NCBI RefSeq assembly: GCF_000718555.1
Contig: NZ_JOAN01000009.1
Span: forward strand, 124,001-188,000
Length of the DNA stretch: 64,000 nucleotides
Direction: 5' to 3'
Source: Micromonospora chokoriensis
Lineage (GTDB): Bacteria; Actinomycetota; Actinomycetes; Mycobacteriales; Micromonosporaceae
Shown here: one piece after another, positions 1 through 64,000 of the stretch
Numbering within the stretch: position 1 is the stretch's first letter
How the letters are laid out: every line of letters starts with the position of its first letter
Notes under the pieces: generated by a model
The model's input: only the letters and a program-made list of their open reading frames with translations
Told to the model about the DNA's origin: nothing
The model's database searches: none
Program-made: the position numbers and the translations under genes

Positions 1-223
1 TGGTGTTGATGTAATCGGTGGTGGTCAGGGGCGGAACCCCGACCTGGCGCTCACGGGCCCGCTCCAGCAGGCGCAGCATGACGTAGCGGGCGCGTTTGGC
101 GCCGCGTTCGTCGATGACACCGTCAAGCGACTCGACCCATTCGCTTGTCTCTTCAGGGTCGATGTCCGGAAGCTGGCTCGGTAGGCCGTCGCTGATCACC
201 GGGCGCTTGCGTTCCGTAGCCAC
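1..223 (-). CDS. aceE: Pyruvate dehydrogenase E1 component, homodimeric type (5' part only)
   Basis: The first 74 codons of a minus-strand gene that runs off the left edge. The protein begins [16 protein letters not shown] and continues through a [15 protein letters not shown] stretch and an [14 protein letters not shown] helix, which is the typical N-terminus of the homodimeric E1 that decarboxylates pyruvate in the pyruvate dehydrogenase complex. The start is GTG, preceded by GAGGGA at proper distance. The TPP-binding domain lies outside the window. DUF3052 and ahpE lie about 4 kb away, an association I recall from Mycobacterium tuberculosis (Rv2238c, Rv2239c, Rv2241). Identity is fairly safe from the N-terminus alone. 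Confidence 0.85.
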
Positions 224-401
224 AGGCGTTCCCTCGGTTGTGTGTGGGATAGGTCTCTAGCGCCATCCTGCCCCCTGGTGGCACCCGTCGTCACGTCTAG
301 GTCCCCCCGACGCGATGCTGAACACAGGTACTCGCCGGTAACTTAGGGCGACGGCCGCGCGGACCCTGAGCTGTTTGACCGCCACTCCTACCGTCACAAC
401 C

Positions 402-887
402 ATGAACAGGGGCCATGTCGCGGTCGCCGCGAGCATGATCGTTATTGGGGTAGCGGGCCTGGTCATCGGCGGGGTCGCCCTCGCCTCGGGCGACCTGACG
501 CTGGTGGGAGTGGTGGTCCTCGGCGCATTGGTGGTCGTGCTCGGGGCGGCCCTGCTGCGCTCGACGATCCGCGCGGCCCGGCTGACCGGCGGCTCCGGCC
601 GTCGCCGCCGCCGTCCGGACTCGGACGGCGGCGGGTACACCGCCTACCCGGGGCCCGTCGGGGACGCCGGGAGCGGGCACCCCGGCCGCCAACGGGACGG
701 CGACCACGACAACTCCGACGGTGCGGAACCGGTCGGCGGCAGCACCGGCGGCGACTCCGGTGGCGGCTGGTCCGGCTGGGGCTGGTCCAGCGGCGACTCC
801 GGGGGAGGTTGGTCCGGTGGCGGCGGTGACTCCGGCGGTGGTTGGTCTGGTGGCGGCGACTCCGGTGGCGGTGGCGGCAGTTCCTGA
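402..887 (+). CDS. Small membrane protein with Gly/Ser/Trp-rich tail
   Basis: Uncharacterised. From the ATG at 402 the protein has two close hydrophobic segments (about residues 7-30 and 33-52), then a basic stretch of five arginines, a polar linker, and a C-terminal tail of about 55 residues built from degenerate units like GDSGGGWSG. The in-frame TTG at 375 would add nine residues; ATG is preferred because MNRGHVAVAAS leads straight into the first membrane segment. The tail resembles low-complexity tails of other actinobacterial membrane proteins and suggests no enzyme. The gene sits alone between aceE (divergent) and the yjbQ-like gene 46 bp downstream. Being a real gene is likely; no function is proposed. 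Confidence 0.6.
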   Translation: MNRGHVAVAASMIVIGVAGLVIGGVALASGDLTLVGVVVLGALVVVLGAALLRSTIRAARLTGGSGRRRRRPDSDGGGYTAYPGPVGDAGSGHPGRQRDGDHDNSDGAEPVGGSTGGDSGGGWSGWGWSSGDSGGGWSGGGGDSGGGWSGGGDSGGGGGSS

Positions 888-891
888 CCTC

Positions 892-930
892 GCCCTGCGG
901 CAGAATGCGATGCCCTGCGGCAGAATGCGA
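892..930 (+). repeat. Tandem 20-bp duplication before the YjbQ-family gene
   Basis: A 19-base unit beginning GCCCTGCGGCAG occurs at 892-910 and again at 912-930, period 20 with one differing base between. Each copy contains CAGAAT, a plausible -10 hexamer. The second CAGAAT ends at 926, seven bases before the ATG at 934, which would suit a leaderless transcript. Confidence 0.85.
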
Positions 931-933
931 CGT

Positions 934-1338
934 ATGCGCAGCGACGTGATCACCGTCCAGACCGGGTCCCGGCCGACCGTCCGGGACATCACCGCGGAGG
1001 CCCAGCAGTTCGTCTCGACTGAGGGCGACGGCCTGCTGCACGTCTTCGTGCCGCACGCCACCGCCGGCCTGGCGATCATCGAGACCGGGTCGGGCTCCGA
1101 CGACGACCTGCTCAGCGCGCTGGCCGACCTGCTCCCCGCCGAGGACCGCTGGCGGCACCGACACGGCTCACCCGGCCACGGCCGTGACCACGTGCTGCCG
1201 GCGTTCATCCCGCCGTACGCCACCCTGCCGGTGCTCGGCGGCCAGCTGGCGCTCGGCACCTGGCAGTCGATCTGCCTCGTCGACACCAACGGCGACAACC
1301 CGACCCGCCAAGTCCGCTTCTCCTTCCTGCCCGGCTGA
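934..1338 (+). CDS. YjbQ/UPF0047 family protein
   Basis: Belongs to the UPF0047 (YjbQ) family of small trimeric beta-rich proteins; some members have weak thiamine-phosphate-synthase activity but the true role is unknown. Visible marks are GDGLLHVFVPHATAGL near residue 30, where the conserved histidine sits, the acidic SGSDDDLLSALADLLP, the second conserved histidine in HGRDHVLPAF, and the closing GTWQSICLVDTNG. Length (134 aa) is normal. Starts at 934, 925 and 910 are all in frame; 934 is chosen because it gives the usual family N-terminus and lies just after a CAGAAT hexamer. There is no Shine-Dalgarno sequence, so translation may be leaderless. Confidence 0.85.
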   Translation: MRSDVITVQTGSRPTVRDITAEAQQFVSTEGDGLLHVFVPHATAGLAIIETGSGSDDDLLSALADLLPAEDRWRHRHGSPGHGRDHVLPAFIPPYATLPVLGGQLALGTWQSICLVDTNGDNPTRQVRFSFLPG

Positions 1339-1493
1339 CCCGCGTACCCGGCCCGGCTCGCGCTCGCCCCGGCCACTACATCCATGTTCTTGCGCGAGGC
1401 GGAGGGGTGCGATCGGTTCTGGCCGTCCGGTCGGTCTGCCCGGACCTGATCGATGAGCTGCGCGAACGGCCCGCTACGTACGATGTGGTCGTG

Positions 1494-1970
1494 ATGCGGC
1501 AGGTGGGTTCCGCAGTGGGCGGGCAGGTGGATCGGGCCGGGCTCGCCGTCGACGTGGTGCGCCGGATGGCGCACGTGACCGCTGCTCTGCGGCACCGGCA
1601 GGGGTCCGCGTTCACCGAGTTGGGCCTCACCCCGGCGGTGGCCCGGGCGCTGCACGAGTTGGACCCGGACCACCCGCTACCGGCCCGCGACCTCGCCGGT
1701 CAGCTGGGCTGCGACAGGTCGAACGTGACGGTGCTGGTCGACAAGCTGGAGCAGGCCGGGCTGGTCGAGCGCCGTACCGACCCGACGGACCGCCGACAGA
1801 AGACGCTGTTGGTGACCGAGGAGGGCCGCGTCGTACGGGCCCGGGTGGTCGAGGTGATGTCCGACTCCCGACTCCTGTCCGGTTTGAGTGACGAGGAGTT
1901 GAGCACCCTTCGTGACCTGGTGTGGAAGGTGTCCGACGGTGGTTGTCCGGAGCCCTGCGGGCCGGAGTGA
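1494..1970 (+). CDS. MarR family transcriptional regulator
   Basis: A 158-residue winged-helix regulator. The DNA-binding part reads [18 protein letters not shown] followed by [15 protein letters not shown] and the wing residues DPTDRRQK, the standard MarR signature; the flanking helices would form the dimer interface. The start is taken at ATG 1494; a GTG at 1491 is equally possible. The next gene on the same strand, the fused E1 dehydrogenase, begins 51 bp downstream, so the regulator might control it, but no palindromic operator was seen between or upstream. Ligand unknown. Confidence 0.85.
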
Positions 1971-2021
1971 GCGCACCCCCGCTGGCCGTGTCCCACTGGG
2001 CGAGCCGGGCTTCCGTCGGTA

Positions 2022-4520
2022 ATGCTGTCCGACGTGACCACCCCGCAAGATCTCGACGACCGGTTCCGGGAGACGCTGGCGGCGCTGCCCGCTGCCCAGC
2101 GGCGGCGTGATCCCGCCGACCCGGTCACCGACGACGCCCCACTGACCGGCGCGCAGGTGCTGGACCTGTTCGACGCACAGGTGACCAGTCGACAGCTCGA
2201 CCTGGCCGGCCGCTGGTTGCGTAGCTTCGGGGAGGGTTTCTACACCATCGGTTCGGCCGGGCACGAGGGCAACGCCGCGGTCGCCGCCGCGCTGCGTCCC
2301 ACCGATCCGGCGCTGCTGCACTACCGCTCCGGGGCTTTCTACTGCCTCCGCGCCGCCCAGGCCGCCACCGACCCAGCGCTGACCACCGACCCAGCGCTGA
2401 CTACCGACCCTGAGCCGGCCAACGACCCTGAGCCGAGCACAGCCCGCGAGTCGACCCCCGACCCCGCGCCGACCGCCGACCCGGAACTGTCCGAATCGGA
2501 GCGCCCGAGGCCCGAGCCGGCCACGACGGCCGCCAGCGGGTTCGCGGCGTACGCGGACGCGGCCCGGGACGTGCTGCGCGGGATGGTGGCGTCCAGCCTT
2601 GAGCCGATCGCCGGGGGCCGGCACAAGGTGTTCGGCCGGGCCGACCTGGCCATCGTGCCGACCACCTCCACCATCGCCTCGCACCTGCCCCGCGCGGTCG
2701 GCATGGGGTTGGCCGTGGAGCGGCTGCGCCGGCTGGACAGCGCGGGACGGCGTACCGGGGCTGGGGTGCGGGTCGGCAGCGGTGCCGGCGCCACCCACGC
2801 TCCCTGGCCACCGGACGCGATCGTGGTCTGCTCCTTCGGCGACGCCTCGGTCAACCACGCCAGCGCCACCGCCGCCTTCAACACCGCCGGCTGGTACGAC
2901 CACGCCGGGCTGCGTATCCCGGTGCTCTTCGTCTGCGAGGACAACGGGCTGGGCATCAGCGTCCGCTCGCCCGAGGGCTGGGTGGAGGCGACGCTGCGGG
3001 CCAAGCCGGGCATCCGCTACTTCAGTGCGGACGGGGCCGACCCGGTGCAGACGTACGCGGTGGCGGCCGAGGCCGCGGCCTGGGTACGCCGCAACCGCCG
3101 TCCGGCGGCGCTGCACCTGCGCACCGTACGGCTGATGGGCCACGCCGGCGCGGACGCGGAGTCGGCGTACCGGAGCCCGGCCGAGTTGGCCGAGGACCTG
3201 GACCGGGACCCGGTGGCCGCCACCGCGCGACTGCTTGTCGACGCCGGTGTGGCGACCGGCGAGGAGTTGCTGGCCCGGTACGACGAGACCGGCTGGCAGG
3301 TACGTCGGCTGGCCGAGGAGGTGCTGGGCGAGCCGAAGCTGGCGTCCGCGGCCGACGTGGTGTCGGCGCTGGCGCCCCGCCGCCCGGTGCGGGTGGCGCG
3401 GGCGGTGGGGGACGCCGCGGCACGGGCCAGCGGGCCGGGCGCGGGTGTCCGGGCGGAGGCGTTCGGGGGCAAGCCGCCGGAGCTGGCGGGCCCGATGACC
3501 CTGGCGCAGAGCATCAACGCCGCGCTCGCCGACGGGATGCTCGACCACCCGCAGATGGCGATCTTCGGTGAGGACGTGGCAGCCAAGGGCGGCGTGTACG
3601 GGGTGACGAAGGGGCTGCGTGACCGTTTCGGGGCGGCCCGGGTCTTCGACACCCTGCTCGACGAGACGTCGGTGCTCGGGCTGGGTCTCGGTGCCGGGTT
3701 GGCCGGGATGCTGCCGGTGCCGGAGATCCAGTACCTGGCGTACCTGCACAACGCCGAGGACCAGTTGCGCGGTGAGGCGGCCACCATGCAGTTCTTCTCG
3801 CAGGGGGCGTTCCGTAACCCGATGGTGGTGCGGGTGGCGGGGTTGGCGTACCAGGAGGGGTTCGGCGGGCACTTCCACAACGACAACTCGGTGGCCGTAC
3901 TCCGGGATGTGCCGGGTCTGGTGGTCGCGGTGCCGGCGCGGCCGGACGATGCCGCGCCGATGCTGCGGACCTGTCTGGCGAGCGCGGCGGTGGACGGCAG
4001 CGTCTGCGTGTTCCTGGAGCCGATCGCGCTCTACCACACCCGCGACCTGTACGCGGATGGCGACGGGGAGTGGCTGGCCAGCTATCCGGAGCCGGGCGCC
4101 TGGGTGGCGGGGCACGTGCCGATCGGGCGGGCCCGGGTCTACCGGGTCGGCACGGCGGAGGACCTCACCATCATCACCTTCGGTAACGGGGTGCGGATGT
4201 CGCTGCGGGCCGCGGCCGTTCTCGCCGAGGAGGGGGTGGGGACCCGGGTGGTGGATCTGCGCTGGCTGGCCCCACTGCCGGTGGCCGACATCATCCGGGA
4301 GTCCTCGGCGACCGGCCGGGTGCTGGTCGTGGACGAGACGCGCCGCTCCGGCGGGGTCGGCGAGGGCGTGATCGCCGCGCTGGTCGACGCCGGATATGTG
4401 GGTGCCGCACGGCGAGTGGCGGGAGTTGACTCGTTTGTACCATTAGGTCCGGCAGCACGCCAGGTACTGGTCTCCGCGGAAGCCATTACCGACGGTGCCC
4501 GTACGCTGCTGGCACGGTAA
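2022..4520 (+). CDS. Fused alpha/beta thiamine-diphosphate dehydrogenase E1 (2-oxoacid, probably branched-chain type)
   Basis: An 832-residue single-chain E1 joining what are usually two subunits. The alpha half has the [15 protein letters not shown] entrance motif and the ThDP-binding GDAS (about 273-276) ending in [10 protein letters not shown]. The beta half starts near residue 492 ([15 protein letters not shown]) and carries [21 protein letters not shown] and the [18 protein letters not shown] region. Such enzymes decarboxylate a 2-oxoacid and pass the acyl group to an E2 lipoyl protein; no E2 or E3 gene is adjacent. Residues about 115-168 are an Asp/Pro/Thr/Glu-rich insert with tandem TDPALT units, placed inside the alpha ThDP domain between [13 protein letters not shown] and VLRGM. 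Substrate is inferred. Confidence 0.85.
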
Positions 4521-4632
4521 ATTCCGATCCACCCGGTGCGCCACTTGCGCGCGGACGCACAACTGTGTGGACTTTGCCTGACGGCGTCGCACCGACGCCG
4601 CGAGCAGGGACGAGATGAGGAGGCACGCGACA

Positions 4633-5070
4633 GTGAGCGCGACCGCTGGTCAGGCCGCCGACGGGGTACGCAGCCTGGCGGACCGGTTCGGAATCGAACC
4701 GGGGATGGTCGTCATGGAGATGGGGTACGACGACGACGTCGACCAGGATCTCCGAGACGCCCTGACCGACCGCTGTGGAGATCTGGTCGACGAGGACACC
4801 GACGAGGTGGTCGACGCGGTGCTGGTCTGGTACCGGGACGGCGACGGCGACCTCTTCGAGCTGCTCGTCGATGCCCTCGGCCCGCTGGCCGACAACGGGG
4901 TCGTGTGGCTGCTCACCCCGAAGGCGGGGCGTGACGGGCACGTCGAGCCGAGCGAGGTCGCGGAGTCCGCGCCCACCGCCGGCCTTCAGCAGACCTCGAC
5001 CGTCAACGCCGGCCGGGACTGGAGCGGCGCACGCCTGGTGCTGCGCCGAGGGGCCAAGGCCAAGAAGTAG
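4633..5070 (+). CDS. DUF3052 family protein
   Basis: Actinobacterial DUF3052 protein of 145 residues, function unknown. It is acidic in the middle (MGYDDDVDQDLRDALTD, DEDTDEVVDAVLVW) with a core ending VWLLTPKAGRDG and a basic C-terminus RRGAKAKK. The start GTG at 4633 is chosen because GAGGAGG at 4617-4623 stands nine bases ahead; the ATG at 4615 overlaps that site and would lack one. It lies between the aceE region and ahpE, an association I recall from mycobacteria (Rv2239c next to Rv2238c ahpE), hinting at a link to redox or pyruvate metabolism. That link is inference from neighbourhood only. Confidence 0.85.
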   Translation: MSATAGQAADGVRSLADRFGIEPGMVVMEMGYDDDVDQDLRDALTDRCGDLVDEDTDEVVDAVLVWYRDGDGDLFELLVDALGPLADNGVVWLLTPKAGRDGHVEPSEVAESAPTAGLQQTSTVNAGRDWSGARLVLRRGAKAKK

Positions 5071-5088
5071 CCAGCGCCGCTTCGCTCG

Positions 5089-5112
5089 CCCGGCGGTCCG
5101 CCCACCGCCGGG
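5089..5112 (+). terminator. Hairpin after DUF3052 gene
   Basis: CCCGGCGGT at 5089-5097 pairs perfectly with ACCGCCGGG at 5104-5112 around a six-base loop, 19 bp past the stop codon. There is no T-run, as is usual in high-GC actinomycetes, so it is only a probable terminator or RNA-stabilising hairpin before ahpE. Confidence 0.45.
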
Positions 5113-5157
5113 TGGCAGGCTGGTGCCGTCACCCGACTCGACCCGAGGAGAGTTCGT

Positions 5158-5622
5158 ATGCCCATCGAGGTTGGCGCCCAAGCACCCGACTTCGTGTTGA
5201 AGGACCAGAACAACCAGGAGGTCCGACTCTCGGACTTCCGGGGCAGGCGCACCGTGTTGCTGGTCTTCTACCCGCTCGCCTTCACCGGCACCTGCCAGGG
5301 CGAGCTGAGCGAGGTGCGAGACAACCTCGACGAGTACGCGAACGACGACGTCCAGGTGCTGACCGTGAGCGTCGACTCGGCCTACAGCCACAAGATCTGG
5401 GCCGACCGTGAGGGCTACCAGTTCCCGATGCTTGCCGACTTCTGGCCGCACGGCGCCGTCGCCCAGGCGTACGGGGTCTTCAACGACGTGGCCGGCTTCG
5501 CCAACCGGGGCACCTTCGTCATCGACAAGGCCGGCGTGGTCCGCTTCGCCGAGATGAACGGCCCGGGCGAGGCCCGCGACCAGCAGGGCTGGCGCAAGGC
5601 CATCGCCGAAGCGGCCAGCTGA
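5158..5622 (+). CDS. ahpE: Peroxiredoxin AhpE
   Basis: A one-cysteine peroxiredoxin of 154 residues that reduces hydroperoxides and peroxynitrite in the cytoplasm. The peroxidatic site is PLAFTGTC (Pro39, Thr43, Cys46), followed by QGELSEVRDN; no resolving cysteine is seen elsewhere, matching the AhpE subfamily. VLTVSVDSAYSHKIWA and the RGTFVIDKAGVVRF strand complete the thioredoxin fold. ATG at 5158 has GAGGAG about seven bases upstream. It is downstream of the DUF3052 gene on the same strand and upstream of a tRNA gene. Confidence 0.92.
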   Translation: MPIEVGAQAPDFVLKDQNNQEVRLSDFRGRRTVLLVFYPLAFTGTCQGELSEVRDNLDEYANDDVQVLTVSVDSAYSHKIWADREGYQFPMLADFWPHGAVAQAYGVFNDVAGFANRGTFVIDKAGVVRFAEMNGPGEARDQQGWRKAIAEAAS

Positions 5623-5698
5623 CCGGGGTACGCCGCGCGTCCGGGTCGGTGGCGAGCAGGTAAGCTTGCCAGCCACCGGCCCGCCACACGGGCGATCC

Positions 5699-5770
5699 GG
5701 GCGCGTAGCTCAGTGGGAGAGCACCCGCCTTACAAGCGGGGGGTCGCAGGTTCGAAACCTGCCGCGCCCA
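5699..5770 (+). tRNA. tRNA-Val (anticodon TAC)
   Basis: Cloverleaf read by eye. The acceptor stem GGGCGCG (5699-5705) pairs with CGCGCCC (5763-5769). The D-arm contains AGCTCAGTGGGAGAGC, the anticodon stem CCCGC/GCGGG encloses CTTACAA with anticodon TAC, and the T-arm contains GGTTCGAAACC. The 3' CCA is not encoded. It reads GUA and, by wobble, other valine codons. Confidence 0.95.
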
Positions 5771-5826
5771 CCCTTCACCGTCTGCACCGACGTAGGCCCC
5801 CGAACGATCCGTTCAGTTTGCCGCAC

Positions 5827-5866
5827 AGCGACGCCCCCGCGCCTGACCAGGCGCGGGGGCGTCGCT
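5827..5866. terminator. Strong intrinsic hairpin between tRNA-Val and the convergent peptidase gene
   Basis: A perfect 18-bp stem: the arm at 5827-5844 (starting AGCGACGCCCCC) pairs with 5849-5866 around the loop GACC. It lies 57 bp past the tRNA and 15 bp beyond the stop of the convergent gene ending at 5881, so it can serve both strands. No long T-run follows. Confidence 0.85.
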
Positions 5867-5880
5867 GCGTTCGGAGTTGC

Positions 5881-8800
5881 TCAGATTGCCGCGAGGGTGA
5901 ATTTCTCCCAGGTTCCGATGGTCGCTCGGTTGGCGATGAGCGGGCCGTTGCCGGAGTCGGAGGCGCTGACGTACTGGCCGTTCACGTTCGCCCGGAGGCT
6001 CACGGTGCCGTCCGAGTTCCTGATCAGTGCGAACGTCTCCCAACCTGCGGCGGTCGCCCGGTTGGCGATCAGCGGTTGGGTGCCGGACTGTGCCGCGGAC
6101 ACGTACTGCTTGTTCACCTTGGCCCGCAGCGCCACGTTGCCGTTGCCGAGGTCCACCAGGTCGAAGCGCTCCCAGTCGCCGAGCGCGGTGACCCGGGTGA
6201 CGAGGTTCCCCGCGCCAGCGTCCCACGCGCTGACGTACTTGCCGTTGACCACGGCCCGCAGCGTGACCGTGCTGCCCAGCGGCGGCAACGGCGCCGTCGG
6301 AGTCGGAGTCGGAGTCGGCTTGACCGTCGGCGTTGGCGTGGCCGTGGCCGTGGCCGACGCGGTCGGAGTCGGCGTGACCGTTGGCGTGGTCGTCGGCGTT
6401 GGCGTGGCCGACGGCGTCGCGGTCGGTGCCGGCGTCGCGGCCGGCGCGGTCGTCGGCGTTGCCGTGACGGTGCCGGTCAGGATCCGGAGCGCGTCGACCA
6501 TTCCGAGGGCGGCGGAGCTCTTGTTGACGATCCGGATGGTGTGCGTGCCGCTGGTCATGCCGTACCGGCTGAAGACCACCTGCTGCACCTGGCGTCCGCT
6601 TGTGGTGTGCAGGTTGACGTTGGCCTGGAACACGCCGTCGAGGTAGACGTCGACATCACCCATGTCACCGTTGCGCTCGGAGATGTACTCCACTCCGGTG
6701 CCCTCGAAGGTGTACTGCGCGGCGGCGCCGACGGTGAGCGAGTAGTGCGCGTCGTCGTTGTAGTCACCGACGCCGCGGTTGTTGGTGGCGAGCCACCCGT
6801 TGTCGTAGCTGAGCGAGGTGTCGTTGACAGTGGTGCTGGTGACCGCGTCGGGGGTGCGCCCGTCGAGGTAGGCGACCGTCTGGGTGACGTTCAGACCGAC
6901 CAGGTGCTGCATGTCGACCCGGCTGCGCTCCTCGGCGATCAGCTGCGCCAGCGTGGTCTTGCCGGCCTTGTTGGCGCTGATGATGAGCTGGTCGAACAAC
7001 TTGTTGACATCGTCGATCATCTGCTGGGTGAGGAAGACCTGGTCGGCCGTGCCGGTCTGGATGGCGTTCAATACCGGTGCCATGGTCTGCACGGTCTGGA
7101 TGAACTGGACCATCAGGTCGCCTTCTAGATGCAGCGTCGCATCGAGGTCCGGGCTGAAGGCGTAGTAGAGGTGCTCGTAACGGCTCAGGGCCGGCGATTC
7201 TCCAGACTCCATGACGTCGCGGACGTGCAGCAGCGAGGCGAGCACCTCGTCCTGAGCCAGGCCCGCAGGGTTCAGCCCAGCCGCGTTCTGCGTGATCACC
7301 TTCGCCGCGAGGCAGCCGATGGTGATGCCGCCGTTGGGGCAGCCCGCCGGGAAGGTCTCCTGCATGCCATCGAGCACGCCGACCGTGTTCCAGGCCTGGA
7401 TCGTCGCCGCTTCCTGCGCGGATCCCTTGCCGAACAACTCGGTCGCTGACTGGATCCAGCCGATCCGGGCGGAGAGGAAGTTCGCGAACGAGGGCGTGCG
7501 GTACGTGAGGGTGCGGTACGCGATCTTGCCAGCCGCGTCGGTGCCGATCGCGTTCGCGAGGTTGTAGAAGGCGTAGTTGGGGATGCCGCTGTTCTTGTGC
7601 ACGCCGCCGTGATCATCACAGGTCGACACGTAGTTGCTGTAGTTCGCCGGCTGGTTGTACGCGGTCGGGTTGGCCAGGCTGCGGCGGGTGCCGATGATGC
7701 TGTCGGCGCCGAGGAGCCAGTCGGTGCTGCCCTTGGCCGACTTCTCGACCATCTCACCGAAGATGTCCGAGTAGCTCTCGTTGAGCGCGCCGCTCTGGAA
7801 TTCGTACTCCAGGTGAGCGCTGGTCTCCGTGACGCCGTGGGTGAGTTCGTGCCCGGTGATGTCCGTGGTGACCATCCCCGTGCCGAAGTTCATGGACTTG
7901 CCGTCCCAGAACGCGTTTCGGAAGTTGGTGCTGTAACGGACGTGTGCGATGAGCCGCGAACCCTGGCCGTCGAGGCCGTCGCGGCCGTGGTTCTTGGCGA
8001 AGTAGTCGTAGGTGGCGCCGAGCGCGTCGTAGGCGGTGTTCGCGTCGGCGATCGCGCTCGGTCCTTGACCTTCGAGCCGGACGATCTTGCCGAACTGCGA
8101 GGGTATCTCGTATGCGTCGTGGATCTCCCGGTAGAGCGCGCTTTCGATCATCGACTTGGCGGTGATGATGTGGTGATCCTGCAGGGCGTCCACGAAGTAC
8201 CTGTTCACGGTCTCGCCGTTGTTGCCGCGCAGCTCTACCTGCCAGGTCAGGGCTGCCTGGCTGAGGAACCCCTCCTGCGGGCGTCCCGCGTAGATGATCA
8301 GCTTTGGCGTACTGACCAGCTCTCCGTCCGGAAGTGCCTTGCGGGCGGTGGCGACGGCGGCCTCGCGGGTCACGCTCGGCGTCGTCGTGGCGGGGAGTGC
8401 GAGGTCTGGGCGCAGGCCGTTGGCCACCGACGAGACGGTGCTGCCGTCCTTGTCGATCTGCACCTGGACCCGGGCGTTGTAGACCTCGACGCCACCATGC
8501 TGCTGGTCGAACGTGACGTGCCGCATGCCGAGGCTGTCGCGTTCGTCGCGGCTCTGCCGCAGCATGGTGGTCGGGTCAGCCACGCCGAACACCTTGGCGT
8601 TGGCCCGCAGCCAGCTGGGCAGATCCTTGCCCAGCGGGCTCCGCAAGGCCAACACCGACGGAGTGCCGGTGGCGGCGTTGCGGGCGACGGCGAACCGGTT
8701 GCCGGCCTCGACCTGCAGCGTGGCCAGCGCCTGCTCGACGCCGGCGGGCTTGAACGGCCGCGCCGACGGGCCAGGCGCGGGCACGGTCGGGGCTGCGGTC

Positions 8801-9474
8801 GGGGCGGCTGCCGCCGCGTTCGACAGCAGCAGCGGGAGCACGGCCAGCGAGGAGACCGCCACCATGCCGACCCGGCGGCGGCCGGTGGCCGGCTGGCGGG
8901 CTGCTGCCGGCGCGCGGAACGCGAGCAGCGCGCCGCCGACGAGCAGGGCACAGAGAGCCGACGCGACGCCGGCGAGCACGGCCGACGCCGAGAAATCGAC
9001 AAGGGAACCCGGGGTGGGTCGCACACTGCCGAACACAGCGACGCCGGTCAGCGCGCCGTAACCGGCCGACGCGCCGGCCAGCAGCGACCACCGCGCAAGC
9101 GCGTACCGGCCGGCGGCGGAGCGGACCAGCGAGCCCAGCACCGCGGCACCGACGAGCGGCCCGGTCACCAGCAGCGCCAGCGCGGAGCCGTCCGCGATGA
9201 CGTCGGCCGCCGTCATCCGGCCGGAGATGTTGAGCACCACTGAATGCCACTCGATCGGCACGCCGCTGGCGGCTGCCAACGCGGCCAGGACGCCAGCCAG
9301 GTCACGGCCGAGGAGCTGGGCGGCGAACGCGTCGAAGCCGCTGCTGACGGCGACCACCTGCAGCGCCAACCAGGTGAGGGCCAGCGCGGTCACCAAGCTG
9401 ACCAGGCTGACCCCACCAATGACGCCGAGTGTTCTGCCGAATCGTCGGCCGAACACAGCACGCAGTGAACTCAC
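5881..9474 (-). CDS. Giant M4 (thermolysin-like) metallopeptidase with membrane N-terminus and trefoil-like C-terminus
   Basis: A 1197-residue multidomain protein. Residues 1-190 are polytopic, with several hydrophobic helices starting near residue 17. A second signal-like segment at about 203-222 (MVAVSSLAVLPLLLSNAAAA) precedes an FTP/PepSY-type propeptide. The M4 catalytic domain carries HELTH at 542-546 (zinc histidines and catalytic Glu543), the third zinc ligand Glu566 in GALNESYSD, and HGGVHKNSGIPN. After an accessory beta region comes a Thr/Pro-rich linker (about 996-1060) and three repeats of an LRAxVNGxYVSA unit resembling a fascin/beta-trefoil sugar-binding domain. The GTG start has GGAGG just upstream. 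Starting at the internal signal peptide would give an ordinary secreted protease, but the upstream frame looks genuinely coding. Confidence 0.85.
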   Translation of the reverse strand: MSSLRAVFGRRFGRTLGVIGGVSLVSLVTALALTWLALQVVAVSSGFDAFAAQLLGRDLAGVLAALAAASGVPIEWHSVVLNISGRMTAADVIADGSALALLVTGPLVGAAVLGSLVRSAAGRYALARWSLLAGASAGYGALTGVAVFGSVRPTPGSLVDFSASAVLAGVASALCALLVGGALLAFRAPAAARQPATGRRRVGMVAVSSLAVLPLLLSNAAAAAPTAAPTVPAPGPSARPFKPAGVEQALATLQVEAGNRFAVARNAATGTPSVLALRSPLGKDLPSWLRANAKVFGVADPTTMLRQSRDERDSLGMRHVTFDQQHGGVEVYNARVQVQIDKDGSTVSSVANGLRPDLALPATTTPSVTREAAVATARKALPDGELVSTPKLIIYAGRPQEGFLSQAALTWQVELRGNNGETVNRYFVDALQDHHIITAKSMIESALYREIHDAYEIPSQFGKIVRLEGQGPSAIADANTAYDALGATYDYFAKNHGRDGLDGQGSRLIAHVRYSTNFRNAFWDGKSMNFGTGMVTTDITGHELTHGVTETSAHLEYEFQSGALNESYSDIFGEMVEKSAKGSTDWLLGADSIIGTRRSLANPTAYNQPANYSNYVSTCDDHGGVHKNSGIPNYAFYNLANAIGTDAAGKIAYRTLTYRTPSFANFLSARIGWIQSATELFGKGSAQEAATIQAWNTVGVLDGMQETFPAGCPNGGITIGCLAAKVITQNAAGLNPAGLAQDEVLASLLHVRDVMESGESPALSRYEHLYYAFSPDLDATLHLEGDLMVQFIQTVQTMAPVLNAIQTGTADQVFLTQQMIDDVNKLFDQLIISANKAGKTTLAQLIAEERSRVDMQHLVGLNVTQTVAYLDGRTPDAVTSTTVNDTSLSYDNGWLATNNRGVGDYNDDAHYSLTVGAAAQYTFEGTGVEYISERNGDMGDVDVYLDGVFQANVNLHTTSGRQVQQVVFSRYGMTSGTHTIRIVNKSSAALGMVDALRILTGTVTATPTTAPAATPAPTATPSATPTPTTTPTVTPTPTASATATATPTPTVKPTPTPTPTAPLPPLGSTVTLRAVVNGKYVSAWDAGAGNLVTRVTALGDWERFDLVDLGNGNVALRAKVNKQYVSAAQSGTQPLIANRATAAGWETFALIRNSDGTVSLRANVNGQYVSASDSGNGPLIANRATIGTWEKFTLAAI

Positions 9475-10036
9475 AACACCTCCAGAACAAGGGGGGGCAC
9501 CTGCTAGAGCCGCACACGAATACCGGATCGAAACGACCCGCTCCAGTCGTGCACCTGCGGCTCCGGGGCGAAAAGCGTGCGCATGTTATAACTTCGCCGA
9601 CGCCCTGCTCAAATCCGCTTTAGTGAGTGTTCGCAGCATCACGGCGGGACGACTCCGGATGATTCCTGCCGCTACGGCTTCGGTGTTCCTGCAGGTGACG
9701 GCTTTGTCGGCATCGAGGAAATCCAGCCGCCGGGCGGGGTTGCTGGGCGATCTGAATCGATGCCTGACGAGGGCTCGTCACTGGGACGCAAGCACAGCGA
9801 CGCATTCTTTCGGCTTCAGCGTCTCGGTTGTTCGAAAAGGGAAGTGGCTGTGCTTTCCCGCACAATGATCGGATCCAGAACGAGGGTGGCGGGCCGAAAC
9901 CGGACGGCGCGGCGGTGGCGCTCTCCGGCAAGGTGAACCCCACATGGCGGGTAGGTGAATTCCGGAAGTTCGGCGCGCGATCCGGCGGCGACGCGCGTCG
10001 TGGACGAGGTCGGATCGGTAACGCCATGATGGGCGG
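9475..10036. other. Intergenic region, no gene recognised
   Basis: About 560 bp between the divergent peptidase gene and the next plus-strand gene. Composition is less biased than in neighbouring genes. Open frames here lack family features and a credible ribosome site. It should hold the promoters of both flanking genes; TATAAC-like sequence near 9591-9596 (either strand) is the only hexamer I would point to, weakly. Confidence 0.4.
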
Positions 10037-10585
10037 GTGCAGGACACCGTCGCCGTCGCGCTGATCACGTCACTGTCCACGTTGGTCGCCGCCGCCCTGA
10101 CCGGGCTGGTCGGCGCGCTCAGCACCCGTCGGCAACTGGCCCACCAGCTCACCCTCGTCCGCCACGAGAGCGTCGAGCGGCGGGCGACGCGCCGCGAAGA
10201 GCTGCGGCGGGACGCGTACGTCGGGTTCCTGAGCGCCTGCGACCAGGCGTACCGGCAGTTGGACCGGCGGTGGCTGGAGACCGGCGGGAGTGGGCCGGTG
10301 CCCGGCTACGACGAGGCGTACGCGGCGATGCGCGCCGTGGACGAGGCGTACAACCTGGTGTTGTTGGAGGGCCCGGCGGAGGTCGCGGCGGCCGGCCGGG
10401 CCGTGCTGACCAGCCTCACCACGGAGTACGCCGACCAGCGCCGGTTCGGCGACGAGCCGGGCGACGGCAGTGTGCCGCTGCGCGACCGGCATCGGGAGCG
10501 CTGGCTCGCGGCGATCGAGGTACGAACGGATCGCCGCATCGTGTTCGTCGACGCGGTGCGCCCAGTCTTGGACCCCGACGCCTGA
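10037..10585 (+). CDS. Single-pass membrane-anchored helical protein, function unknown
   Basis: A 182-residue protein starting GTG at 10037. One hydrophobic segment (residues 4-27, VAVALITSLSTLVAAALTGL) is followed by a long, charged, helical cytoplasmic part (RRATRREELRRDAYVGFLSACDQAYRQLD) and the closing RRIVFVDAVRPVLDPD. The layout, one N-terminal helix then an RR.DAY.xF helix, matches the gene at 54502-55068 and is common in actinobacteria as hypothetical proteins. No catalytic motif is visible. It stands alone, with a HAD phosphatase gene 68 bp downstream. Confidence 0.65.
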   Translation: MQDTVAVALITSLSTLVAAALTGLVGALSTRRQLAHQLTLVRHESVERRATRREELRRDAYVGFLSACDQAYRQLDRRWLETGGSGPVPGYDEAYAAMRAVDEAYNLVLLEGPAEVAAAGRAVLTSLTTEYADQRRFGDEPGDGSVPLRDRHRERWLAAIEVRTDRRIVFVDAVRPVLDPDA

Positions 10586-10653
10586 GGTATCGGGCCTCGT
10601 GGGATCTTGCAGGTGGGGGAGTCTCGCGGGCGAGTAGACGAGGGAGCGTGGTC

Positions 10654-11283
10654 ATGAGGCTGGCGGGCATTGGCGCGGTGCTGTTCGACATGGACGGCAC
10701 CCTTGTCGACTCGGACGCGGCCGTCGAGCGGGCCTGGCAGCGATGGGCCGCCGAGTACGAGGTTGATCCGGCGGCGGCGCTGGCGATCGCGCACGGCAGG
10801 CCCGCCGACCAGACCATCCGCCGGCTGCTGCCCGCGCTCGACGACAGCGCGGTCGCCGCCGCCGCGGCACGACAGCTCGCGTTGCAGTACGACGACCTGT
10901 CCGACGTGACGGCCACCGCCGGAGCGCACGAGCTGCTGAGCACGCTGGCCCGGCTGGGGCTGCCCTGGGCGGTGGTGACCAGCGCCGACGCCCGGCTGGC
11001 CGAGGCGCGGCTCGGTGCCGCCGGCATCAAGCCGCCGGTGCTGGTCACGGTGGAGGACGTACGTGTCGGCAAACCGGACCCGGAGGGCTACCTGCGGGCC
11101 GCGGCGCTGCTGGGCGTCCCCGTTTCGCGCTGCCTCGTCGTCGAGGACGCCGAGGTCGGCCTGCGGGCCGGGCGGGCGGCCGGTGCGATGACCGCCGCGC
11201 TCAAGGGGCTCGACGGCGACCTGCGCCTCGACGACCTGGCGCAACTGGCCCGCCAGCTGGAGTCGACGCCGCCGGCACGCTGA
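10654..11283 (+). CDS. HAD superfamily hydrolase (phosphoglycolate phosphatase / beta-phosphoglucomutase-like)
   Basis: A 209-residue HAD enzyme. Motif I is LFDMDGTLVDSD (nucleophile Asp and acid/base Asp), motif II is the VVTSAD strand, motif III is the lysine in VGKPDPEGY, and motif IV is VVEDAEVGLRAG. The helical cap between motifs I and II places it in subclass I, typical of sugar-phosphate phosphatases and mutases. Start ATG at 10654; a GTG two codons earlier is possible. The substrate cannot be read from sequence. Confidence 0.88.
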   Translation: MRLAGIGAVLFDMDGTLVDSDAAVERAWQRWAAEYEVDPAAALAIAHGRPADQTIRRLLPALDDSAVAAAAARQLALQYDDLSDVTATAGAHELLSTLARLGLPWAVVTSADARLAEARLGAAGIKPPVLVTVEDVRVGKPDPEGYLRAAALLGVPVSRCLVVEDAEVGLRAGRAAGAMTAALKGLDGDLRLDDLAQLARQLESTPPAR

Positions 11284-11308
11284 CCATCCAGGGGGTCGAT
11301 GGCGGCGG

Positions 11309-12244
11309 TCAGCGGAGGCGGGCGGCGAGCCAGGGGAGCAGGGCGTCGGCCTGTGCCTGCTGAAACGCGCGGACGGTGGGTATGCCGGGCGGCGGCGGGC
11401 GCCGAGCGCTGTCGGCGAAGAAGCCGGCCAGCCCGGCGTATACCCCGGTGAGCGCGATCGGATCGACCTCGGCGGTGAGGGGGAGCCGGCGCAGCAGCGC
11501 CTCGGTGTCGTGCCCACCGTGTAGCCGGACGTTGACCAGCAACAGCGCGGTGTCCAGCCAGGCCGGCCCCCGGCACGCCCACGGCCAGTCGACCACGTTG
11601 ACCGTGCCGGCCGCGTCGAGCAGCAGGTTGTCGGCCCGTACGTCCACGTGGCAGAGGGTGTCACCGGTCAGTGCGGCGACGCCCCGGTCGGCGGCGGCAC
11701 GCAGTTGGTCCAGGTGTTCTCGGGCCCAGGGGTCCAGCAGGTCTGGCGGGTCGGCGGCGATCCGGTGCCAGCCGGCGAAGTCCTCGGCCAGCAGGTCGAC
11801 GGCGGTTGGCACGTGCGCCACCGGGCTCGGGGTCAGCGCGGTGGCCATCACCTCCAGGGCGTTCAGCACGCGGGTCAGCTCGTCGACCCGCCACGGCGTG
11901 GCCGGGTGCCGACCATCCACGTCGGAGAAGACAAGCGCCACCCACTCGCCGTCGTCGTGGCAACCCAGCAGCCGGGGCGTCGGCACCGAGGCCGGCAGCG
12001 CGGCGGTGGTGCGGGCCTCCGCACGGTGCATGCCCGGGCTGTCCGTGTTCTGCGCCGGGCTGATCGCCTTGACGAACGCCCGCAAGCCGGTCACGGTGCG
12101 GACCCGATCCGCGGTGCCCGGCGAGTAGCCGCCCGGCTGGGACACCGCCTCGACGACTCGATCGCCGATGATCTCCTGCACCGACGTCCGGACCCGCTCC
12201 GGCAGGTCCGCCCACCCGATCCGGCCCGCAGTCCGCTCCACCAT
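11309..12244 (-). CDS. Aminoglycoside phosphotransferase (APH) fold kinase
   Basis: A 311-residue protein-kinase-like phosphotransferase. The catalytic loop is HVDVRADN (His199, Asp201, Asn206) and the metal-binding aspartate is Asp219 in VVDWPWA, where most relatives have a DFG-like tripeptide. The N-lobe has RAFVKAISPAQN, with the ATP lysine near 59. Substrate unknown: such genes phosphorylate small molecules and need not confer antibiotic resistance. The start ATG at 12244 has GGGGAG immediately ahead; GTG at 12241 has better spacing. It is convergent with the HAD gene and divergent from a GNAT gene. Confidence 0.8.
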   Translation of the reverse strand: MVERTAGRIGWADLPERVRTSVQEIIGDRVVEAVSQPGGYSPGTADRVRTVTGLRAFVKAISPAQNTDSPGMHRAEARTTAALPASVPTPRLLGCHDDGEWVALVFSDVDGRHPATPWRVDELTRVLNALEVMATALTPSPVAHVPTAVDLLAEDFAGWHRIAADPPDLLDPWAREHLDQLRAAADRGVAALTGDTLCHVDVRADNLLLDAAGTVNVVDWPWACRGPAWLDTALLLVNVRLHGGHDTEALLRRLPLTAEVDPIALTGVYAGLAGFFADSARRPPPPGIPTVRAFQQAQADALLPWLAARLR

Positions 12245-12385
12245 CTCCCCACCGTGTCCCGCCCCCACCCGACGGGCAACCAATTTCCCCACCCCCGCCC
12301 CAACCGGGCGCGGGGAACCGGGTGGCGTGGCCGGGGCGGATCTGCTGCACTCGTCGCCGATGCTTACGACGAAGGGGGAGACGCT

Positions 12386-12865
12386 GTGGAGTTGACGCTG
12401 ACGCCCATGACGGCATCGGAGCTGGCGCGGCTGCTGGAGTCGCTGGAGCAGGGGTACGCCGAGGATCTGGTGGCGCACCGGGGGATGACCCCGGAGGCGG
12501 CCCGCGAGCGGTCGGTCACCCAGATCGGGGAGTCGCTGCCGGCGGGCGCAGCCACCGAGGGAGCGCTGCTGCGGCTGGCCCGGGTCGGCGACACCGAGGT
12601 CGGCTGGATCTGGGTGACCCTGCCGACGGCGGCCGCCCCACTCCAGGCGTGGATCCACAACATCGAGGTGCACCCGGCGCACCGGGGACGCGGGTACGCA
12701 CGGCGGATGATCCAGCTCATCGAGGTCGAACTGGCCAACCTCGGCGTGCCCGAGCTGGGTCTGAACGTCTTCGGTACGAACACCGTGGCGATCGGCCTCT
12801 ACCGCAGTCTGGGCTTCGAGGTCACCTCGCAGCAGATGGCGAAGCGGATCACCCAGGCGAGCTGA
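12386..12865 (+). CDS. GNAT family N-acetyltransferase
   Basis: A 159-residue acetyltransferase. The acetyl-CoA pyrophosphate loop is in VHPAHRGRGYARRM, preceded by the beta strand AWIHNIEVHP and followed by LNVFGTNTVAIGLYRSLGFEV, the classic GNAT C-terminal motif. GTG at 12386 is chosen because GGGGGAG lies five bases upstream; the in-frame ATG at 12407 has none. The N-terminal helix SELARLLESLEQGYAEDL resembles that of ribosomal-protein-type acetyltransferases. The acceptor is unknown. Confidence 0.88.
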   Translation: MELTLTPMTASELARLLESLEQGYAEDLVAHRGMTPEAARERSVTQIGESLPAGAATEGALLRLARVGDTEVGWIWVTLPTAAAPLQAWIHNIEVHPAHRGRGYARRMIQLIEVELANLGVPELGLNVFGTNTVAIGLYRSLGFEVTSQQMAKRITQAS

Positions 12866-12957
12866 GCCGCCCGCGACCCAGGGACGGTCCCCCCGGCAGG
12901 ACTGTTCAGCTGCCCAGCGGGAAACCGGCGCGGACCGCACCTGGGGAGGAGCGACGG

Positions 12958-14100
12958 ATGACGCACGGCGCTGGACTGACCATTGGTGTGCTCGGCTCGT
13001 ACGGTGGGCGAAACCTCGGCGACGAGGCGATCCTCACCGGCCTGCTCACCGATCTGCGGACGCAGGAACCGAATGCCCGGATCATCGTCTTCTCCCGGAA
13101 CCCGGAGCACACCCGGGTCGCACACCCGGACGTGGAAGCGGTGCCCTGGGAGGGTGTGAGCCGTGCCGACTCGGCCCTGGTCCTGGCCCAGCTCGACCTG
13201 CTCATCCTGGGCGGTGGCGGCATCCTCTACGACCGGGAGGCCCGTCGCTACCTGCGGGTGGTCCGGGTCGCTCAGGAGCGGGGCCTGCCGCTGATCACGT
13301 ACGCGGTGGGGGTCGGGCCACTCAGCGACTCGGTGGACACCGGCATGGTCCGGGAAACGCTCTCCAGCGCGACCCAGGTGACCGTCCGGGACCAGGAGTC
13401 CCGGATGGTGCTGGAGGAGGCTGGCCTGCTCAACCCGATCACGGTCACCGCGGACCCGGCGTTCCTCCTGCAACCGGAGGAGTTCCCGGCCCACCTGCTG
13501 GCCGAGGAGGGGGTGCCGGTCGGCAAGCGGTTGGTCGGGATAAGCGTGCGGGAGCCGGGGCGGGCCGCCGAACGCCTCGACGTGGATGGTTACCACCGGC
13601 TGCTGGCCCAGATCGGTGACTTCCTGGTGCACCGGATCGACGCGTACGTGCTGTTCGTGCCGATGGAGCGCGACGACATCCGGCACGCCCACGGGGTGCT
13701 GTCGCACATGGTCGCCGCCGAGCGGGGCCGGATCCTGCACGGCACCTACACTCCGCAGCAGGTGCTGGGGTTGATGCGCCACTTCGACCTGGCCGTCGGC
13801 ATGCGCCTGCACTTCCTGATCTTTGCGGCGATGGTCGGTACGCCGTTCCTACCGCTGCCGTACGCCGGCAAGGTCTTCGACCTGGCCCAACGACTCGGCG
13901 TGCCGGCGCTACGCGGCGTGGAGCGGGAGGTCGAGGGGCCACTGCTGGCCGAGGTCGACCGGCTCTGGGACGAGCGGGAGCAACGCGCCGAGGCCACCGC
14001 GCGACGGGTGGCAGAGGTGTGCGACCAGGCGCGGGGCACCTCGGAGGTCACCCGCGGCGTGTTGGAGAGCCTGCGCAGCCAGACCCTCACCCGGGTCTGA
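12958..14100 (+). CDS. Polysaccharide pyruvyl transferase family protein (CsaB-like)
   Basis: A 380-residue member of the pyruvyl transferase family, which moves pyruvate from PEP onto cell-wall or exopolysaccharide sugars as a ketal. Seen are the opening GVLGSYGGRNLGDEAILTG, the LLILGGGGILYD strand-loop, YAVGVGPL, TVRDQESRMVL and the MRLHFLIFAAMVGTPFLPL core, in the usual order. GGGGAGGA precedes the ATG. Neighbours are not glycan genes, so the acceptor is open. In other actinomycetes similar genes act on surface polymers; that is family knowledge, not shown here. Confidence 0.85.
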   Translation: MTHGAGLTIGVLGSYGGRNLGDEAILTGLLTDLRTQEPNARIIVFSRNPEHTRVAHPDVEAVPWEGVSRADSALVLAQLDLLILGGGGILYDREARRYLRVVRVAQERGLPLITYAVGVGPLSDSVDTGMVRETLSSATQVTVRDQESRMVLEEAGLLNPITVTADPAFLLQPEEFPAHLLAEEGVPVGKRLVGISVREPGRAAERLDVDGYHRLLAQIGDFLVHRIDAYVLFVPMERDDIRHAHGVLSHMVAAERGRILHGTYTPQQVLGLMRHFDLAVGMRLHFLIFAAMVGTPFLPLPYAGKVFDLAQRLGVPALRGVEREVEGPLLAEVDRLWDEREQRAEATARRVAEVCDQARGTSEVTRGVLESLRSQTLTRV

Positions 14101-14108
14101 CCGGGCGG

Positions 14109-14315
14109 TCACACCGCGGGGCCGGTCCACCGGTAGCGCCACTCCCGGGCCTCCTCGCGGGCGGTCTCCAGCTCGTAGATCTGCGCGTCGGCCAGCCCAC
14201 CGGAGCCGAGGTGATGGTGGGTCAGCGGTGGGCGGCCGTTGCTGTCGAGTTCGACGGTGATGGTCTGCCCGTCCGCCGTGCCGCCGACGAGAAGGATCTG
14301 CACGGATGAAGCCAT
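14109..14315 (-). CDS. Small hypothetical protein
   Basis: A 68-residue protein beginning MASSVQILLVGGTADG. The first half looks like a small beta sheet (ITVELDSNG) and the second a helix (LADAQIYELETAREEAREW) ending in YRWTGPAV. No known domain, signal or membrane segment. The start ATG at 14315 gives a compact reading frame with good codon bias; it is convergent with the pyruvyl transferase gene, nine bp apart. Short actinobacterial proteins of this type are frequent and uncharacterised. Confidence 0.6.
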   Translation of the reverse strand: MASSVQILLVGGTADGQTITVELDSNGRPPLTHHHLGSGGLADAQIYELETAREEAREWRYRWTGPAV

Positions 14316-14390
14316 GCGCCCATCCTGCCCGTCGTAGCGCCCGCTCGCAGCGGATAGCGGGCAGCGGGGGCCCAGCCACCCCGCCCCGCC

Positions 14391-14462
14391 GATCTTGCAC
14401 TTCCTGTGCCGGCATAAGGCGCAAATCCGCACGCACCTCCGACACAACCCGCAAGATCGCGC
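14391..14462. repeat. Imperfect inverted repeat in intergenic region
   Basis: GATCTTGC at 14391-14398 pairs with GCAAGATC at 14451-14458. An inner pair, TGTGCCGG (14405-14412) with CCGACACA (14439-14446), matches at seven of eight. It lies between the small gene at 14315 and the helicase gene start at 14550. Its outer end (CGATCTTGC) is shared with the larger hairpin at 33651-33733. Confidence 0.7.
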
Positions 14463-14549
14463 AGGGGGACAGGTCGCGGGGGTGTGGGTGTGGTGGGGTG
14501 GTTCGCGGGGCCGCCTATCCTGGGCGCGGGCGGCGACGAGGGGGAGTAG

Positions 14550-17500
14550 GTGCTGGTCATCCACGGGCTGTGGCTGCCCGGCGACAGCTCGACCGGCGGT
14601 CTCGCCGTCTGGGCCGAGGACAGCGCCGCGCCACCCGCGCCGGTTCGTCCCGGCCGGCCGCCCCGGGAACGCCCACACCCCTTCGCCGCCGGGCACACCG
14701 AGCTGGCCGCCGTCCTCGCCGACGCCGCCGAGCCGACCCGCCTGGACAGCGCGCTGCTCACCCTGCCCACCCTGGCCGGCGCGCCGACCGACTCACCCGA
14801 GCTGATCCGGACCGCCGTCGCACCCGCGGCCCGCGGCCGGCTCACCCTGGCGCGGTGGCGGGTCCCCGTCCTGGTGTACGCCCCAGACGCCGCGCTGTCG
14901 TTACTGCGTACCCTCGACGACCTCCCGGCCGCACCCGGGGCCACCCTGCGGCACCTCGCCGAACTGGCCGACTTCGCCGCCGACCTGGTGACCCGTGGCC
15001 GCCTCCTCCCCGGTGTCCGCACGACGATCGGTGACCAGGCGCCCAGCGCTGGTGTGCCGGCCCCGTCGGGCGCTGCCGCGACGGTGCCCGCGCAGGCGGT
15101 CTGGCGTCCGCTGCTGACCGGCACCGACGCGGCCTGGGCGCGGGCGTTGGCGCTGGCCCTGCCACCAGCGGCCCGAGCCGCCGTCGTGCCGGCCGCCGCG
15201 TCGCCGCCGACCGCCGCACTGCCACCAGCCACCGCGGCTGCTCTGCCGCCCACCCCGGGCACCGCCCCGGCCGCCATCGCCCCGACTGCCATCGGCACGG
15301 CGACCCTCGGGTCGGACGGGCCCGAGCTGACCGCCGCGGTGCTGGTCGCGGATGCGCTCGACGCGTTGACCGATGCTGCCGCGCGGGCTGCTCTGGCGAC
15401 CACCACGCTGGCCCGGGGGCTGCGCCCGGGTGGCCCGGCACCGGCCTGGTTGGCCGCGCTCGCCGGCCCCCAACGGGACTTCACCATCGACCCGGCTGGG
15501 CTGGCCACCCTGCACGCCGAGCTGGACGCCTGGCAACGTGACGCCGCCGGTGGCCCGGTGCGGGCCAGTTTCCGGCTGGTGGAACCGGCCCCCGACGAGG
15601 TCACCGAACCGATCCTGGCCACCCGGGCGCTGCCCGCCGACAGCGCGCCGGTGCCGGTCGAGTCGACAGGTGGCGGGCGCTGGCGGCTGGAGTTCGGGTT
15701 GCAGGCCGCAGACGAGCCCGGCCTGCACGTCGACGCCGGGCAGGTCTGGCGGGCGCCGCACACGCTCGGCGGCCTGGCTGGCCGTACGACCAGCCCGCAG
15801 GAGACGCTCCTCGCCGAGCTGGGCCGGGCCAGTCGGCTCTGGCCGGACCTGGACGCCGCGCTGCGTACCGCCGCCCCGGAGGCGATGGAGTTCGACGTCG
15901 AGGGGGCCCACCGGTTCCTGAGCGCGGGTGCCCCGGTGCTGCACGCGGCCGGTTTCGGGGTGCTGCTGCCGTCCTGGTGGCAACGTCCGTCGGCGCGGTT
16001 GGGCGCCCGGTTGCGGGCTCGCAGCCGCACCGCGCCGGGCACGGTGGGTGGCGCCGATGCCGGTGTCGGTCTGGATGCCCTGGTCGACTACCGCTGGGAG
16101 ATCGCGCTCGGCGACCAGCCGCTCTCCGCCGAGGAGTTGGCGACGCTGGCCGAGCTGAAGACGCCGCTGGTGCGGCTGCGCGGCAGGTGGGTGGAGCTGG
16201 ACCCGGGGCGGCTCGCCGCCGGTCTGCGTCTGCTCCGCTCGGCCGGCGAGTTGACCGTCGCCGACCTGCTCCGCCTCGGGCTGGCCGACGGTGAGGCCAC
16301 CGGTGCGCTGCCAGTGCTGGAGGTTACCGCCGACGGAGCGCTTGGTGACCTGCTCGCCGGCGCGGTCGAGCGACGACTCGCCCCGCTCGATCCGCCGCCG
16401 GGCTTCCGGGGGACGTTGCGGCCGTACCAGCAGCGTGGGCTGGCCTGGCTGGCCTTCCTGCGCTCACTCGGCCTGGGCGGTGTGCTCGCCGACGACATGG
16501 GGCTGGGCAAGACGGTGCAACTGCTCGCGCTGCTCGCCGGGGACCCGCCGGAGGCCGGGCCGACCCTGCTGGTCTGTCCAATGTCGCTGGTCGGCAACTG
16601 GCAGCGGGAGGCGGCACGGTTCACCCCGGAGCTGCGGGTGCACGTACACCATGGCGCGGAGCGCGCGCGGGGGGCGGAGTTCACGGCGGCCGCACACGGC
16701 GCGGACCTGGTCCTCACCACCTACTCGGTGGCCGCCCGCGACGCCGCCGACCTGGCCGGCATCGACTGGCACCGGGTGGTGGTGGACGAGGCGCAGGCGA
16801 TCAAGAACGCGTCGACCCGGCAGGCCGAAGCGGTTCGCGCGCTGCCCGCGAGGCAGCGGGTGGCGGTGACCGGTACGCCGGTGGAGAACCGGCTGGCCGA
16901 CCTCTGGTCGATCATGCAGTTCGCCAACCCGGGGCTACTCGGGCCGGCGGCGACGTTCCGCAAGCGGTTCGCCGAGCCGATCGAGCGGCACGGCGACGCC
17001 GAGGCCGCCGAGCGGCTCCGCCGGATCACCGGGCCGTTCGTGTTGCGTCGGCTCAAGACCGACTCGTCGATCATCTCGGACCTGCCGGAGAAGCTGGAGA
17101 TGGAGGTGCTCTGCAACCTCACCGCCGAGCAGGCCGCGCTGTACCGGGTGGTGGTCGACGACATGCTCGCCCGGATCGAGACCAGCGACGGCATCGAGCG
17201 ACGCGGCCTGGTGCTGGCCACCATGACCCGACTCAAACAGGTCTGCAACCACCCCGCCCAACTGCTGCGCGACGGCTCGCCGCTGGAGGGCCGCTCGGGC
17301 AAGCTGGCCCGGCTCACCGAGATCCTGGAGGAGGTGCTGGCGGCGGGGGAGCGGGCGCTGCTGTTCACCCAGTACGCCGAGTTCGGTGCGATGTTGCGCG
17401 GTCACCTGTCGGCGCGGTTCGGCCGGGAGGTGCTGTTCCTGCACGGTGGTCTCGGCAAAGCCGAGCGGGACGCCCTGGTGCAGCGCTTTCAGTCGGCGCA

Positions 17501-17834
17501 GGGTCCACCGTTGTTCGTCCTGTCCCTCAAGGCCGGCGGCACCGGGCTCACCCTGACCGCCGCCAACCACGTGGTGCACGTGGACCGGTGGTGGAACCCG
17601 GCGGTCGAGGACCAGGCCACCGACCGGGCGTTCCGGATCGGGCAGAGCCGACGGGTGCAGGTCCGCAAGTTCGTCTGCGCCGGCACGGTGGAGGAGAAGG
17701 TGGCTGCGATGATCGCCGACAAGCGCAGCCTCGCCGAGCGGGTGGTCGGCACGGGTGAGCAGTGGATCACGGAGTTGTCCACCGGCCAGTTGCGGGACCT
17801 GTTCGCGCTGGAGGCCGGGGCGGTGGTGGAGTGA
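14550..17834 (+). CDS. SNF2/Swi2 family DEAD-box helicase-like ATPase
   Basis: A 1094-residue actinobacterial SNF2 ATPase of the HelZ type (M. tuberculosis Rv2101 relatives). Residues 1-470 are Ala/Pro/Leu-rich and family specific, about 470-600 form the SNF2-associated domain, and then comes the motor: Walker A DDMGLGKTVQ (about 648-657), DEAQ box at 746-749, TGTPVENRLADLWS, and the C-terminal lobe with LFTQYAEFG, LKAGGTGLTLT and ATDRAFRIGQ (about 1021-1030). Such proteins translocate on double-stranded DNA and may remodel protein-DNA complexes. GTG start with GAGGGGGAG upstream. The SWIM-domain gene overlaps its stop (GTGA), so the two are translationally coupled. Confidence 0.92.
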   Translation: MLVIHGLWLPGDSSTGGLAVWAEDSAAPPAPVRPGRPPRERPHPFAAGHTELAAVLADAAEPTRLDSALLTLPTLAGAPTDSPELIRTAVAPAARGRLTLARWRVPVLVYAPDAALSLLRTLDDLPAAPGATLRHLAELADFAADLVTRGRLLPGVRTTIGDQAPSAGVPAPSGAAATVPAQAVWRPLLTGTDAAWARALALALPPAARAAVVPAAASPPTAALPPATAAALPPTPGTAPAAIAPTAIGTATLGSDGPELTAAVLVADALDALTDAAARAALATTTLARGLRPGGPAPAWLAALAGPQRDFTIDPAGLATLHAELDAWQRDAAGGPVRASFRLVEPAPDEVTEPILATRALPADSAPVPVESTGGGRWRLEFGLQAADEPGLHVDAGQVWRAPHTLGGLAGRTTSPQETLLAELGRASRLWPDLDAALRTAAPEAMEFDVEGAHRFLSAGAPVLHAAGFGVLLPSWWQRPSARLGARLRARSRTAPGTVGGADAGVGLDALVDYRWEIALGDQPLSAEELATLAELKTPLVRLRGRWVELDPGRLAAGLRLLRSAGELTVADLLRLGLADGEATGALPVLEVTADGALGDLLAGAVERRLAPLDPPPGFRGTLRPYQQRGLAWLAFLRSLGLGGVLADDMGLGKTVQLLALLAGDPPEAGPTLLVCPMSLVGNWQREAARFTPELRVHVHHGAERARGAEFTAAAHGADLVLTTYSVAARDAADLAGIDWHRVVVDEAQAIKNASTRQAEAVRALPARQRVAVTGTPVENRLADLWSIMQFANPGLLGPAATFRKRFAEPIERHGDAEAAERLRRITGPFVLRRLKTDSSIISDLPEKLEMEVLCNLTAEQAALYRVVVDDMLARIETSDGIERRGLVLATMTRLKQVCNHPAQLLRDGSPLEGRSGKLARLTEILEEVLAAGERALLFTQYAEFGAMLRGHLSARFGREVLFLHGGLGKAERDALVQRFQSAQGPPLFVLSLKAGGTGLTLTAANHVVHVDRWWNPAVEDQATDRAFRIGQSRRVQVRKFVCAGTVEEKVAAMIADKRSLAERVVGTGEQWITELSTGQLRDLFALEAGAVVE

Positions 17835-18772
17835 CCGACTACGGGCGTCCCCGTCGGGTCGACGGGGGTCTGCGGGCCCGCAGCGCTCGAGGCGCGATCG
17901 GGCAATCCTGGTGGTCGCGGCGTTTCCTGGAGGTGTTGGAGTCGTTCGCGCTCGGCACCCGGTTGACCCGGGGCCGCTCGTACGCGCGGGCCGGTCAGGT
18001 GCTCAGCCTCGACATCGCACCCGGACAGGTCAGCGCGGTGGTGCAGGGCTCCCGGCCGAAGCCGTACCAGGTGTCGATCGCGCTGAAGCCGTTCCCGGCC
18101 GCGCTCTGGTCCCGGATCGAGAACGAGCTGGCCGGGCAGGCGTTCTTCAGTGCGCGGCTGCTTGCCGGGGATCTCCCCGACGAGTTGGAGGAGCTGTTCA
18201 TCGCCGTCGGCGCGCCGCTCTTCCCGGCCGGCGTGGACGAGTTGACCCAGCGCTGCAACTGCCCCGACTTCGCGGTGCCGTGCAAGCACCTCGCGGCGAC
18301 GTTCTACCTGCTGGCCGAGGCGTTCGACGCGGACCCGTTCGAGCTGCTGCACTGGCGCGGCCGGTCCCGCGCCCAGTTGCTCGACGAACTCCGCGCGCGA
18401 CGGGCCGCGGCCACCGGCACCACCGGCCCGGTCGACGTACCGTCCGAACCGGACGGTGCGGTGTCGACAGTGGACTTTGTCGCGCCGGTCGGTGCCGCGC
18501 GTGCGCTCGCCGGGCTGTCGGCGACACCGCTTGCCGAGGCGGCAGACCGGTTCTGGTCAGCGCCGGTGCCGCTGCCGGATCGGCCGCCCCGACTGGTGAC
18601 CGGCACCGATCTGCTGCTGCGCCAGCTCGGAGCGCCCGCCCCGGCCATCGGTGGGCCGGGGCTGCTCGAACGGTTGCGCCGCGCGTACCGGGCCTTCGGC
18701 CCGGCCGACCAGCGAGCCGTCACGTCCAGCGGTCGAGCAGTCACGTCCAGCGGCGGCGGAATCGCCACATGA
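17831..18772 (+). CDS. SWIM zinc-finger protein, partner of the SNF2 ATPase
   Basis: A 313-residue protein with a SWIM zinc finger, CNCPDFAVPCKHLAATFY (CxCx6CxH), around residues 140-157. SWIM fingers bind DNA or proteins, and in actinobacteria this gene directly follows the SNF2 ATPase. The start GTG overlaps the helicase stop codon. The N-terminal half (GAIGQSWWSRRFLEVLES, GRSYARAGQVLSLDI) is the standard conserved part. The C-terminus ends in two copies of RAVTSSG from a short DNA duplication, and its last 32 bp overlap the convergent DUF3040 gene. The pair may act in DNA repair or chromatin-like remodelling; that is inferred. Confidence 0.88.
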   Translation: MTDYGRPRRVDGGLRARSARGAIGQSWWSRRFLEVLESFALGTRLTRGRSYARAGQVLSLDIAPGQVSAVVQGSRPKPYQVSIALKPFPAALWSRIENELAGQAFFSARLLAGDLPDELEELFIAVGAPLFPAGVDELTQRCNCPDFAVPCKHLAATFYLLAEAFDADPFELLHWRGRSRAQLLDELRARRAAATGTTGPVDVPSEPDGAVSTVDFVAPVGAARALAGLSATPLAEAADRFWSAPVPLPDRPPRLVTGTDLLLRQLGAPAPAIGGPGLLERLRRAYRAFGPADQRAVTSSGRAVTSSGGGIAT

Positions 18773-18998
18773 TCGCGGCGTTGGCCACCAGCACCACCGC
18801 GCAGATCGCGCCGGTCATTCGACCGGCGAACACGGCTATCGCCGGCAGCGACGCCCACAGCACGATGGTCAACAACATCAGGTAGCGGCCCCTGCGGGCC
18901 CGGACCCGGTGGTCCAACCGGGCGAAGAAGGCCGGGTCACTCTCCCGGAGCTGACGGGTGATCTGGTCGAATCTGCGCTGATCCTCTTTGCTGAGCAT
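18741..18998 (-). CDS. DUF3040 family membrane protein
   Basis: An 85-residue actinobacterial DUF3040 protein: MLSKEDQRRFDQITRQL, a short basic linker, then two hydrophobic helices (about 43-60 and 63-77) and a basic tail MWRFRRRWT. Function unknown; typical size. Its 3' end overlaps the end of the SWIM gene by 32 bp in convergent orientation, so antisense RNA between them is possible. Start ATG at 18998. Confidence 0.85.
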   Translation of the reverse strand: MLSKEDQRRFDQITRQLRESDPAFFARLDHRVRARRGRYLMLLTIVLWASLPAIAVFAGRMTGAICAVVLVANAAIMWRFRRRWT

Positions 18999-19429
18999 GG
19001 CGCTGCCTTCCCCTCACGCGTTCAGCGGTTCGGCGGCATACCCGCTGCGGTGGCGGCTCACGCTCGCACGCTGCTGCTACTTTTCCTCCACGCGAGGTCG
19101 TCTCATGTCCGGCTTACCCGAACCTTAAGTTTGCCTTTGGTGGTGAACGGCGCCGAAAGTGCCGCGTACGGCGGCGCGGTCCGATCCGTGCTCGGCTGCC
19201 GCGCGTACGCCCTGCTGAGGCGGTCTGCGTGCGGACCCGCCCCACCGCCCGCCGCCGATGTGGCGCTGAGCGCTGTCTTAAGTGCCCTCACGAGTGCGGT
19301 TCCGGCCGCCTTGAAGGGCCCTGGGGCCTTGGTTACCTTGCCGTAGCAACCCCCTCAGGCAAAGTCGCCGCACCTGCCGCACCTGCCCGGTAGCAGCTTC
19401 CGGCGCTCATCAGAAATCGGGATTGGTAC
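18999..19429. other. Intergenic region upstream of the redox operon
   Basis: About 430 bp with no supported gene. It must contain the promoter of the DUF1800-led operon. I see AT-richer islands (ACCTTAAGTTTGCC near 19121; GGTTACCTTGCCGTAG near 19330) but no convincing -35/-10 pair and no conserved RNA element. Confidence 0.4.
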
Positions 19430-21529
19430 ATGGCCGACCAGAATGTGCCACCACGTCGACCGCGGGACGACCGCGGTTGGGACGGACACCAGCACCACAG
19501 CGCTGACGGTTACGGCGACCCCCACCCGCCCGCGCCCTACGGCTACGACTCGCCCCACCCCCACCAGGGCGGCTACGCCGCGCAGGCCGACCCGCGTGAG
19601 CAGTACGGCGACGGGTACGCGCACGCCGGGCAGCCCGCACCCGCCCCGCGCGGCCCGCAGTGGGTCGGCCCGGAGGGCCTGGGCCGCCCGGCCCCGGCGC
19701 GACCGGCCGGCACCGGACTGCCCACCCTCGACGATGACGATGAGCCGGGTCGCAAGGTCGGCCGACGCAAGGCGATGGTGGCCCTCGGCGGCACCGCCGC
19801 TGTCGTCGCCGGTGGCGCGGCGCTCGCCATGACCCCGCAGTTCCGTGGCCTCTTCGGCGACGAGGCGGCGGCTGGCGACGCGACCGGCAGCACGGTGACC
19901 GACGGCACCGCGGCGCGGCCCAGCGGCCAGCAGCCCAGCACGGTGCGGACGTACACCGAGCAGAACGAGAGCTACATGGGCTCCCGGGCCGGTGAGGCGC
20001 TGAAGAAGAACGCGCCGGCCGGTGGACGGACCTTCTCCGGCCCGGCCGCGGCCGCGGCGGCGACCCAGGTGACCGTGAAGACGGTGCTGGCCAAGGACCC
20101 GATCCTGCACCTGGCCCGGCGCACCACCTTCGGCGTGACGCCCGCCGTGGTCGCCGACATCAAGCGTGAGGGCATCGACGGCTGGATCCGGGCTCAGCTG
20201 GACCCGGGCAAGTTGGAGCCGAGCAAGGGCGAGCTGAAGCTCGCCGAGCTGCCCACCCAGAAACTCTCCGTGCAGCAGCTGCGCGACCAGCGGGACAAGC
20301 TCAACGAGCAGGACGCCCACCCGGAGCGGGAGATGGTCGACGCCACCATCGCCCGGCAGATCTGGTCCAAGCGCCAGCTGTTCGAGGTGATGGTCGACTT
20401 CTGGAACGACTTCCTGCACGTCGCGGCGGACTTCGACGGCGGCGAGGTGTACCGCAGCTCGTTCGACCAGGACGTCGTACGCAAGCACGCGCTGGGCAGC
20501 TACCCGGAGATGTTGGTCGCCGCGAACAAGCACCCCGCGCTGCTGATCTACCTGAACCAGAAGGACTCCCGCAAGGACGCGATCAACGAGAACCTCGCCC
20601 GGGAGAACCTCGAGCTCTACTCGGTCGGTGTCGACGGCGGTTACAAGGAGCCGGACGTCCGGCAGGCCGCCATGTTGCAGACCGGCCGCGGCGTCGACGA
20701 CAAGGGCAAGTACGTCTTCCGCCCCGAGCAGCACTACGTCGGCAAGGTGAAGATCCTCGGCTTCAGCCACGCGAACAACTCGGCCGACCCGAAAAAGGCC
20801 GAAGCGGCGATCGACGCGTACATCACCTACATCGCGCTGCACCCGTCGACCGCGAAGTACGTGGCGCAGAGCCTGGCCACCCGGTTCGTCTCGGACACCC
20901 CGCCGAAGTCCCTGGTGGACCGGCTGGCCAAGTCGTACACCACGAACAACGGCATGATCAAGCCGGTCCTGATGACGCTCTTCTGCTCCTCGGAGTTCTG
21001 GGCCGGGGTGGGCCAGAAGGTGCGCCGGCCGATGGAGTACCTGATCGCCACGTACCGCACCCTGGGCGTCGCACCGGACGCGTCGCCGAAGCACAACAAC
21101 GGCGACAGCAAGCGCACCCCGTACGCCCGGGGGTTGCGCCAGATCCACGACAAGCTGCGCGAGTTGGGCCACTACCCGATGGGTCAGCCCACCCCGGACG
21201 GCTACCCGGACGTCTACATCGCCTGGACCTCCGCCGGCACCATGGTCAACGGCTGGAACGAGGCGGGCGAGATCCTCGCCGGCTACCGCACCACCTTCAC
21301 GTACACGGCGCCGGAGAAGCTGGTCGCCAAGGCGCCGGCGACGGCCGGGGCGTACGTGGACGCTCTCTCCCTGCGGCTGGTGGGCCAGAAGTTGAGCACG
21401 CGGGAGAAGAACCTCATTCTCGGCGTGGCCGGTGTGACGGCGACCGCCAAGGTCGACGCCACGTTCAACGGGGCCATCACCGCCGTCGCGCGGGCGATCC
21501 TCGCTTCCCCCCAGCACCACCTCCGGTGA
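19430..21529 (+). CDS. DUF1800 family protein, putative Tat/membrane-anchored
   Basis: A 699-residue protein. Residues 1-105 are a His/Pro/Gly/Tyr-rich tail with no fold; then GRKVGRRKAMVALGGTAA (about 106-135) looks like a twin-arginine signal or anchor; from about 215 the DUF1800 domain follows (HLARRTTFGVTPAVVADI, RQIWSKRQLFEVMVDFWNDF, LARENLELYSVGVDGGY, FRPEQHYVG). DUF1800 genes are regularly paired with DUF1501 genes in many phyla; their function is unproved though secretion or surface roles have been suggested. First gene of a five-gene operon; its stop overlaps the next start. The long disordered cytoplasmic N-terminus before the Arg-Arg is unusual for a Tat substrate. Confidence 0.85.
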   Translation: MADQNVPPRRPRDDRGWDGHQHHSADGYGDPHPPAPYGYDSPHPHQGGYAAQADPREQYGDGYAHAGQPAPAPRGPQWVGPEGLGRPAPARPAGTGLPTLDDDDEPGRKVGRRKAMVALGGTAAVVAGGAALAMTPQFRGLFGDEAAAGDATGSTVTDGTAARPSGQQPSTVRTYTEQNESYMGSRAGEALKKNAPAGGRTFSGPAAAAAATQVTVKTVLAKDPILHLARRTTFGVTPAVVADIKREGIDGWIRAQLDPGKLEPSKGELKLAELPTQKLSVQQLRDQRDKLNEQDAHPEREMVDATIARQIWSKRQLFEVMVDFWNDFLHVAADFDGGEVYRSSFDQDVVRKHALGSYPEMLVAANKHPALLIYLNQKDSRKDAINENLARENLELYSVGVDGGYKEPDVRQAAMLQTGRGVDDKGKYVFRPEQHYVGKVKILGFSHANNSADPKKAEAAIDAYITYIALHPSTAKYVAQSLATRFVSDTPPKSLVDRLAKSYTTNNGMIKPVLMTLFCSSEFWAGVGQKVRRPMEYLIATYRTLGVAPDASPKHNNGDSKRTPYARGLRQIHDKLRELGHYPMGQPTPDGYPDVYIAWTSAGTMVNGWNEAGEILAGYRTTFTYTAPEKLVAKAPATAGAYVDALSLRLVGQKLSTREKNLILGVAGVTATAKVDATFNGAITAVARAILASPQHHLR

Positions 21530-22920
21530 GGCACCCGATGGAGAAGACTGTGTACAACTCTTTCCCCCTGCACCCCGAATGCCCCGACGTGCGGCGGCTG
21601 GCCGACAACCCGGCCGAGGCGTTGCTGCGCGCCGAGGCGGACATCGTCGCCGCCGAGAACGCCGCCGAGTTCGACCGCTACCGCACCCTGGAGAACCTGG
21701 AGGAGGCCCAGCAGGACGGTCGGGGCGTCACCCGACGGACCTTCGTCGCCGGTGCCGCGGCCACCGCCACCGCGCTGGCCACCGCCCAGTTCGTCACCAC
21801 GTCGGCGTCGTTCGCGGCGACCAAGACCGGCACCCTGATCCACGTCTTCCTCTACGGCGGGCTGGACGGGCTGAGCCTGGTCGCACCGGACAACGACCCG
21901 GTGCTCGCCAAGGCCCGCCCCGACCTGCTGCTCGGTAACGACTCGCTGGCCCTGGGCCGCGGCTTCAAACTGACCAGCGCCTTCAAGCCGCTGGAGAAGT
22001 GGCTCACGGCCGGCCAGTTGGGCTTCATCCCGGCGGTCTCCGACGAGCGGCTGTCGCGCAGCCACTTCCAGGCCGCCGACGCCTGCAACCTGGGCGGGCT
22101 GCCGAACGAGACCGGTGGCCGGGGCTGGCTCGACGGGCTCGTCGACAACCTGGGCAAGGGCACCGCGTTCCGCAGCGTCGGCGTCGGCAGCACGCTGCCC
22201 CGCTCGCTGGTCGGCAACAACGGCGCGATCTCGCTGAACAACGTCGGGTCGCTGCGGCTCAACGGTGACGAGCGGTTCCGCGCCGCCACCGAGAAGGCCA
22301 TCAAGGGGCTCTTCACCGGGATCAACCACCCGGTCGAGGAGGCCGTGCAGGAGGGCATGGGCGCGCTGGCCACCGCCCAGCGGCTCGCCGCCAAGCCGTA
22401 CCAGCCCGTCGAGGGCGTCAAGTACGAGGGCGTCGGCAACGCGTTCCAGCAACTCGCCCAGCTGATCAAGGGCGGCGCCAACGTCCGGGTCGCCACCGTC
22501 GGCATGGGTGGCTACGACACCCACGAGAACCAGGGCACCCGCGAGGGCGGTCAGCTGCACCGCCGGCTCAACGAGCTGGCCAGCGCGATGGCCGCCTTCT
22601 TCACCGACCTCGGCCCGCAGGCCGCCGATGTGACGATCATGGTGTCCAGCGAGTTCGGCCGCCGGGTCGGCTCCAACGGCGGCGGCACCGACCACGGGCA
22701 CGGCGGGGTCGTCACCCTGCTCTCCGGCAAGAAGCTGGCCGGCTCGCTGCTCGGCACCTGGAACGGCCTGGACAAGCTGGACTCCGGTGACGTGCCGGAG
22801 TACAACAACATGTTCAACGTCTACGGCGCGGTGGCGCAGGGCCGGTTCGGGCTCACCAACGCGGAGGTCGACAAGGTCTTCCCCCGCCAGAAGTACGCCC
22901 CGATGAAGCTGTACGCGTGA
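21526..22920 (+). CDS. DUF1501 family protein, Tat-exported
   Basis: A 464-residue DUF1501 protein, distantly related to the alkaline phosphatase/sulfatase fold. After about 65 residues comes a Tat signal, TRRTFVAGAAATATALAT, with an alanine-rich cut region (ASFAA). The mature part starts TLIHVFLYGGLDGLSLVAP and includes SRSHFQAADACNL, MGGYDTHENQG, VMVSSEFGRRVGSNGGGTDHGHGG and a closing YNNMFNVYGAV, all usual in the family. The catalytic serine or threonine of true sulfatases is not evident. GTG 21526 overlaps the DUF1800 stop; ATG 21538 is an alternative. Also overlaps the next gene by GTGA. Confidence 0.87.
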   Translation: MRHPMEKTVYNSFPLHPECPDVRRLADNPAEALLRAEADIVAAENAAEFDRYRTLENLEEAQQDGRGVTRRTFVAGAAATATALATAQFVTTSASFAATKTGTLIHVFLYGGLDGLSLVAPDNDPVLAKARPDLLLGNDSLALGRGFKLTSAFKPLEKWLTAGQLGFIPAVSDERLSRSHFQAADACNLGGLPNETGGRGWLDGLVDNLGKGTAFRSVGVGSTLPRSLVGNNGAISLNNVGSLRLNGDERFRAATEKAIKGLFTGINHPVEEAVQEGMGALATAQRLAAKPYQPVEGVKYEGVGNAFQQLAQLIKGGANVRVATVGMGGYDTHENQGTREGGQLHRRLNELASAMAAFFTDLGPQAADVTIMVSSEFGRRVGSNGGGTDHGHGGVVTLLSGKKLAGSLLGTWNGLDKLDSGDVPEYNNMFNVYGAVAQGRFGLTNAEVDKVFPRQKYAPMKLYA

Positions 22921-24335
22921 CGCATCCGCACACCCACGCCGCCGGCCGTCGTACCGGGACCTCGTCCCGGCACGGCGGCCGGTCGGCTGCACCCGTACCC
23001 CCGCAGATCCCGGCCCGGCGCGGGCCCGGCGGCCGACGGCTACTGGGCGTGCTGCTCCTGGTTGGCCTGCTCGCCAGTGTGCTGCCGTGGTGGCTGGGCA
23101 CCCCTGCCGGTTCGCTGCGCAGCACCGCCGCCACCGTCACGGCGGCGGGCCGGATCACCGGTCTGATCGCCGGCTACCTGCTGCTGGTGCAGGTGCTCAT
23201 GATGAGCCGGCTGGCGGTGCTGGAACGGTGGATCGGCGGCGAGCACCTGGGTCGCTGGCACCGCGACATCGGGGCCACCCTGCTGGTCACCGTGCTGGCG
23301 CACATGTCGCTGATCCTCATCGGCTACGCCGACCTGCGGAACCAGTCGATCCTCGCCGAGGTCGGCACGCTGCTCGGCGACTACGAGGACATGGTCTCGG
23401 CGTTCGTCGCCACCGGCATCATGGTGCTGGTCGGGTTCAGCAGCGTCCGGGCGATCCGACGGGCGTTGCCCTACGAGCTGTGGCACCTGCTGCACCTGTC
23501 CAGCTACCTGATCCTGCTGCTCGGCTTCGGCCACCAGTTCACCCACGGCGCGCAGCTGTACAAGGCCGGTCCGGTGCGTACCGGCTGGATCGCGCTCTAC
23601 CTGCTGGTGGTCGCCGCGCTGCTCTGGGGCCGCGTGATCGCGCCGCTGGCGTTCAACCTGCGCTACCGGCTGCGGGTCGCCGACGTGGTCGCCGAGAGCC
23701 CGGACACCATCTCCATCTACCTCACCGGCGAACGGCTCGGCCGGCTGGCGATGCTCGGCGGCCAACACTTCCGCTGGCGGTTCCTCACCCGGGGCTGCTG
23801 GTGGCAGTCGCACCCATTCTCCGTCTCCGCCGCCGCGAACGGCCGTTGGCTGCGGATCACCGTCAAGGTGGTCGGCACCCACACCGCGGACCTGCGCGAC
23901 CTGGAGCCGGGCACCCGGGTCTGGGCGGAGGGCCCGTCGGGCACCTTCACCGCCGCGCACCGGCTCCGCGAGCGGGCGCTGCTGATCGCCGGTGGCAGCG
24001 GCATCACACCGATCCGGGCGATGCTGGAGGAGCTGCCGCCGGGCGCCGCGCTGATCTACCGGGCCCGCACCCCCGCCGACGTCCTGCTCAACCGCGAGCT
24101 GGACTGGCTGGCCCAGGAGCGCGACACCTCGGTCTGGTACGTCATCGGCTCCCGCGACGACCCCGGCCCCCGCCAACTGATGAGCCCGGACGGGTTGCGT
24201 CAACTGGTGCCCGACGTGGCCCGGCGCGACGTCTACCTGTGCGGGCCACCCGGTTTGGTGGAACAGTCGGTGCGTGCGCTGCGGCGCGCCGGCGTGCCCC
24301 GACGGCAGATCCACCTGGCCACGTTCGAGCTGTAG
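22917..24335 (+). CDS. Ferric-reductase-like transmembrane flavocytochrome (FAD/NAD(P)H oxidoreductase)
   Basis: A 472-residue membrane oxidoreductase. About six helices between residues 40 and 240 carry the likely haem histidines in RWHRDIG, LAHMSLI, WHLLHLSS and GHQFTHG. The cytoplasmic half follows: FAD binding with HPFSVSAA and GTHTADLRDLEPG, then the NAD(P) part GGSGITPIRAML and YLCGPPGLVEQSV. The enzyme should take electrons from cytoplasmic NAD(P)H to haem and across the membrane. Placed directly before an FMN-binding protein and ApbE, it is likely to feed an extracytoplasmic flavin. GTG start overlapping the DUF1501 stop. Confidence 0.88.
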   Translation: MTHPHTHAAGRRTGTSSRHGGRSAAPVPPQIPARRGPGGRRLLGVLLLVGLLASVLPWWLGTPAGSLRSTAATVTAAGRITGLIAGYLLLVQVLMMSRLAVLERWIGGEHLGRWHRDIGATLLVTVLAHMSLILIGYADLRNQSILAEVGTLLGDYEDMVSAFVATGIMVLVGFSSVRAIRRALPYELWHLLHLSSYLILLLGFGHQFTHGAQLYKAGPVRTGWIALYLLVVAALLWGRVIAPLAFNLRYRLRVADVVAESPDTISIYLTGERLGRLAMLGGQHFRWRFLTRGCWWQSHPFSVSAAANGRWLRITVKVVGTHTADLRDLEPGTRVWAEGPSGTFTAAHRLRERALLIAGGSGITPIRAMLEELPPGAALIYRARTPADVLLNRELDWLAQERDTSVWYVIGSRDDPGPRQLMSPDGLRQLVPDVARRDVYLCGPPGLVEQSVRALRRAGVPRRQIHLATFEL

Positions 24336-24347
24336 GAAGGGCATTTC

Positions 24348-24932
24348 ATGCGTCGCGCGTTCCTCGCGATCACCGGCCTGGCCGCCAGCACCACCGCGTT
24401 GGTGGTGCTCAAGGGCTCGCCGGGCGCCACCCCGGTCGCCCAGAACGTGCCGACCGCCCAGCCGGTCAACCCCACCCCGCTGGGGGTCGACCCGAGCGCC
24501 GACCCGGCCGCCGGCCCACCGACGCCGTCGGTCGCCCCCACGGCGCCGACGTCGCCCAAGCCCGGCAAGACCACCACCCGCCCGTCGGGCACCAAGACGA
24601 CCACGAAGGCCCCCAGCGCACCCCGGACCACCACCAAGGCGCCACAGTCGACCAACCGCCGGGTGACCGGCAACGGCTTCGAGAACGAGTACGGGTACGT
24701 GCAGGTGCAGATCGTCGTCTCGGGTAACCGGATCGTCGAGGCCGTCGCGCTGTCGCTGCCCAGCGGGGGTGAGTCCGACATCCACAGCGGCGACGTCCGC
24801 AACCGCTACGACGGCAGCGGCGGCGAGGTGGTGCAGAAGCAGAACGCGAACCTCAACACCGTCTCCGGGGCCACCGAGACCAGCAACTCCTACAAGCAGT
24901 CGCTGCGCTCCGCCATCGAGCAGGCGTTCTGA
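24348..24932 (+). CDS. Extracytoplasmic FMN-binding domain protein
   Basis: A 194-residue exported protein. The N-terminal hydrophobic segment RRAFLAITGLAASTTALVVL is a signal/anchor; residues about 30-105 are a Pro/Thr/Ala/Lys-rich linker; the FMN-binding domain starts at TGNGFENEYGYVQVQIVV and ends with SGATETSNSY. The motif SGATxT is the site of covalent FMN attachment through phosphoester to a threonine (here probably Thr178), carried out by ApbE. GGAAGGG stands before the ATG. It lies 12 bp after the flavocytochrome gene and 1 bp before apbE, so a flavinylated electron carrier outside the membrane is the natural reading. Confidence 0.9.
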   Translation: MRRAFLAITGLAASTTALVVLKGSPGATPVAQNVPTAQPVNPTPLGVDPSADPAAGPPTPSVAPTAPTSPKPGKTTTRPSGTKTTTKAPSAPRTTTKAPQSTNRRVTGNGFENEYGYVQVQIVVSGNRIVEAVALSLPSGGESDIHSGDVRNRYDGSGGEVVQKQNANLNTVSGATETSNSYKQSLRSAIEQAF

Positions 24933-24933
24933 C

Positions 24934-25704
24934 GTGCGGGCCACGCTGACCCGACCCGGGCTGTGCCGGGTCGAACAGATCATGGGTACGGCGATCACCC
25001 TGGACCTCGCCGACGACCTGCCCCCGGCGACCCTGCGTGAGCTGGCCGATGAGGTCTTCGCCTGGATGCACGAGGTGGACGCGCGGTTCAGCACGTACCA
25101 GCCGGACAGCGAGGTGTGCCGCTTCGACCGGGGCGAGGTGCTGCTCTCCGAGGCGTCCGCGGACCTGCGGTTCGTGCTGGAGACCTGCGCCGACCTGTGG
25201 GGGGCCACCGACGGGTTCTTCGACGCGTACGCCACCGGTCGACTCGACCCGTCCGGCTTCGTCAAGGGCTGGGCGGCTCAGGTCGCCTCGGACCGCCTCG
25301 TCGCCGCCGGTGCCGTCAACCACTGTGTGAACGCCGGCGGCGACGTACGGGTGCGGGGGCTGTCGCCGTCCGGGGAGCCGTGGCGCATCGGCATCCGGCA
25401 CCCGTGGGACGCGATGGCGGCCTGCCTGGTGCTGACCGGGACCGATCTGGCCGTGGCCACGTCCGGCGTCTACGAGCGGGGCCGGCACGTGCTGGACCCG
25501 CGCCGGGGCACGCCGGCCAGTGGGCTGCGCTCGGTGACCGTGGTCGGCACCGACCTCGGGGTGGCCGACGCGTACGCCACCGCCGCCCTGGCCATGGGCA
25601 CTCCCGGCCTGGGCTGGCTGGCCCGCCTGGACGACCACACCCACGCGGCGATAACGGACAACGCCCGTCAGCACCACTCCGTCGACCTCCCGCTGACCGA
25701 CTAG
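24934..25704 (+). CDS. apbE: FAD:protein FMN transferase (ApbE)
   Basis: A 256-residue ApbE, which cleaves FAD and attaches FMN to threonine in target proteins. Motifs: EQIMGTAITLDL, EVDARFSTYQPDSEVCRF, DPSGFVKGWAAQ, VNAGGDVRVRG, VATSGVYERGRHVLDPRRG, VVGTDLGVADAYATAAL. These supply the FAD pocket and magnesium ligands. Length is shorter than in Gram-negative lipoprotein ApbE, and there is no signal peptide, as in many actinobacteria. GTG at 24934 follows the FMN-binding gene stop by one base. The obvious substrate is that neighbour. Confidence 0.92.
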   Translation: MRATLTRPGLCRVEQIMGTAITLDLADDLPPATLRELADEVFAWMHEVDARFSTYQPDSEVCRFDRGEVLLSEASADLRFVLETCADLWGATDGFFDAYATGRLDPSGFVKGWAAQVASDRLVAAGAVNHCVNAGGDVRVRGLSPSGEPWRIGIRHPWDAMAACLVLTGTDLAVATSGVYERGRHVLDPRRGTPASGLRSVTVVGTDLGVADAYATAALAMGTPGLGWLARLDDHTHAAITDNARQHHSVDLPLTD

Positions 25705-25958
25705 CGCAGCGGGCGGTGGGTGCCGGCTGGGCGGGAGCCGGTGGGGCGTGGGCGGCCGGGGCGGGAGCCGGACGGCCGGGTGCCGGCCCAGCGGTGCCGT
25801 GGGTGGCTGCGCCGGGGCGGCTCGGTGCCGCCGGGATGAGGCACCCTGTCGTTTGTGGACATCGTTCCCCCGTTCGTGGCGCGCGTTCGCACCGTCTCCC
25901 TGTCAACGAGGACCGACGCCCCGGCGACGCTGTCGGCCACCGGATCGAGTCGCCTGTC
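25705..25958. other. GC-rich convergent intergenic region
   Basis: 254 bp between convergent genes. It is made of degenerate GGGCGGGAGCCGG-like units near 25730-25790, with no clear gene. A basic minus-strand frame of about 53 codons starting MSTNDRVPHPG can be drawn but its codons follow the repeats and it is not supported. Confidence 0.4.
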
Positions 25959-26690
25959 TCACATGCCTCGTCGAGGCAGCGGCAGATGGCCGGGGAGCAG
26001 GTCGGGGGCGAGCGTCACCCCGGTGGCCCGCAGCGCCCCGATCAACGTGTTCTGCACGAGGTACGAGTCTGGAAGCTGCCAGCGCGCCTGCTCCGGGGCG
26101 ACCGCCCAGCGGACCGTGCCCTCCGGCAGTCGGGTGGGCGGCGCGGGGATCCACGAGCCCGGCCCGTGTCGGACCACGTGGAAGCAGTGCTCCAACTCCG
26201 GCCGGAGCGGGTCGCCGGGGCGGACCAGGAACATCCACCGCCCGGTGGGAGTGACAAGCACCGGCCCGCGTACGCCGGTGCCGGCCGGGTGGATCTGGAC
26301 CGCGTCGAGCACGTGCCGGCCGAGGTGGGCGGGCACCTCCAGCACGTCGAAGGCCCGCCCGGTGGGCAGCAGCACCCCGTGCGGGCGGCTCCGCCACCAG
26401 GTGGCCACCCGGGCCGGGTCGGCGCTGGCGGCCAGCTCCCAGTTCTCCAGGGCGGGATGGCAACCCACGGTGGGACAGCCGGCCCGGCCGCAGACGAAGC
26501 GGCTGCGGGCCAGACAGGCGCCCGGGGTGACCTCCCAACCGTGTGCGGCGTACCGGATGGCGACCCGGCGCAGCCGGACCCGTTCCAGCGGCGACAGTTC
26601 AGCGACGCGCGGTCCGACGTTCCCCCACATGTGCGCTATCTCCTCTCGTCGGGCCCGGCGTTCGCCAGGTGGCATGTCGAGCACCGTCAC
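25959..26690 (-). CDS. Bifunctional DNA primase/polymerase-like protein (prim-pol N-terminal domain)
   Basis: About 243 residues, related to the N-terminal prim-pol domain of archaeo-eukaryotic primases found in plasmid replication proteins, but here alone. Recognised parts are AIRYAAHGWEVTPGA, a probable zinc knuckle CxxxxxxxCGRAGCPTVGCHP, WWRSRPHGVLLPTGRAFDVLEVP and FLVRPGD. The metal-binding DxD expected in active enzymes is replaced by FDVLEVP, so activity is uncertain. The start is not certain: GTG 26690 (MTVLDMPPGERRARRE) is chosen by resemblance to relatives; there is no good ribosome site. Divergent from an HTH regulator gene, with a perfect palindrome between them. Confidence 0.65.
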   Translation of the reverse strand: MTVLDMPPGERRARREEIAHMWGNVGPRVAELSPLERVRLRRVAIRYAAHGWEVTPGACLARSRFVCGRAGCPTVGCHPALENWELAASADPARVATWWRSRPHGVLLPTGRAFDVLEVPAHLGRHVLDAVQIHPAGTGVRGPVLVTPTGRWMFLVRPGDPLRPELEHCFHVVRHGPGSWIPAPPTRLPEGTVRWAVAPEQARWQLPDSYLVQNTLIGALRATGVTLAPDLLPGHLPLPRRGM

Positions 26691-26726
26691 TGCCGTAACC
26701 CACGATCGTTGAGGTTGACGAACGGC

Positions 26727-26743
26727 TCGTGCAACTTGCACGA
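26727..26743. promoter_or_regulatory. Perfect palindrome between primase-like and HTH genes (possible operator)
   Basis: TCGTGCAACTTGCACGA: eight-base arms around one base. It lies 37 bp before the chosen start of the minus-strand gene and 134 bp before the HTH gene. A second, weaker pair TGTAC...GTACA spans 26761-26777. A site for the adjacent HTH protein or another regulator is inferred. Confidence 0.55.
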
Positions 26744-26877
26744 AAAGTACGAGGACCAGCTGTACGGCTGACGTACATCCTGTGCGACCAGCGAAAACCT
26801 GAAAGTGAACAACGGCCGCCGCGCCCAGAGACATCGCCCCGACTCGATTGGTGTCGGCGGCAGGGGAGGATGGGGAG

Positions 26878-28107
26878 ATGGACGAGCTACCCATAGGACG
26901 GCGAGTGGCCTACTGGCGAGGGCGACGCAAGATGTCGCAGCAGGTCTTCGCGGACCGGCTGGGCAAGTCCAAGAGCTGGGTGGACAAGGTCGAACGCGGC
27001 GTCCGTCGGTTGGACAAGTTCTCCGTCCTCTACGAGATCGCCGACATCCTCCAGGTGGATGTGCAACTGCTCATGGGCAAGGACCCCGAGCGCCGCACCG
27101 ACGCGCTGAACTGCATCGACCAGGTCGAGGTGCAGGAGATCCGGGCGGCGCTGGAACGCTACGACTCGATGAGCGCGTACTTCGACGCGGTGCCGTTTCC
27201 GCCGCCACTGGACGACATGCGCAAGGCCGTCAACCACGCCTGGCTCACCTACCAGTACGGCCGTTACGGGATGCTCACCCGGGCGCTGCCCAAGCTGCTG
27301 CGTGACGCCCAGGCGGCCGACGCCGCCTACGGCGGTGAGCAGGCCGCCGAGGCGGCCCACCTGCTTGGGCAGGTCTATCAGATCGCCTCCTCGGTGCTGC
27401 GCAAGCTTGGCGAGTGCGAGCTCGCCTGGCTGGCCGCCGACCGGTCGATGGCAGTGGCCCAGCGGGCCGACGACCCCCTGCTGGCCGGGATCGCCACCAC
27501 GCGCGTGTGCAATGCCCTGGTTGCGATGGGGCGGGCCCGTCCCGCGCTGGAGCTGAATGTCCAGATCGCCGGCCGGCTGGCACCGGGCGGGATCAACGAG
27601 CTGTCCCCGGCCCGGCTCTCCGTCTACGGGATGCTGCTGCTCCAGGGTGCGATGGCCGCTTCCCGCATCGGCGACTCGTCCAGCGTCGACGACCTGATCA
27701 ACTGTGCGCAGGAGGCCGCCGACCTGCTTGGCGGCGACCACAACCACTACTGGACGTCGTTCGGCCCGACAAACGTCGAGCTGCACCGGGCCGCCGCCGC
27801 CGTGGAGCTGGGCGACGGGGGGCGGGCCGTGGAGGTGCACCAGCTGCGCATCGCGGAGCCCGCCTTCAACGCGCTGCTGCCCGAGCGCCGCGCCCACCAC
27901 CTGCTCGACATCGCCCGGGGGTACGCCCAGATAGGCGACGTGGCCAACGCCGGCGAGATGCTGCTGCTCGGTGATCGACTCGCCCCGTCGGAGATCCGCT
28001 GCCGGCCGATCGCGCACGAGGTGATGTCCGACATCCTCCGTCGCACACGTGGTGCGCCGCCTTCTCCGATAGCGGAGTTGGCTGAGCACATGGGAGTAGG
28101 GGTATGA
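26878..28107 (+). CDS. XRE-type HTH regulator with long TPR-like C-terminus
   Basis: A 409-residue regulator. The HTH domain covers residues 5-65 (GRRVAYWRGRRKMSQQVFADRLGKS in part, then WVDKVERGVRRLDKFSVL). The rest is helical and repeats in a TPR-like way (HLLGQVYQIASSVLRKLG, LAWLAADRSMAVAQRADD, ARLSVYGMLLLQGA, HHLLDIARGYAQIGD), as in actinobacterial regulators that sense peptides or small ligands. ATG at 26878 has GGGGAGGA about ten bases ahead. The flavoprotein gene follows 16 bp downstream and is probably co-transcribed. Confidence 0.85.
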   Translation: MDELPIGRRVAYWRGRRKMSQQVFADRLGKSKSWVDKVERGVRRLDKFSVLYEIADILQVDVQLLMGKDPERRTDALNCIDQVEVQEIRAALERYDSMSAYFDAVPFPPPLDDMRKAVNHAWLTYQYGRYGMLTRALPKLLRDAQAADAAYGGEQAAEAAHLLGQVYQIASSVLRKLGECELAWLAADRSMAVAQRADDPLLAGIATTRVCNALVAMGRARPALELNVQIAGRLAPGGINELSPARLSVYGMLLLQGAMAASRIGDSSSVDDLINCAQEAADLLGGDHNHYWTSFGPTNVELHRAAAAVELGDGGRAVEVHQLRIAEPAFNALLPERRAHHLLDIARGYAQIGDVANAGEMLLLGDRLAPSEIRCRPIAHEVMSDILRRTRGAPPSPIAELAEHMGVGV

Positions 28108-28123
28108 GCGCGGAGCCGGTGTG

Positions 28124-28696
28124 ATGGCCGGTGCGACACGCAACAGCGGGCACCGCGAGGTGCTCTACGTCATCGCCTGCGGTTCGCCGCTGGCACGGCA
28201 CGTCGGTCGTCTGGTCGACCTCGCCCAACACGATGGTTGGGACGTCTGCGTGGTCACCACGCCGGACGGCGCGAAGTTCGTCGACCAGTCGGCCCTGATT
28301 CGCCAGACCGGCCATCCGGTGCGGACGCACTACAAGAATCCCGGTGACCCGGACGTATTGCCGCCCGCCGACGCCATGATCGTCTGCCCGGCGACCGTCA
28401 ATACGGTCAACAAGTGGGCCGCTGGGATCACCGACACCCTGGCGCTCGGGCTGCTGGTCGAGGCCCAGGGCAAGGGCGTCCCCATCGTGGCAGTGCCGTA
28501 CACAAACGTGGCGATGGCCTGCCACCCGGCATTTCGGGCCGGGGTGTCCCGGTTGGCCGAGTGGGGCGTCACGGTGCTCTTCGGTGACGACGTGATCGCT
28601 CTGCATCCGCCCGGGACGGGGGAGCAGCACCTGCACGCCTTCCCCTGGGCGATGCCGCTGGCCGCGCTGCGCACGATCTCCTGGAGCGCTGCCTAG
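28124..28696 (+). CDS. Flavoprotein of the HFCD family (phosphopantothenoylcysteine decarboxylase-like)
   Basis: A 190-residue Rossmann-like flavoprotein. Family traits: the opening VLYVIACGSPLARHVGRLVD, the strand VCVVTTPDGAKFV, the conserved substrate/FMN loop PADAMIVCPATVNTVNKWAAG and TDTLALGLLVEA. The true CoaB/C and lantibiotic EpiD decarboxylases share this fold, but the full CoaBC gene would be about twice as long, so this is a separate relative. It follows an HTH regulator and may be regulated with it. ATG 28124 is chosen over GTG 28121. The substrate is unknown. Confidence 0.82.
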   Translation: MAGATRNSGHREVLYVIACGSPLARHVGRLVDLAQHDGWDVCVVTTPDGAKFVDQSALIRQTGHPVRTHYKNPGDPDVLPPADAMIVCPATVNTVNKWAAGITDTLALGLLVEAQGKGVPIVAVPYTNVAMACHPAFRAGVSRLAEWGVTVLFGDDVIALHPPGTGEQHLHAFPWAMPLAALRTISWSAA

Positions 28697-28778
28697 CGCT
28701 TCCGGCAGATCTTCCGCCCGACGCGGCCGGGCCGGGTGTCACCCTCCGGCGGCCTCCACGCCGGTAAGCTGGCCCGCC

Positions 28779-29651
28779 GTGAGCACAAGCGGATCCGCCC
28801 CCACGGTGGCCGACGTGGTGGCCGAGCTGGAACGGCGCTATCCGCCGGCCTGGGCGCAAGAGTGGGACCGGGTGGGCCTGGTGCTCGGCGAGCCGGCCGC
28901 CCCGGTCCGCCGGGTGCTCTGCGTGGTCGACGTGGTGCCCGAGACGGTCGCCGAAGCGCTGGCCGCCGACGCGGACATGATCGTCGCGCACCACCCCCTG
29001 CTGCTGCGGGGGGTGTCGTCGGTCGCTCCGACGACCTTCAAGGGGCGGATCATCCACCAGCTGATCCGGGCCGGGGTGGCGCTCTACGCGGCGCACACCA
29101 ACGCCGACGTCGCCTCCCCGGGTGTCTCCGACGCCCTCGCCGCCCGGTTCGGGCTCACCGGGCTGCGCCCGCTGCAACGGCCCGCGCCTGGCTCGCCCGC
29201 CCACGGCGACGACCGGGGGTTCGGCCGGATCGGCGAGCTACCCGAGTCGATGACCCTCGCGGAGTTGACCCGGCACGCCGCCGCCGTGCTCCCCGTCACG
29301 TCCTGGGGAGTTCGCGCGGCGGGGGATCCCAAGCGTATGGTTCGTACCCTCGCCGTCAGCGGCGGGTCGGGGGACAGCTTCCTCGGCGCCGCGACCGCCG
29401 CCGGGGTGGACGCGTTTCTCACCGCCGACCTGCGGCACCACCCGGCCGGCGAGCACCTCGCCGCCGATGGTCCCGCCCTGATCGACGCCGCCCACTGGGC
29501 GACCGAACGACCGTGGCTGGATGACCTGGCTGCCCTCCTGCGGGAGGCGCTGGGCGTCGAGACGCTGGTGTCCGACCTGGACACCGACCCGTGGACCGTG
29601 CACGCCGCCGCACCCGTTGTGGACGACAAGGAGCCCGACCGTGAAGGCTGA
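28779..29651 (+). CDS. Nif3-like dinuclear metal centre protein
   Basis: A 290-residue member of the NIF3/YbgI family (often labelled GTP cyclohydrolase 1 type 2). Metal ligands are in DMIVAHHPLLLRGV, YAAHTNADVASPGV and the C-terminal ADLRHHPAGEHLAADG with a final glutamate/histidine. The domain begins with WAQEWDRVGLVLGEP, standard for the family. Biochemical role unsettled. GTG start. It overlaps the zinc-ribbon gene by 11 bp, and the trio with RNase H matches Rv2230c-Rv2229c-Rv2228c. Confidence 0.9.
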   Translation: MSTSGSAPTVADVVAELERRYPPAWAQEWDRVGLVLGEPAAPVRRVLCVVDVVPETVAEALAADADMIVAHHPLLLRGVSSVAPTTFKGRIIHQLIRAGVALYAAHTNADVASPGVSDALAARFGLTGLRPLQRPAPGSPAHGDDRGFGRIGELPESMTLAELTRHAAAVLPVTSWGVRAAGDPKRMVRTLAVSGGSGDSFLGAATAAGVDAFLTADLRHHPAGEHLAADGPALIDAAHWATERPWLDDLAALLREALGVETLVSDLDTDPWTVHAAAPVVDDKEPDREG

Positions 29652-30378
29652 CCCTCAGGTGCAGCGCCGCCTGCTCGACCTCCAGGCGATCGACACCAAC
29701 CTCGCCCAGCTCGCCCACCGCCGGCGGTCGCTGCCCGAGCGGGCCGAGCTGGAGTCGCTGGCCCGCGAGCTGTCGTCGATGGAGGACGAGCGGGTCCGCG
29801 CCCAGGTGGCGGTCGACGACCTGGACCGGGACATCGCCCGGTTGGAGAAGGACGTCGAGCAGGTCCGGGCCCGCAAGGAGAAGGACGAGAACCGGCTGGC
29901 CGCCGGCACCGGTCCCGCCCGCGAGCTGGAGGCGCTCCAGCACGAGCTGGTCTCGCTGAAGCGGCGCCAGGGCGACCTGGAGGACGCCGAGCTGGAGCTG
30001 ATGGAGCAGCGGGAGACCGCGCAGGGCGTCCTGGACGGCGTCGAGCAGCGACTGGCCGAGACCCGGGACAAGCGGGCCGCGACCGAGCAGCGCCGCGACG
30101 ACGCGCTGGCCGAGATCGCCAAGGAGGAGGAGTTCAAGCGGGGAGCCCGTCAGCCGCTCGCCGCCGACCTCCCCAGCGACCTGGTGACCCTCTACGACAA
30201 GATCCGCGCGGACACCGGGCTCGGTGCCGCACTGCTCACCGCGGGCCGCTGCGGCGGATGCCGGCTGGACCTCTCCGGCGCCGACCTGGCCCGGATCCGC
30301 AAGGCCGCCCCCGACGACGTGGTCCGCTGCGAGGACTGCCGTCGGATCATGGTCCGCACCAACGAGTCGGGTCTGTAG
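29641..30378 (+). CDS. Coiled-coil zinc-ribbon protein (DUF164/CdsZ type)
   Basis: A 245-residue protein. Residues about 5-170 form a long charged coiled coil (LARELSSMEDERVRAQVAVDD, ARKEKDENRL), followed by a C4 zinc ribbon, CGGCRLDL ... VRCEDCRR, close to the C-terminus. Actinobacterial relatives always sit next to Nif3. The fold suggests a nucleic-acid or ribosome-associated role; this is not proven. GTG start inside the Nif3 gene implies translational coupling; the RNase H gene starts three bp after its stop. Confidence 0.88.
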   Translation: MKADPQVQRRLLDLQAIDTNLAQLAHRRRSLPERAELESLARELSSMEDERVRAQVAVDDLDRDIARLEKDVEQVRARKEKDENRLAAGTGPARELEALQHELVSLKRRQGDLEDAELELMEQRETAQGVLDGVEQRLAETRDKRAATEQRRDDALAEIAKEEEFKRGARQPLAADLPSDLVTLYDKIRADTGLGAALLTAGRCGGCRLDLSGADLARIRKAAPDDVVRCEDCRRIMVRTNESGL

Positions 30379-30381
30379 GTC

Positions 30382-31518
30382 GTGGCGCCGCGCGTGGTCT
30401 CCGTCGAGGCCGACGGCGGGTCCCGGGGCAACCCCGGCCCCGCCGGCTACGGCGCGGTGGTGCGCGACCCGGAGACCGGCGAGGTGCTCGCCGAGCGCGC
30501 CGAGTCGATCGGCATGGCCACCAACAACGTCGCCGAGTACCAGGGGCTGATCGCCGGATTGACCGCGGCGGCCGAGTTGGGCGCCGCCGAGGTGGACGTC
30601 CGGATGGACTCCAAGCTGGTGGTCGAGCAGATGTGCGGCCGGTGGCAGATCAAGCACCCCGGCCTGCGTCCCCTCGCCGCCCAGGCCGCCGCGCTGGTCG
30701 GCCGGTTCAGCATGGTCCGGTTCAGCTGGATCCCCCGCGAGCAGAACCGGCACGCGGACGCCCTGGCCAACGCCGCCATGGACGCCGCCGCGGGCCGTCC
30801 CCCGAAGGCTGCCACCGAGCAGCCGCCGGCGACGTCCACGACCGGCAGCGATCCGGCGACCGCGCCGGCCTCCTGGGAGCCCCGACCGAGCTTCACCGCC
30901 ACCCGGCTGATCCTGGTCCGGCACGGCGAGACCGCCTACACCGAGCAGCGGCGCTACTCCGGCCGCGGCGACGTGCCGCTCTCCGAGCGTGGCCGGGCCC
31001 AGGTCAGCGCCACCGCCGCCCGGGTCGCCGCGCTGGCCCCGTCCGTCGCGGCGGTGCTCAGCTCACCGCTGTCCCGGTGTACGACCACCGCGGCGTCGAT
31101 CGCGGCGGCGCTCGGTGACGTGCCGGTCCGCACCGAGGACGACCTGATCGAGTGCGACTTCGGCCAGTGGGAGGGGCGCACCTTCGCCGAGGTGCGCGAT
31201 CAGTGGCCGGGAGAGATGGACGCCTGGCTCGCCTCACCCCGGATCGCGCCGCCGGGCGGGGAGTCGTTCACCCACGTCGCCGAACGCGTGCACCGCGTCA
31301 TCGCCGGGCTGCTCACCGCGTACCCCGGGGAGACCGTGGTGGTCGTCTCGCACGTCTCACCGATCAAGCTGGTGCTGCGCGACGCCCTCGCGGCCGGCGA
31401 CGGCTTCCTGCACCGGCTCTTCCTAGACGCGGCCGGCATCTCGGTGCTCGACATGTGGCCCGACGGTGGCGTGGCCGTGCGCACGGTCAACGACACCGCC
31501 CACCTCGCCGCTCTCTGA
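30382..31518 (+). CDS. Bifunctional RNase HI / histidine acid phosphatase
   Basis: A 378-residue fusion. Residues 1-135 are RNase HI, which removes RNA from RNA-DNA hybrids: catalytic Asp11, Glu52, Asp76 and Asp126 are visible in EADGGSRGNPGP, NNVAEYQG, RMDSKLVVE and HADALAN. Residues about 175-378 are a phosphoglycerate-mutase-like (CobC type) phosphatase with LVRHGETAY (His181), LSSPLSRCTTTA, ECDFGQWEGR and VVVVSHVSPI. The M. tuberculosis counterpart Rv2228c is reported to have RNase H and alpha-ribazole phosphatase activity. Likely start GTG 30379-30382 region; GTG at 30382 used. Confidence 0.92.
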   Translation: MAPRVVSVEADGGSRGNPGPAGYGAVVRDPETGEVLAERAESIGMATNNVAEYQGLIAGLTAAAELGAAEVDVRMDSKLVVEQMCGRWQIKHPGLRPLAAQAAALVGRFSMVRFSWIPREQNRHADALANAAMDAAAGRPPKAATEQPPATSTTGSDPATAPASWEPRPSFTATRLILVRHGETAYTEQRRYSGRGDVPLSERGRAQVSATAARVAALAPSVAAVLSSPLSRCTTTAASIAAALGDVPVRTEDDLIECDFGQWEGRTFAEVRDQWPGEMDAWLASPRIAPPGGESFTHVAERVHRVIAGLLTAYPGETVVVVSHVSPIKLVLRDALAAGDGFLHRLFLDAAGISVLDMWPDGGVAVRTVNDTAHLAAL

Positions 31519-31683
31519 GCCGGCGCAGCTGAGGTCACCTGCCAAGCTGGTCGGCCGCGCCGTTCGGCGCAGCCGACCAGCCGTTCGGCGCAGCCCCCTC
31601 CGAACGGGAGCAGTGACCGCCATCACAGAGTCGTAGCCTCCGGCCGTTACATCGAGAGTCTCGACTCCCCGGAGGTGTGTCAG

Positions 31684-31926
31684 ATGGCTGCACCGGAACC
31701 GGAGGCGCCCAGCGCGGCGCCGACCAGGGCGAAGGACCACAGCCCCTGGAACTGGTTGCTCTTCATCCCGATCGTGGTGCCGCTGATCCCGGTCTTCTTC
31801 AATGGCGACTCGCCCCGGGTCTTCGGCTTCCCGCGCTTCTACTGGCTGCAACTGGCGTACATCCTGCTCGGCGTCGCCACCACGACGCTGGTCTACCAGA
31901 TGACGAAGAAGCGGGGTGGTTCCTGA
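31684..31926 (+). CDS. DUF3311 small membrane protein, symporter partner
   Basis: An 80-residue two-helix membrane protein (LLFIPIVVPLIPVFF and YWLQLAYILLGVATTTLVY) with a polar N-terminus and a basic KKRGG C-terminus. DUF3311 proteins are encoded immediately before sodium:solute symporters of the monocarboxylate type and probably act as a small subunit. GGAGG at 31671 fits the ATG at 31684. Stop and the next start share one base (TGATG). Confidence 0.88.
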   Translation: MAAPEPEAPSAAPTRAKDHSPWNWLLFIPIVVPLIPVFFNGDSPRVFGFPRFYWLQLAYILLGVATTTLVYQMTKKRGGS

Positions 31927-33575
31927 TGTGGCGGGACCATCTCACCGAGATCATCGTCTTCACGTTCCTCTTCCTGCTGGTGAGCGTGATGGGCTTCGTG
32001 GCCGCCCGGTGGCGGGCACCGAACGACATGGCGCACCTGGACGAGTGGGGGCTGGGCGGGCGCAGCTTCGGCGGCTGGATCACCTGGTTCCTGGTCGGCG
32101 GTGACCTCTACACCGCGTACACCTTCGTGGCGGTGCCGGCGTTGATGTTCGGTGCCGGCGCGGCCGGGTTCTTCGCCGTGCCGTACACCATCGTCATCTA
32201 CCCGCTGGTCTTCCTGGTGCTGGTGCGGCTCTGGTCGGTGTCGCACCGCCACGGGTTCGTCACGCCTGCCGACTTCGTCCGCAACCGGTTCGACTCGCCG
32301 GTGCTGGCGCTGCTGATCGCGATCACCGGCATCGTCGCCACCATGCCGTACATCGCGTTGCAGCTGATCGGCATCGAGGCCGTGCTCAAGACGATGGGCG
32401 TCACCGGCGACAACGCGCTGGCCCGGCACCTGCCGATCATCATCGCGTTCGCGATCCTGGCCGCCTACACGTACCAGTCGGGGCTGCGCGCGCCCGCGCT
32501 CATCGCGTTCGTCAAGGACAGCCTGATCTACATCGTCATCCTGGTGGCGATCGTCTACCTGCCGTACAAGCTGGGCGGCTGGGGTGACATCTTCGCCGCC
32601 GCCGACGCGAAGTTCGACGCCTCACCCAATCCGAACGACGGCATCCTGCTCAACGGCAACAACCAGCTTCAGTACGTGACGTTGGCGCTCGGCTCGGCGC
32701 TGGCGCTCTTCCTCTACCCGCACAGCATCACCGGTGTGCTGGCCAGCAAGAACCGCGACGTGATCAAGCGGAACATGTCGGCGCTGCCCGCGTACAGCCT
32801 GCTGCTCGGGTTGATCGCGCTGCTCGGCTACATGGCCATCGCGGCCGGCGTGAAGCCGCTGCCCGGCGCCAAGGAGGGCACGGTCGACAACAACACCGTC
32901 GTGCCGTTGCTCTTCGACCAGCAGTTCCCGGACTGGTTCGCCGGTGTCGCGTACGCGGCGATCGGCATCGGCGCGCTGGTGCCTGCGGCGATCATGTCGA
33001 TCGCGGCGGCGAACCTCTTCACCCGCAATATCTACAAGGAGTACCTGAAGCGGGACGCCTCCCCGGCCCAGGAGGCGAACGTCTCGAAGATCACCTCGCT
33101 GGTGGTGAAGGTCGGCGCGGTGGCCTGCATCGTCTTCCTCGACCCGCAGTTCTCCATCGACCTTCAGCTGATCGGCGGCGTGATCATCCTCCAGACGCTG
33201 CCGGCGGTGGCGCTGGGTCTCTACACCCGCTGGTTCCACCGCACCGGTCTGATCGTCGGCTGGGCGGCCGGCATGGGGTTGGGCATGTGGATGCTCTACC
33301 AGGTGGCCAGCCCGACCCGGAAGCACTTCGGTGGGTCGGCGTTCCCGCTGTCGGAGTTCGGGTTCGACACCACCCGGACGATCTACGTCGGCATCGTGGC
33401 GGTGGCGGTCAACCTGGCCGTGGCGGCGCTGGTGACGCTGGCGCTGCGGGCCGCGAAGGTCGCCGAGGGAGTCGACGGCACCGAGCCGGACGACTACTTC
33501 GCCGACGAGGGTGACCCCCGAGTCACCCCCGGCACCGAAAGCGACGCCGCGTCAGCCCGCGAGCCAGTCGCCTGA
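31926..33575 (+). CDS. Sodium:solute symporter, probable monocarboxylate permease
   Basis: A 549-residue SSS-family transporter with about 13 membrane helices. Typical parts: DEWGLGGRSFGGWITWFLVGGDLYTAYTF split over the first helices, FVTPADFVRNRF, YLPYKLGGW, LFLYPHSITGVLASKN and ALVPAAIMSIAAANLFTRN. Relatives (MctP/MctC) import acetate, pyruvate or propionate with sodium. The C-terminal 40 residues are acidic and cytoplasmic. Translationally coupled to the DUF3311 gene. Substrate is inferred from the DUF3311 pairing. Confidence 0.88.
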   Translation: MWRDHLTEIIVFTFLFLLVSVMGFVAARWRAPNDMAHLDEWGLGGRSFGGWITWFLVGGDLYTAYTFVAVPALMFGAGAAGFFAVPYTIVIYPLVFLVLVRLWSVSHRHGFVTPADFVRNRFDSPVLALLIAITGIVATMPYIALQLIGIEAVLKTMGVTGDNALARHLPIIIAFAILAAYTYQSGLRAPALIAFVKDSLIYIVILVAIVYLPYKLGGWGDIFAAADAKFDASPNPNDGILLNGNNQLQYVTLALGSALALFLYPHSITGVLASKNRDVIKRNMSALPAYSLLLGLIALLGYMAIAAGVKPLPGAKEGTVDNNTVVPLLFDQQFPDWFAGVAYAAIGIGALVPAAIMSIAAANLFTRNIYKEYLKRDASPAQEANVSKITSLVVKVGAVACIVFLDPQFSIDLQLIGGVIILQTLPAVALGLYTRWFHRTGLIVGWAAGMGLGMWMLYQVASPTRKHFGGSAFPLSEFGFDTTRTIYVGIVAVAVNLAVAALVTLALRAAKVAEGVDGTEPDDYFADEGDPRVTPGTESDAASAREPVA

Positions 33576-33650
33576 CCCCAGGCAGGCCCGGGTGCCGACG
33601 TGGGTCGGTGCCCGGGCCTTGCCGGCGCTGCGGCCTCGCCGGCGTTTACC

Positions 33651-33733
33651 CCCAAGATCGTGCTCGATCATTGTTGTAGTGGTGTCGGACCGCCTGGGAT
33701 GCCACTACAACAAGGATCGTGCGCGATCTTGGC
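33651..33733. repeat. Long imperfect palindrome between convergent genes
   Basis: Arms of about 36 bases: 33651-33686 (CCAAGATCGTGCTCGATC then TTGTTGTAGTGG) and 33698-33733 in reverse, with about six mismatches and a twelve-base centre. It separates the symporter gene from the convergent marR gene and could end transcription of both. Outer motif CAAGATCG is shared with the repeat at 14391-14462. Confidence 0.85.
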
Positions 33734-33749
33734 GGTGGAGCGAGGCTGG

Positions 33750-34211
33750 TCAGCGGGGGCGGTTGCGGTTTATCAGGGCCTGGTTGAGGCGGCCCAGCAG
33801 GGCCGCCAGGGTCTCCCGGTCTTCGGGGCTCCAGTCGCCGAGCATGTCGCCGTAGAGGCGGGTGCGGGCGGCCTGCACGGCGGCCATCCGCTGAAGGCCG
33901 GCCGGAGTGGGGGAGATGACCGTGCCCCGACCGTCGGACGGGTCCGGGGTACGGGTGATCAGGCCGTCGCGCTGAAGCGCGGACACCTGTCGGGTGACGG
34001 TCGAGCCATCCAGGTTGAGCCGGGCGGCGAGCGCCGAGACGTTCTGCGGGCCGGCGTCGGCCAGGTGGCGCAGGATGACGTACGCCGCGCGGTCCAGCAC
34101 CCGGTGCTCGGCGGTGCCGGTGGCCCGCCGAGTGGCCTCGCCGAAGCGCATCAACAGCGCCACCTCGGTCTCGATCCGGCCGAGGGCGCTCTCGTCATCG
34201 TCATCGCTCAT
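33750..34211 (-). CDS. MarR family transcriptional regulator
   Basis: A 153-residue regulator. Winged helix: NVSALAARLNLDGSTVTRQ, VSALQRDGLITRT, wing DPSDGRGT. The N-terminus is acidic (MSDDDDESALGR). ATG at 34211 is fixed by the operator immediately upstream. It is divergent from an MFS transporter gene with two CTGTA-type palindromes in the 54 bp between, so it most likely represses itself and the exporter until a ligand binds. Confidence 0.9.
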   Translation of the reverse strand: MSDDDDESALGRIETEVALLMRFGEATRRATGTAEHRVLDRAAYVILRHLADAGPQNVSALAARLNLDGSTVTRQVSALQRDGLITRTPDPSDGRGTVISPTPAGLQRMAAVQAARTRLYGDMLGDWSPEDRETLAALLGRLNQALINRNRPR

Positions 34212-34213
34212 AG

Positions 34214-34248
34214 CTGTATGATACAGAATAAGTACCTGTACAATACAG
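34214..34248. promoter_or_regulatory. Double MarR-type operator
   Basis: Two half-related palindromes, CTGTATGATACAG (34214-34226) and CTGTACAATACAG (34236-34248), centres 22 bp apart, about two helical turns. They themselves sit inside a larger inverted repeat TAGCTGTAT/ATACAGCTA. TACAAT and GATACAG stretches could double as -10 boxes, so binding would block both promoters. Confidence 0.85.
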
Positions 34249-34265
34249 CTAACTGAGGAGTCGGA

Positions 34266-35474
34266 GTGGATCGGCGTTCCGAACCCAACCGCAGTGCCAT
34301 CTACGCCACCACGCTGGTGGCCTTCCTCGCCATCGCCGGCATCGCCGTCGTCGACCCGATCCTGCCCGCCATCGGCGACGCGATCGGGGTCACCGCCTGG
34401 CAGGTCGAGCTGCTGTTCACCGCGTACATCGCGGTCATGGCCCTGGGCATGATCCCGGCGACGCTGGCCAGCGGCCGGTTCGGCTTCAAGCCGGTGCTCA
34501 TCACCGGCGTCTCCGTGGTCGGCCTCGCCGCGATCCTCGCCTCGTTCAGCGACAACATCGTGCAGCTCTCCGTGCTGCGCGGCGTCTGGGGTCTGGGCAA
34601 CGCGATGTTCTTCGCCACCGCCATGGTGGTGCTTGTCAACCTGGCCGTCGACCGAGAATGGGTGGTCGGCCTCTTCGAGACCGCCCTGGGCCTCGGCTTC
34701 GCCGTCGGCCCGCTGATCGGTGGCCTGCTCGGCGAGGTGACCTGGCGGCTGCCGTTCTTCGTCTGCGGCGTCTTCATGGTCCTCGCCCTCGGCGTGGCCT
34801 CCCGCAAACTCCGCGAGCCCACCAACCGGCAGGCCCCGGTACGCGTCGGCCAGATCTTCGCCACCTACCGCCGACCGGCGTTCATCGCCCTCTGCGTGGT
34901 CACCGCCGCGTACAACTTCGTGTTCTTCGTGGTGCTCGGCTACACGCCGCTCTTCCTCGGCCTCGACGTCATCCCGCTCGGGCTCGCGTTCACCGGCTGG
35001 GGTCTCGGCCTGGCCGCCGGCATCATGGTGATCGGCCACCGGCTGGCCCACCGCATCGGCGCGGTGCAGACCGTCGGCGTGGCCATCGCCGGGCTGCTGG
35101 TCTGCATGGTCCTCTTCGCCACCTCCACCAGCACCGCCGAGGCGCTCGTGGTGCTGGTGCTCGCCGGGCTCTGCATGGGGCTGGCCAACGCCAACCTCAC
35201 CGACCTGGCGCTCGGCCTCGGCTCCACCGACCGGCGCGTCGCCACCGGCGCGTTCAACCTGGTCCGCTGGGGCGCCGCCGCGCCAGCGCCGATCATCTCC
35301 GGCAAGCTCGCCGAGCGGTCGCTGTCGCTGCCGTTCTGGGTCGGCTTCGGGGTGCTCGCCGTCGGCGTGCTCGTCTACCTGGCCTGCGCGCACCTGATGG
35401 CCGCCGGCTACGGCGAACGGGTGCTCTGGTCGCGCGGGAACCGCGCCGCCGCCGAACGCGAGCAGACGTGCTGA
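34266..35474 (+). CDS. MFS transporter, probable drug/metabolite exporter
   Basis: A 402-residue major facilitator protein with 12 predicted helices. It begins with a short polar head and the helix IYATTLVAFLAIAGIAVVDPILPAIGD (partly quoted), followed by the motif A-like ASGRFGFKPVLI loop and the LGLGFAVGPLIGGLLG helix typical of the DHA (drug/proton antiport) group. GTG start with GAGGAG six bases upstream. Transcribed divergently from marR and probably repressed by it. Substrate unknown. Confidence 0.88.
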   Translation: MDRRSEPNRSAIYATTLVAFLAIAGIAVVDPILPAIGDAIGVTAWQVELLFTAYIAVMALGMIPATLASGRFGFKPVLITGVSVVGLAAILASFSDNIVQLSVLRGVWGLGNAMFFATAMVVLVNLAVDREWVVGLFETALGLGFAVGPLIGGLLGEVTWRLPFFVCGVFMVLALGVASRKLREPTNRQAPVRVGQIFATYRRPAFIALCVVTAAYNFVFFVVLGYTPLFLGLDVIPLGLAFTGWGLGLAAGIMVIGHRLAHRIGAVQTVGVAIAGLLVCMVLFATSTSTAEALVVLVLAGLCMGLANANLTDLALGLGSTDRRVATGAFNLVRWGAAAPAPIISGKLAERSLSLPFWVGFGVLAVGVLVYLACAHLMAAGYGERVLWSRGNRAAAEREQTC

Positions 35475-35490
35475 TCGCCGGTCGGCCGGG

Positions 35491-36252
35491 TCAGCTCAGC
35501 GCGCGCCAGAGTAGGTAGACGCCGATCGTCGTACCGAACACCACGATCAGCGTCTTGAGCACCACCGGCGGCAGCCGGCGGACGAGCCGCGCACCCGCGT
35601 ACCCCCCAATCAGGGTGGCCGGCGCGACCACCGCGACCGCCGCCCAGTTCAAGGGGCCGAACAGGGCGAACACCACGAGCGTCGTGAAGCCCACCACCGC
35701 GGAGAGCAGATTCTTGATCGCGCTCACCCGCGCCAGGGTCGCGTCCAGCACCAGGGCCAACCCGGCCACCAGCATCACCCCGAGCGCCGCACCGAAGTAA
35801 CCGCCGTACACCGCACCCAGCGCGACCATCGTCTGCACCGCGATCGTCCGCTGGCGTGGCGACAGATCGCGGGGGTGACCGACCAGCCGGCGCAGCGGAT
35901 CCTGGAAGGCCAGGACCGCGGTCGCGCCAAGAACCAGAAAGGGTACGACCAGCTCGAACGCGCGGGCCGGAGTGGCCAGCAGCAGCAACGCGCCGACGAT
36001 CGTGCCAACAATTGTGGTGGGCACCAGCGTGGCAAGCGCGCGAGGCCGCGGCAGATCCTGCCGACTGCCCGCGACGCTGGCCAGGTACCCAGGGAAGACG
36101 GCGACAGAATTGCTGACGTTCGCCGGCACCGGGGGCAACCCGACCGCGATCATCGCCGGAAAAGTGATCAATGAACCGCCACCGGCCACCGCGTTGACCG
36201 TGCCAGCGGCGAGACCGGCGGCGAGCAGCAGCGCGGCGTGGGAGAGATCCAT
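35491..36252 (-). CDS. TauE/SafE family sulfite exporter-like membrane protein
   Basis: A 253-residue protein with about eight helices. The family repeat is visible as GLAAGTVNAVAGGGSLITFPAMIAVGLPPVPANVSN (partly) near the N-terminus and VYGGYFGAALGVMLVAGL in the second half. Members export sulfite, sulfoacetate or other organosulfonates; no sulfur genes are nearby to decide. ATG at 36252. Convergent with the MFS gene (16 bp gap). Confidence 0.88.
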   Translation of the reverse strand: MDLSHAALLLAAGLAAGTVNAVAGGGSLITFPAMIAVGLPPVPANVSNSVAVFPGYLASVAGSRQDLPRPRALATLVPTTIVGTIVGALLLLATPARAFELVVPFLVLGATAVLAFQDPLRRLVGHPRDLSPRQRTIAVQTMVALGAVYGGYFGAALGVMLVAGLALVLDATLARVSAIKNLLSAVVGFTTLVVFALFGPLNWAAVAVVAPATLIGGYAGARLVRRLPPVVLKTLIVVFGTTIGVYLLWRALS

Positions 36253-36371
36253 AGCCCCACGAGGCTAGCCCTCGCCCTGCGAGACGGATTCGCCGGACTG
36301 CCCTTGAGCTGCACGCTCTTGCCCAGGCGGGGTGGCAATACCGACAGCAGGCCCGTCGTTAGGATGAGAGC

Positions 36372-36799
<428 letters not shown>

Positions 36800-37140
36800 C
36801 CACCAGGTCAGCTATCCTTCACATGGTGGCTGACCTGCTGTTTCTTCGGGCGCTGCTGGTTGTCGTCGGTCATCCTTGGTCGTCGTTTGACGGCCCAGAC
36901 GGCCCGAGGGCGGCCCGAACTCCACTCTGATCCACGCCGATGTCCCCGCCTACTCGCCCCCGGGCCAAGCAATCCTGTAGACACGCTGCTGATACTGGTG
37001 GGGTGAGATTCCCTCGACCGGGCAGCAAGCGCAAGAAGCGGCCGTCGCGCGCTCCAAGCGCGTACGTCACTGGGATCGTTAGGGGTGAAACTTCTTCGCT
37101 TCATGCCGAGAAGTGCCCGATCCCCAAAACGCATAACCGT
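36800..37140. other. rnpB downstream region, island boundary
   Basis: About 340 bp. The reading frame of the next gene is open back to 36940, but the ATG there has no ribosome site and the translated stretch is basic and Pro/Arg-rich, unlike the rest of that protein. Base composition falls noticeably after about 37080. No direct repeat of the rnpB 3' end was found downstream, so no att site can be named. Confidence 0.4.
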
Positions 37141-38427
37141 ATGCGAGATTGTCACGACCAATGGCACGCACTGACCCGCGAGTACCACCATCCGCAGCAC
37201 TTCCGTCGCGAGCTGAATAGTCTCATACAGAGCCTCCGAAATGTGACTTTCATTCTTCAGGCCGAGAAGTCTGGGATTGAGAATTTCGACGCATGGTATG
37301 AGCCTTGGCGGGAACGAATGCGCGGAAACCCGGTTATGCGTTGGATTGTGGACTCGCGTAACCGTGTCGTGAAGCAGGGAGACTTGGATGCCAAGTCTGT
37401 TGCGAAGGCTTCACTCATCGCTGCCTACTGGTCAGGAGATCCGCCCGAGGGTTTCAACCGTGCTGCCGGTCCTGGCTCCGATGAGCAAATTGAGGTATCG
37501 GTCGATATGCCGCCTTCGGCGTCAACGAAGGAGCAAGTGCAGGACCTGCGGAAGATTCCTGATTTCTTCGTCCGTGAAGGTTACATCGAACTAACTCGGA
37601 GATGGGTAGACAGCGCACTCCCGGATCGAGAGGTGGCTGATGCTTGCGCCGAAGCCTTCGGCTTTATGTCTGTTATGCTGGATGACCTCCATCAGGCGTT
37701 GGGAATTGAGTCCGGGACGGCTTTGGCGCACCCAGGCGGCCATGTAGTTGTAGATGACCTCCCGAATGGTCGTCTACCCTGTATGGGCCCGATGGACTAC
37801 GCCGTGCATCGGCTTAAGTTGTCAAACGGAGCAACGGATGTCGGCGGTACCCGCTATGCCTTCGCGTCCAGTGAGGAAGATTACCAGCGGTCGGCAAAGA
37901 GATACGGCATCCAAGTCCCTGAGCCTCAGACTTGGGACTCGGTTACGGGTCTTGCGGACTGGTGCATGAGCAATGCTCGCGCCATCCTTAAGAAGGATCG
38001 TTGGCATGGATGGTACGTAATGCTTTATAAGGGTAGCCAGCTCGTCAATATTGAAGCCCTGGAAGCGCGGGATCGTCCTGACAAGATTGTGATGATGCGT
38101 GAGCTCGCGGCAACGATCGAGCGGAGCGGCATTGACGGCATCATCGAGATCGGAGACGCCTGGTTCGGCAAGATCGTCCGTGACGATCAGGGCTTCGTGA
38201 TTGCGCCGGCGCTGCTGCCGGATCGCATGGAGAGCCTTACTGTTGTCGCGGAGGACGCCTACGGAAACTATAAGAATCTGGTCTCGCCGTATACGCGAAA
38301 AGGTCAGAGAATTGAATTCTCGGACGAACCGATCGACATGAGTGAAACTTCGTTCGCAAACAATCTTCAGCCGATCCGCGATGCGTGGCGGCGTATGGGG
38401 TTCACGTCTACCGTGCGCCAACCCTAG
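37141..38427 (+). CDS. Uncharacterised island protein (helical N-terminus, HEPN-like RN motif)
   Basis: From ATG 37141, 428 residues. The N-terminal part, FRRELNSLIQSLRNVTFILQ followed by PVMRWIVDSRNRVVKQGDL, is a pattern I associate with widespread hypothetical proteins resembling HEPN helical bundles, though the histidine of the Rx4-6H motif is replaced by lysine (RNRVVK). The middle contains LDDLHQALG and the C-terminal half (WYVMLYKGSQLVNIEAL, GIDGIIEIGDAWFG) looks like an alpha/beta domain of unknown kind. Codon use is much less GC3-biased than in flanking core genes, suggesting transfer. An upstream start at 36940 is possible but less likely. Confidence 0.65.
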   Translation: MRDCHDQWHALTREYHHPQHFRRELNSLIQSLRNVTFILQAEKSGIENFDAWYEPWRERMRGNPVMRWIVDSRNRVVKQGDLDAKSVAKASLIAAYWSGDPPEGFNRAAGPGSDEQIEVSVDMPPSASTKEQVQDLRKIPDFFVREGYIELTRRWVDSALPDREVADACAEAFGFMSVMLDDLHQALGIESGTALAHPGGHVVVDDLPNGRLPCMGPMDYAVHRLKLSNGATDVGGTRYAFASSEEDYQRSAKRYGIQVPEPQTWDSVTGLADWCMSNARAILKKDRWHGWYVMLYKGSQLVNIEALEARDRPDKIVMMRELAATIERSGIDGIIEIGDAWFGKIVRDDQGFVIAPALLPDRMESLTVVAEDAYGNYKNLVSPYTRKGQRIEFSDEPIDMSETSFANNLQPIRDAWRRMGFTSTVRQP

Positions 38428-38583
38428 AATGAGAGTGGCGGGTGACTGTCGGTGAGACCGTGTGCGGACAGCAGTAAATGCTAGGGCTGGGCAGCATTTG
38501 ACAGCTTCTACGGGTATTTAGCGACCCTTGAAGGGCCCTTGGGCTCAGACTGCTTCCCGGTACGGTTCCTGCAAGTGAAAGCC
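38428..38583. other. Short convergent spacer
   Basis: 156 bp between two convergent island genes. It holds CCTTGAAGGGCCCTTGGG near 38525 with a small TGAAGGGCCCTTGG-type inverted repeat (AAGGGCCCTT, fully self-complementary) that may act as a terminator. Confidence 0.45.
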
Positions 38584-39207
38584 TCAGTTCATTCCCTGTT
38601 CCCACATTTCGTATAGGTGAGTCTCGTGGACATCTAGCATGGTGAGCACTCCACCATGAACCATATCGAACGCCTCGCGGAATGCAGACGCAAGACGAAC
38701 AACGTCGACCGCCGTTGCGTCCGTCTTGAGGTGGTTGGCGTATCGAAACGCCTCCCCGCTCGGATCGAGTTGGTGCAAGCGCATGAGCCAACGCATTGTC
38801 TCAGGCGGAAGGCTGCCCAACTGGAGCTGGTTGAGAAGCCCGGCGAGCTGCTCTGCTAGAGGACCTAGTCGGTGCCGCTGCTTGCTCTTGAGATGTGCCT
38901 CCAACTCAGAAGGCGTTGGGACACCATGATCTCGTCTAGCCATCTGCAGGCATTCCACTGCCTGACGGATCGCCTGCTTCAAGGCCAGTTCGATGCCATG
39001 GCGGTAGTTATAGATCATGGGTAGCAGCAGGGGATCGTTCGGATGGGGGCCGCTCTGCCACGCGGCCAGGACAGCATCCCCGGCGTCGGCGAAACCGCAG
39101 GCTAGACCCCTATCCCCGTCGTAGTAGCCCACCCATGCAATGTCCTGCCAATCGGACGGTTCTGGAAGAGAGCTGAGTAGGTCGCCCATGCGAGGATGAT
39201 GCAGCAT
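38584..39207 (-). CDS. Uncharacterised island protein, all-helical
   Basis: A 207-residue protein (start ATG 39207; ATG 39189 also possible). It opens with SDWQDIAWVGYYDGDRGLACG and then has helices including MIYNYRHGIELALKQAIRQAVECLQ and HLKSKQRHRLGPLAEQL. The GIELALKQAI helix recalls the ELxLK helix of HEPN-type proteins, a weak resemblance only. Moderate GC codons set it apart from the core genome. Convergent with the preceding island gene. Confidence 0.6.
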   Translation of the reverse strand: MLHHPRMGDLLSSLPEPSDWQDIAWVGYYDGDRGLACGFADAGDAVLAAWQSGPHPNDPLLLPMIYNYRHGIELALKQAIRQAVECLQMARRDHGVPTPSELEAHLKSKQRHRLGPLAEQLAGLLNQLQLGSLPPETMRWLMRLHQLDPSGEAFRYANHLKTDATAVDVVRLASAFREAFDMVHGGVLTMLDVHETHLYEMWEQGMN

Positions 39208-40002
39208 TAGGTGAGAGTTCGCCTGCCTTGACGTCCGACCGGCGCGTCACCCATCCGAACCTGGTCAAGCAAACCTTGACGCGATGCATGGCCCCTTGTT
39301 AAAGCGACGCGTTATCTGGTATTTGTCCATGCATGGCGAGTAGGTGGGGGCAGTGCACTGCCGCGACGGCATCTGGCTCGCGGTGTCCCAATGGCGCGGC
39401 GAGCGAATCAAGGCTCTGCCACATCCATGATCCTGCCCTGCCATGCGGCGCAATCGTTGGTCCCGGCACTCGGCGATGAACTGTCGCCACGGGTGGCTGC
39501 CAGTGCCTTCACCAGCAGGAGCCTGAGCAGGACACGCTGTTCTAGCAACGATGGAAATCGCGTCGGCGGGTAGCTGCGCGATGAGGCCGGGGCGGGGATG
39601 TGGCGCGCGCACCCCGGGCAGGCCCTGGCCTGCCGGCGACGCCGGCCGGAGGGGCGGCCCGGCACACTCCGCGCCGCATCCGGCCCCGGCCGCGGTGACT
39701 CGCGCTTTGGCGTGTCCTGCGACGGCCGCCGCGCCTCGGCCGGCTGCCGGCCCACGACCCCATCAGTAAAGGGTCTGTCGTTCTGCGGCGGCCCTCGGGG
39801 CTTCCCGCCTCCGTGCCAGCCGCTGGGCGTCAGGTGTGACGGCCGCAGAGCGCCAGCGGTAGCGGCCGGCGCACGCCCAGGCGGCGGCGCGTTTGGCCCG
39901 TTCAGGGCCGCCTTCAATGCGTACAGAAACTTTGAACGCAGCAGCCGGCCGGCAGCCGACTCCGGTTCTCGAGCATGGCCTGACCGCCCTTGCCCCCTGA
40001 TA
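39208..40002. other. Long intergenic stretch in island, no gene supported
   Basis: About 795 bp. The first 330 bp are of moderate GC and include an ATGCATGG/CCATGCATGG inverted pair near 39283 and 39329. From about 39580 it becomes extremely GC-rich, with recurring GACGGCCGC units (near 39720 and 39839) followed by GGCGCGTTTGGCCCGTTC. Reading frames crossing it have no family features. It may be an old non-coding relic or a regulatory leader of the next gene. Confidence 0.45.
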
Positions 40003-40668
40003 ATGAGCGCTGTGGATGATCTGTACGCGGTCCGCTTCAGCCTGCCCGGAGGGGTGCCCCTCGACGAGTTGGGCAACGCCGAAGGTCCTGGCGAAGACGA
40101 AGATGAAGAGCCGGACGTCAAGACGACTTTTGCTCATTTCGGCCTCGCGTACTACCAAGCATGCGTCCTTGAGCACGAGATCGTGAACTTACTATCCGTG
40201 GCCAGGATCGTCGAGGCTCGACGAGACGCCGAGCGGCTCTTGTCGGATCCCTGGGATGAGAAGTTCAAGAAGACGATGGGGGCACTCATCAAGCAACTTG
40301 AGCCGAACCTAGGGGCTGATCCCGAACTTGCTGCCGATCTAACGGAAGCACTGCGGCAGCGCAACTACCTTGCACACACCTTCTGGCGTGAAAGGGCAGA
40401 CGACTTTGCTGACGATTCAGGCCGGGCGCAAATGATCGCTTTCCTCATCGAAGCTCGCAGGACCTTCGAGAGCGTGAACGAGCGGTTGACGTTGGCACTT
40501 GGAACGCCCCTTCTACGAGAGTGGGGTGTGACGCCAGCGGCGGTGGATGCCTGGTATCGGAACACCATAGAGCGGGTGGTGCGTGGCGAGTTACGCGTGC
40601 CACGGGACACCATCGACTCGGTGCGCCGGTCGCTGCTGGACCGGATCGCGCCGCCGAGCTCCGACTAG
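40003..40668 (+). CDS. Putative HEPN-like protein
   Basis: A 221-residue soluble helical protein. The acidic N-terminus (EGPGEDEDEEPDVK) is followed by HFGLAYYQACVLEHEIVNLL, a linker, and LTEALRQRNYLAHTFWRERADDF. RNYLAH fits the Rx4H motif of HEPN ribonucleases (toxin, Abi and CRISPR ancillary proteins), with supporting hydrophobics. No antitoxin-like nucleotidyltransferase lies next to it. ATG at 40003 is chosen because the upstream frame is Pro/Gly/Arg-rich non-coding-like sequence. RNase activity is inference from one motif. Confidence 0.65.
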   Translation: MSAVDDLYAVRFSLPGGVPLDELGNAEGPGEDEDEEPDVKTTFAHFGLAYYQACVLEHEIVNLLSVARIVEARRDAERLLSDPWDEKFKKTMGALIKQLEPNLGADPELAADLTEALRQRNYLAHTFWRERADDFADDSGRAQMIAFLIEARRTFESVNERLTLALGTPLLREWGVTPAAVDAWYRNTIERVVRGELRVPRDTIDSVRRSLLDRIAPPSSD

Positions 40669-41017
40669 TGGAGTGGGACTGTGGGTGATCCGTTCCGTCA
40701 GTACGCTGGCGGTATGTTCGCCCACGTCGATACCGCCCGGGAGATCGCCGGCTCAAGTTGGAGCCTGCTCTGCCTCGCCGTTGGATTCACGTCCAAGTGG
40801 TAGCCGCTGAGGCGCGACAAGTCGCCGCGGCTGTTCCCACCGAGGATGAGGACGTGTTCGTAGCTGCATGACGTGGGCTACAGCCCGGATCTCGTCAACA
40901 CCGGCTTCCACTCCCTGGGTGGCGCCCGTTTGCCTAAGTGGGCCGTGATTAGTGGCTATCGATATTCGAACTTGGGTGATTCCTCGGTCAGGCGCTCCTC
41001 TTCGCGCAGGACATCAG
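40669..41017. other. Intergenic region, no gene recognised
   Basis: About 350 bp between the HEPN-like gene and the convergent DUF397 gene. Only short frames without family features. No hairpin longer than about eight base pairs stood out. Confidence 0.4.
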
Positions 41018-41209
41018 TTAAAGGCGCTTGGCGATCTCAGCGACGAACGACCGCCAAGCCGTCGGACCGAACGTCAGGGCCGGACCGGAAGGGTCCTTGC
41101 TGTCCCGGACACCGATCACACCGGGCAGGTTGTCAGCGACCTCGATGCAGTTGCCTCCGGACGATCCGCTGCGCCGGGACTTGCGCCAGGTGGCGTTAGT
41201 GAGGTCCAT
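41018..41209 (-). CDS. DUF397 family protein
   Basis: A 63-residue actinobacterial DUF397 protein: WRKSRRSGSSGGNCIEVA then GVIGVRDSKDPSGPALTF and WRSFVAEIAK. These small proteins are encoded next to HTH-DUF5753 regulators and are thought to form regulator/antagonist pairs in Streptomyces development and secondary metabolism. Here it overlaps the upstream regulator gene by 14 bp and is surely co-expressed with it. Confidence 0.93.
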   Translation of the reverse strand: MDLTNATWRKSRRSGSSGGNCIEVADNLPGVIGVRDSKDPSGPALTFGPTAWRSFVAEIAKRL

Positions 41210-42002
41210 GATCGCTGTGCACTTCCTTCATCAGCTCGTTGGACTGTCGACGCGGGAGTGCCTCGTTCCTCACGTTCTCCCACCTCGTCTGAAGAGTATG
41301 TAGCCCATCTTCGTTGTCGACCACGATCCCGCCTAGCTGATTTTCGAGGTGCCCGACCCAGGCCCCGTCGCCAGCTCGCGCCAGCGCGAACGGCCCGGAC
41401 AGCCCGATGTGGAGGCCGGCACCCGCTGGGATCACGTGGATGTGAACGTGCGGCAGCTCGGCAACGGTGATGAGGTGGGCGACCTGCTCGGCCATGATGC
41501 CGGCGTGTTCGTCGCCCGCGCGACGAAGCGTGGATTCATCGAGCACGGCCACCACCTGCGGCGGCGTATCGCCGGTCAGGATCTTGTGTCGACTCATGCG
41601 AGCGCTTACCTGCTGGTCGACTTCGGTGGCGGACATGAGGTCGTTCAGGCGCATCACGACGCGGGCGTAGTTCTCGGTCTGGAGCAGGCCCGGGATCAGC
41701 AACGGCTCGAAGAGACGAAGCTGTCGAGCGCCACGCTCGGCATCCAGCCACGGCAGAAACCACGACGGTGCGCCGAGTTTCACCACCAGGCGTCCGAACA
41801 ACCCGTCGTTGTTGAAGGCGCGGTCTGCTCCCCGGATGAAGTCCATTGTCAGCGCCCGAGTGCCGCTCTCCACGGCGCTGACGTGTGAGGCGCTGAAGCC
41901 CGCTGCCCGACCGAACGACTCTTGCGTCATCCCGGACGCCCCACGAGCGCGGCGGATCTCGCTCACGATGAAGTCCGCGAGAGGGCTCGGCACGTCAGCC
42001 AT
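41196..42002 (-). CDS. HTH-DUF5753 (Scr1-type) transcriptional regulator
   Basis: A 268-residue regulator. The XRE HTH lies at about 15-70 (GMTQESFGRAAGFSASHVSAVESG quoted in part: FSASHVSAVESGTR). The DUF5753 domain follows: FEPLLIPGLLQTENYARVVM, RMSRHKILTGDTPPQ, VLDESTLRR, LPHVHIHVIPAGAG. ATG at 42002. Coupled with DUF397, a pair present in many copies per actinomycete genome. Confidence 0.93.
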   Translation of the reverse strand: MADVPSPLADFIVSEIRRARGASGMTQESFGRAAGFSASHVSAVESGTRALTMDFIRGADRAFNNDGLFGRLVVKLGAPSWFLPWLDAERGARQLRLFEPLLIPGLLQTENYARVVMRLNDLMSATEVDQQVSARMSRHKILTGDTPPQVVAVLDESTLRRAGDEHAGIMAEQVAHLITVAELPHVHIHVIPAGAGLHIGLSGPFALARAGDGAWVGHLENQLGGIVVDNEDGLHTLQTRWENVRNEALPRRQSNELMKEVHSDHGPH

Positions 42003-42180
42003 ACAAGACTCCTCAAATCGGAGATCGACTACCCGAGGTGCCACACGCCTGGAGCCTGTTCTGCCAGCTCCGGCCCGGACACCTGGAACGCCTTCCGAGC
42101 GTAACGGTCTCCACAGCAGAGTGTCACCAGGCGGCGCGGCTGGTAGGGACCACGAGACCCGGCGGTCGCGTTCGTAGCGG

Positions 42181-42217
42181 GGCCGCTCCCGACGGGCGAG
42201 CACTCACGGGAGCGGCC
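42181..42217 (+). terminator. Hairpin ahead of small gene pair
   Basis: GGCCGCTCCCG (42181-42191) pairs with CGGGAGCGGCC (42207-42217), eleven perfect base pairs, loop of fifteen, followed by TCTTCC. It lies 28 bp before the GTG at 42245, so it is either a terminator of upstream transcription or an attenuator-like leader for the small genes. Confidence 0.55.
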
Positions 42218-42244
42218 TCTTCCCAACAGCACCAGGGGGAGACC

Positions 42245-42538
42245 GTGCCCGACGACAAACCCGAGAAGCCCATGAAGGCCGGCGACGTGATTCTCTTGAC
42301 CACGGCGGCGAGCGTGCAGTTCCTGCGCCCGATCTTCGTTCGCGTCATCCGCGAGTTGCCCGAGCGGCACACGTACCACGGGTGGGTCTGGATTGAAGGC
42401 TATGAGCTGAACGCGGCGGGCCTCGCGGTCGCGCGGCGCGAGTTGTACGTGATGCGTGCGGGCGTGCGGCTGCAAGCCCTGCCCGTCGCACCGACCAGGC
42501 CAGCCAGACGCCGCCGAACGCCGGTGCGGGTCGGATGA
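42245..42538 (+). CDS. Small actinobacterial hypothetical protein
   Basis: A 97-residue protein. It reads MPDDKPEKPMKAGDVILLTTAASVQ..., then a beta-rich centre FVRVIRELPERHTYHGWVWIEGYELN and a basic tail RPARRRRTPVRVG. Paired in actinomycete accessory regions with the following gene. AGGGGGA stands four bases before the GTG. No known domain. Confidence 0.7.
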   Translation: MPDDKPEKPMKAGDVILLTTAASVQFLRPIFVRVIRELPERHTYHGWVWIEGYELNAAGLAVARRELYVMRAGVRLQALPVAPTRPARRRRTPVRVG

Positions 42539-42801
42539 CCGCCCGCCCTCGCCCGCACCTGCCGATGCGCCCGGCGTGGCTGTGCCGCAACTGCGCCGCA
42601 GCCTGGCCGTGTGGCCCGGCGCAGCTCGCACTCGCGACGGAGTTCTACGGCCATTCGATCGCGCTGGCGTTCTACCTGGCCGCGTCGATGCAGGAGGCGA
42701 TCGACGACGTGTACGGCCTGGGGATGCGCCCGGACCCGTCCGCGCTGCACGCCCGGTTCCTCGGGTGGCTGTCGCTGGCCCGGCGGCCTCGCCGACGCTG
42801 A
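42535..42801 (+). CDS. Small cysteine-containing hypothetical protein
   Basis: An 88-residue protein overlapping the previous stop (ATGA). The N-terminus WLCRNCAAAWPCGPAQ has CxxC plus a third cysteine, a pattern of a family I recall being labelled flavin reductase in databases without evidence. The remainder is helical (ALAFYLAASMQEAIDDVYG, LHARFLGWLSLARRP). A zinc-binding or protein-interaction role is conceivable; nothing supports a reductase. Confidence 0.7.
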   Translation: MTARPRPHLPMRPAWLCRNCAAAWPCGPAQLALATEFYGHSIALAFYLAASMQEAIDDVYGLGMRPDPSALHARFLGWLSLARRPRRR

Positions 42802-42808
42802 ACCAAAG

Positions 42809-42846
42809 GACGCCGGCCGGGTGGGTTGCCCCACCCGGCCGGCGTC
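42809..42846. terminator. Strong bidirectional terminator hairpin
   Basis: A perfect 17-bp stem, arm 42809-42825 (GACGCCGGCCGGGTGGG) with 42830-42846, loop TTGC. It lies 7 bp past the small plus-strand gene and 15 bp beyond the stop of the convergent GH31 gene. Confidence 0.88.
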
Positions 42847-42861
42847 TTGATCCCTAAAACC

Positions 42862-45657
42862 TCAGTGCTTCTTGAACACCGGCATGGTGTCAAGCGTGGT
42901 GGTGATGTCCTGCGTGGTGCCGCCCTTGTACGTCTTCCCGGTGAAGATGTCGGTCCAGCTGTTGCCCGGCGGGAACCACACCGACGTGGTGGCGGTGCTG
43001 CCCGGCGTCGTCACCGGCGCCACCAGGTAGTCCGGGCCGTACAGGTACTGGGAACCGGCGGTGGCGTACGCGGCCTGCTCATTCGGGTACGCCAGGTACA
43101 TCGAGCGGACGATCGGCGTACCCGTGCGGGTGGCTTCCTTGGCTGCGGCGTAGGTGTACGGCAGCAGCTGCTCGCGCAGGTTCAGGAACTTCTTGGCCGA
43201 CGCGTTCGCCACCGGGCCGTACTGCCAGGGCAGCCGGTCGCTGTGGTTGGAGTGCAGCCGGTCGATCGGCTGGAACGTGCCGAACTGGACCCACCGGGCG
43301 TAGAGGTCGTCGGGCAGCTTCGTGCTGCCCGGCTCGGTGCCCGGCTCCTGGAGGCCGCCGGTGTGCCCGCCGATGTCGTGGCTGACTGCGGCCAGCCCGG
43401 TCGCGGCCGACTCGCCCGGGGTGTAGCCGACCTCCATCTGCAGGGTCGACCAGTCGGAGGTGGTGTCGCCGGTGAAGTGCAGCGTGGTGCGCTTGTCGGC
43501 CCACGGGCCGGTCGACACCGGGGTCGGGCTGCTGTAGCCGCCGGCCTGCAACGAGCCGTACGCCCGGGAGAACGCGAAGCCGGTCTTGTCGGCGTACTGC
43601 TGGTTGATCCAGGCGTCCGCGGTCACGCCGGCGAGCGAGGACTTGGTGTTGTCGCAGCACCAGTCCAGCCACCAGAGGTCCGGGCCCTTGCTGCCCTTCG
43701 GGATCATCCCGTCGTGCAGCTGCATGTACGCCTTGAGCTGGTCCGGGTCGCCGAAGTCGAAGGTGTAGCAGTCGGGGCCGCCGTTGCAACCGACGCGCTG
43801 CAGCTTGCCCTTCGCGGTGGCCTGCGCCTGCGCGAACTTCGGGTCGGAGCCGAGGATGCTCGGGTGGATGTTGAGGCCGGTGTGCAGGCCCTGCTTCTTG
43901 GCCCAGTCGAAGAACGCCTTCGGGTCGGGGATCCGGGTGGGGTCGATGCTCCAGCCGTTCCACCTGTCCGGCGCCTTGACGTCGGTGTCGAGGACGAGCA
44001 CGTCCATCGGCACACCCGCGGCCTTGGCCCGGTTCACCAGGTTCTGGAACTCGGTGGCGGTGCGGTCGTAGTACTCGGAGTACCACACCCCGTACGCCCA
44101 CTTCGGCAGCAGCTTCGTGGGCCCGGTCAGGGTCGACAGGTCCTTCAGGGCACGGGTGAAGTCCTGCCCGTACGCGAAGACGTAGCCGTCCTGCTCGGGG
44201 GCGGGCCGGGGCTTGGTGTTGCTCAGCGCCGAGGCCGAGTCGTCGAGCAGGTACCAGCCGTCCTGGTAGAGCAGGCCCGGGGCGGTAAGTGCGGAGCCGG
44301 TCACGCCGTCCAGGCCCCGGCGGTAGCCACCGAGCGGCGCGTGCGGGGCGAGCAGCGGGGAAGCCTTGCTCGTGACGGCGACCGTGTCGACGTTGACGTT
44401 GCAGCTGGCGTCCGTGGGGCAGCCCAGCGTCACGGTGTTGGTGCCACGGTCGAGGTGGACCGGGACGGAGACGGTGTTCCAGTAGTCCCAGCCGCTGGTC
44501 GGCGGAAGGGTCGCCGTGACCGGTGCCGCCGTTCCCGCGGTGACCGACATGGTGCGCGACTGGACCGGCTGGGCGCCGGCCTGGCCGTTGGCGTAGCGGA
44601 TCTGCACCTGGTAGTCACCGGCGGCCGGAACGTTCGTCACGGTGAGCGCCACGGCGGAGGTGGTGCTCTCCAGGCCGGCCAGGAATCCCGTACCGGAAGC
44701 GCCGTTGTGGTCGTTCGCGGGCCGCGCGCCGCCGGTCAGTGCGCCGGTCTCGGCCTCTCCCAGGGTGCCGAAGGGCAGGGGCTGCGGCTGGGGCGGGGCC
44801 GGCGCCGGGAACGGATCGCCCGGGTTGACCACTGCGAGGCTGTCCACGTTCACGTTGCCGGAGTCGTTGGGGCCCCGCACGACGCTGATCTCGTGCCGGC
44901 CCGCGGTGAGGTCGACCGGCACGCTGGCCAGGCCCCAGGTGTCCCAGTTCGCGGTGGGCGGCAGCGTCAGCGTGTGGCCGGCGTCGCCGTCGACCTGAAC
45001 CGTCAGGGTGCGGGCCACGTTCTGGCCGTCGCCGCCGGTGCTGTTGGCGTAGCGGACGGTGAGCTGCTTCGTGCCGCCCTCTGCGGCATTGAGCGCGAAC
45101 GTGGCCGAGTCGCCGGACGCGGCGAAACCGGCCGCGAAGCCGCGCCCGGTGTATCCCTGGTGGTCGGTGGCCACGCCAGGGCCGTTGAGCTGCAGCGATT
45201 CGGTCTCGCAGAGCGCGCCGAACGCGCAGTCCGGTGCGCCGTGGCCGGCCCAGGGCTGGCCCTGCACGATCTGCTTGCCGGCCTTGAGCTGCACGGTGAG
45301 GTTGTCGGCGGTGAACGTGCCCGAGCCGACCTGGTAGCGCAGCGTCATCGCGTCGGTCTCGATGACGAGCCAGCCGTGCTCGACGCGCTTCGTGAATCGC
45401 GTACGGGGGAAGTCGTCGCGCCCGATGGCGTTGAAGGTGGCGGCGTTGGTGAACTTGCCGTCCTTCTGGTACTCGGTGCGGATCAGGGTCGGGGACAGCA
45501 CCTCGAAGCGTGCGTTGCCCGACCGTACGGCGTCGTCCTGCGCCTGGTGGTGGCTGGCCTGGGCCGGCGCGGACGGAGCGAGTGCAAGCCCCGTGATGAG
45601 GATGCCGGCTGCGGCGGCGGCTGTCGCGCTGCGGCGGCGTGAGTTCCGATAGAGCAA
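42862..45657 (-). CDS. Secreted GH31 family glycoside hydrolase with two internal carbohydrate-binding-like modules
   Basis: A 931-residue exported alpha-glycosidase (alpha-glucosidase or alpha-xylosidase type). A signal peptide occupies residues 1-35 (RRRSATAAAAAGILITGLALAPS). The GH31 N-domain (ARFEVLSPTLIRTEYQKDG) is followed by two CBM6/35-like modules (about 165-262 and 290-430), each ending NVNVDSLAV or NVNVDTVAV; then the barrel: PKWAYGVWYSEYYDRTA, DVLVLDTDV, the nucleophile region LWWLDWCCD and acid/base candidate in HFTGDTTSDW, then VSHDIGGHTGG. TTG at 45657 with GAGGAG six bases ahead is the likely start. Downstream of a histidine kinase gene. Confidence 0.88.
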   Translation of the reverse strand: MLYRNSRRRSATAAAAAGILITGLALAPSAPAQASHHQAQDDAVRSGNARFEVLSPTLIRTEYQKDGKFTNAATFNAIGRDDFPRTRFTKRVEHGWLVIETDAMTLRYQVGSGTFTADNLTVQLKAGKQIVQGQPWAGHGAPDCAFGALCETESLQLNGPGVATDHQGYTGRGFAAGFAASGDSATFALNAAEGGTKQLTVRYANSTGGDGQNVARTLTVQVDGDAGHTLTLPPTANWDTWGLASVPVDLTAGRHEISVVRGPNDSGNVNVDSLAVVNPGDPFPAPAPPQPQPLPFGTLGEAETGALTGGARPANDHNGASGTGFLAGLESTTSAVALTVTNVPAAGDYQVQIRYANGQAGAQPVQSRTMSVTAGTAAPVTATLPPTSGWDYWNTVSVPVHLDRGTNTVTLGCPTDASCNVNVDTVAVTSKASPLLAPHAPLGGYRRGLDGVTGSALTAPGLLYQDGWYLLDDSASALSNTKPRPAPEQDGYVFAYGQDFTRALKDLSTLTGPTKLLPKWAYGVWYSEYYDRTATEFQNLVNRAKAAGVPMDVLVLDTDVKAPDRWNGWSIDPTRIPDPKAFFDWAKKQGLHTGLNIHPSILGSDPKFAQAQATAKGKLQRVGCNGGPDCYTFDFGDPDQLKAYMQLHDGMIPKGSKGPDLWWLDWCCDNTKSSLAGVTADAWINQQYADKTGFAFSRAYGSLQAGGYSSPTPVSTGPWADKRTTLHFTGDTTSDWSTLQMEVGYTPGESAATGLAAVSHDIGGHTGGLQEPGTEPGSTKLPDDLYARWVQFGTFQPIDRLHSNHSDRLPWQYGPVANASAKKFLNLREQLLPYTYAAAKEATRTGTPIVRSMYLAYPNEQAAYATAGSQYLYGPDYLVAPVTTPGSTATTSVWFPPGNSWTDIFTGKTYKGGTTQDITTTLDTMPVFKKH

Positions 45658-45694
45658 GATGCGCTCCTCGTCTCATATGGAGGAAATGAGTCGA

Positions 45695-45708
45695 TGACAA
45701 CGCTGTCA
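45695..45708. promoter_or_regulatory. LacI-type operator candidate before GH31 gene
   Basis: TGACAACGCTGTCA (TGACAGCGTTGTCA on the coding strand), near-palindromic with six of seven arm pairs and a central CG, 38 bp before the TTG start. This form is common for LacI-family sugar regulators in actinomycetes. A TTGACA (-35-like) lies at 45729-45724 on the same strand, but a good -10 is not seen. Confidence 0.55.
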
Positions 45709-45794
45709 CTCGACCGAAACACATGTCAACTGGCCCCGGAGAGTGTCCCTTCTCTCTTTCGTCAACAGCCGTACCGATGACGTTCGACCGCCGG

Positions 45795-46961
45795 TCAGCC
45801 CTTGATGGCCTGCGGTAGTCGGACCTGCCCGTCGGTTGCGGCCCTCTTTCGGGGAAGCGTGACGCGGACGGAGAGGCCGCCGCCGGGATGTGGCGCGGCG
45901 TCCGCGTCACCGCCGTGGGCTCGGACGACCGCACGGACGATGGAGAGGCCGAGACCGCTGCCTTCCGCGGTGCCGACCCGGTCGGTGAGGCGTCGGAAGG
46001 GTTCGAAGAGCGTGGGCACCTCATGGGACAGGATGACGGGACCGGTGTTCGACACCATCACCTCGGCGCGCTCGGCGTCGGCGCTCGTGCTGACCCACAC
46101 GGTTCCGCCGAGCTGGTTGTAGCGGACGGCGTTGTCGACCAGGTTGTAGATGAGCTGCTGAAGCAGGAGCGGGTCACCGAGTACGGTCGCGGACCCCAGC
46201 CTGGTCGCGATCCTGACCTGCTTCTCTGCGGCGCGGGGCTCCACGGCCTGAGCGGCTCTCGTGGCGAGTTCAGCCAGATCAAGGTGCCCGGTGTTGGTGA
46301 TCGTGTGTTCGGCGCGGGCGAGGGTGAGCAGAGATTCGATGAGCCGTTCGTGGCGGTGGTTGACGGCCAGCAGGTTCTCCCCGAGCTGGCGTAGCTCGAC
46401 TGGGTAGTCGGGACGCCCCATCGCGACCTCGACGAGGACGCGGTTGACCGCGATGGGGGTCTTCAGCTCGTGGGCGGCGTTGGCGATGAACCGGTCCTGG
46501 CCGGCGAACGCCTCGTCGAGGCGGTCGAGCATCGAGTCGAACGAGTCGGCGAGGCTCTTGACCTCTCCGGGTGCGGAGTTGAGGGCGATGCGCTGGTGCA
46601 GCGTACGGCCGGCGATCCGGTGGGCGGTCGCGGTGATCATGTTGAGCGGGCGTAACAGCTGGCCGGAGACGAACCAGCCCACCGCGGTGCCGACCAACCA
46701 GACCACCACCACGGTCAACCCGCACTTGAGAAGCAGATTGCTCTGCATCGTATCGAGGATGACCTGCGGTGTCGGGTCGTCGGGTCGATACACGCGCCAC
46801 TTGCCGTAGGCCACTGCCAGGCTGTATTCCATCCCGTTGTTGACCACGATCAGGGTTCCCCCCAGCACCGTGCTGCCGCCCAGCAGGAGCACTGCGGAGA
46901 TGACAAGAGTCAGGCGGACCCGCAGGCTGCCGCGCCAGCTGCCGATCATCGCGGCCGGCAC
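45795..46961 (-). CDS. Sensor histidine kinase (HAMP type)
   Basis: A 388-residue membrane kinase. Helices at about 15-40 and 80-100 bracket a short external loop of about 40 residues; HAMP at 100-155; H-box HELKTPIAVNR (phosphorylated His164); N-box NLVDNAVRYN (Asn273, Asn277); G-box GSGLGLS (334-340). GTG 46961 or ATG 46949 may start it. All catalytic boxes are intact, but the response regulator normally encoded just upstream is only a remnant. It lies downstream of an ABC exporter set and two lipoprotein genes. Confidence 0.9.
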   Translation of the reverse strand: MPAAMIGSWRGSLRVRLTLVISAVLLLGGSTVLGGTLIVVNNGMEYSLAVAYGKWRVYRPDDPTPQVILDTMQSNLLLKCGLTVVVVWLVGTAVGWFVSGQLLRPLNMITATAHRIAGRTLHQRIALNSAPGEVKSLADSFDSMLDRLDEAFAGQDRFIANAAHELKTPIAVNRVLVEVAMGRPDYPVELRQLGENLLAVNHRHERLIESLLTLARAEHTITNTGHLDLAELATRAAQAVEPRAAEKQVRIATRLGSATVLGDPLLLQQLIYNLVDNAVRYNQLGGTVWVSTSADAERAEVMVSNTGPVILSHEVPTLFEPFRRLTDRVGTAEGSGLGLSIVRAVVRAHGGDADAAPHPGGGLSVRVTLPRKRAATDGQVRLPQAIKG

Positions 46962-47134
46962 CCGACCGCGGTGGCGGTCTCGATCAGCTGCGGGTCGCCG
47001 AGCTTGCGTCGCAGATCGCAGATGGCGCTGAACGGATCCATGTTTCGTCGCAGACCTTCTCGAGCAGGGCGGTGTGGAGAGCGTTCGGCGCGCAGGAGTT
47101 CCGCCAGCAGCACGAACTCATTGCGCCCGGGACT
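46946..47134 (-). pseudogene. Decayed OmpR-type response regulator, C-terminal remnant
   Basis: 63 codons ending in TGA at 46946 and overlapping the kinase start. In one frame it reads NEFVLLAELLRA, then MDPFSAICDLRRKLGDPQL and IETATAVGCRPR, clearly the end of an OmpR/PhoB winged-helix domain. The piece between, LHTALLEKVCDET, is in another frame, so at least two indels and a small loss have occurred. The receiver domain is absent: upstream lies unrelated sequence and the duplicated lipoproteins. Hence no functional regulator. Confidence 0.85.
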
Positions 47135-47220
47135 GATGTGTCGTTGGCCTGCCGACGATCGCGATCACGACGGTGCCGCGATCGTCGGCAGGATCACCCA
47201 TATGCGCGTCGGCGCCTCGG

Positions 47221-47790
47221 TCAGCCGGCCTTACCGTTGCCGGAATCCGGAAGCGGATACTGCTCCTCGCACGCCCGGGCGGCTGGCGCGAAGTTGGGCT
47301 TGTTGACCATCCGGTAGTGGGCCTCCTTCTCGCCTGGGATGCCTGCGGCGTTCGGGTCGGGGTCTTTGTATTCGGTAATTCCGTGTTCCCTCATGCACAC
47401 GGCGAATTTCCTATCCCTTTCCAGCGCTTCCGCAAAAGCCTTGTTGTCGAGGTCTTGCACGGGCGCATCGGGCAGCGGGAACAGCGTCACGCACTCCTGT
47501 ACCCGCGAGTCGTTGAGGTTGTCCGTGGGATAATCGCCAAGCAGTTGAGGTGCCCCACGTCCGTTGTAGCGCACAGTGGTGAAACCGCGGTCGTTCAGGC
47601 ATTTCACGTGGTCGCGGAACTGCTTGTCGTACGCGGCCAACTCCGCGGACTCACCGGTTGACGCGGCGTCCTTTGGCTCCTCGGACGAACACGCCGCCAT
47701 CGCCACCACCAGAAGGGAAAGGCAAGCGGCAACCGCTGCGTGCTGTCGCCAACCCCTCGAACGCATTTCTGGCCGCTGTCTGAGCAGCAT
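47221..47790 (-). CDS. Lipoprotein, copy 1
   Basis: A 189-residue lipoprotein: signal WRQHAAVAACLSLLVVAMAAC with the lipidated cysteine at 34, then SSEEPKDAASTGES. Mature part has paired cysteines (KCLNDRG, QECVTLFP, FAVCMREHG, ACEEQYPLP) and a repeated LERDRKFAVCMREHGI segment typical of actinobacterial lipoproteins found with MacB-like exporters. Function unknown. It is the product of a tandem duplication with the next gene and lies between the ABC permease and kinase genes, where a sensor or accessory role is plausible. Confidence 0.82.
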   Translation of the reverse strand: MLLRQRPEMRSRGWRQHAAVAACLSLLVVAMAACSSEEPKDAASTGESAELAAYDKQFRDHVKCLNDRGFTTVRYNGRGAPQLLGDYPTDNLNDSRVQECVTLFPLPDAPVQDLDNKAFAEALERDRKFAVCMREHGITEYKDPDPNAAGIPGEKEAHYRMVNKPNFAPAARACEEQYPLPDSGNGKAG

Positions 47791-47881
47791 GGTGCCTCCC
47801 CTGATCGGTGTTTCAGTAACGGAACTTCAGCAGTAGGTGCCGCGATCGTCGGCGGATCACGGGTGCGTGTCGTTGCTTTGG

Positions 47882-48457
47882 TCAGCCAACCCCGCCGCCG
47901 CTGGTCCGAGGCATTGGAAATTGCTCCTCGCACGCCTGGAGCGCGGGCGCCCAGGCCGGCTTGGCCTGCAACCGCAGGTAGCCCGCCTTCCCGCCCGGGT
48001 ACTCTATGCCGCCGCCCGCTTCCGGGTCCGGAAACTCGGTGACTCCGTGTTCCCTCATACACACGGCGAATTTCCTATCCCTTTCCAACACTTCCGCAGA
48101 AGGCTTGTTGTCAAGGCCATGCACGGGCTCCTCCGGCACCGGGAACAGTCTTACGCACTCCAGCACCTTCGGATCGTTTGGCTGGTAAATGGGATAATCG
48201 GTAAGCAGTTGAGGCGCGTCGCGGCCGTTGTAGCGCACAGTGGCAAAACCGTGGTCGTTCAGGCATTTCACGTGGTCGCGGAACTGCTTGTCGTACGCGG
48301 CCAACTCCGCGGACTCGCCGGTTGACGCGGCGTCCTTTGGCTCATCCTCCGACGAACACGCCGCCATCGCCACCACCAGAAGGGAAAGGCAAGCGGCAAC
48401 CGCTGTGTGCTGTCGCCAACCCCTCGAACGCATTTCCGGCCTCTGTCTGAGCAGCAT
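47882..48457 (-). CDS. Lipoprotein, copy 2
   Basis: A 191-residue lipoprotein almost identical to copy 1 over the first 80 residues (one inserted Asp after the lipobox: SSEDEPKD) but different later: VLECVRLFPVPEEP, HGVTEFPDPEAGGG, ACEEQFPMPRTSG. All four conserved cysteine positions are kept. ATG 48457 is chosen (MLLRQRPEMRS) to match copy 1; an upstream ATG at 48499 would add 14 residues. The permease gene ends 89 bp upstream, so the set is probably one transcription unit. Confidence 0.82.
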   Translation of the reverse strand: MLLRQRPEMRSRGWRQHTAVAACLSLLVVAMAACSSEDEPKDAASTGESAELAAYDKQFRDHVKCLNDHGFATVRYNGRDAPQLLTDYPIYQPNDPKVLECVRLFPVPEEPVHGLDNKPSAEVLERDRKFAVCMREHGVTEFPDPEAGGGIEYPGGKAGYLRLQAKPAWAPALQACEEQFPMPRTSGGGVG

Positions 48458-48545
48458 GATGCCTCCCATGATGGGTTTTTCGGTAACGGATTTCAGCAAT
48501 AGCGGCGTCAGCCGTCAGTTGATCGAACTCGAAAGATGTCGAGTC

Positions 48546-49751
48546 TCAGGAAGCGGCGAGGGCTTCCGTCGGGGTCAGGCGCGCAGCGCGTACGGCGGGG
48601 TAGAGCCCCGCGATCGCGCCGATCACCAGCGTGGCCGCGAAGGCTCCCGCTGTCGCCCAGATCGGCAGCGCAGCCGGCCAGTGGCGGGTAGCCGCGTAGG
48701 CCACCGTGACGAGGACTCCGATCAGGACACCGCCAATGCCGCCGAGCGTGGACAGCAGTAGCGATTCCATCAGGAACTGCATCAGGATCTGACTGCGAGT
48801 CGCCCCCAGTGATCGGCGTAACCCGATCTCGGCGCGACGTTCGAGCACGGAGATGACCATCGTGTTCGTGACGCCGATCCCGCCGACCAGCAGCGCCACC
48901 GCCCCAAGCCCGAGGAGCAGGCCACTGAGGGTGTCCTCAGTGATCATCTTGGCGGCCAGCGCCTCGGAGGGCCGGGAGACCAGTACCTCTCGGGGGGCCT
49001 GGGGCTTGACGGTCCGGGGCAGCAGGGTGCGTACGCCGGCCGCGGCGTTCTCCGCGGTACGGGTGTAGATCGTCGTGGCGATCCCTTTGAAGCCGAGGTA
49101 CTTCTGTGCGGCCGACCAGCTGACGAACACGGCGTTGTTCAACTCGTCGGCGATCTCCACGGGCGCGAGGATCCCGACCACACCGAAGCGCTGTCTGCCG
49201 ATCACCACCTGTGGCTGGGACTCGACGTCGTCGATCCCCAGACGCTGTGCCGCCGTCCAGCCGAGCACGGCGGTAGGGAACTCGTCGGTGGAAGCGTTGA
49301 GCCAACGACCGTCGACCGGGCTGAAGCCGATCGTCTCCGCCAGGCTCGCCTGGCTGGCGATCACGGCCATGCTTCCCGTCTCACCGGTCCCCACGTGTTC
49401 GTTGCGGTACACGTAGACGCCGTTCAACGACCCGACCGCCGCCACCGACTCCACCGCTGCCACACGCGAGATCATCGGAGTGGCTTCCTGCGGCAGTTGA
49501 GTCCGCTTGCCGTCCGGGGTCTTCCCTGGCTCGATCTTCAACAGGTCGGTACCAAGCCGATCCAGTTGCCGGTCAAGCTCGGCCTGGCTCGAACTTGAGA
49601 TCCCCACGACGCCGATCATCGCGGCGATACCGATGGCGATGCCGAGGGCCGACAGAAGAACCCGCAGCCGCCGAGACCGCAGCCCTGCCGCACCGACCTG
49701 AAGCAGGTCACGCAGGGAAAGCTTGCCGGGGCGGGGAGGTGGGATGCTCAT
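48546..49751 (-). CDS. ABC transporter permease, MacB/FtsX type
   Basis: A 401-residue permease: one helix near 25-50 ([20 protein letters not shown]), a large external MacB_PCD domain (about 55-265), and three helices at the C-terminus ([60 protein letters not shown]). The coupling sequence [16 protein letters not shown] is typical. Such proteins are mechanotransmitters that export peptides or antibiotics together with an adaptor. ATG overlaps the ATPase stop. Confidence 0.92.
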
Positions 49752-50506
49752 GCCGTACGCCCGATCACCGGAAGCACGACCGTACGGTCGGCCTTCTCAG
49801 CGGTGGCGTCACCCTGCCTGCTGCGCTTGCCGATTCCCGCGCCACTGTCGTGCGAGATCACACCGTCGGATATCTCGACCTGCCGCGGCAGACGTGCCGC
49901 CAGTTCGCGGTCGTGGGTGATGATCAGGACGGTGGTGCCGGCCGCGTGGAGGTCCGTCAGCAGGCCGAGAACGGTGGCGCCCGAGTTGGAGTCGAGATTG
50001 CCGGTCGGTTCGTCGGCCAGCAGCAGTGGCGGGTTGCCAATCAGGGCACGAGCGATCGCCACCCGCTGCCGCTCGCCACCGGACAGCTCGTGCGGCCGGT
50101 GGTGCAGGCGATGTCCGAGACCAACGCGTTCCAGGGCCGCGTCCGCACGTTCACGTCGTTCTCGGATGGCGACGCTCGAATACAGCAGCCCGTCGGCCAC
50201 GGCGTCGCGTACCGGCACGCCCGACGTCAGGTGGAACTGCTGGAACACGAAGCCAATCGTGGTGGCCCGGAGCCCGGACAGTTGCCGGTCGGTGAGGGTG
50301 GCGACATCGTGCCCACCGATACGTACCTGCCCTGACGTCGGCTTGTCCAGGGTGCCGATCAGGTTGAGCAGGCTGGACTTGCCGGACCCGGAGCGGCCGA
50401 CCACCGCCAGCGCCTCGCCGTACCCGACCGCAAGGGAGACGCCGCGCACGGCCTGCACCCCGCCGGGGTAGACCTTGGTGACGTCCGTCAGCTCGACCAC
50501 GTTCAC
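49748..50506 (-). CDS. ABC transporter ATP-binding protein, MacB/LolD type
   Basis: A 252-residue ATPase. Walker A GRSGSGKS (37-44), Q-loop FVFQQFHL (about 87-94), signature LSGGERQ (141-147), Walker [14 protein letters not shown] (161-173), and H-loop ITHD. The C-terminal 35 residues are an extra polar tail. It shares stop/start overlaps with both neighbours (adaptor and permease), so the three are translated as one unit. Confidence 0.94.
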
Positions 50507-51591
50507 TGCGGCATCACCACCGTCACGCCTTCAGCAATGCCGTCGCCGCTGATCTCGACCTTGCCACTGGAGAAGAGTCCCGTCTGGACCGGTACCACCC
50601 GGCTGGTCGCGCCTTCCCGGATCTCGACACCGAAGCCACGGTCCCCGATCGCCAGCAGCGCGTGAACGGGCACCGCGAGAACGTTGGCGTGCTCTTCGGT
50701 GACGAACACGACGTCCACCCGCCCAGGCGGAAGCTCGCCCTTGTGTTGCAGGTTCAGCAACACCGTCACCTGCGGCTCGGCGTCGCCCGCAGGCGGCGCC
50801 GCCTGTTCCGACTCCTGGCCGCCGGGGGAGGGAGGCTCTACGACACTCGCGACGGTCGCCTGCACAGCGGTGCCGTCAGGCAGCGTGACGGTGGCTTTCG
50901 CCCCCTTCTTGGACAGCTCCGGCTTGGCTGCCGGCACCGATGCCGTGACGATCCGATTCGTCGGGCTAGCGGTGAGAACGTCAGCGCTGGCTGGCGTACC
51001 GAGTCGCGCGGAGTGCGAGACGACGCGGACAGCTCCCGGCGCCACGATCACCGTGGCCGGGTCGACCACGCCCGTCGGCTCCAGGCCAAGGTCGGTCTGC
51101 CAGCGTTTGACGGCCGCCGTGGTGGAGGCGGTGAAATTCTCGTCGGCGTCGAAGCCCGTGTAATTCAGGTCCCGCAGGTTGGTCTCCAACTGCCCGACAT
51201 CCGGCCCCTTCGCGCCTACGTTGATGGGGCGGTAGAACGGCAGGTTGCCGTAGAGCAGCACGACCGGATTGTTGTCCGCGCGCAGCAGGGGCTGCCCCCG
51301 CTTGACGGTGCTGCCGACCGGTGCCAGCCAGGTCAGGGTGCCGGCAGCCCGTGAGGTCACTGGAAGCGGCTGCCCGTATCCGACCTCGCCAGTCGCGTTC
51401 ACGGCCACGGTGACGGTGGTACGCGTCACCGTCGCGGTGCCGAGCGGAGGCTTGCCCCCAGTCTCTTTCGGGTCGCCACCGAACTTGAGGCCTCCGGACA
51501 GGGCCGCCGCCACTGCGGCGACCGCGACGACGCCAACCACCCCCAACACGACCCGCGGTTTCCCGCCCAATGCCCTGCGCGAGCCGCTCAT
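50503..51591 (-). CDS. Periplasmic adaptor (HlyD-like) with peptidoglycan-binding domain
   Basis: A 362-residue exported/membrane-anchored adaptor. One N-terminal helix ([18 protein letters not shown]), a lipoyl/barrel-sandwich hybrid split by a PG-binding-1 insert ([38 protein letters not shown]), then the beta-barrel [15 protein letters not shown] and the membrane-proximal part. It bridges the MacB-like permease to the envelope. ATG 51591 with GGAGGA five bases ahead is preferred over the GTG 16 codons upstream. Confidence 0.88.
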
Positions 51592-51868
51592 CGAATTCCT
51601 CCATTGGTGGCGCGCGACTGCGGCAGCCACCGAGCGCATCCTGGCCGCGCCAGCACGGCGGTTGTCTGAGCTGCCTTGCCGTTCCGCGCAGCCCAGCCCA
51701 GGGTCTGCCCGTCTGGCCGACCATCGGGGCGGACTTCCAGCCCGGTGGTCGGCTCCGACCTGGCCGCGTGTTCACGACCAAACATCATCTTTTCTCCGAA
51801 CTGACTCAGTGGCAGGCGCGCGACAGCCCCTCATCTGACCTGCACAGAAGGCGAGGGCGACGCAGGGT
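51592..51868. other. Divergent promoter region
   Basis: 277 bp between the exporter operon and a plus-strand membrane-protein gene. A frame continues upstream of the adaptor start but lacks coding character. No clear operator; a response-regulator binding site would be expected here if the kinase system were intact. Confidence 0.4.
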
Positions 51869-53392
51869 GTGTTCACGGATGCGATCCGGCGGTCGCTCTC
51901 GATCAACAGTTCAGCAGAGCCCGGGTATGGGGAACATAAGCGCGCCACCGCGAAGGACCCACCGGGTCGGCGTGGAAGGCGCTTTGACCCCGTGCTGGAC
52001 GATGAGTTGGTGAAGGTACGGCGTTCGTACTTCGACCGTCTCGTCGTCCTGCTGTTTGGGATGCTGATGCTCTTCGGAGCTGTCTCGATCGTCTACACGG
52101 CGGTGACGACTGATATCGGCTGGGTCGGCCTGCTCCTGTTCGCCGGGGCTATGGCGTTCGGCCTGGCGCTAGGTGGCCAGTTGGTGCGGCACGCCGTGCT
52201 GCCGTTCCGCGTCGATGTCGACTCGCATGGGTGGTCGTTGCGGACCCCGAAGCTCAACCACCACCTGCGGTGGGACGAGGTTGACGCGGTTGTGCTGGCC
52301 GATGCTCCCGCAAACGCCGGCCAACGCATCCCGGCGGGTCCGCGGTTGCTCTTGGTGCCTGCGGTCGGAGTGGGCCTGGGCGTTCCGCTTCCTGAAGAGG
52401 TGGACGGCCAGGCAGCCATCGAACTGTTTCAGCTCGACGAGGTGGCCTGCACAGAGGACCAGCTCGTACGGGACGTGACGGTGCTGGCCGGCGACCGCTT
52501 TCACGATCTGCGCCGACGTCCGATCCCGCCGGCTGACGGGATCCCGTTGCGGCGCTTTCCCGACGAGCCGGACAGTGCCCGGTTGACGCGATGGCTGGAC
52601 CGGCGTCAGGCCCTGCTGTTTGTCGGCTGGTACCTGCTCGTCCTTGTCCCTACGCTGACGCTCATCGTCTGGGCGGCACAGCGCAGCGAGTTGCTCGGCG
52701 TCATCGTGCTTGTCGTGTCCCTGGTGACGATCGGCACCGTCACCTCCAAGGTCCGGGCCACCGTTGACTGCTGCCGGGACCTGGTCGACAGGGCAGAGTC
52801 GATCAACGGCGCGGACCTGGTAATCAATCTTGAGATCTTGTCTGGCCGGACAAGCCTGCATTCTGGGATCGTCAGCGTGCTGCCACCGGGCTCGTTGAAG
52901 GGCTTCGGCAAGGCGTGGCTGCTCACGCAATCGGCAGACGATGGCGTTCCAAACCCGATCTTGCTTCTCAGCGACCCGCGCACCGGACGGGTACGCAGCC
53001 GGGACGACCTCCAGACACTGGAGGCGGTCCTGCGTGTCGCCCCCGACGAACGGTCACGGGCCGCAGGCCGGCAACTCGAAGAATTGGCCGTGCAGGCGTC
53101 GGCATCTGCCCTGTCGCCCCACACGCCCTCGTCAGAAGCTCCGCCAGCTTCCGCATACGCCACTGCCCTCTGGCAGGCATCGAAAGGTGTGGGGCGTGCT
53201 GTTGTGCTGCTCGGCGTCCCGGTCACCGTTGCGATCGCGGGCGGCTGGGTGGTCGAGAACTCGGCCTTCGTGGGGCCCGCCCTGATCATCGCCGCCGTCT
53301 GCCTGTTCGGCATCTGGATCTTCTACGCGCTGTACCGCGTACTGCGGCTGCTCGGGGCACTGTTCGCGATCGTCGCGCGCATGTTCCGCTAG
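51869..53392 (+). CDS. Membrane protein with PH-like domain, unknown function
   Basis: A 507-residue protein. Two helices at about 58-82 and 84-108, then a small beta region (VDVDSHGWSLRTPKLNHHLRWDEVDAVVL) like the bacterial PH domain, a linker, two more helices at about 247-295, a cytoplasmic part with SLKGFGKAWLL, and two closing helices (about 440-500). The duplication of helix pair plus beta domain suggests two PH-like units. GTG start at 51869. No partner is evident. Confidence 0.75.
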   Translation: MFTDAIRRSLSINSSAEPGYGEHKRATAKDPPGRRGRRFDPVLDDELVKVRRSYFDRLVVLLFGMLMLFGAVSIVYTAVTTDIGWVGLLLFAGAMAFGLALGGQLVRHAVLPFRVDVDSHGWSLRTPKLNHHLRWDEVDAVVLADAPANAGQRIPAGPRLLLVPAVGVGLGVPLPEEVDGQAAIELFQLDEVACTEDQLVRDVTVLAGDRFHDLRRRPIPPADGIPLRRFPDEPDSARLTRWLDRRQALLFVGWYLLVLVPTLTLIVWAAQRSELLGVIVLVVSLVTIGTVTSKVRATVDCCRDLVDRAESINGADLVINLEILSGRTSLHSGIVSVLPPGSLKGFGKAWLLTQSADDGVPNPILLLSDPRTGRVRSRDDLQTLEAVLRVAPDERSRAAGRQLEELAVQASASALSPHTPSSEAPPASAYATALWQASKGVGRAVVLLGVPVTVAIAGGWVVENSAFVGPALIIAAVCLFGIWIFYALYRVLRLLGALFAIVARMFR

Positions 53393-53426
53393 GACGTCGA
53401 CCACCGAGGCCGTCAATCGCGTGCGG

Positions 53427-54362
53427 TCAGCAGCGATGGCTGTCGAGCGGGGCGGCGCCGGCGAGGGCTTCGACTGTCGTCGTCGGTGCGACCGACTCCG
53501 TCGGGGTCGGCGAGGGCGGGGCGGCGCTCGCCGTGGGGGTCGGCGGGGCCGAGGGCGAAGCGCTGGGCGTGGGGGAGGTGTTGACCAGGGCAGCCGTGCT
53601 GCGTTGGACCTGCTTCGAGACCATCCGGATGGCGGTGGCGGTCGTCTGCTGTCCGTACACGTCGGTGACCCTGATGCTGTAGGGCCCGGGGCCGATCCCG
53701 TCCTCGACGGTCCAGTAGTTGTCGGTCTGGCGGGCGGCCTTGCGGAAGCCCCCGGTGGGGCCCTTAGCCTCGACCGCACGCAGCGGGTTGCCATGGTTGC
53801 CGACCTGCACCGCGAACCAATACTGCGATGCGCCGCTCTTCATCCGGAAGGTGAGGCCGCCGGTGATCGGCGGGTTCACCACCGCCCGGTACGTCACGGG
53901 TGCGATGCCCTGCGCCCGGTCGGCGATCCGGGCGAAGGCCTCGTTTGAGAGGTCGATCTTGCCGGGCCCGCAGCCGCCGCACTGGTCCATGACCATGACC
54001 CGGACCTTGCCCTTCGGGCCGCTCACGTCCAGGTAACTGCCGCAGGCCGCCGCCCTGGAGTATTCGGATGCGCCGAGCGCCACGTAGAGGCGGTCCGCCG
54101 GAGGGCTCGGGAAGGAGCAGGTGCCGCCCGAGCGGCCCGCGTCATAGAAGCTGGCCTTGCCCTTGTGGACGGTGTTGCCGGTCGGTGGCGCGGCGCAGGC
54201 CGGGGTGGCGCCGTCGCGTACGGCGAGGGTGATGCCGAGGACGGCGGCCAGGGCGGTGACCCCGGCACCGGCCAGCCAGTGTCTGACCCGCCGACTCGAC
54301 CGGGGCGTGCCGTTGTCGCTGGCCGGGGTGTCGTTTTCGGGGGCCACGCCTGGTGCCGTCAC
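53427..54362 (-). CDS. Expansin-like secreted protein
   Basis: A 311-residue protein. A membrane/signal segment at about 28-48 is followed by a double-psi beta-barrel (KGKASFYDAGRSGGTCSFP, VMVMDQCGGCGPGKIDLS with the conserved Asp, FARIADRAQGIAPVTYR) and a CBM63-like domain (SQYWFAVQVGNHGNPLRAVE, YWTVEDGIGPGPYSIRVTD). Bacterial expansins loosen cellulose or bind peptidoglycan without hydrolysis. The C-terminal 55 residues are a Pro/Ser/Thr-rich tail ending DSHRC. GTG 54362 is the likely start. Confidence 0.9.
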   Translation of the reverse strand: MTAPGVAPENDTPASDNGTPRSSRRVRHWLAGAGVTALAAVLGITLAVRDGATPACAAPPTGNTVHKGKASFYDAGRSGGTCSFPSPPADRLYVALGASEYSRAAACGSYLDVSGPKGKVRVMVMDQCGGCGPGKIDLSNEAFARIADRAQGIAPVTYRAVVNPPITGGLTFRMKSGASQYWFAVQVGNHGNPLRAVEAKGPTGGFRKAARQTDNYWTVEDGIGPGPYSIRVTDVYGQQTTATAIRMVSKQVQRSTAALVNTSPTPSASPSAPPTPTASAAPPSPTPTESVAPTTTVEALAGAAPLDSHRC

Positions 54363-54420
54363 GGCGTTTGATGTTGCCGCACCAGGCTGTGGCAGCGCAA
54401 AGCCGTCCCACCGATCGTCA

Positions 54421-54472
54421 CTCGCCGGATCGGCGGGGGTGCAATCCGTTGAGGGCGGTGGCGATGACGCGG
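54421..54472. repeat. 52-bp direct repeat, copy A (tetR 3'-end duplicate)
   Basis: Identical at 51 of 52 positions to 55196-55247. Read on the minus strand it encodes RVIATALNGLHPRRSGE followed by TGA, so it keeps its own stop codon. The tetR body upstream of this part is missing here. Confidence 0.92.
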
Positions 54473-54501
54473 CGTGACTCGCGGCCCTCGCTCCGGCGGG
54501 T

Positions 54502-55068
54502 TTACCGCTCCCGCACCGAGAGGGCGGCTCGCTCAGGACGCGACACCGTCAATGCCGCGACATCCCGCCGGGAAAATTGCCCGGGGACGCTCAGTCCAGC
54601 CCTGGCGTTCGAATGGAAGTTGTTCAGAGCTTTCACCCACTCGTCGGCGAGAGCGTGCCACGTCTCGTCGTCTAGCTTCTTGCCCTGCCGGGCAGGCTGC
54701 TCAAGCTGCCAGACGGCGCGGTTCAGCTCGTGCGCCGCCTCGATGGTGGGCGCGTCGGCTAGTAGAGGTAGCGCTTCGAACGCTTCGGATCTGCGTAACT
54801 CGACGTCGGCGAGCTCTCGAAGCAACGCCTCAATGTCGCTCTCAGGTACGCCCTCTATGCGGCCTGCGTGAACCTGGTTCGCTCGAGTGCCGGCCATTTT
54901 TGCCGCTGAAACGTAGGACACGTAGGCATCCAGTCGACGCTGATCCCACCGGACCTGCAGCTCCCTGGCAAATCTGTCCCGGTCGGTCAGTCTGCCTACG
55001 ACGTAGGTGCCGGCTGCTCCCGAAAGCACTGCGATCACGGCCGCTAACGCGGTGATTGCTTGATCCAT
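54502..55068 (-). CDS. Single-pass membrane-anchored helical protein, function unknown
   Basis: A 188-residue protein starting MDQAITALAAVIAVLSG; one N-terminal helix (residues 5-27) then a charged helical part (RWDQRRLDAYVSYVSAAK, LRELADVELRRSEAFEALP, WHALADEWVKALNNFHSNAR) ending RERAALSVRER-like. Same architecture as the gene at 10037-10585. The gene is enclosed by the two 52-bp copies of the tetR 3' end, and its codons are less GC-extreme than those of its neighbours, which suggests it came in as a unit. Confidence 0.7.
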   Translation of the reverse strand: MDQAITALAAVIAVLSGAAGTYVVGRLTDRDRFARELQVRWDQRRLDAYVSYVSAAKMAGTRANQVHAGRIEGVPESDIEALLRELADVELRRSEAFEALPLLADAPTIEAAHELNRAVWQLEQPARQGKKLDDETWHALADEWVKALNNFHSNARAGLSVPGQFSRRDVAALTVSRPERAALSVRER

Positions 55069-55186
55069 CGTCGACGCATCCCTCCGCTCTCTGCAGACGG
55101 CACGCACGGTAGCGGCACAGGTCAAGTTCACCATCCGGCGATGCGGGCTGCCAGGACGGGGGCCAGGGGAGGAGGGTCGATGGTGC

Positions 55187-55795
55187 TTACCCTGTCTCGC
55201 CGGATCGGCGGGGGCGCAATCCGTTGAGGGCGGTGGCGATGACGCGGTCGGCGTACTCGGCGGTGAGCGGCCCACTGCGTTGCAGCCAGCGACTGAACAA
55301 CGGCCCCCAGATCAGGTCCACCGCAACATCGAGGTCGACGTCGTTGGCGAGTTGGCCCGCCCGCTGGGCGCTGCGCAGGCGTTGCCGCTTTGCCTCCTTC
55401 AACGGCCCGTCCAACCGTTCGGCGTACGCCGCTGCCAGCTCGGGGTCGAGCGCGATCTCGGTGGCCAGCGCGCGCATCGGTTGCTCGTACCGGGGATCGT
55501 TCATCTCCGCGACCGTGGCGTGCAGCACCGTGGTCAGGTCCGCCGTCAGGTCGCCGGTGTCCGGCAGGGTCGGCGGCCCACCCTCGGTGGCTTCGCTGAG
55601 CATGAGGAACGCGTCGAAGATGACCGCGCCTTTCGACGGCCACCAGCGGTAGATGGTCTGTTTGCCGACACCGGCCCGCGCGGCGATGCCCTCGATGCTG
55701 ACCTTCGCGTAACCGACCTCCTGAAGCAGGTCGAAGGCCGCGCTGAGGATGGCGCGTCGCGAGGTCTCTCTCCGGCGGGCCGTGTTGGGCGTCAT
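55187..55795 (-). CDS. TetR family transcriptional regulator
   Basis: A 202-residue regulator. The HTH is RAILSAAFDLLQEVGYAKVS / IEGIAARAGVGKQTIYRWWPSK at residues about 14-55. The ligand-binding part ends RVIATALNGLRPRRSGETG. Divergent from an SDR gene with two near-identical palindromes between them, one close to each start, so it almost surely represses itself and the SDR. Its last 52 bp are duplicated 775 bp further on. Confidence 0.93.
   Translation of the reverse strand: MTPNTARRRETSRRAILSAAFDLLQEVGYAKVSIEGIAARAGVGKQTIYRWWPSKGAVIFDAFLMLSEATEGGPPTLPDTGDLTADLTTVLHATVAEMNDPRYEQPMRALATEIALDPELAAAYAERLDGPLKEAKRQRLRSAQRAGQLANDVDLDVAVDLIWGPLFSRWLQRSGPLTAEYADRVIATALNGLRPRRSGETG
55196..55247. 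repeat. 52-bp direct repeat, copy B (genuine tetR 3' end)
   Basis: The partner of 54421-54472, lying within the end of the intact tetR gene. One difference: C at 55215 against T at 54440, which changes Arg to His in the encoded tail. Confidence 0.92.
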
Positions 55796-55816
55796 GAGCG
55801 GTCACGATAGCAGTGG

Positions 55817-55893
55817 CGAGACGAACCGTCTCGTCTTGACGACGTCGGTGGAGAAGTCCTAGCCTTCCCTTCATGGCGAGACGGACCGTCTCG
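55817..55893. promoter_or_regulatory. Paired TetR operators and SDR promoter
   Basis: CGAGACGAACCGTCTCG at 55817-55833 and CGAGACGGACCGTCTCG at 55877-55893: perfect seven-base arms around three bases, exactly 60 bp apart. TTGACG (55836-55841) and TAGCCT (55860-55865), 18 bp apart, form a likely promoter towards the SDR gene, between the two sites. Confidence 0.88.
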
Positions 55894-55921
55894 TCTCGGG
55901 TGAACCGAAGTGGAGACCGAG

Positions 55922-56755
55922 ATGCGTACCTGGTTCATCACCGGCGCCAGTCGCGGCCTGGGCCGCGCCTTCGTCGACGCCGCGCTCGACCGCGGTGACC
56001 GGGTGGTCGCCGCCGCCCGGACCATCGCCCAGGACGACTTCGACGAGCGGCACAGCGACCGGCTGCTGGCCCTGACCCTTGACGTGACCGACCGGGCCGC
56101 GGTCATCGCCGCCGTGGACACCGCCGTCGAGCACTTCGGACGGCTCGACATCGTCGTCAACAACGCCGGCACCCTGTCCATGGGCATGGTCGAAGAGTTC
56201 ACCGAGGCCGAGGCGCGTTCCCAGTTCGAGGTCAACCTCTTCGGCGCGCTCTGGGTCAGCCAGGCCGTGCTGCCGCACCTACGTGCCCAACGGTCCGGCC
56301 ACATCGTGCAGGTCTCCAGCATCGCCGCCCTCGGCGGGTATCCGAGCACCGGCCTGTACAGCGCGAGCAAGTTCGCCCTGGAGGGCATGAGTGAGGCGTT
56401 GGCGATGGAGGCGGCGGCCTTCGACATCAAGCTCAGCATCGTGCAGCCGGGCGGGTACTGGACCGACCTCTACACAAGCGTGCGCGCCACCACCCCGATG
56501 GACGCCTACGCGCCGCTGCGCGCCGAGTTGGAGCGGCAGTGGTCGGAAGGCTCGATCGACAGCGAACCCCGGCTCGCCGCCGAGGCGCTGCTGCACCTGG
56601 TCGACAGCGACGACCCGCCGCTGCGGCTCCTGCTCGGCAGCATGGTGTACGACCTGGCGTTCGACATCTGCCGCCGGCGGATGGACACCTGGGCGAGCTG
56701 GGAGCAGGTCAGTCGAGCCGCCGAGCATGCCGTCGCGGCCCCCGAGGCGCACTGA
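55922..56755 (+). CDS. Short-chain dehydrogenase/reductase
   Basis: A 277-residue classical SDR. Cofactor motif TGASRGLG (7-14), LTLDVTD, NNAG (80-83), catalytic Ser132/133, Tyr146 and Lys150 in SSIAALGGYPSTGLYSASK. The sequence after the dinucleotide loop (AARTI) leans towards NADP. The substrate loop is typical of the oxidoreductase group often controlled by a divergent TetR gene. ATG at 55922. The operators upstream support induction by the enzyme's substrate or a related compound. Confidence 0.93.
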   Translation: MRTWFITGASRGLGRAFVDAALDRGDRVVAAARTIAQDDFDERHSDRLLALTLDVTDRAAVIAAVDTAVEHFGRLDIVVNNAGTLSMGMVEEFTEAEARSQFEVNLFGALWVSQAVLPHLRAQRSGHIVQVSSIAALGGYPSTGLYSASKFALEGMSEALAMEAAAFDIKLSIVQPGGYWTDLYTSVRATTPMDAYAPLRAELERQWSEGSIDSEPRLAAEALLHLVDSDDPPLRLLLGSMVYDLAFDICRRRMDTWASWEQVSRAAEHAVAAPEAH

Positions 56756-56908
56756 CGGCGTATCGCCACGGGTGCGGGGTGCCGCGTTCTAGGCTCCGAG
56801 ATATGGCGGCGGCGTGCCCATTTCGAATTGGCACACACAAGTCCGGGCAGTGCGTTCACCCATGATTTCTCCTCGCGAGGCGCAAACCTAGACGGAGAGG
56901 AAACACGC

Positions 56909-58135
56909 ATGGCTGTCAAAACCAAGACTCGTCCGGGCACCACGGAGATTCGGCCGTTCTCGGTCGACATTCCCCAGGCCGACCTCGATGACCTGAAGAG
57001 GCGCATCAAGGCCACCCGTTGGCCGGACAAGGAAACGGTGGACGACCAGTCGCAGGGCGTGCCACTCGCGACGATCCAGGCCGTCGCCCGCTATTGGGAG
57101 AATGAGTACGACTGGCGCAAGGTCGAGGCACGGCTGAATGCGGTGCCGCAGTTCATGACGACCATCGACGGGGTGGACATCCACTTCATCCACGTGCGCT
57201 CGAAGCACGAGGACGCGCTGCCGCTCATCGTCACCCACGGGTGGCCCGGCTCGATCATCGAGCAGTTGAAGATCATTGAGCCGCTCACCGACCCCACCGC
57301 GCACGGCGGGAGCGCCTCGGACGCCTTCCACCTGGTGATCCCGTCGCTGCCCGGTCACGGATTCTCGGGCAAGCCGACCGCGTCGGGCTGGAACCCGCAG
57401 AAGATCGCGACCGCCTGGACGGAGCTGATGCAGCGTCTCGGCTACACCCGGTTCGTCGCGCAGGGCGGCGACTGGGGTGCGGTCATCGTGGATCAGATGG
57501 GCATCCAGGCACCTGCGGAGTTGCTCGGCATCCACACCAACATGCCCGGTGCGGTCCCACCGGAGATCGACCTGTTGTTCCAGGGCGACACCACTGGCGC
57601 GAACAACGCCATGGGCTCGCTGCCATCCGGTCTCTCCGCCGATGAGATGCGTGCTGCCGAGGAGGTCAACTTCGTCTGGAAACACGTCGCGTACGCCCTC
57701 ATGATGGCGACGCGTCCGCAGACGCTGACCGGGCTGGCGGATTCCCCGGTCGGCCTGGCGTCCTTCCTGCTCGACCACGACGCGAAGAGCCTGGCCCTGA
57801 TCGCGCAGGTCTTCGACGGGGCCAAGGCGGGCCTCACCCGCGACGACATCCTGGACAACATCTCGCTCTACTGGCTGACGAACACCGCGGTCTCCGCGTC
57901 CCGCCTGTACGCGGAGAACAAGCTGTCGTTCTTCGCCGCCAAGGGCGTGAACGTCCCGGTCGCCGTGAGCGTCTTCCCCGACGAGTTGTACGAGGCGCCG
58001 CAGAGTTGGGCCGAGCAGGCGTACTCCAACCTCATCTACTACAACAAGCTCGACGTGGGCGGGCACTTCGCGGCCTGGGAACAGCCGAAGATCTTCTCCG
58101 AAGAGCTTCGCACCGCCTTCCGGTCGCTTCGCTAG
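56909..58135 (+). CDS. Epoxide hydrolase family alpha/beta hydrolase
   Basis: A 408-residue epoxide hydrolase with the N-terminal EHN domain (IRPFSVDIPQADLDDLKRRI, TRWPD). Oxyanion motif HGWPGS (110-115), nucleophile Asp188 in GGDWGAV, and the general-base His386 in GGHFAAWEQP. Acts on xenobiotic or lipid epoxides in the cytoplasm. GGAGAGGA precedes the ATG. Its stop is directly followed by the start of the thioredoxin-fold gene, so the two are one operon. Confidence 0.92.
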   Translation: MAVKTKTRPGTTEIRPFSVDIPQADLDDLKRRIKATRWPDKETVDDQSQGVPLATIQAVARYWENEYDWRKVEARLNAVPQFMTTIDGVDIHFIHVRSKHEDALPLIVTHGWPGSIIEQLKIIEPLTDPTAHGGSASDAFHLVIPSLPGHGFSGKPTASGWNPQKIATAWTELMQRLGYTRFVAQGGDWGAVIVDQMGIQAPAELLGIHTNMPGAVPPEIDLLFQGDTTGANNAMGSLPSGLSADEMRAAEEVNFVWKHVAYALMMATRPQTLTGLADSPVGLASFLLDHDAKSLALIAQVFDGAKAGLTRDDILDNISLYWLTNTAVSASRLYAENKLSFFAAKGVNVPVAVSVFPDELYEAPQSWAEQAYSNLIYYNKLDVGGHFAAWEQPKIFSEELRTAFRSLR

Positions 58136-59077
58136 ATGGCCGTGCACCTGCCCCCGCTGACCGGGGCGGCCGAGTGGCTCAACTCCGAGCCACTCGGCCC
58201 CGCCGACCTGGGTGGGCGCGTCGTCCTGGTGAACTTCTGGACGCTTACCTGCATCAACTGGCTGCGTCAGGAGCCGTACGTGCGTGCCTGGTCGCAGGCG
58301 TACCGCGACGACGGGCTGGTAGTCGTCGGTGTCCACACGCCGGAGTTCGGGTTCGAGCACGAGATTGACTGGGTGCGGCGGGCGGTCGCGGCCCGCTCGA
58401 TCGACTACCCGGTCGCGGTCGACAACGACTACGCGATCTGGAGCGCGTTCGACAACCACTACTGGCCGGCGCTCTACTTCGTCGACACCTTGGGGGTCAT
58501 CCGCGACGAGCACTTCGGCGAGGGACGCTACGAGCAGTCCGAGCGGGTGCTCCAGCAACTGCTCGGCATCGAGCGCGACCCCGTACCCGTCAAGGGGGTC
58601 GGCCCGGAGGCGGAGGCCGACTGGACCAACCTGCGTACGCCCGAGACGTACCTCGGTTTCAGTCGGGGCGAACACTTCGCGTCGCCGAACGGCGCCGCGC
58701 TCGACGAACGTCGCGTCTACCAGGTGCCGGAGCGCCTGGGCGTCAACCAGTGGGCCCTGGCGGGGGAGTGGACGATCGGGTCGGCGAACGTCGTGCTCGA
58801 CCAGGCCGGCGGTGGTATCGCCTTTCGGTTCCACGCCCGCGACGCGCATCTCGTGCTGGCCCCCGGGGCGGGAGCACCGATCCCGTTCCGCGTGCTGCTC
58901 GACGGCGCGGCGCCCGGCCCGTCGCACGGCGTCGACGTCGACGAGGACGGCAACGGCGTACTCCAGGACGGCCGCCTCTACCAGCTCATCCGCCAGGACG
59001 GCGCGGTCGGTGAGCGGACCGTGGAGATCACGTTCGGCGAGCCCGGCGCCGAGGCGTACGCCTTCACCTTCGGATAA
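58136..59077 (+). CDS. TlpA/DipZ-like thioredoxin-fold protein with altered active site
   Basis: A 313-residue protein. The thioredoxin part (about 1-150) has VLVNFWTLTCINWLRQEPYVRAW, where relatives have CINC: the second catalytic cysteine is Trp, so normal disulfide exchange is not expected. LVVVGVHTPEFGFEH and DNDYAIWSAFDNHYWPALYFVD follow. The C-terminal half is a jelly-roll domain (AGEWTIGSANVVLDQ, GIAFRFHARDAHLVL), as in DipZ. No membrane helices and no signal peptide. It immediately follows the epoxide hydrolase gene and overlaps the convergent transglutaminase gene by 14 bp. Confidence 0.85.
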   Translation: MAVHLPPLTGAAEWLNSEPLGPADLGGRVVLVNFWTLTCINWLRQEPYVRAWSQAYRDDGLVVVGVHTPEFGFEHEIDWVRRAVAARSIDYPVAVDNDYAIWSAFDNHYWPALYFVDTLGVIRDEHFGEGRYEQSERVLQQLLGIERDPVPVKGVGPEAEADWTNLRTPETYLGFSRGEHFASPNGAALDERRVYQVPERLGVNQWALAGEWTIGSANVVLDQAGGGIAFRFHARDAHLVLAPGAGAPIPFRVLLDGAAPGPSHGVDVDEDGNGVLQDGRLYQLIRQDGAVGERTVEITFGEPGAEAYAFTFG

Positions 59078-59948
59078 CGCGCAGATCGACCGTGCTCACC
59101 GTGCCCGAGACCGGTGAGATGCTGCGCACCTGATCGCCGGGACGTAGGCGGGCGTCGGTCGCGTACCGGTCGGTGAGTGCCTTCTCCGCGGCCTCGTCGC
59201 CGTCGTCGGCGGCGAGTAGCAGGGCGGCGATCTCGTCGACGAGCGTGAGGTCGGCGTCGGCGAAGTCGTCGGTCATCGCGCCGAAGCCGTCCCACAGCAG
59301 CAGTTCGTCCTTCTGCCGGTGGGCGAGTTCCTGCAGGACATAGTCGTAGATGAACCAGGCGCCCCCGATCGGCGATTCCGGGGCCACGCCGTAGACGTCG
59401 GGGTCGATCGCCCCGGCCCGGTACGCCGACCACACCCGTGCGGCCGAGTCGAAGAGCCCCGCCGCCGGGTCGATGTCGTAGCCGTCGAACCGCCAGTCGC
59501 CGGCCGGGTCGATCTCCGGGTCGGCCCAGACCCAGCGTTCGCCGTTCCAGTGCTCGACCAACACATGGTCGTGGTGCCAGCCGGGCGTGAAGTAGGAGGC
59601 GAAGCCGATCCGGCTGCGGCTGGGGATGCCGTGCTGACGGAGCACCGCCACCGAGAGCAGCGAGTGGTCCCGGCAGCAGCCGGCCACCCGTTCGACGGCA
59701 GGGCGCTCGGCGCTCAGCGGCAGGGGAAAGCGGGACTGGTCCGTGTCGAGGATGCGGTCCACCCAGCGGCAGTTGACCTCGTCGAGCCGGTCGGTGGGCA
59801 GCTCGACGCCCCCGGCGCGGTAGTGGACGATCACGTTGCGGGCGGTCGCGGCCACGGTGGCGAAGTCGGCGGGCACATCATCGAGCAGTGTGGCGTGCCG
59901 GCCGGGGTCGCTGTAGGGGGAGTGTTCGCGGTAGTCATCGAGGTCCAT
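59064..59948 (-). CDS. Transglutaminase-like cysteine protease-fold protein
   Basis: A 294-residue protein. The triad is Cys92 in VAGCCRDHS, His128 in WHHDHVLVEHW and Asp143 in RWVWADPEID, in the proper order for the transglutaminase core domain. No signal peptide, so cytoplasmic. In actinobacteria such proteins act as peptidases or amidases of unknown substrate. ATG at 59948. The C-terminal 60 residues are acidic and helical (ADADLTLVDEIAALLLAADDGDEAAE in part). Confidence 0.88.
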   Translation of the reverse strand: MDLDDYREHSPYSDPGRHATLLDDVPADFATVAATARNVIVHYRAGGVELPTDRLDEVNCRWVDRILDTDQSRFPLPLSAERPAVERVAGCCRDHSLLSVAVLRQHGIPSRSRIGFASYFTPGWHHDHVLVEHWNGERWVWADPEIDPAGDWRFDGYDIDPAAGLFDSAARVWSAYRAGAIDPDVYGVAPESPIGGAWFIYDYVLQELAHRQKDELLLWDGFGAMTDDFADADLTLVDEIAALLLAADDGDEAAEKALTDRYATDARLRPGDQVRSISPVSGTVSTVDLRVIRR

Positions 59949-60001
59949 GAGGCCAGTCTCCGGCCCGCCACCGTGTCAGGGTCAAGGCGCTTTTCCCGAT
60001 A

Positions 60002-60589
60002 GTGTCGACTGCTGTGACAACGCCTGAGATCACCATCGCCACCCCAGCAGACCGCTCTGCGGTGGTCGGTTCGCTGGTCGCAGCGTTCGTCAAGGATCCG
60101 ATCCTGCGGTGCCTCTTCCCGGACGAGGAGACCTATCCGCGGTACGCGGCCGCCTTCTTCGGGCACCTCTTCGACAAGCGGGTGCACCAGTCGTCGATCT
60201 GGACGATCGGCGGGGGCGCGTCGGTCGCCATCTGGGAGCCACCGGCGGGGTCGCTGACCGGGTCACCGGAGGGCGGGCTGGCGGCTCACTACCCCGCCGA
60301 CGTGCTGGCCCGGGTTCAGCGCTACGACGACGCCGTGCACGCCGCCCTGCCGACGTTCCCGTTCTGGTACCTCGGCGTCCTGGGCACCCACCCGGACAGC
60401 GCCGGACGCGGTTGGGGCCGTGCCGTCATGCGGGCCGGGCTAGTCCGTGCCGCCGCCGACGGACTGCCGGCGATCCTGGAGACCAGCAACCCGGCCAACG
60501 TCGAGCTGTACCGCCGCGCCGGTTGGGAGGTGGCGGGCTTCCTGTCGGAGCCCGTGCCCACCTGGATCATGCAGCAGCCGCCGCGCTGA
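60002..60589 (+). CDS. GNAT family N-acetyltransferase
   Basis: A 195-residue acetyltransferase. The acetyl-CoA loop is LGTHPDSAGRGWGRAVMRAG, with flanking FWYLGVLG and the closing LETSNPANVELYRRAGWEVAGF. The N-terminus has DPILRCLFPDEETY, typical of a large actinobacterial subgroup of unknown substrate. GTG 60002 or GTG 60014 may start it. It stands alone. Confidence 0.9.
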   Translation: MSTAVTTPEITIATPADRSAVVGSLVAAFVKDPILRCLFPDEETYPRYAAAFFGHLFDKRVHQSSIWTIGGGASVAIWEPPAGSLTGSPEGGLAAHYPADVLARVQRYDDAVHAALPTFPFWYLGVLGTHPDSAGRGWGRAVMRAGLVRAAADGLPAILETSNPANVELYRRAGWEVAGFLSEPVPTWIMQQPPR

Positions 60590-60603
60590 ACACGCTGATG
60601 CGC

Positions 60604-60833
60604 TCACCTGAGGGTGAGCGGGACCGGTTGCCCTTGGCGTATCTCGAGGACCGGTCGCTTGCCCAGCGGTTGGGCCAGATTGAGGGTCGCGCTACGCGGA
60701 GAGCCCGCAAGGGAGCACACTTCGCCGCTGTTGTGGTGCTGCGCGATGACGATGACCACGCGTTCGCGTCGGTGTCGCAACCAGCGAGCATCGCCGCCGC
60801 CGCAACCCCGACGACCCAGTGCCATCGCACCAT
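60604..60833 (-). pseudogene. Small lipoprotein with a frameshift
   Basis: Frame one begins MVRWHWVVGVAAAAMLAGC DTDANA, a lipoprotein signal with lipobox LAGC. Shortly after, the neighbouring frame carries the natural continuation RERVVIVIAQHHNSGEVCS, LAGSPRSATLNLAQPLG and VLEIRQGQPVPLTLR before TGA at 60604. The two pieces join smoothly if one base is added or removed near 60762, giving about 76 residues. This is either a real frameshift or a sequencing error. Confidence 0.55.
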
Positions 60834-60979
60834 CGAAGACCCCTTTTCCCGGCAGAGTGACCGCCAGGCTAGAAAACGACGATAGGTGCGGCCCCACCCG
60901 ACCGATGCGGGCATCGGATGTCGGGAGGGCCACCACCCCTGCGACCTAACGTCGGTGCTCGAAAGGGAAGGAGATCCGA

Positions 60980-61852
60980 GTGCTGGATCGGCTCAACGAG
61001 GCCATGGCGTACATCGAGCGGCACCTCGACCAGAAGATCGAGGTGGCCGAGCTGGCGCGGATCGCGCTGACGTCGGAGTACCACTTCCGGCGGCTGTTCT
61101 CCGCACTGGCCGGCATGCCGTTGTCGGAGTACATCCGGCGGCGTCGGCTGACCGTCGCCGGTGCGGACGTACTGGCGGGCGAGCGGACGTTGCTCGACGT
61201 CGCGGTGCACTACGGCTACGGGTCGGCGGAGGCATTCGCCCGGGCGTTCCAGGCCGTGCACGGCGTGGGGCCAGGAGTTGCTCGGCGTACGGGGGCAGCG
61301 CTGCGTGCCCAGCCCCGGATGTCCTTCCGACTCACCGTCGAAGGGAGCGGCAGCATGGAGTACCGAATAGTCGACAAGGACGCGTTCGCGTTGGTGGGGC
61401 GCAAGGCCCGGGTCCCGCTGGTGCACGAGGGGATGAACCCGGCGATCGTCGCGTTCATCCGGAGCATCGACAAGGAGACGACCGGGCGGATCGAGGCGCT
61501 CTCCGATCAGGAGCCGAAGGGGATCGTCAACGTCAGTGACAACCTCGCCGACAGTCGGCAGGAGGGCACCGAGCTGGACTACTGGCACGGTGTGGTGACC
61601 GGTGCCGCGCCGCCGGAGGACCTGGACGCGCTGCCGGTACAGGCCGGGTCGTGGGCGGTGTTCACCAGCTCCGGTGCGTTTCCGCAGGCGGTGCAGTACC
61701 TGTGGCGTGACGTGTTCACCCAGTGGTTTCCGTCCAACCCGTACCGCAGCCGACCTGGACCGGAGATCTCCCGGGTGCGGGTGTCCGCGGACGGCACCGA
61801 GGCGGACGCCGAGCTGTGGATCCCCGTCGAACGGGTACCCACCCCTATGTAG
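60980..61852 (+). CDS. AraC family regulator with GyrI-like effector domain
   Basis: A 290-residue regulator. The double HTH is N-terminal (AYIERHLDQKIEVAELARIA, EYHFRRLFSALAGMPLSEYI, RRRRLTVAGADV, YGYGSAEAFARAFQAVHGV), and the C-terminal 150 residues (MEYRIVDKDAFALVGRKARV, GTELDYWHGVVT, WAVFTSSGAFP) are a GyrI-like small-molecule-binding domain, as in Rob/BmrR. AAGGAG stands eight bases before the GTG. Probably activates genes for export or resistance; the target is unknown. Confidence 0.92.
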   Translation: MLDRLNEAMAYIERHLDQKIEVAELARIALTSEYHFRRLFSALAGMPLSEYIRRRRLTVAGADVLAGERTLLDVAVHYGYGSAEAFARAFQAVHGVGPGVARRTGAALRAQPRMSFRLTVEGSGSMEYRIVDKDAFALVGRKARVPLVHEGMNPAIVAFIRSIDKETTGRIEALSDQEPKGIVNVSDNLADSRQEGTELDYWHGVVTGAAPPEDLDALPVQAGSWAVFTSSGAFPQAVQYLWRDVFTQWFPSNPYRSRPGPEISRVRVSADGTEADAELWIPVERVPTPM

Positions 61853-61872
61853 AGTTCCGATATAGTGGCGGG

Positions 61873-62205
61873 ATGCGGATCACCATTCCGGTCGCGAAGG
61901 TGCTCGCGGCGCTGCTCGCCGAGCCCGACGAGCAGCGCTACGGGCTGGACCTGATGCGGTTGACCGGCCTGCCCAGCGGCACGCTCTACCCGGTGCTGCA
62001 CCGGTTGCAGGGTGCCGGCTGGCTGACCGCCGACTGGGAGGCGATCGACCCGGTCACGGCCGGTCGGCCGGCTCGTCGCTACTACTGCCTGACGGCTGTC
62101 GGGGTGGCGCAGGCCCGCCAGGCGCTCGCCGACCTGCGGGCCGCGATCCCCGACGGTCGTCCCTCGTGGGGCGGCACCGAGCCCACCGGGGCACCGGCGT
62201 GGTGA
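61873..62205 (+). CDS. PadR family transcriptional regulator
   Basis: A 110-residue winged-helix protein: KVLAALLAEPDEQRYGLDLM, GLPSGTLYPVLHRLQGAGWL, AGRPARRYYCLTAVG. GATATAG seven bases ahead of the ATG resembles a -10 placed for a short leader, and TATGTAGAGTTCCGATATAG (61853 on) is the likely self-operator. Its stop overlaps the start of a membrane-protein gene (GTGA), a pairing frequent in actinobacteria where PadR controls a membrane partner. Confidence 0.92.
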   Translation: MRITIPVAKVLAALLAEPDEQRYGLDLMRLTGLPSGTLYPVLHRLQGAGWLTADWEAIDPVTAGRPARRYYCLTAVGVAQARQALADLRAAIPDGRPSWGGTEPTGAPAW

Positions 62206-63167
62206 CCCGCCGGGCCGCCGAACTGCTGTTGGCGTTGGCCGCGCGCCGCTGGCCGATCGAGGTTCGCGACGATCTGCGCCGCGAGTGGGCCGCCGAGCTG
62301 CACGTCCTCGCCGAGAGTGGTCACCGGACGAAGATGCTCGGCTTCGCGGTGAGCCTGGCCGTCAGCCGGGCCGGCGCCCCGATCGTCGACCGCACCCTGA
62401 TGCGCGGTCGAGCCGGCCGCACCGTCGCCGCACTACTGCTGTCCCCGATCGCCTGCGTCGGGATCGTGCTCGTCAGCGCGTTCGCTCTCAACCCGATCGA
62501 GCGCATAGTGGCCGAGAGCTGGTCGGAGCGGGCGCAGAAGCCGATCTGGACGGCGCTCACCCTCGGCTTGGCGGTGTTGCTGGCGGTGCTCGCCGCACGT
62601 TGGGCCCGGCACACCGCACTCGACGGCCCGCTGCGCATCGCGCTCGGCGTGGTGCTTCCCATCGGCGCGGTCGCGGTCGTGTTCCTCTCTGCCATCTCCC
62701 CGGACGACATGGTCACCTTCGTACCCGGGCTGCTGCTCTGGTTGGTCGGCCTGACGCTGGCCCTCTGGGCCGCCGCGCGCCTCGCCTCCCGCAATCGCCT
62801 CCGTGCGGCCTGGTGGGTGGGCGTCCTCGGCGCACTCGCCGCCGCCGACCTCGCGGTGATTCTCGCTGTCGTTGACGTCATCGGGGCGGGCGGTCGAGCC
62901 GGCCCGGTCAGCGGTCCGACGCCTCTGGACGGCGTCGACCAGATCTCCGCGCCGCTGTGGCTCCTCGTCGCCTGGACGGACTGGAACGTGGGCTTACCCC
63001 GGCCCACCATCCCATGGGAGATCTTCCACATCATCACCAACGAGGTGCTGGCGGAACCCATGCTCTACCTGGCCTGCATGCCGTACGCGCTCGCGTACAC
63101 CATCCGGGCGGCCCGGTCCGCGCCCGCCGCGCCGGTCGTCCTCGCCGAGACGCCGACCCTGGTGTGA
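62202..63167 (+). CDS. Membrane protein co-expressed with PadR regulator
   Basis: A 321-residue protein with an N-terminal cytoplasmic helix part (WPIEVRDDLRREWAAELHVL) and about seven membrane helices (for example AALLLSPIACVGIVLVSAF, LTLGLAVLLAVLAARWA, VVLPIGAVAVVFLSA, LLLWLVGLTLALWAAARL). The REWAAEL segment is seen in actinobacterial proteins that follow PadR genes; their function is unknown. GTG start coupled to the PadR stop. Confidence 0.82.
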   Translation: MTRRAAELLLALAARRWPIEVRDDLRREWAAELHVLAESGHRTKMLGFAVSLAVSRAGAPIVDRTLMRGRAGRTVAALLLSPIACVGIVLVSAFALNPIERIVAESWSERAQKPIWTALTLGLAVLLAVLAARWARHTALDGPLRIALGVVLPIGAVAVVFLSAISPDDMVTFVPGLLLWLVGLTLALWAAARLASRNRLRAAWWVGVLGALAAADLAVILAVVDVIGAGGRAGPVSGPTPLDGVDQISAPLWLLVAWTDWNVGLPRPTIPWEIFHIITNEVLAEPMLYLACMPYALAYTIRAARSAPAAPVVLAETPTLV

Positions 63168-63170
63168 GCC

Positions 63171-63668
63171 TCAGTCGGGTACGTCGTCCCAGGTCGTGCC
63201 CGGCTCCAGATAACCGGTCAACGTGTTCTCGCGTAGCGCGTAGGCGATGACCAGCAGGGCGTGCTTGTCCAACTCAGGCAGCCGATCCAACGGAAACCAC
63301 CGCACGTCCAGCGACTCGTCGTCGTTGACCCGGGCGGTGCCGGCCACCACCCGGCACAGGAACCCCAGGTTGAGGTATTCGCAGCGGTCCCCATTCGGGT
63401 ACGTGTGCGGGTGCGAGACGGCGCTGGACATGCGCACCGGCACGACGTCCAGACCGGTCTCCTCGCGTACCTCGCGGACCAGCGCGGTGGCCGGCTGCTC
63501 GCCTGGCTCGACGAAACCGCTGATCACCGACCAGCGCCCGTCGTCGGCGCGCTGGCCGAGCAGCAGCTCACCGGCGTCGTTGCGGACGACAGCGCTGACG
63601 CTCGGCAGCCAGAGAAGGTCGTTGCCGACGTGCTTGCGCAACCCCACGATGTAGTCCGGTATCGCCAT
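63171..63668 (-). CDS. NUDIX hydrolase
   Basis: A 165-residue NUDIX enzyme. The box G-x5-E-x7-REVREETGL is complete in FVEPGEQPATALVREVREET and the next residues, binding magnesium for hydrolysis of a nucleoside diphosphate linked to X. The N-terminus MAIPDYIVGLRKHVGNDLLWLPS is typical of a subgroup of ADP-ribose/ NADH pyrophosphatase-like enzymes. ATG at 63668. Convergent with the membrane-protein gene, three bp apart. Confidence 0.93.
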   Translation of the reverse strand: MAIPDYIVGLRKHVGNDLLWLPSVSAVVRNDAGELLLGQRADDGRWSVISGFVEPGEQPATALVREVREETGLDVVPVRMSSAVSHPHTYPNGDRCEYLNLGFLCRVVAGTARVNDDESLDVRWFPLDRLPELDKHALLVIAYALRENTLTGYLEPGTTWDDVPD

Positions 63669-63842
63669 CCGGCGATCATAGATGTGCCCACAGCGAGGCT
63701 CACCTGCGCATCTTCTGGTGTTCCAGTCCCACGCGTTTCGCCATTTCGGCCCGACGATCGCAATGCATATCTACTGTGGAGATCGTCGGCGACTTGTGCG
63801 ATCCGGTGGCGGCCGGCCGGTTCGCGGTGCACAGTGATTCCC

Positions 63843-64000
63843 ATGAGCGACAGCGGACGTGGTGGGCAGTACTACTGGTGCACCCGGCATCACCGGGTCG
63901 AGACGGACGCCGACGTGTGTCCGGCGAAGCACGTCCTCGGCCCGTACGACTCGGCGGCCGACGCGGAGAACGCCCTGCAACGAGTGCAGGAGCGGAACGA
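63843..64000 (+). CDS. Hypothetical actinobacterial protein (5' part)
   Basis: The first 52 codons of a gene leaving the window. It reads MSDSGRGGQYYWCTRHHRVE, then TDADVCPAKHVLGPYDS and AADAENALQRVQERN. The WCxxHH and CPAKH elements suggest a small zinc-binding head followed by a helix. I recall similar short proteins in actinomycetes with no known function. The start ATG at 63843 has no strong ribosome site. Confidence 0.7.
   Translation, partial: MSDSGRGGQYYWCTRHHRVETDADVCPAKHVLGPYDSAADAENALQRVQERN

Follow-up and report, generated by a model that had tools for sequence, protein, structure and literature searches.

MsrQ-like flavinylated systems, defined by a PF01794 gene clustered with FMN-binding and/or ApbE genes, were described by Meheust et al. 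2021 (PMC8238504), whose accessible text lists 1797 such clusters in 1468 genomes, reports broad conservation in Actinobacteria and gives the NAD-binding domain PF00175 for 1437 of the 1797 clusters. A search of its accessible main text for the terms DUF1800, DUF1501, Tat or twin found none of them. A second system in which a surface electron carrier is flavinylated by an ApbE-type enzyme is the extracellular flavin transfer of Listeria, in which, according to the accessible part of the paper, the transferase FmnB is extracytosolic and flavin export is needed (PMC9973259). DUF1501 and DUF1800, on the other side of the comparison, are common families for which the papers we found give no proven role; adjoining DUF1800 and DUF1501 genes with a twin-arginine motif on DUF1501 are reported next to chitin synthase genes in the accessible text of PMC5122149.

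The window analyzed here (64,000 nucleotides from Micromonospora chokoriensis) carries a real and conserved gene run in which an electron exporter of this known kind adjoins a pair of DUF1501 and DUF1800 genes. Our ORF calls reproduced the arrangement given by the first-pass annotation, five plus-strand genes at 19430-25704 with two GTGA overlaps and gaps of 12 and 1 bp, which are probably transcribed as one unit. The DUF1800 gene g1 (19430-21529, 699 aa) shares GTGA at 21526-21529 with the DUF1501 gene g2 (21526-22920, 464 aa, GTG start), which in turn shares GTGA at 22917-22920, where the two modules join, with g3, a ferric-reductase-like membrane flavocytochrome gene (22917-24335, GTG start). 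The FMN_bind gene g4 (24348-24932, 194 aa, ATG start) begins 12 bp past g3, and g5, encoding the ApbE FAD:protein FMN transferase (24934-25704, 256 aa, GTG start), 1 bp past g4; all assignments are based on Pfam and ORF calls. Opposite g1, a 721-codon antisense open frame (19355-21520, minus strand) is expected because of the high G+C content and was not counted as a gene.

Judged by their sequences, g3-g5 are a member of an already known kind, the MsrQ-like flavinylated systems, because the histidine pairs, the SGATET motif of g4 and the ApbE gene match the description by Meheust et al. 2021. The g3 product scores 50 bits for Ferric_reduct, 41.4 for NAD_binding_1 (cut-off 22) and 24.8 for FAD_binding_8, with the FAD and NAD(P) domains located C-terminally, and its two predicted haem sites are formed by the pairs H115-x13-H129 and H193-x12-H206, which are invariant in 73 of 73 aligned sequences. 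Such 13- and 12-residue spacing is that of the ferric reductase/NADPH oxidase family. The g4 product barely passes the FMN_bind cut-off (23.8 versus 22 bits) and consists of an MRR start with a hydrophobic segment, a Pro/Thr-rich linker (residues 25-108) and a C-terminal FMN domain, in which the flavinylation motif SGATET (24864-24881, plus strand) carries the predicted target Thr178 as its second threonine (codon 24879-24881; invariant in 10/10 aligned orthologues). With g5 (ApbE, PF02424, 153 bits), the locus thus combines PF01794 in a cluster, PF00175 and an SGATxT acceptor threonine, and the earlier reading of g3-g5 as an NAD(P)H-flavin-haem-FMN chain is borne out. MsrQ-like systems are expected to carry a signal peptide or lipid site on one flavinylation gene, for which the start of g4 is the candidate here. 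No Pfam domain of the molybdopterin subunit MsrP was found among the five genes, which sets the locus apart from MsrPQ. The genome (6.97 Mb) contains three DUF1800 matches and one FMN_bind match above the Pfam cut-off; despite this single passing FMN_bind match, there is a second ApbE match (G000:C3:271974-272378).

The products of g1, g2 and g4 each show a twin arginine ahead of a moderately hydrophobic segment and are thus putative Tat substrates; the first-pass label 'Tat-type' agrees with these motifs, while export itself is a prediction from them. In a proteome rich in Arg, the MRR of g4 could alternatively belong to a Sec anchor; Met-Arg-Arg starts 119 of 120 g4 homologues (the best 120 of 818, mostly Micromonospora). 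In contrast to the systems of Meheust et al. 2021 in the text accessible to us, and to the outside-acting FmnB of Listeria, the ApbE encoded by g5 has no recognizable signal peptide: it begins at the catalytic core, and an in-frame hydrophobic N-terminus is absent. The transferase appears to be cytosolic. Attachment of FMN to g4 by g5 would take place in the cytosol, and folded g4 would then be exported by Tat. Both signs of such a route, ApbE without a hydrophobic N-terminus (by eye) and Arg-Arg at the equivalent position of g4, are found in 8 of 8 other triads (g3-g5) from related loci. As far as their accessible text goes, cytosolic ApbE is known in Klebsiella, where it serves a soluble fumarate reductase (PMC12052999), the Listeria paper contrasts, in general terms, Tat export of loaded proteins with loading outside (PMC9973259), and work on PceC mentions that another dehalogenating bacterium has an apbE gene within a Tat operon, which the authors connect with RdhC assembly (PMC5928378); the Tat idea therefore has a precedent nearby in print. 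For FMN attached to PceC, the latter work measured a mass shift of about +438 Da, corresponding to FMN (456) less water (18). In the accessible parts of these papers and of PMC7660919 and PMC8238504, subscription journals being mostly outside the scope, we found no statement on cytosolic loading followed by Tat export for MsrQ-like systems. If true, this combination would represent a second route by which an extracytosolic flavoprotein obtains its cofactor, one that requires no flavin export.

For the g2 product (DUF1501, 73 bits), which has its RR motif at residues 70-71, structure prediction points to the alkaline phosphatase superfamily. The core fold of this superfamily is present in the predicted model, whose TM-scores against known folds lie around 0.3 and whose pLDDT is below 50 at residues 64-99 and 381-389, and D114, S179, D331, H333, D389 (within the second of these segments) and H390, candidate Asp/His metal ligands and Ser nucleophile, are invariant in 59/59 aligned sequences. 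The predicted fold and, putatively, the invariant Asp/His residues are shared with PafA, NPP, sulfatases, EptC/BcsG and LtaS, from which g2 differs by an identity of only 6-14% in the aligned rows shown and by an extra N-terminal helix ahead of the RR motif; the stretch before this motif (21526-21735) comprises approximately 69 largely helical residues. If the superfamily assignment is correct, the chemistry of DUF1501 would need no electrons. The g1 product (DUF1800, 373.6 bits) starts with approximately 110 Pro-rich residues followed by the Tat-like sequence GRRKAMVALGG, whose RR (codons 19763-19768) is nearly, not fully, invariant among homologues; its AF2 model (19991-21526) has a mean pLDDT of 92.1, and a comparison with the PDB gave no structural match. 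Inspection of both sequences revealed no redox motif. Unlike the pairs of PMC5122149, as described in its accessible text, the pair overlaps a flavin electron exporter, and the genes scanned in the window include no chitin synthase. Around ten other DUF1800-DUF1501 pairs (L101-L110, neighbours scanned in part) we noted a clear polysaccharide cluster in two cases and mixed neighbours in the rest. One of the ten, L105 (G000:C3), is a further pair of the source genome and is located within a polysaccharide cluster containing glycosyltransferases, Wzy, a sugar transferase and LytR-CpsA-Psr.

We consider it probable that a single transcript encodes two envelope modules: a putative ester-hydrolase/transferase pair (g1, g2) and an electron exporter (g3-g5). 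In the first module, both products would be exported by Tat, and DUF1501, with DUF1800 as its helical partner, would hydrolyse or transfer phospho- or sulfo-esters in a metal-dependent manner, presumably on an envelope or exported glycopolymer; the mixed neighbours of most other pairs weigh against this. In the second, MsrQ-like module, cytosolic NAD(P)H would reduce FAD in g3, from which electrons would traverse the membrane via the two haems to reduce the FMN attached to Thr178, and g4, on its flexible linker, would hand them to an outside acceptor. The modules would share regulation rather than electrons. The locus places DUF1501 and DUF1800 in a short, stable gene run with a concrete candidate activity, metal-dependent phospho- or sulfo-ester chemistry.

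Of 121 genomes sampled from the family, 85 have DUF1800 and 78 a g4-type FMN protein; in at least 21, the two genes share a strand at a distance of about 3 kb (14 read as sequence, namely the window plus 13 loci, of which one ends within g4, and seven by coordinates). When named genomes were scanned with g1, 66 loci were obtained, seven of which end before g5 (L015, L018, L041, L047, L050, L057, L061). On whether the pair occurs mostly without the triad in close relatives, a question on which the first-pass annotation had staked its functional link, the outcome is split: all five genes are found in order in 55 of the 59 informative loci (with partial matches to g1 in L064 and g2 in L048), which is more than chance would give, but pair-only and triad-only loci also occur, as described below. 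In 58 Micromonospora-type loci, with junction lengths resting on automatic start choice, the spacing is -4 between g1 and g2 in 51/56 readable cases and between g2 and g3 in 55/56, the g3-g4 gap measures 10 to 16 bp in 53/55 (24 and 90 in the other two), and the g4-g5 junction is looser (1 bp in 28/52, otherwise -4 to 58). One locus (L091, G149) shows g1, g3 and the downstream HTH gene each split across frames, possibly owing to sequencing error, possibly to decay.

The four exceptions among the 59 are three Phytohabitans loci and a MAG locus (L070, identical in position to L092). In this MAG, g1-g4 lack an adjoining ApbE gene, and no ApbE was found in the genome, which is rated 94% complete. 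At this place (L070:5436-8836) genes for an EfeB-type Dyp peroxidase, EfeO and an FTR1 permease lie beside g4, and position 8850 has an iron-box-like site that shows 2 mismatches. The adjacency of an EfeU-EfeO-EfeB set on the opposite strand would fit assimilatory iron reduction, in which the g3-g5 module reduces external Fe(III) and the g1-g2 module releases iron bound to phosphate or polymers, as would the VIT1 iron transporter in 153 of the 1797 MsrQ-like clusters (PMC8238504, accessible text). We regard this explanation as unlikely, however, since the Efe neighbours were noted in a single genome, where they occupy the opposite strand and have an iron-box-like site of their own, no iron transporter is found by Pfam among the five genes, and an IdeR/DmdR-like iron box with up to 6 mismatches is absent from 17500-28000 of the window.

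Each module also occurs alone. In eight Phytohabitans-type loci from five strains (L065-067, L082-086), g1-g2 are followed by the usual downstream HTH gene (87 bp apart in L066); these proteins lack the pre-RR part of DUF1501 and the Pro-rich start of DUF1800. A g4-type FMN protein was found in 0/6 sampled Phytohabitans genomes, in which other ApbE genes are present. Conversely, L093 (G156) and L094 (G168) contain upstream SNF2 and SWIM genes, g3-g4-g5 and the HTH and flavoprotein genes, with g1-g2 absent; the G156 genome has no DUF1800 match. Four Dactylosporangium-type genomes carry g1-g2 without the triad (L087-L090); one of them, G254, has it at a separate place (L097), and a triad was also read in G229 (L096). 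The tree built from both downstream genes (25 rows) requires three state changes, with Phytohabitans forming one clade (100/100) and the triad-only loci in two places; its backbone is weak, and the triad-only loci may still have arisen once. Most simply, the ancestral locus would have held all five genes and subsequently lost either half.

The detection of the five-gene run in one family only, the separation of its halves at the same locus and the different places of both modules in G254 might also indicate that the modules are adjacent by descent alone, with no common role or regulation. This seems to us less likely still than iron reduction, as the overlaps and short gaps are kept in Micromonospora, Asanoa and other genera, which argues for selection on co-expression.

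Outside the family, the gene run was not recovered. Of 149 genomes sampled across the phylum, DUF1800 occurs in 12, FMN_bind in 42 and both in two; the window's genome is the only one in which they are neighbours. Among 296 genomes sampled from the class, 86 have DUF1800 and 112 a g4-type match; leaving out three genomes of the window's genus, 83 have DUF1800, 36 of which also have a g4-type match, and no such pair lies closer than about 50 kb among the matches listed. Four genomes of the class sample with matches beyond this listing, checked separately, gave the same result; at least seven genomes have additional matches beyond it. The conserved adjacency of DUF1800-DUF1501 with ApbE/FMN-bind genes, proposed earlier as a check, thus stands within the family and was not seen outside it among the matches listed. 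The suggestion of the first-pass annotation that g4 passes electrons to the DUF1501/DUF1800 pair, as a redox enzyme or one dependent on reduction, could draw on the near-fixed gene order with a 4-bp overlap between the halves, on Tat-like motifs in three of five products and on the joint clustering of ApbE and DUF1800 in a marine metagenome correlation study (PMC3597751, accessible text), but is improbable because either half occurs alone at the same locus and DUF1501 has a predicted hydrolase-superfamily fold, and further in view of the missing redox motifs and of a link confined to the family among the matches listed. The near-fixed g2-g3 overlap could reflect a tighter bond than shared regulation; that FMN-loaded g4, DUF1501 and DUF1800 are all exported by Tat and form one wall complex, coupling a phosphatase-superfamily enzyme to outward electron flow, is a long shot of the same order.

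Downstream of the operon, and convergent with it, lies a Prim-Pol gene (25959-26894, minus strand), followed by a long HTH regulator gene (26848-28107, plus strand) and a flavoprotein-family gene (28121-28696, plus strand). Where the contigs of related loci are long enough, the latter two mostly remain adjacent to the operon; here they are 97% identical to their counterparts in Micromonospora sp. H61. A promoter scan of the locus, ill-suited to this bacterial group, found none. Upstream of g1, two plus-strand footprints that both contain CTTAAG are kept in the Micromonospora and Asanoa loci compared: CTTAAGT at 19277-19283 and CTTACCCGAACCTTAAGTTT at 19113-19132, a candidate promoter or regulator site that occurs a single time in the genome at up to one mismatch.
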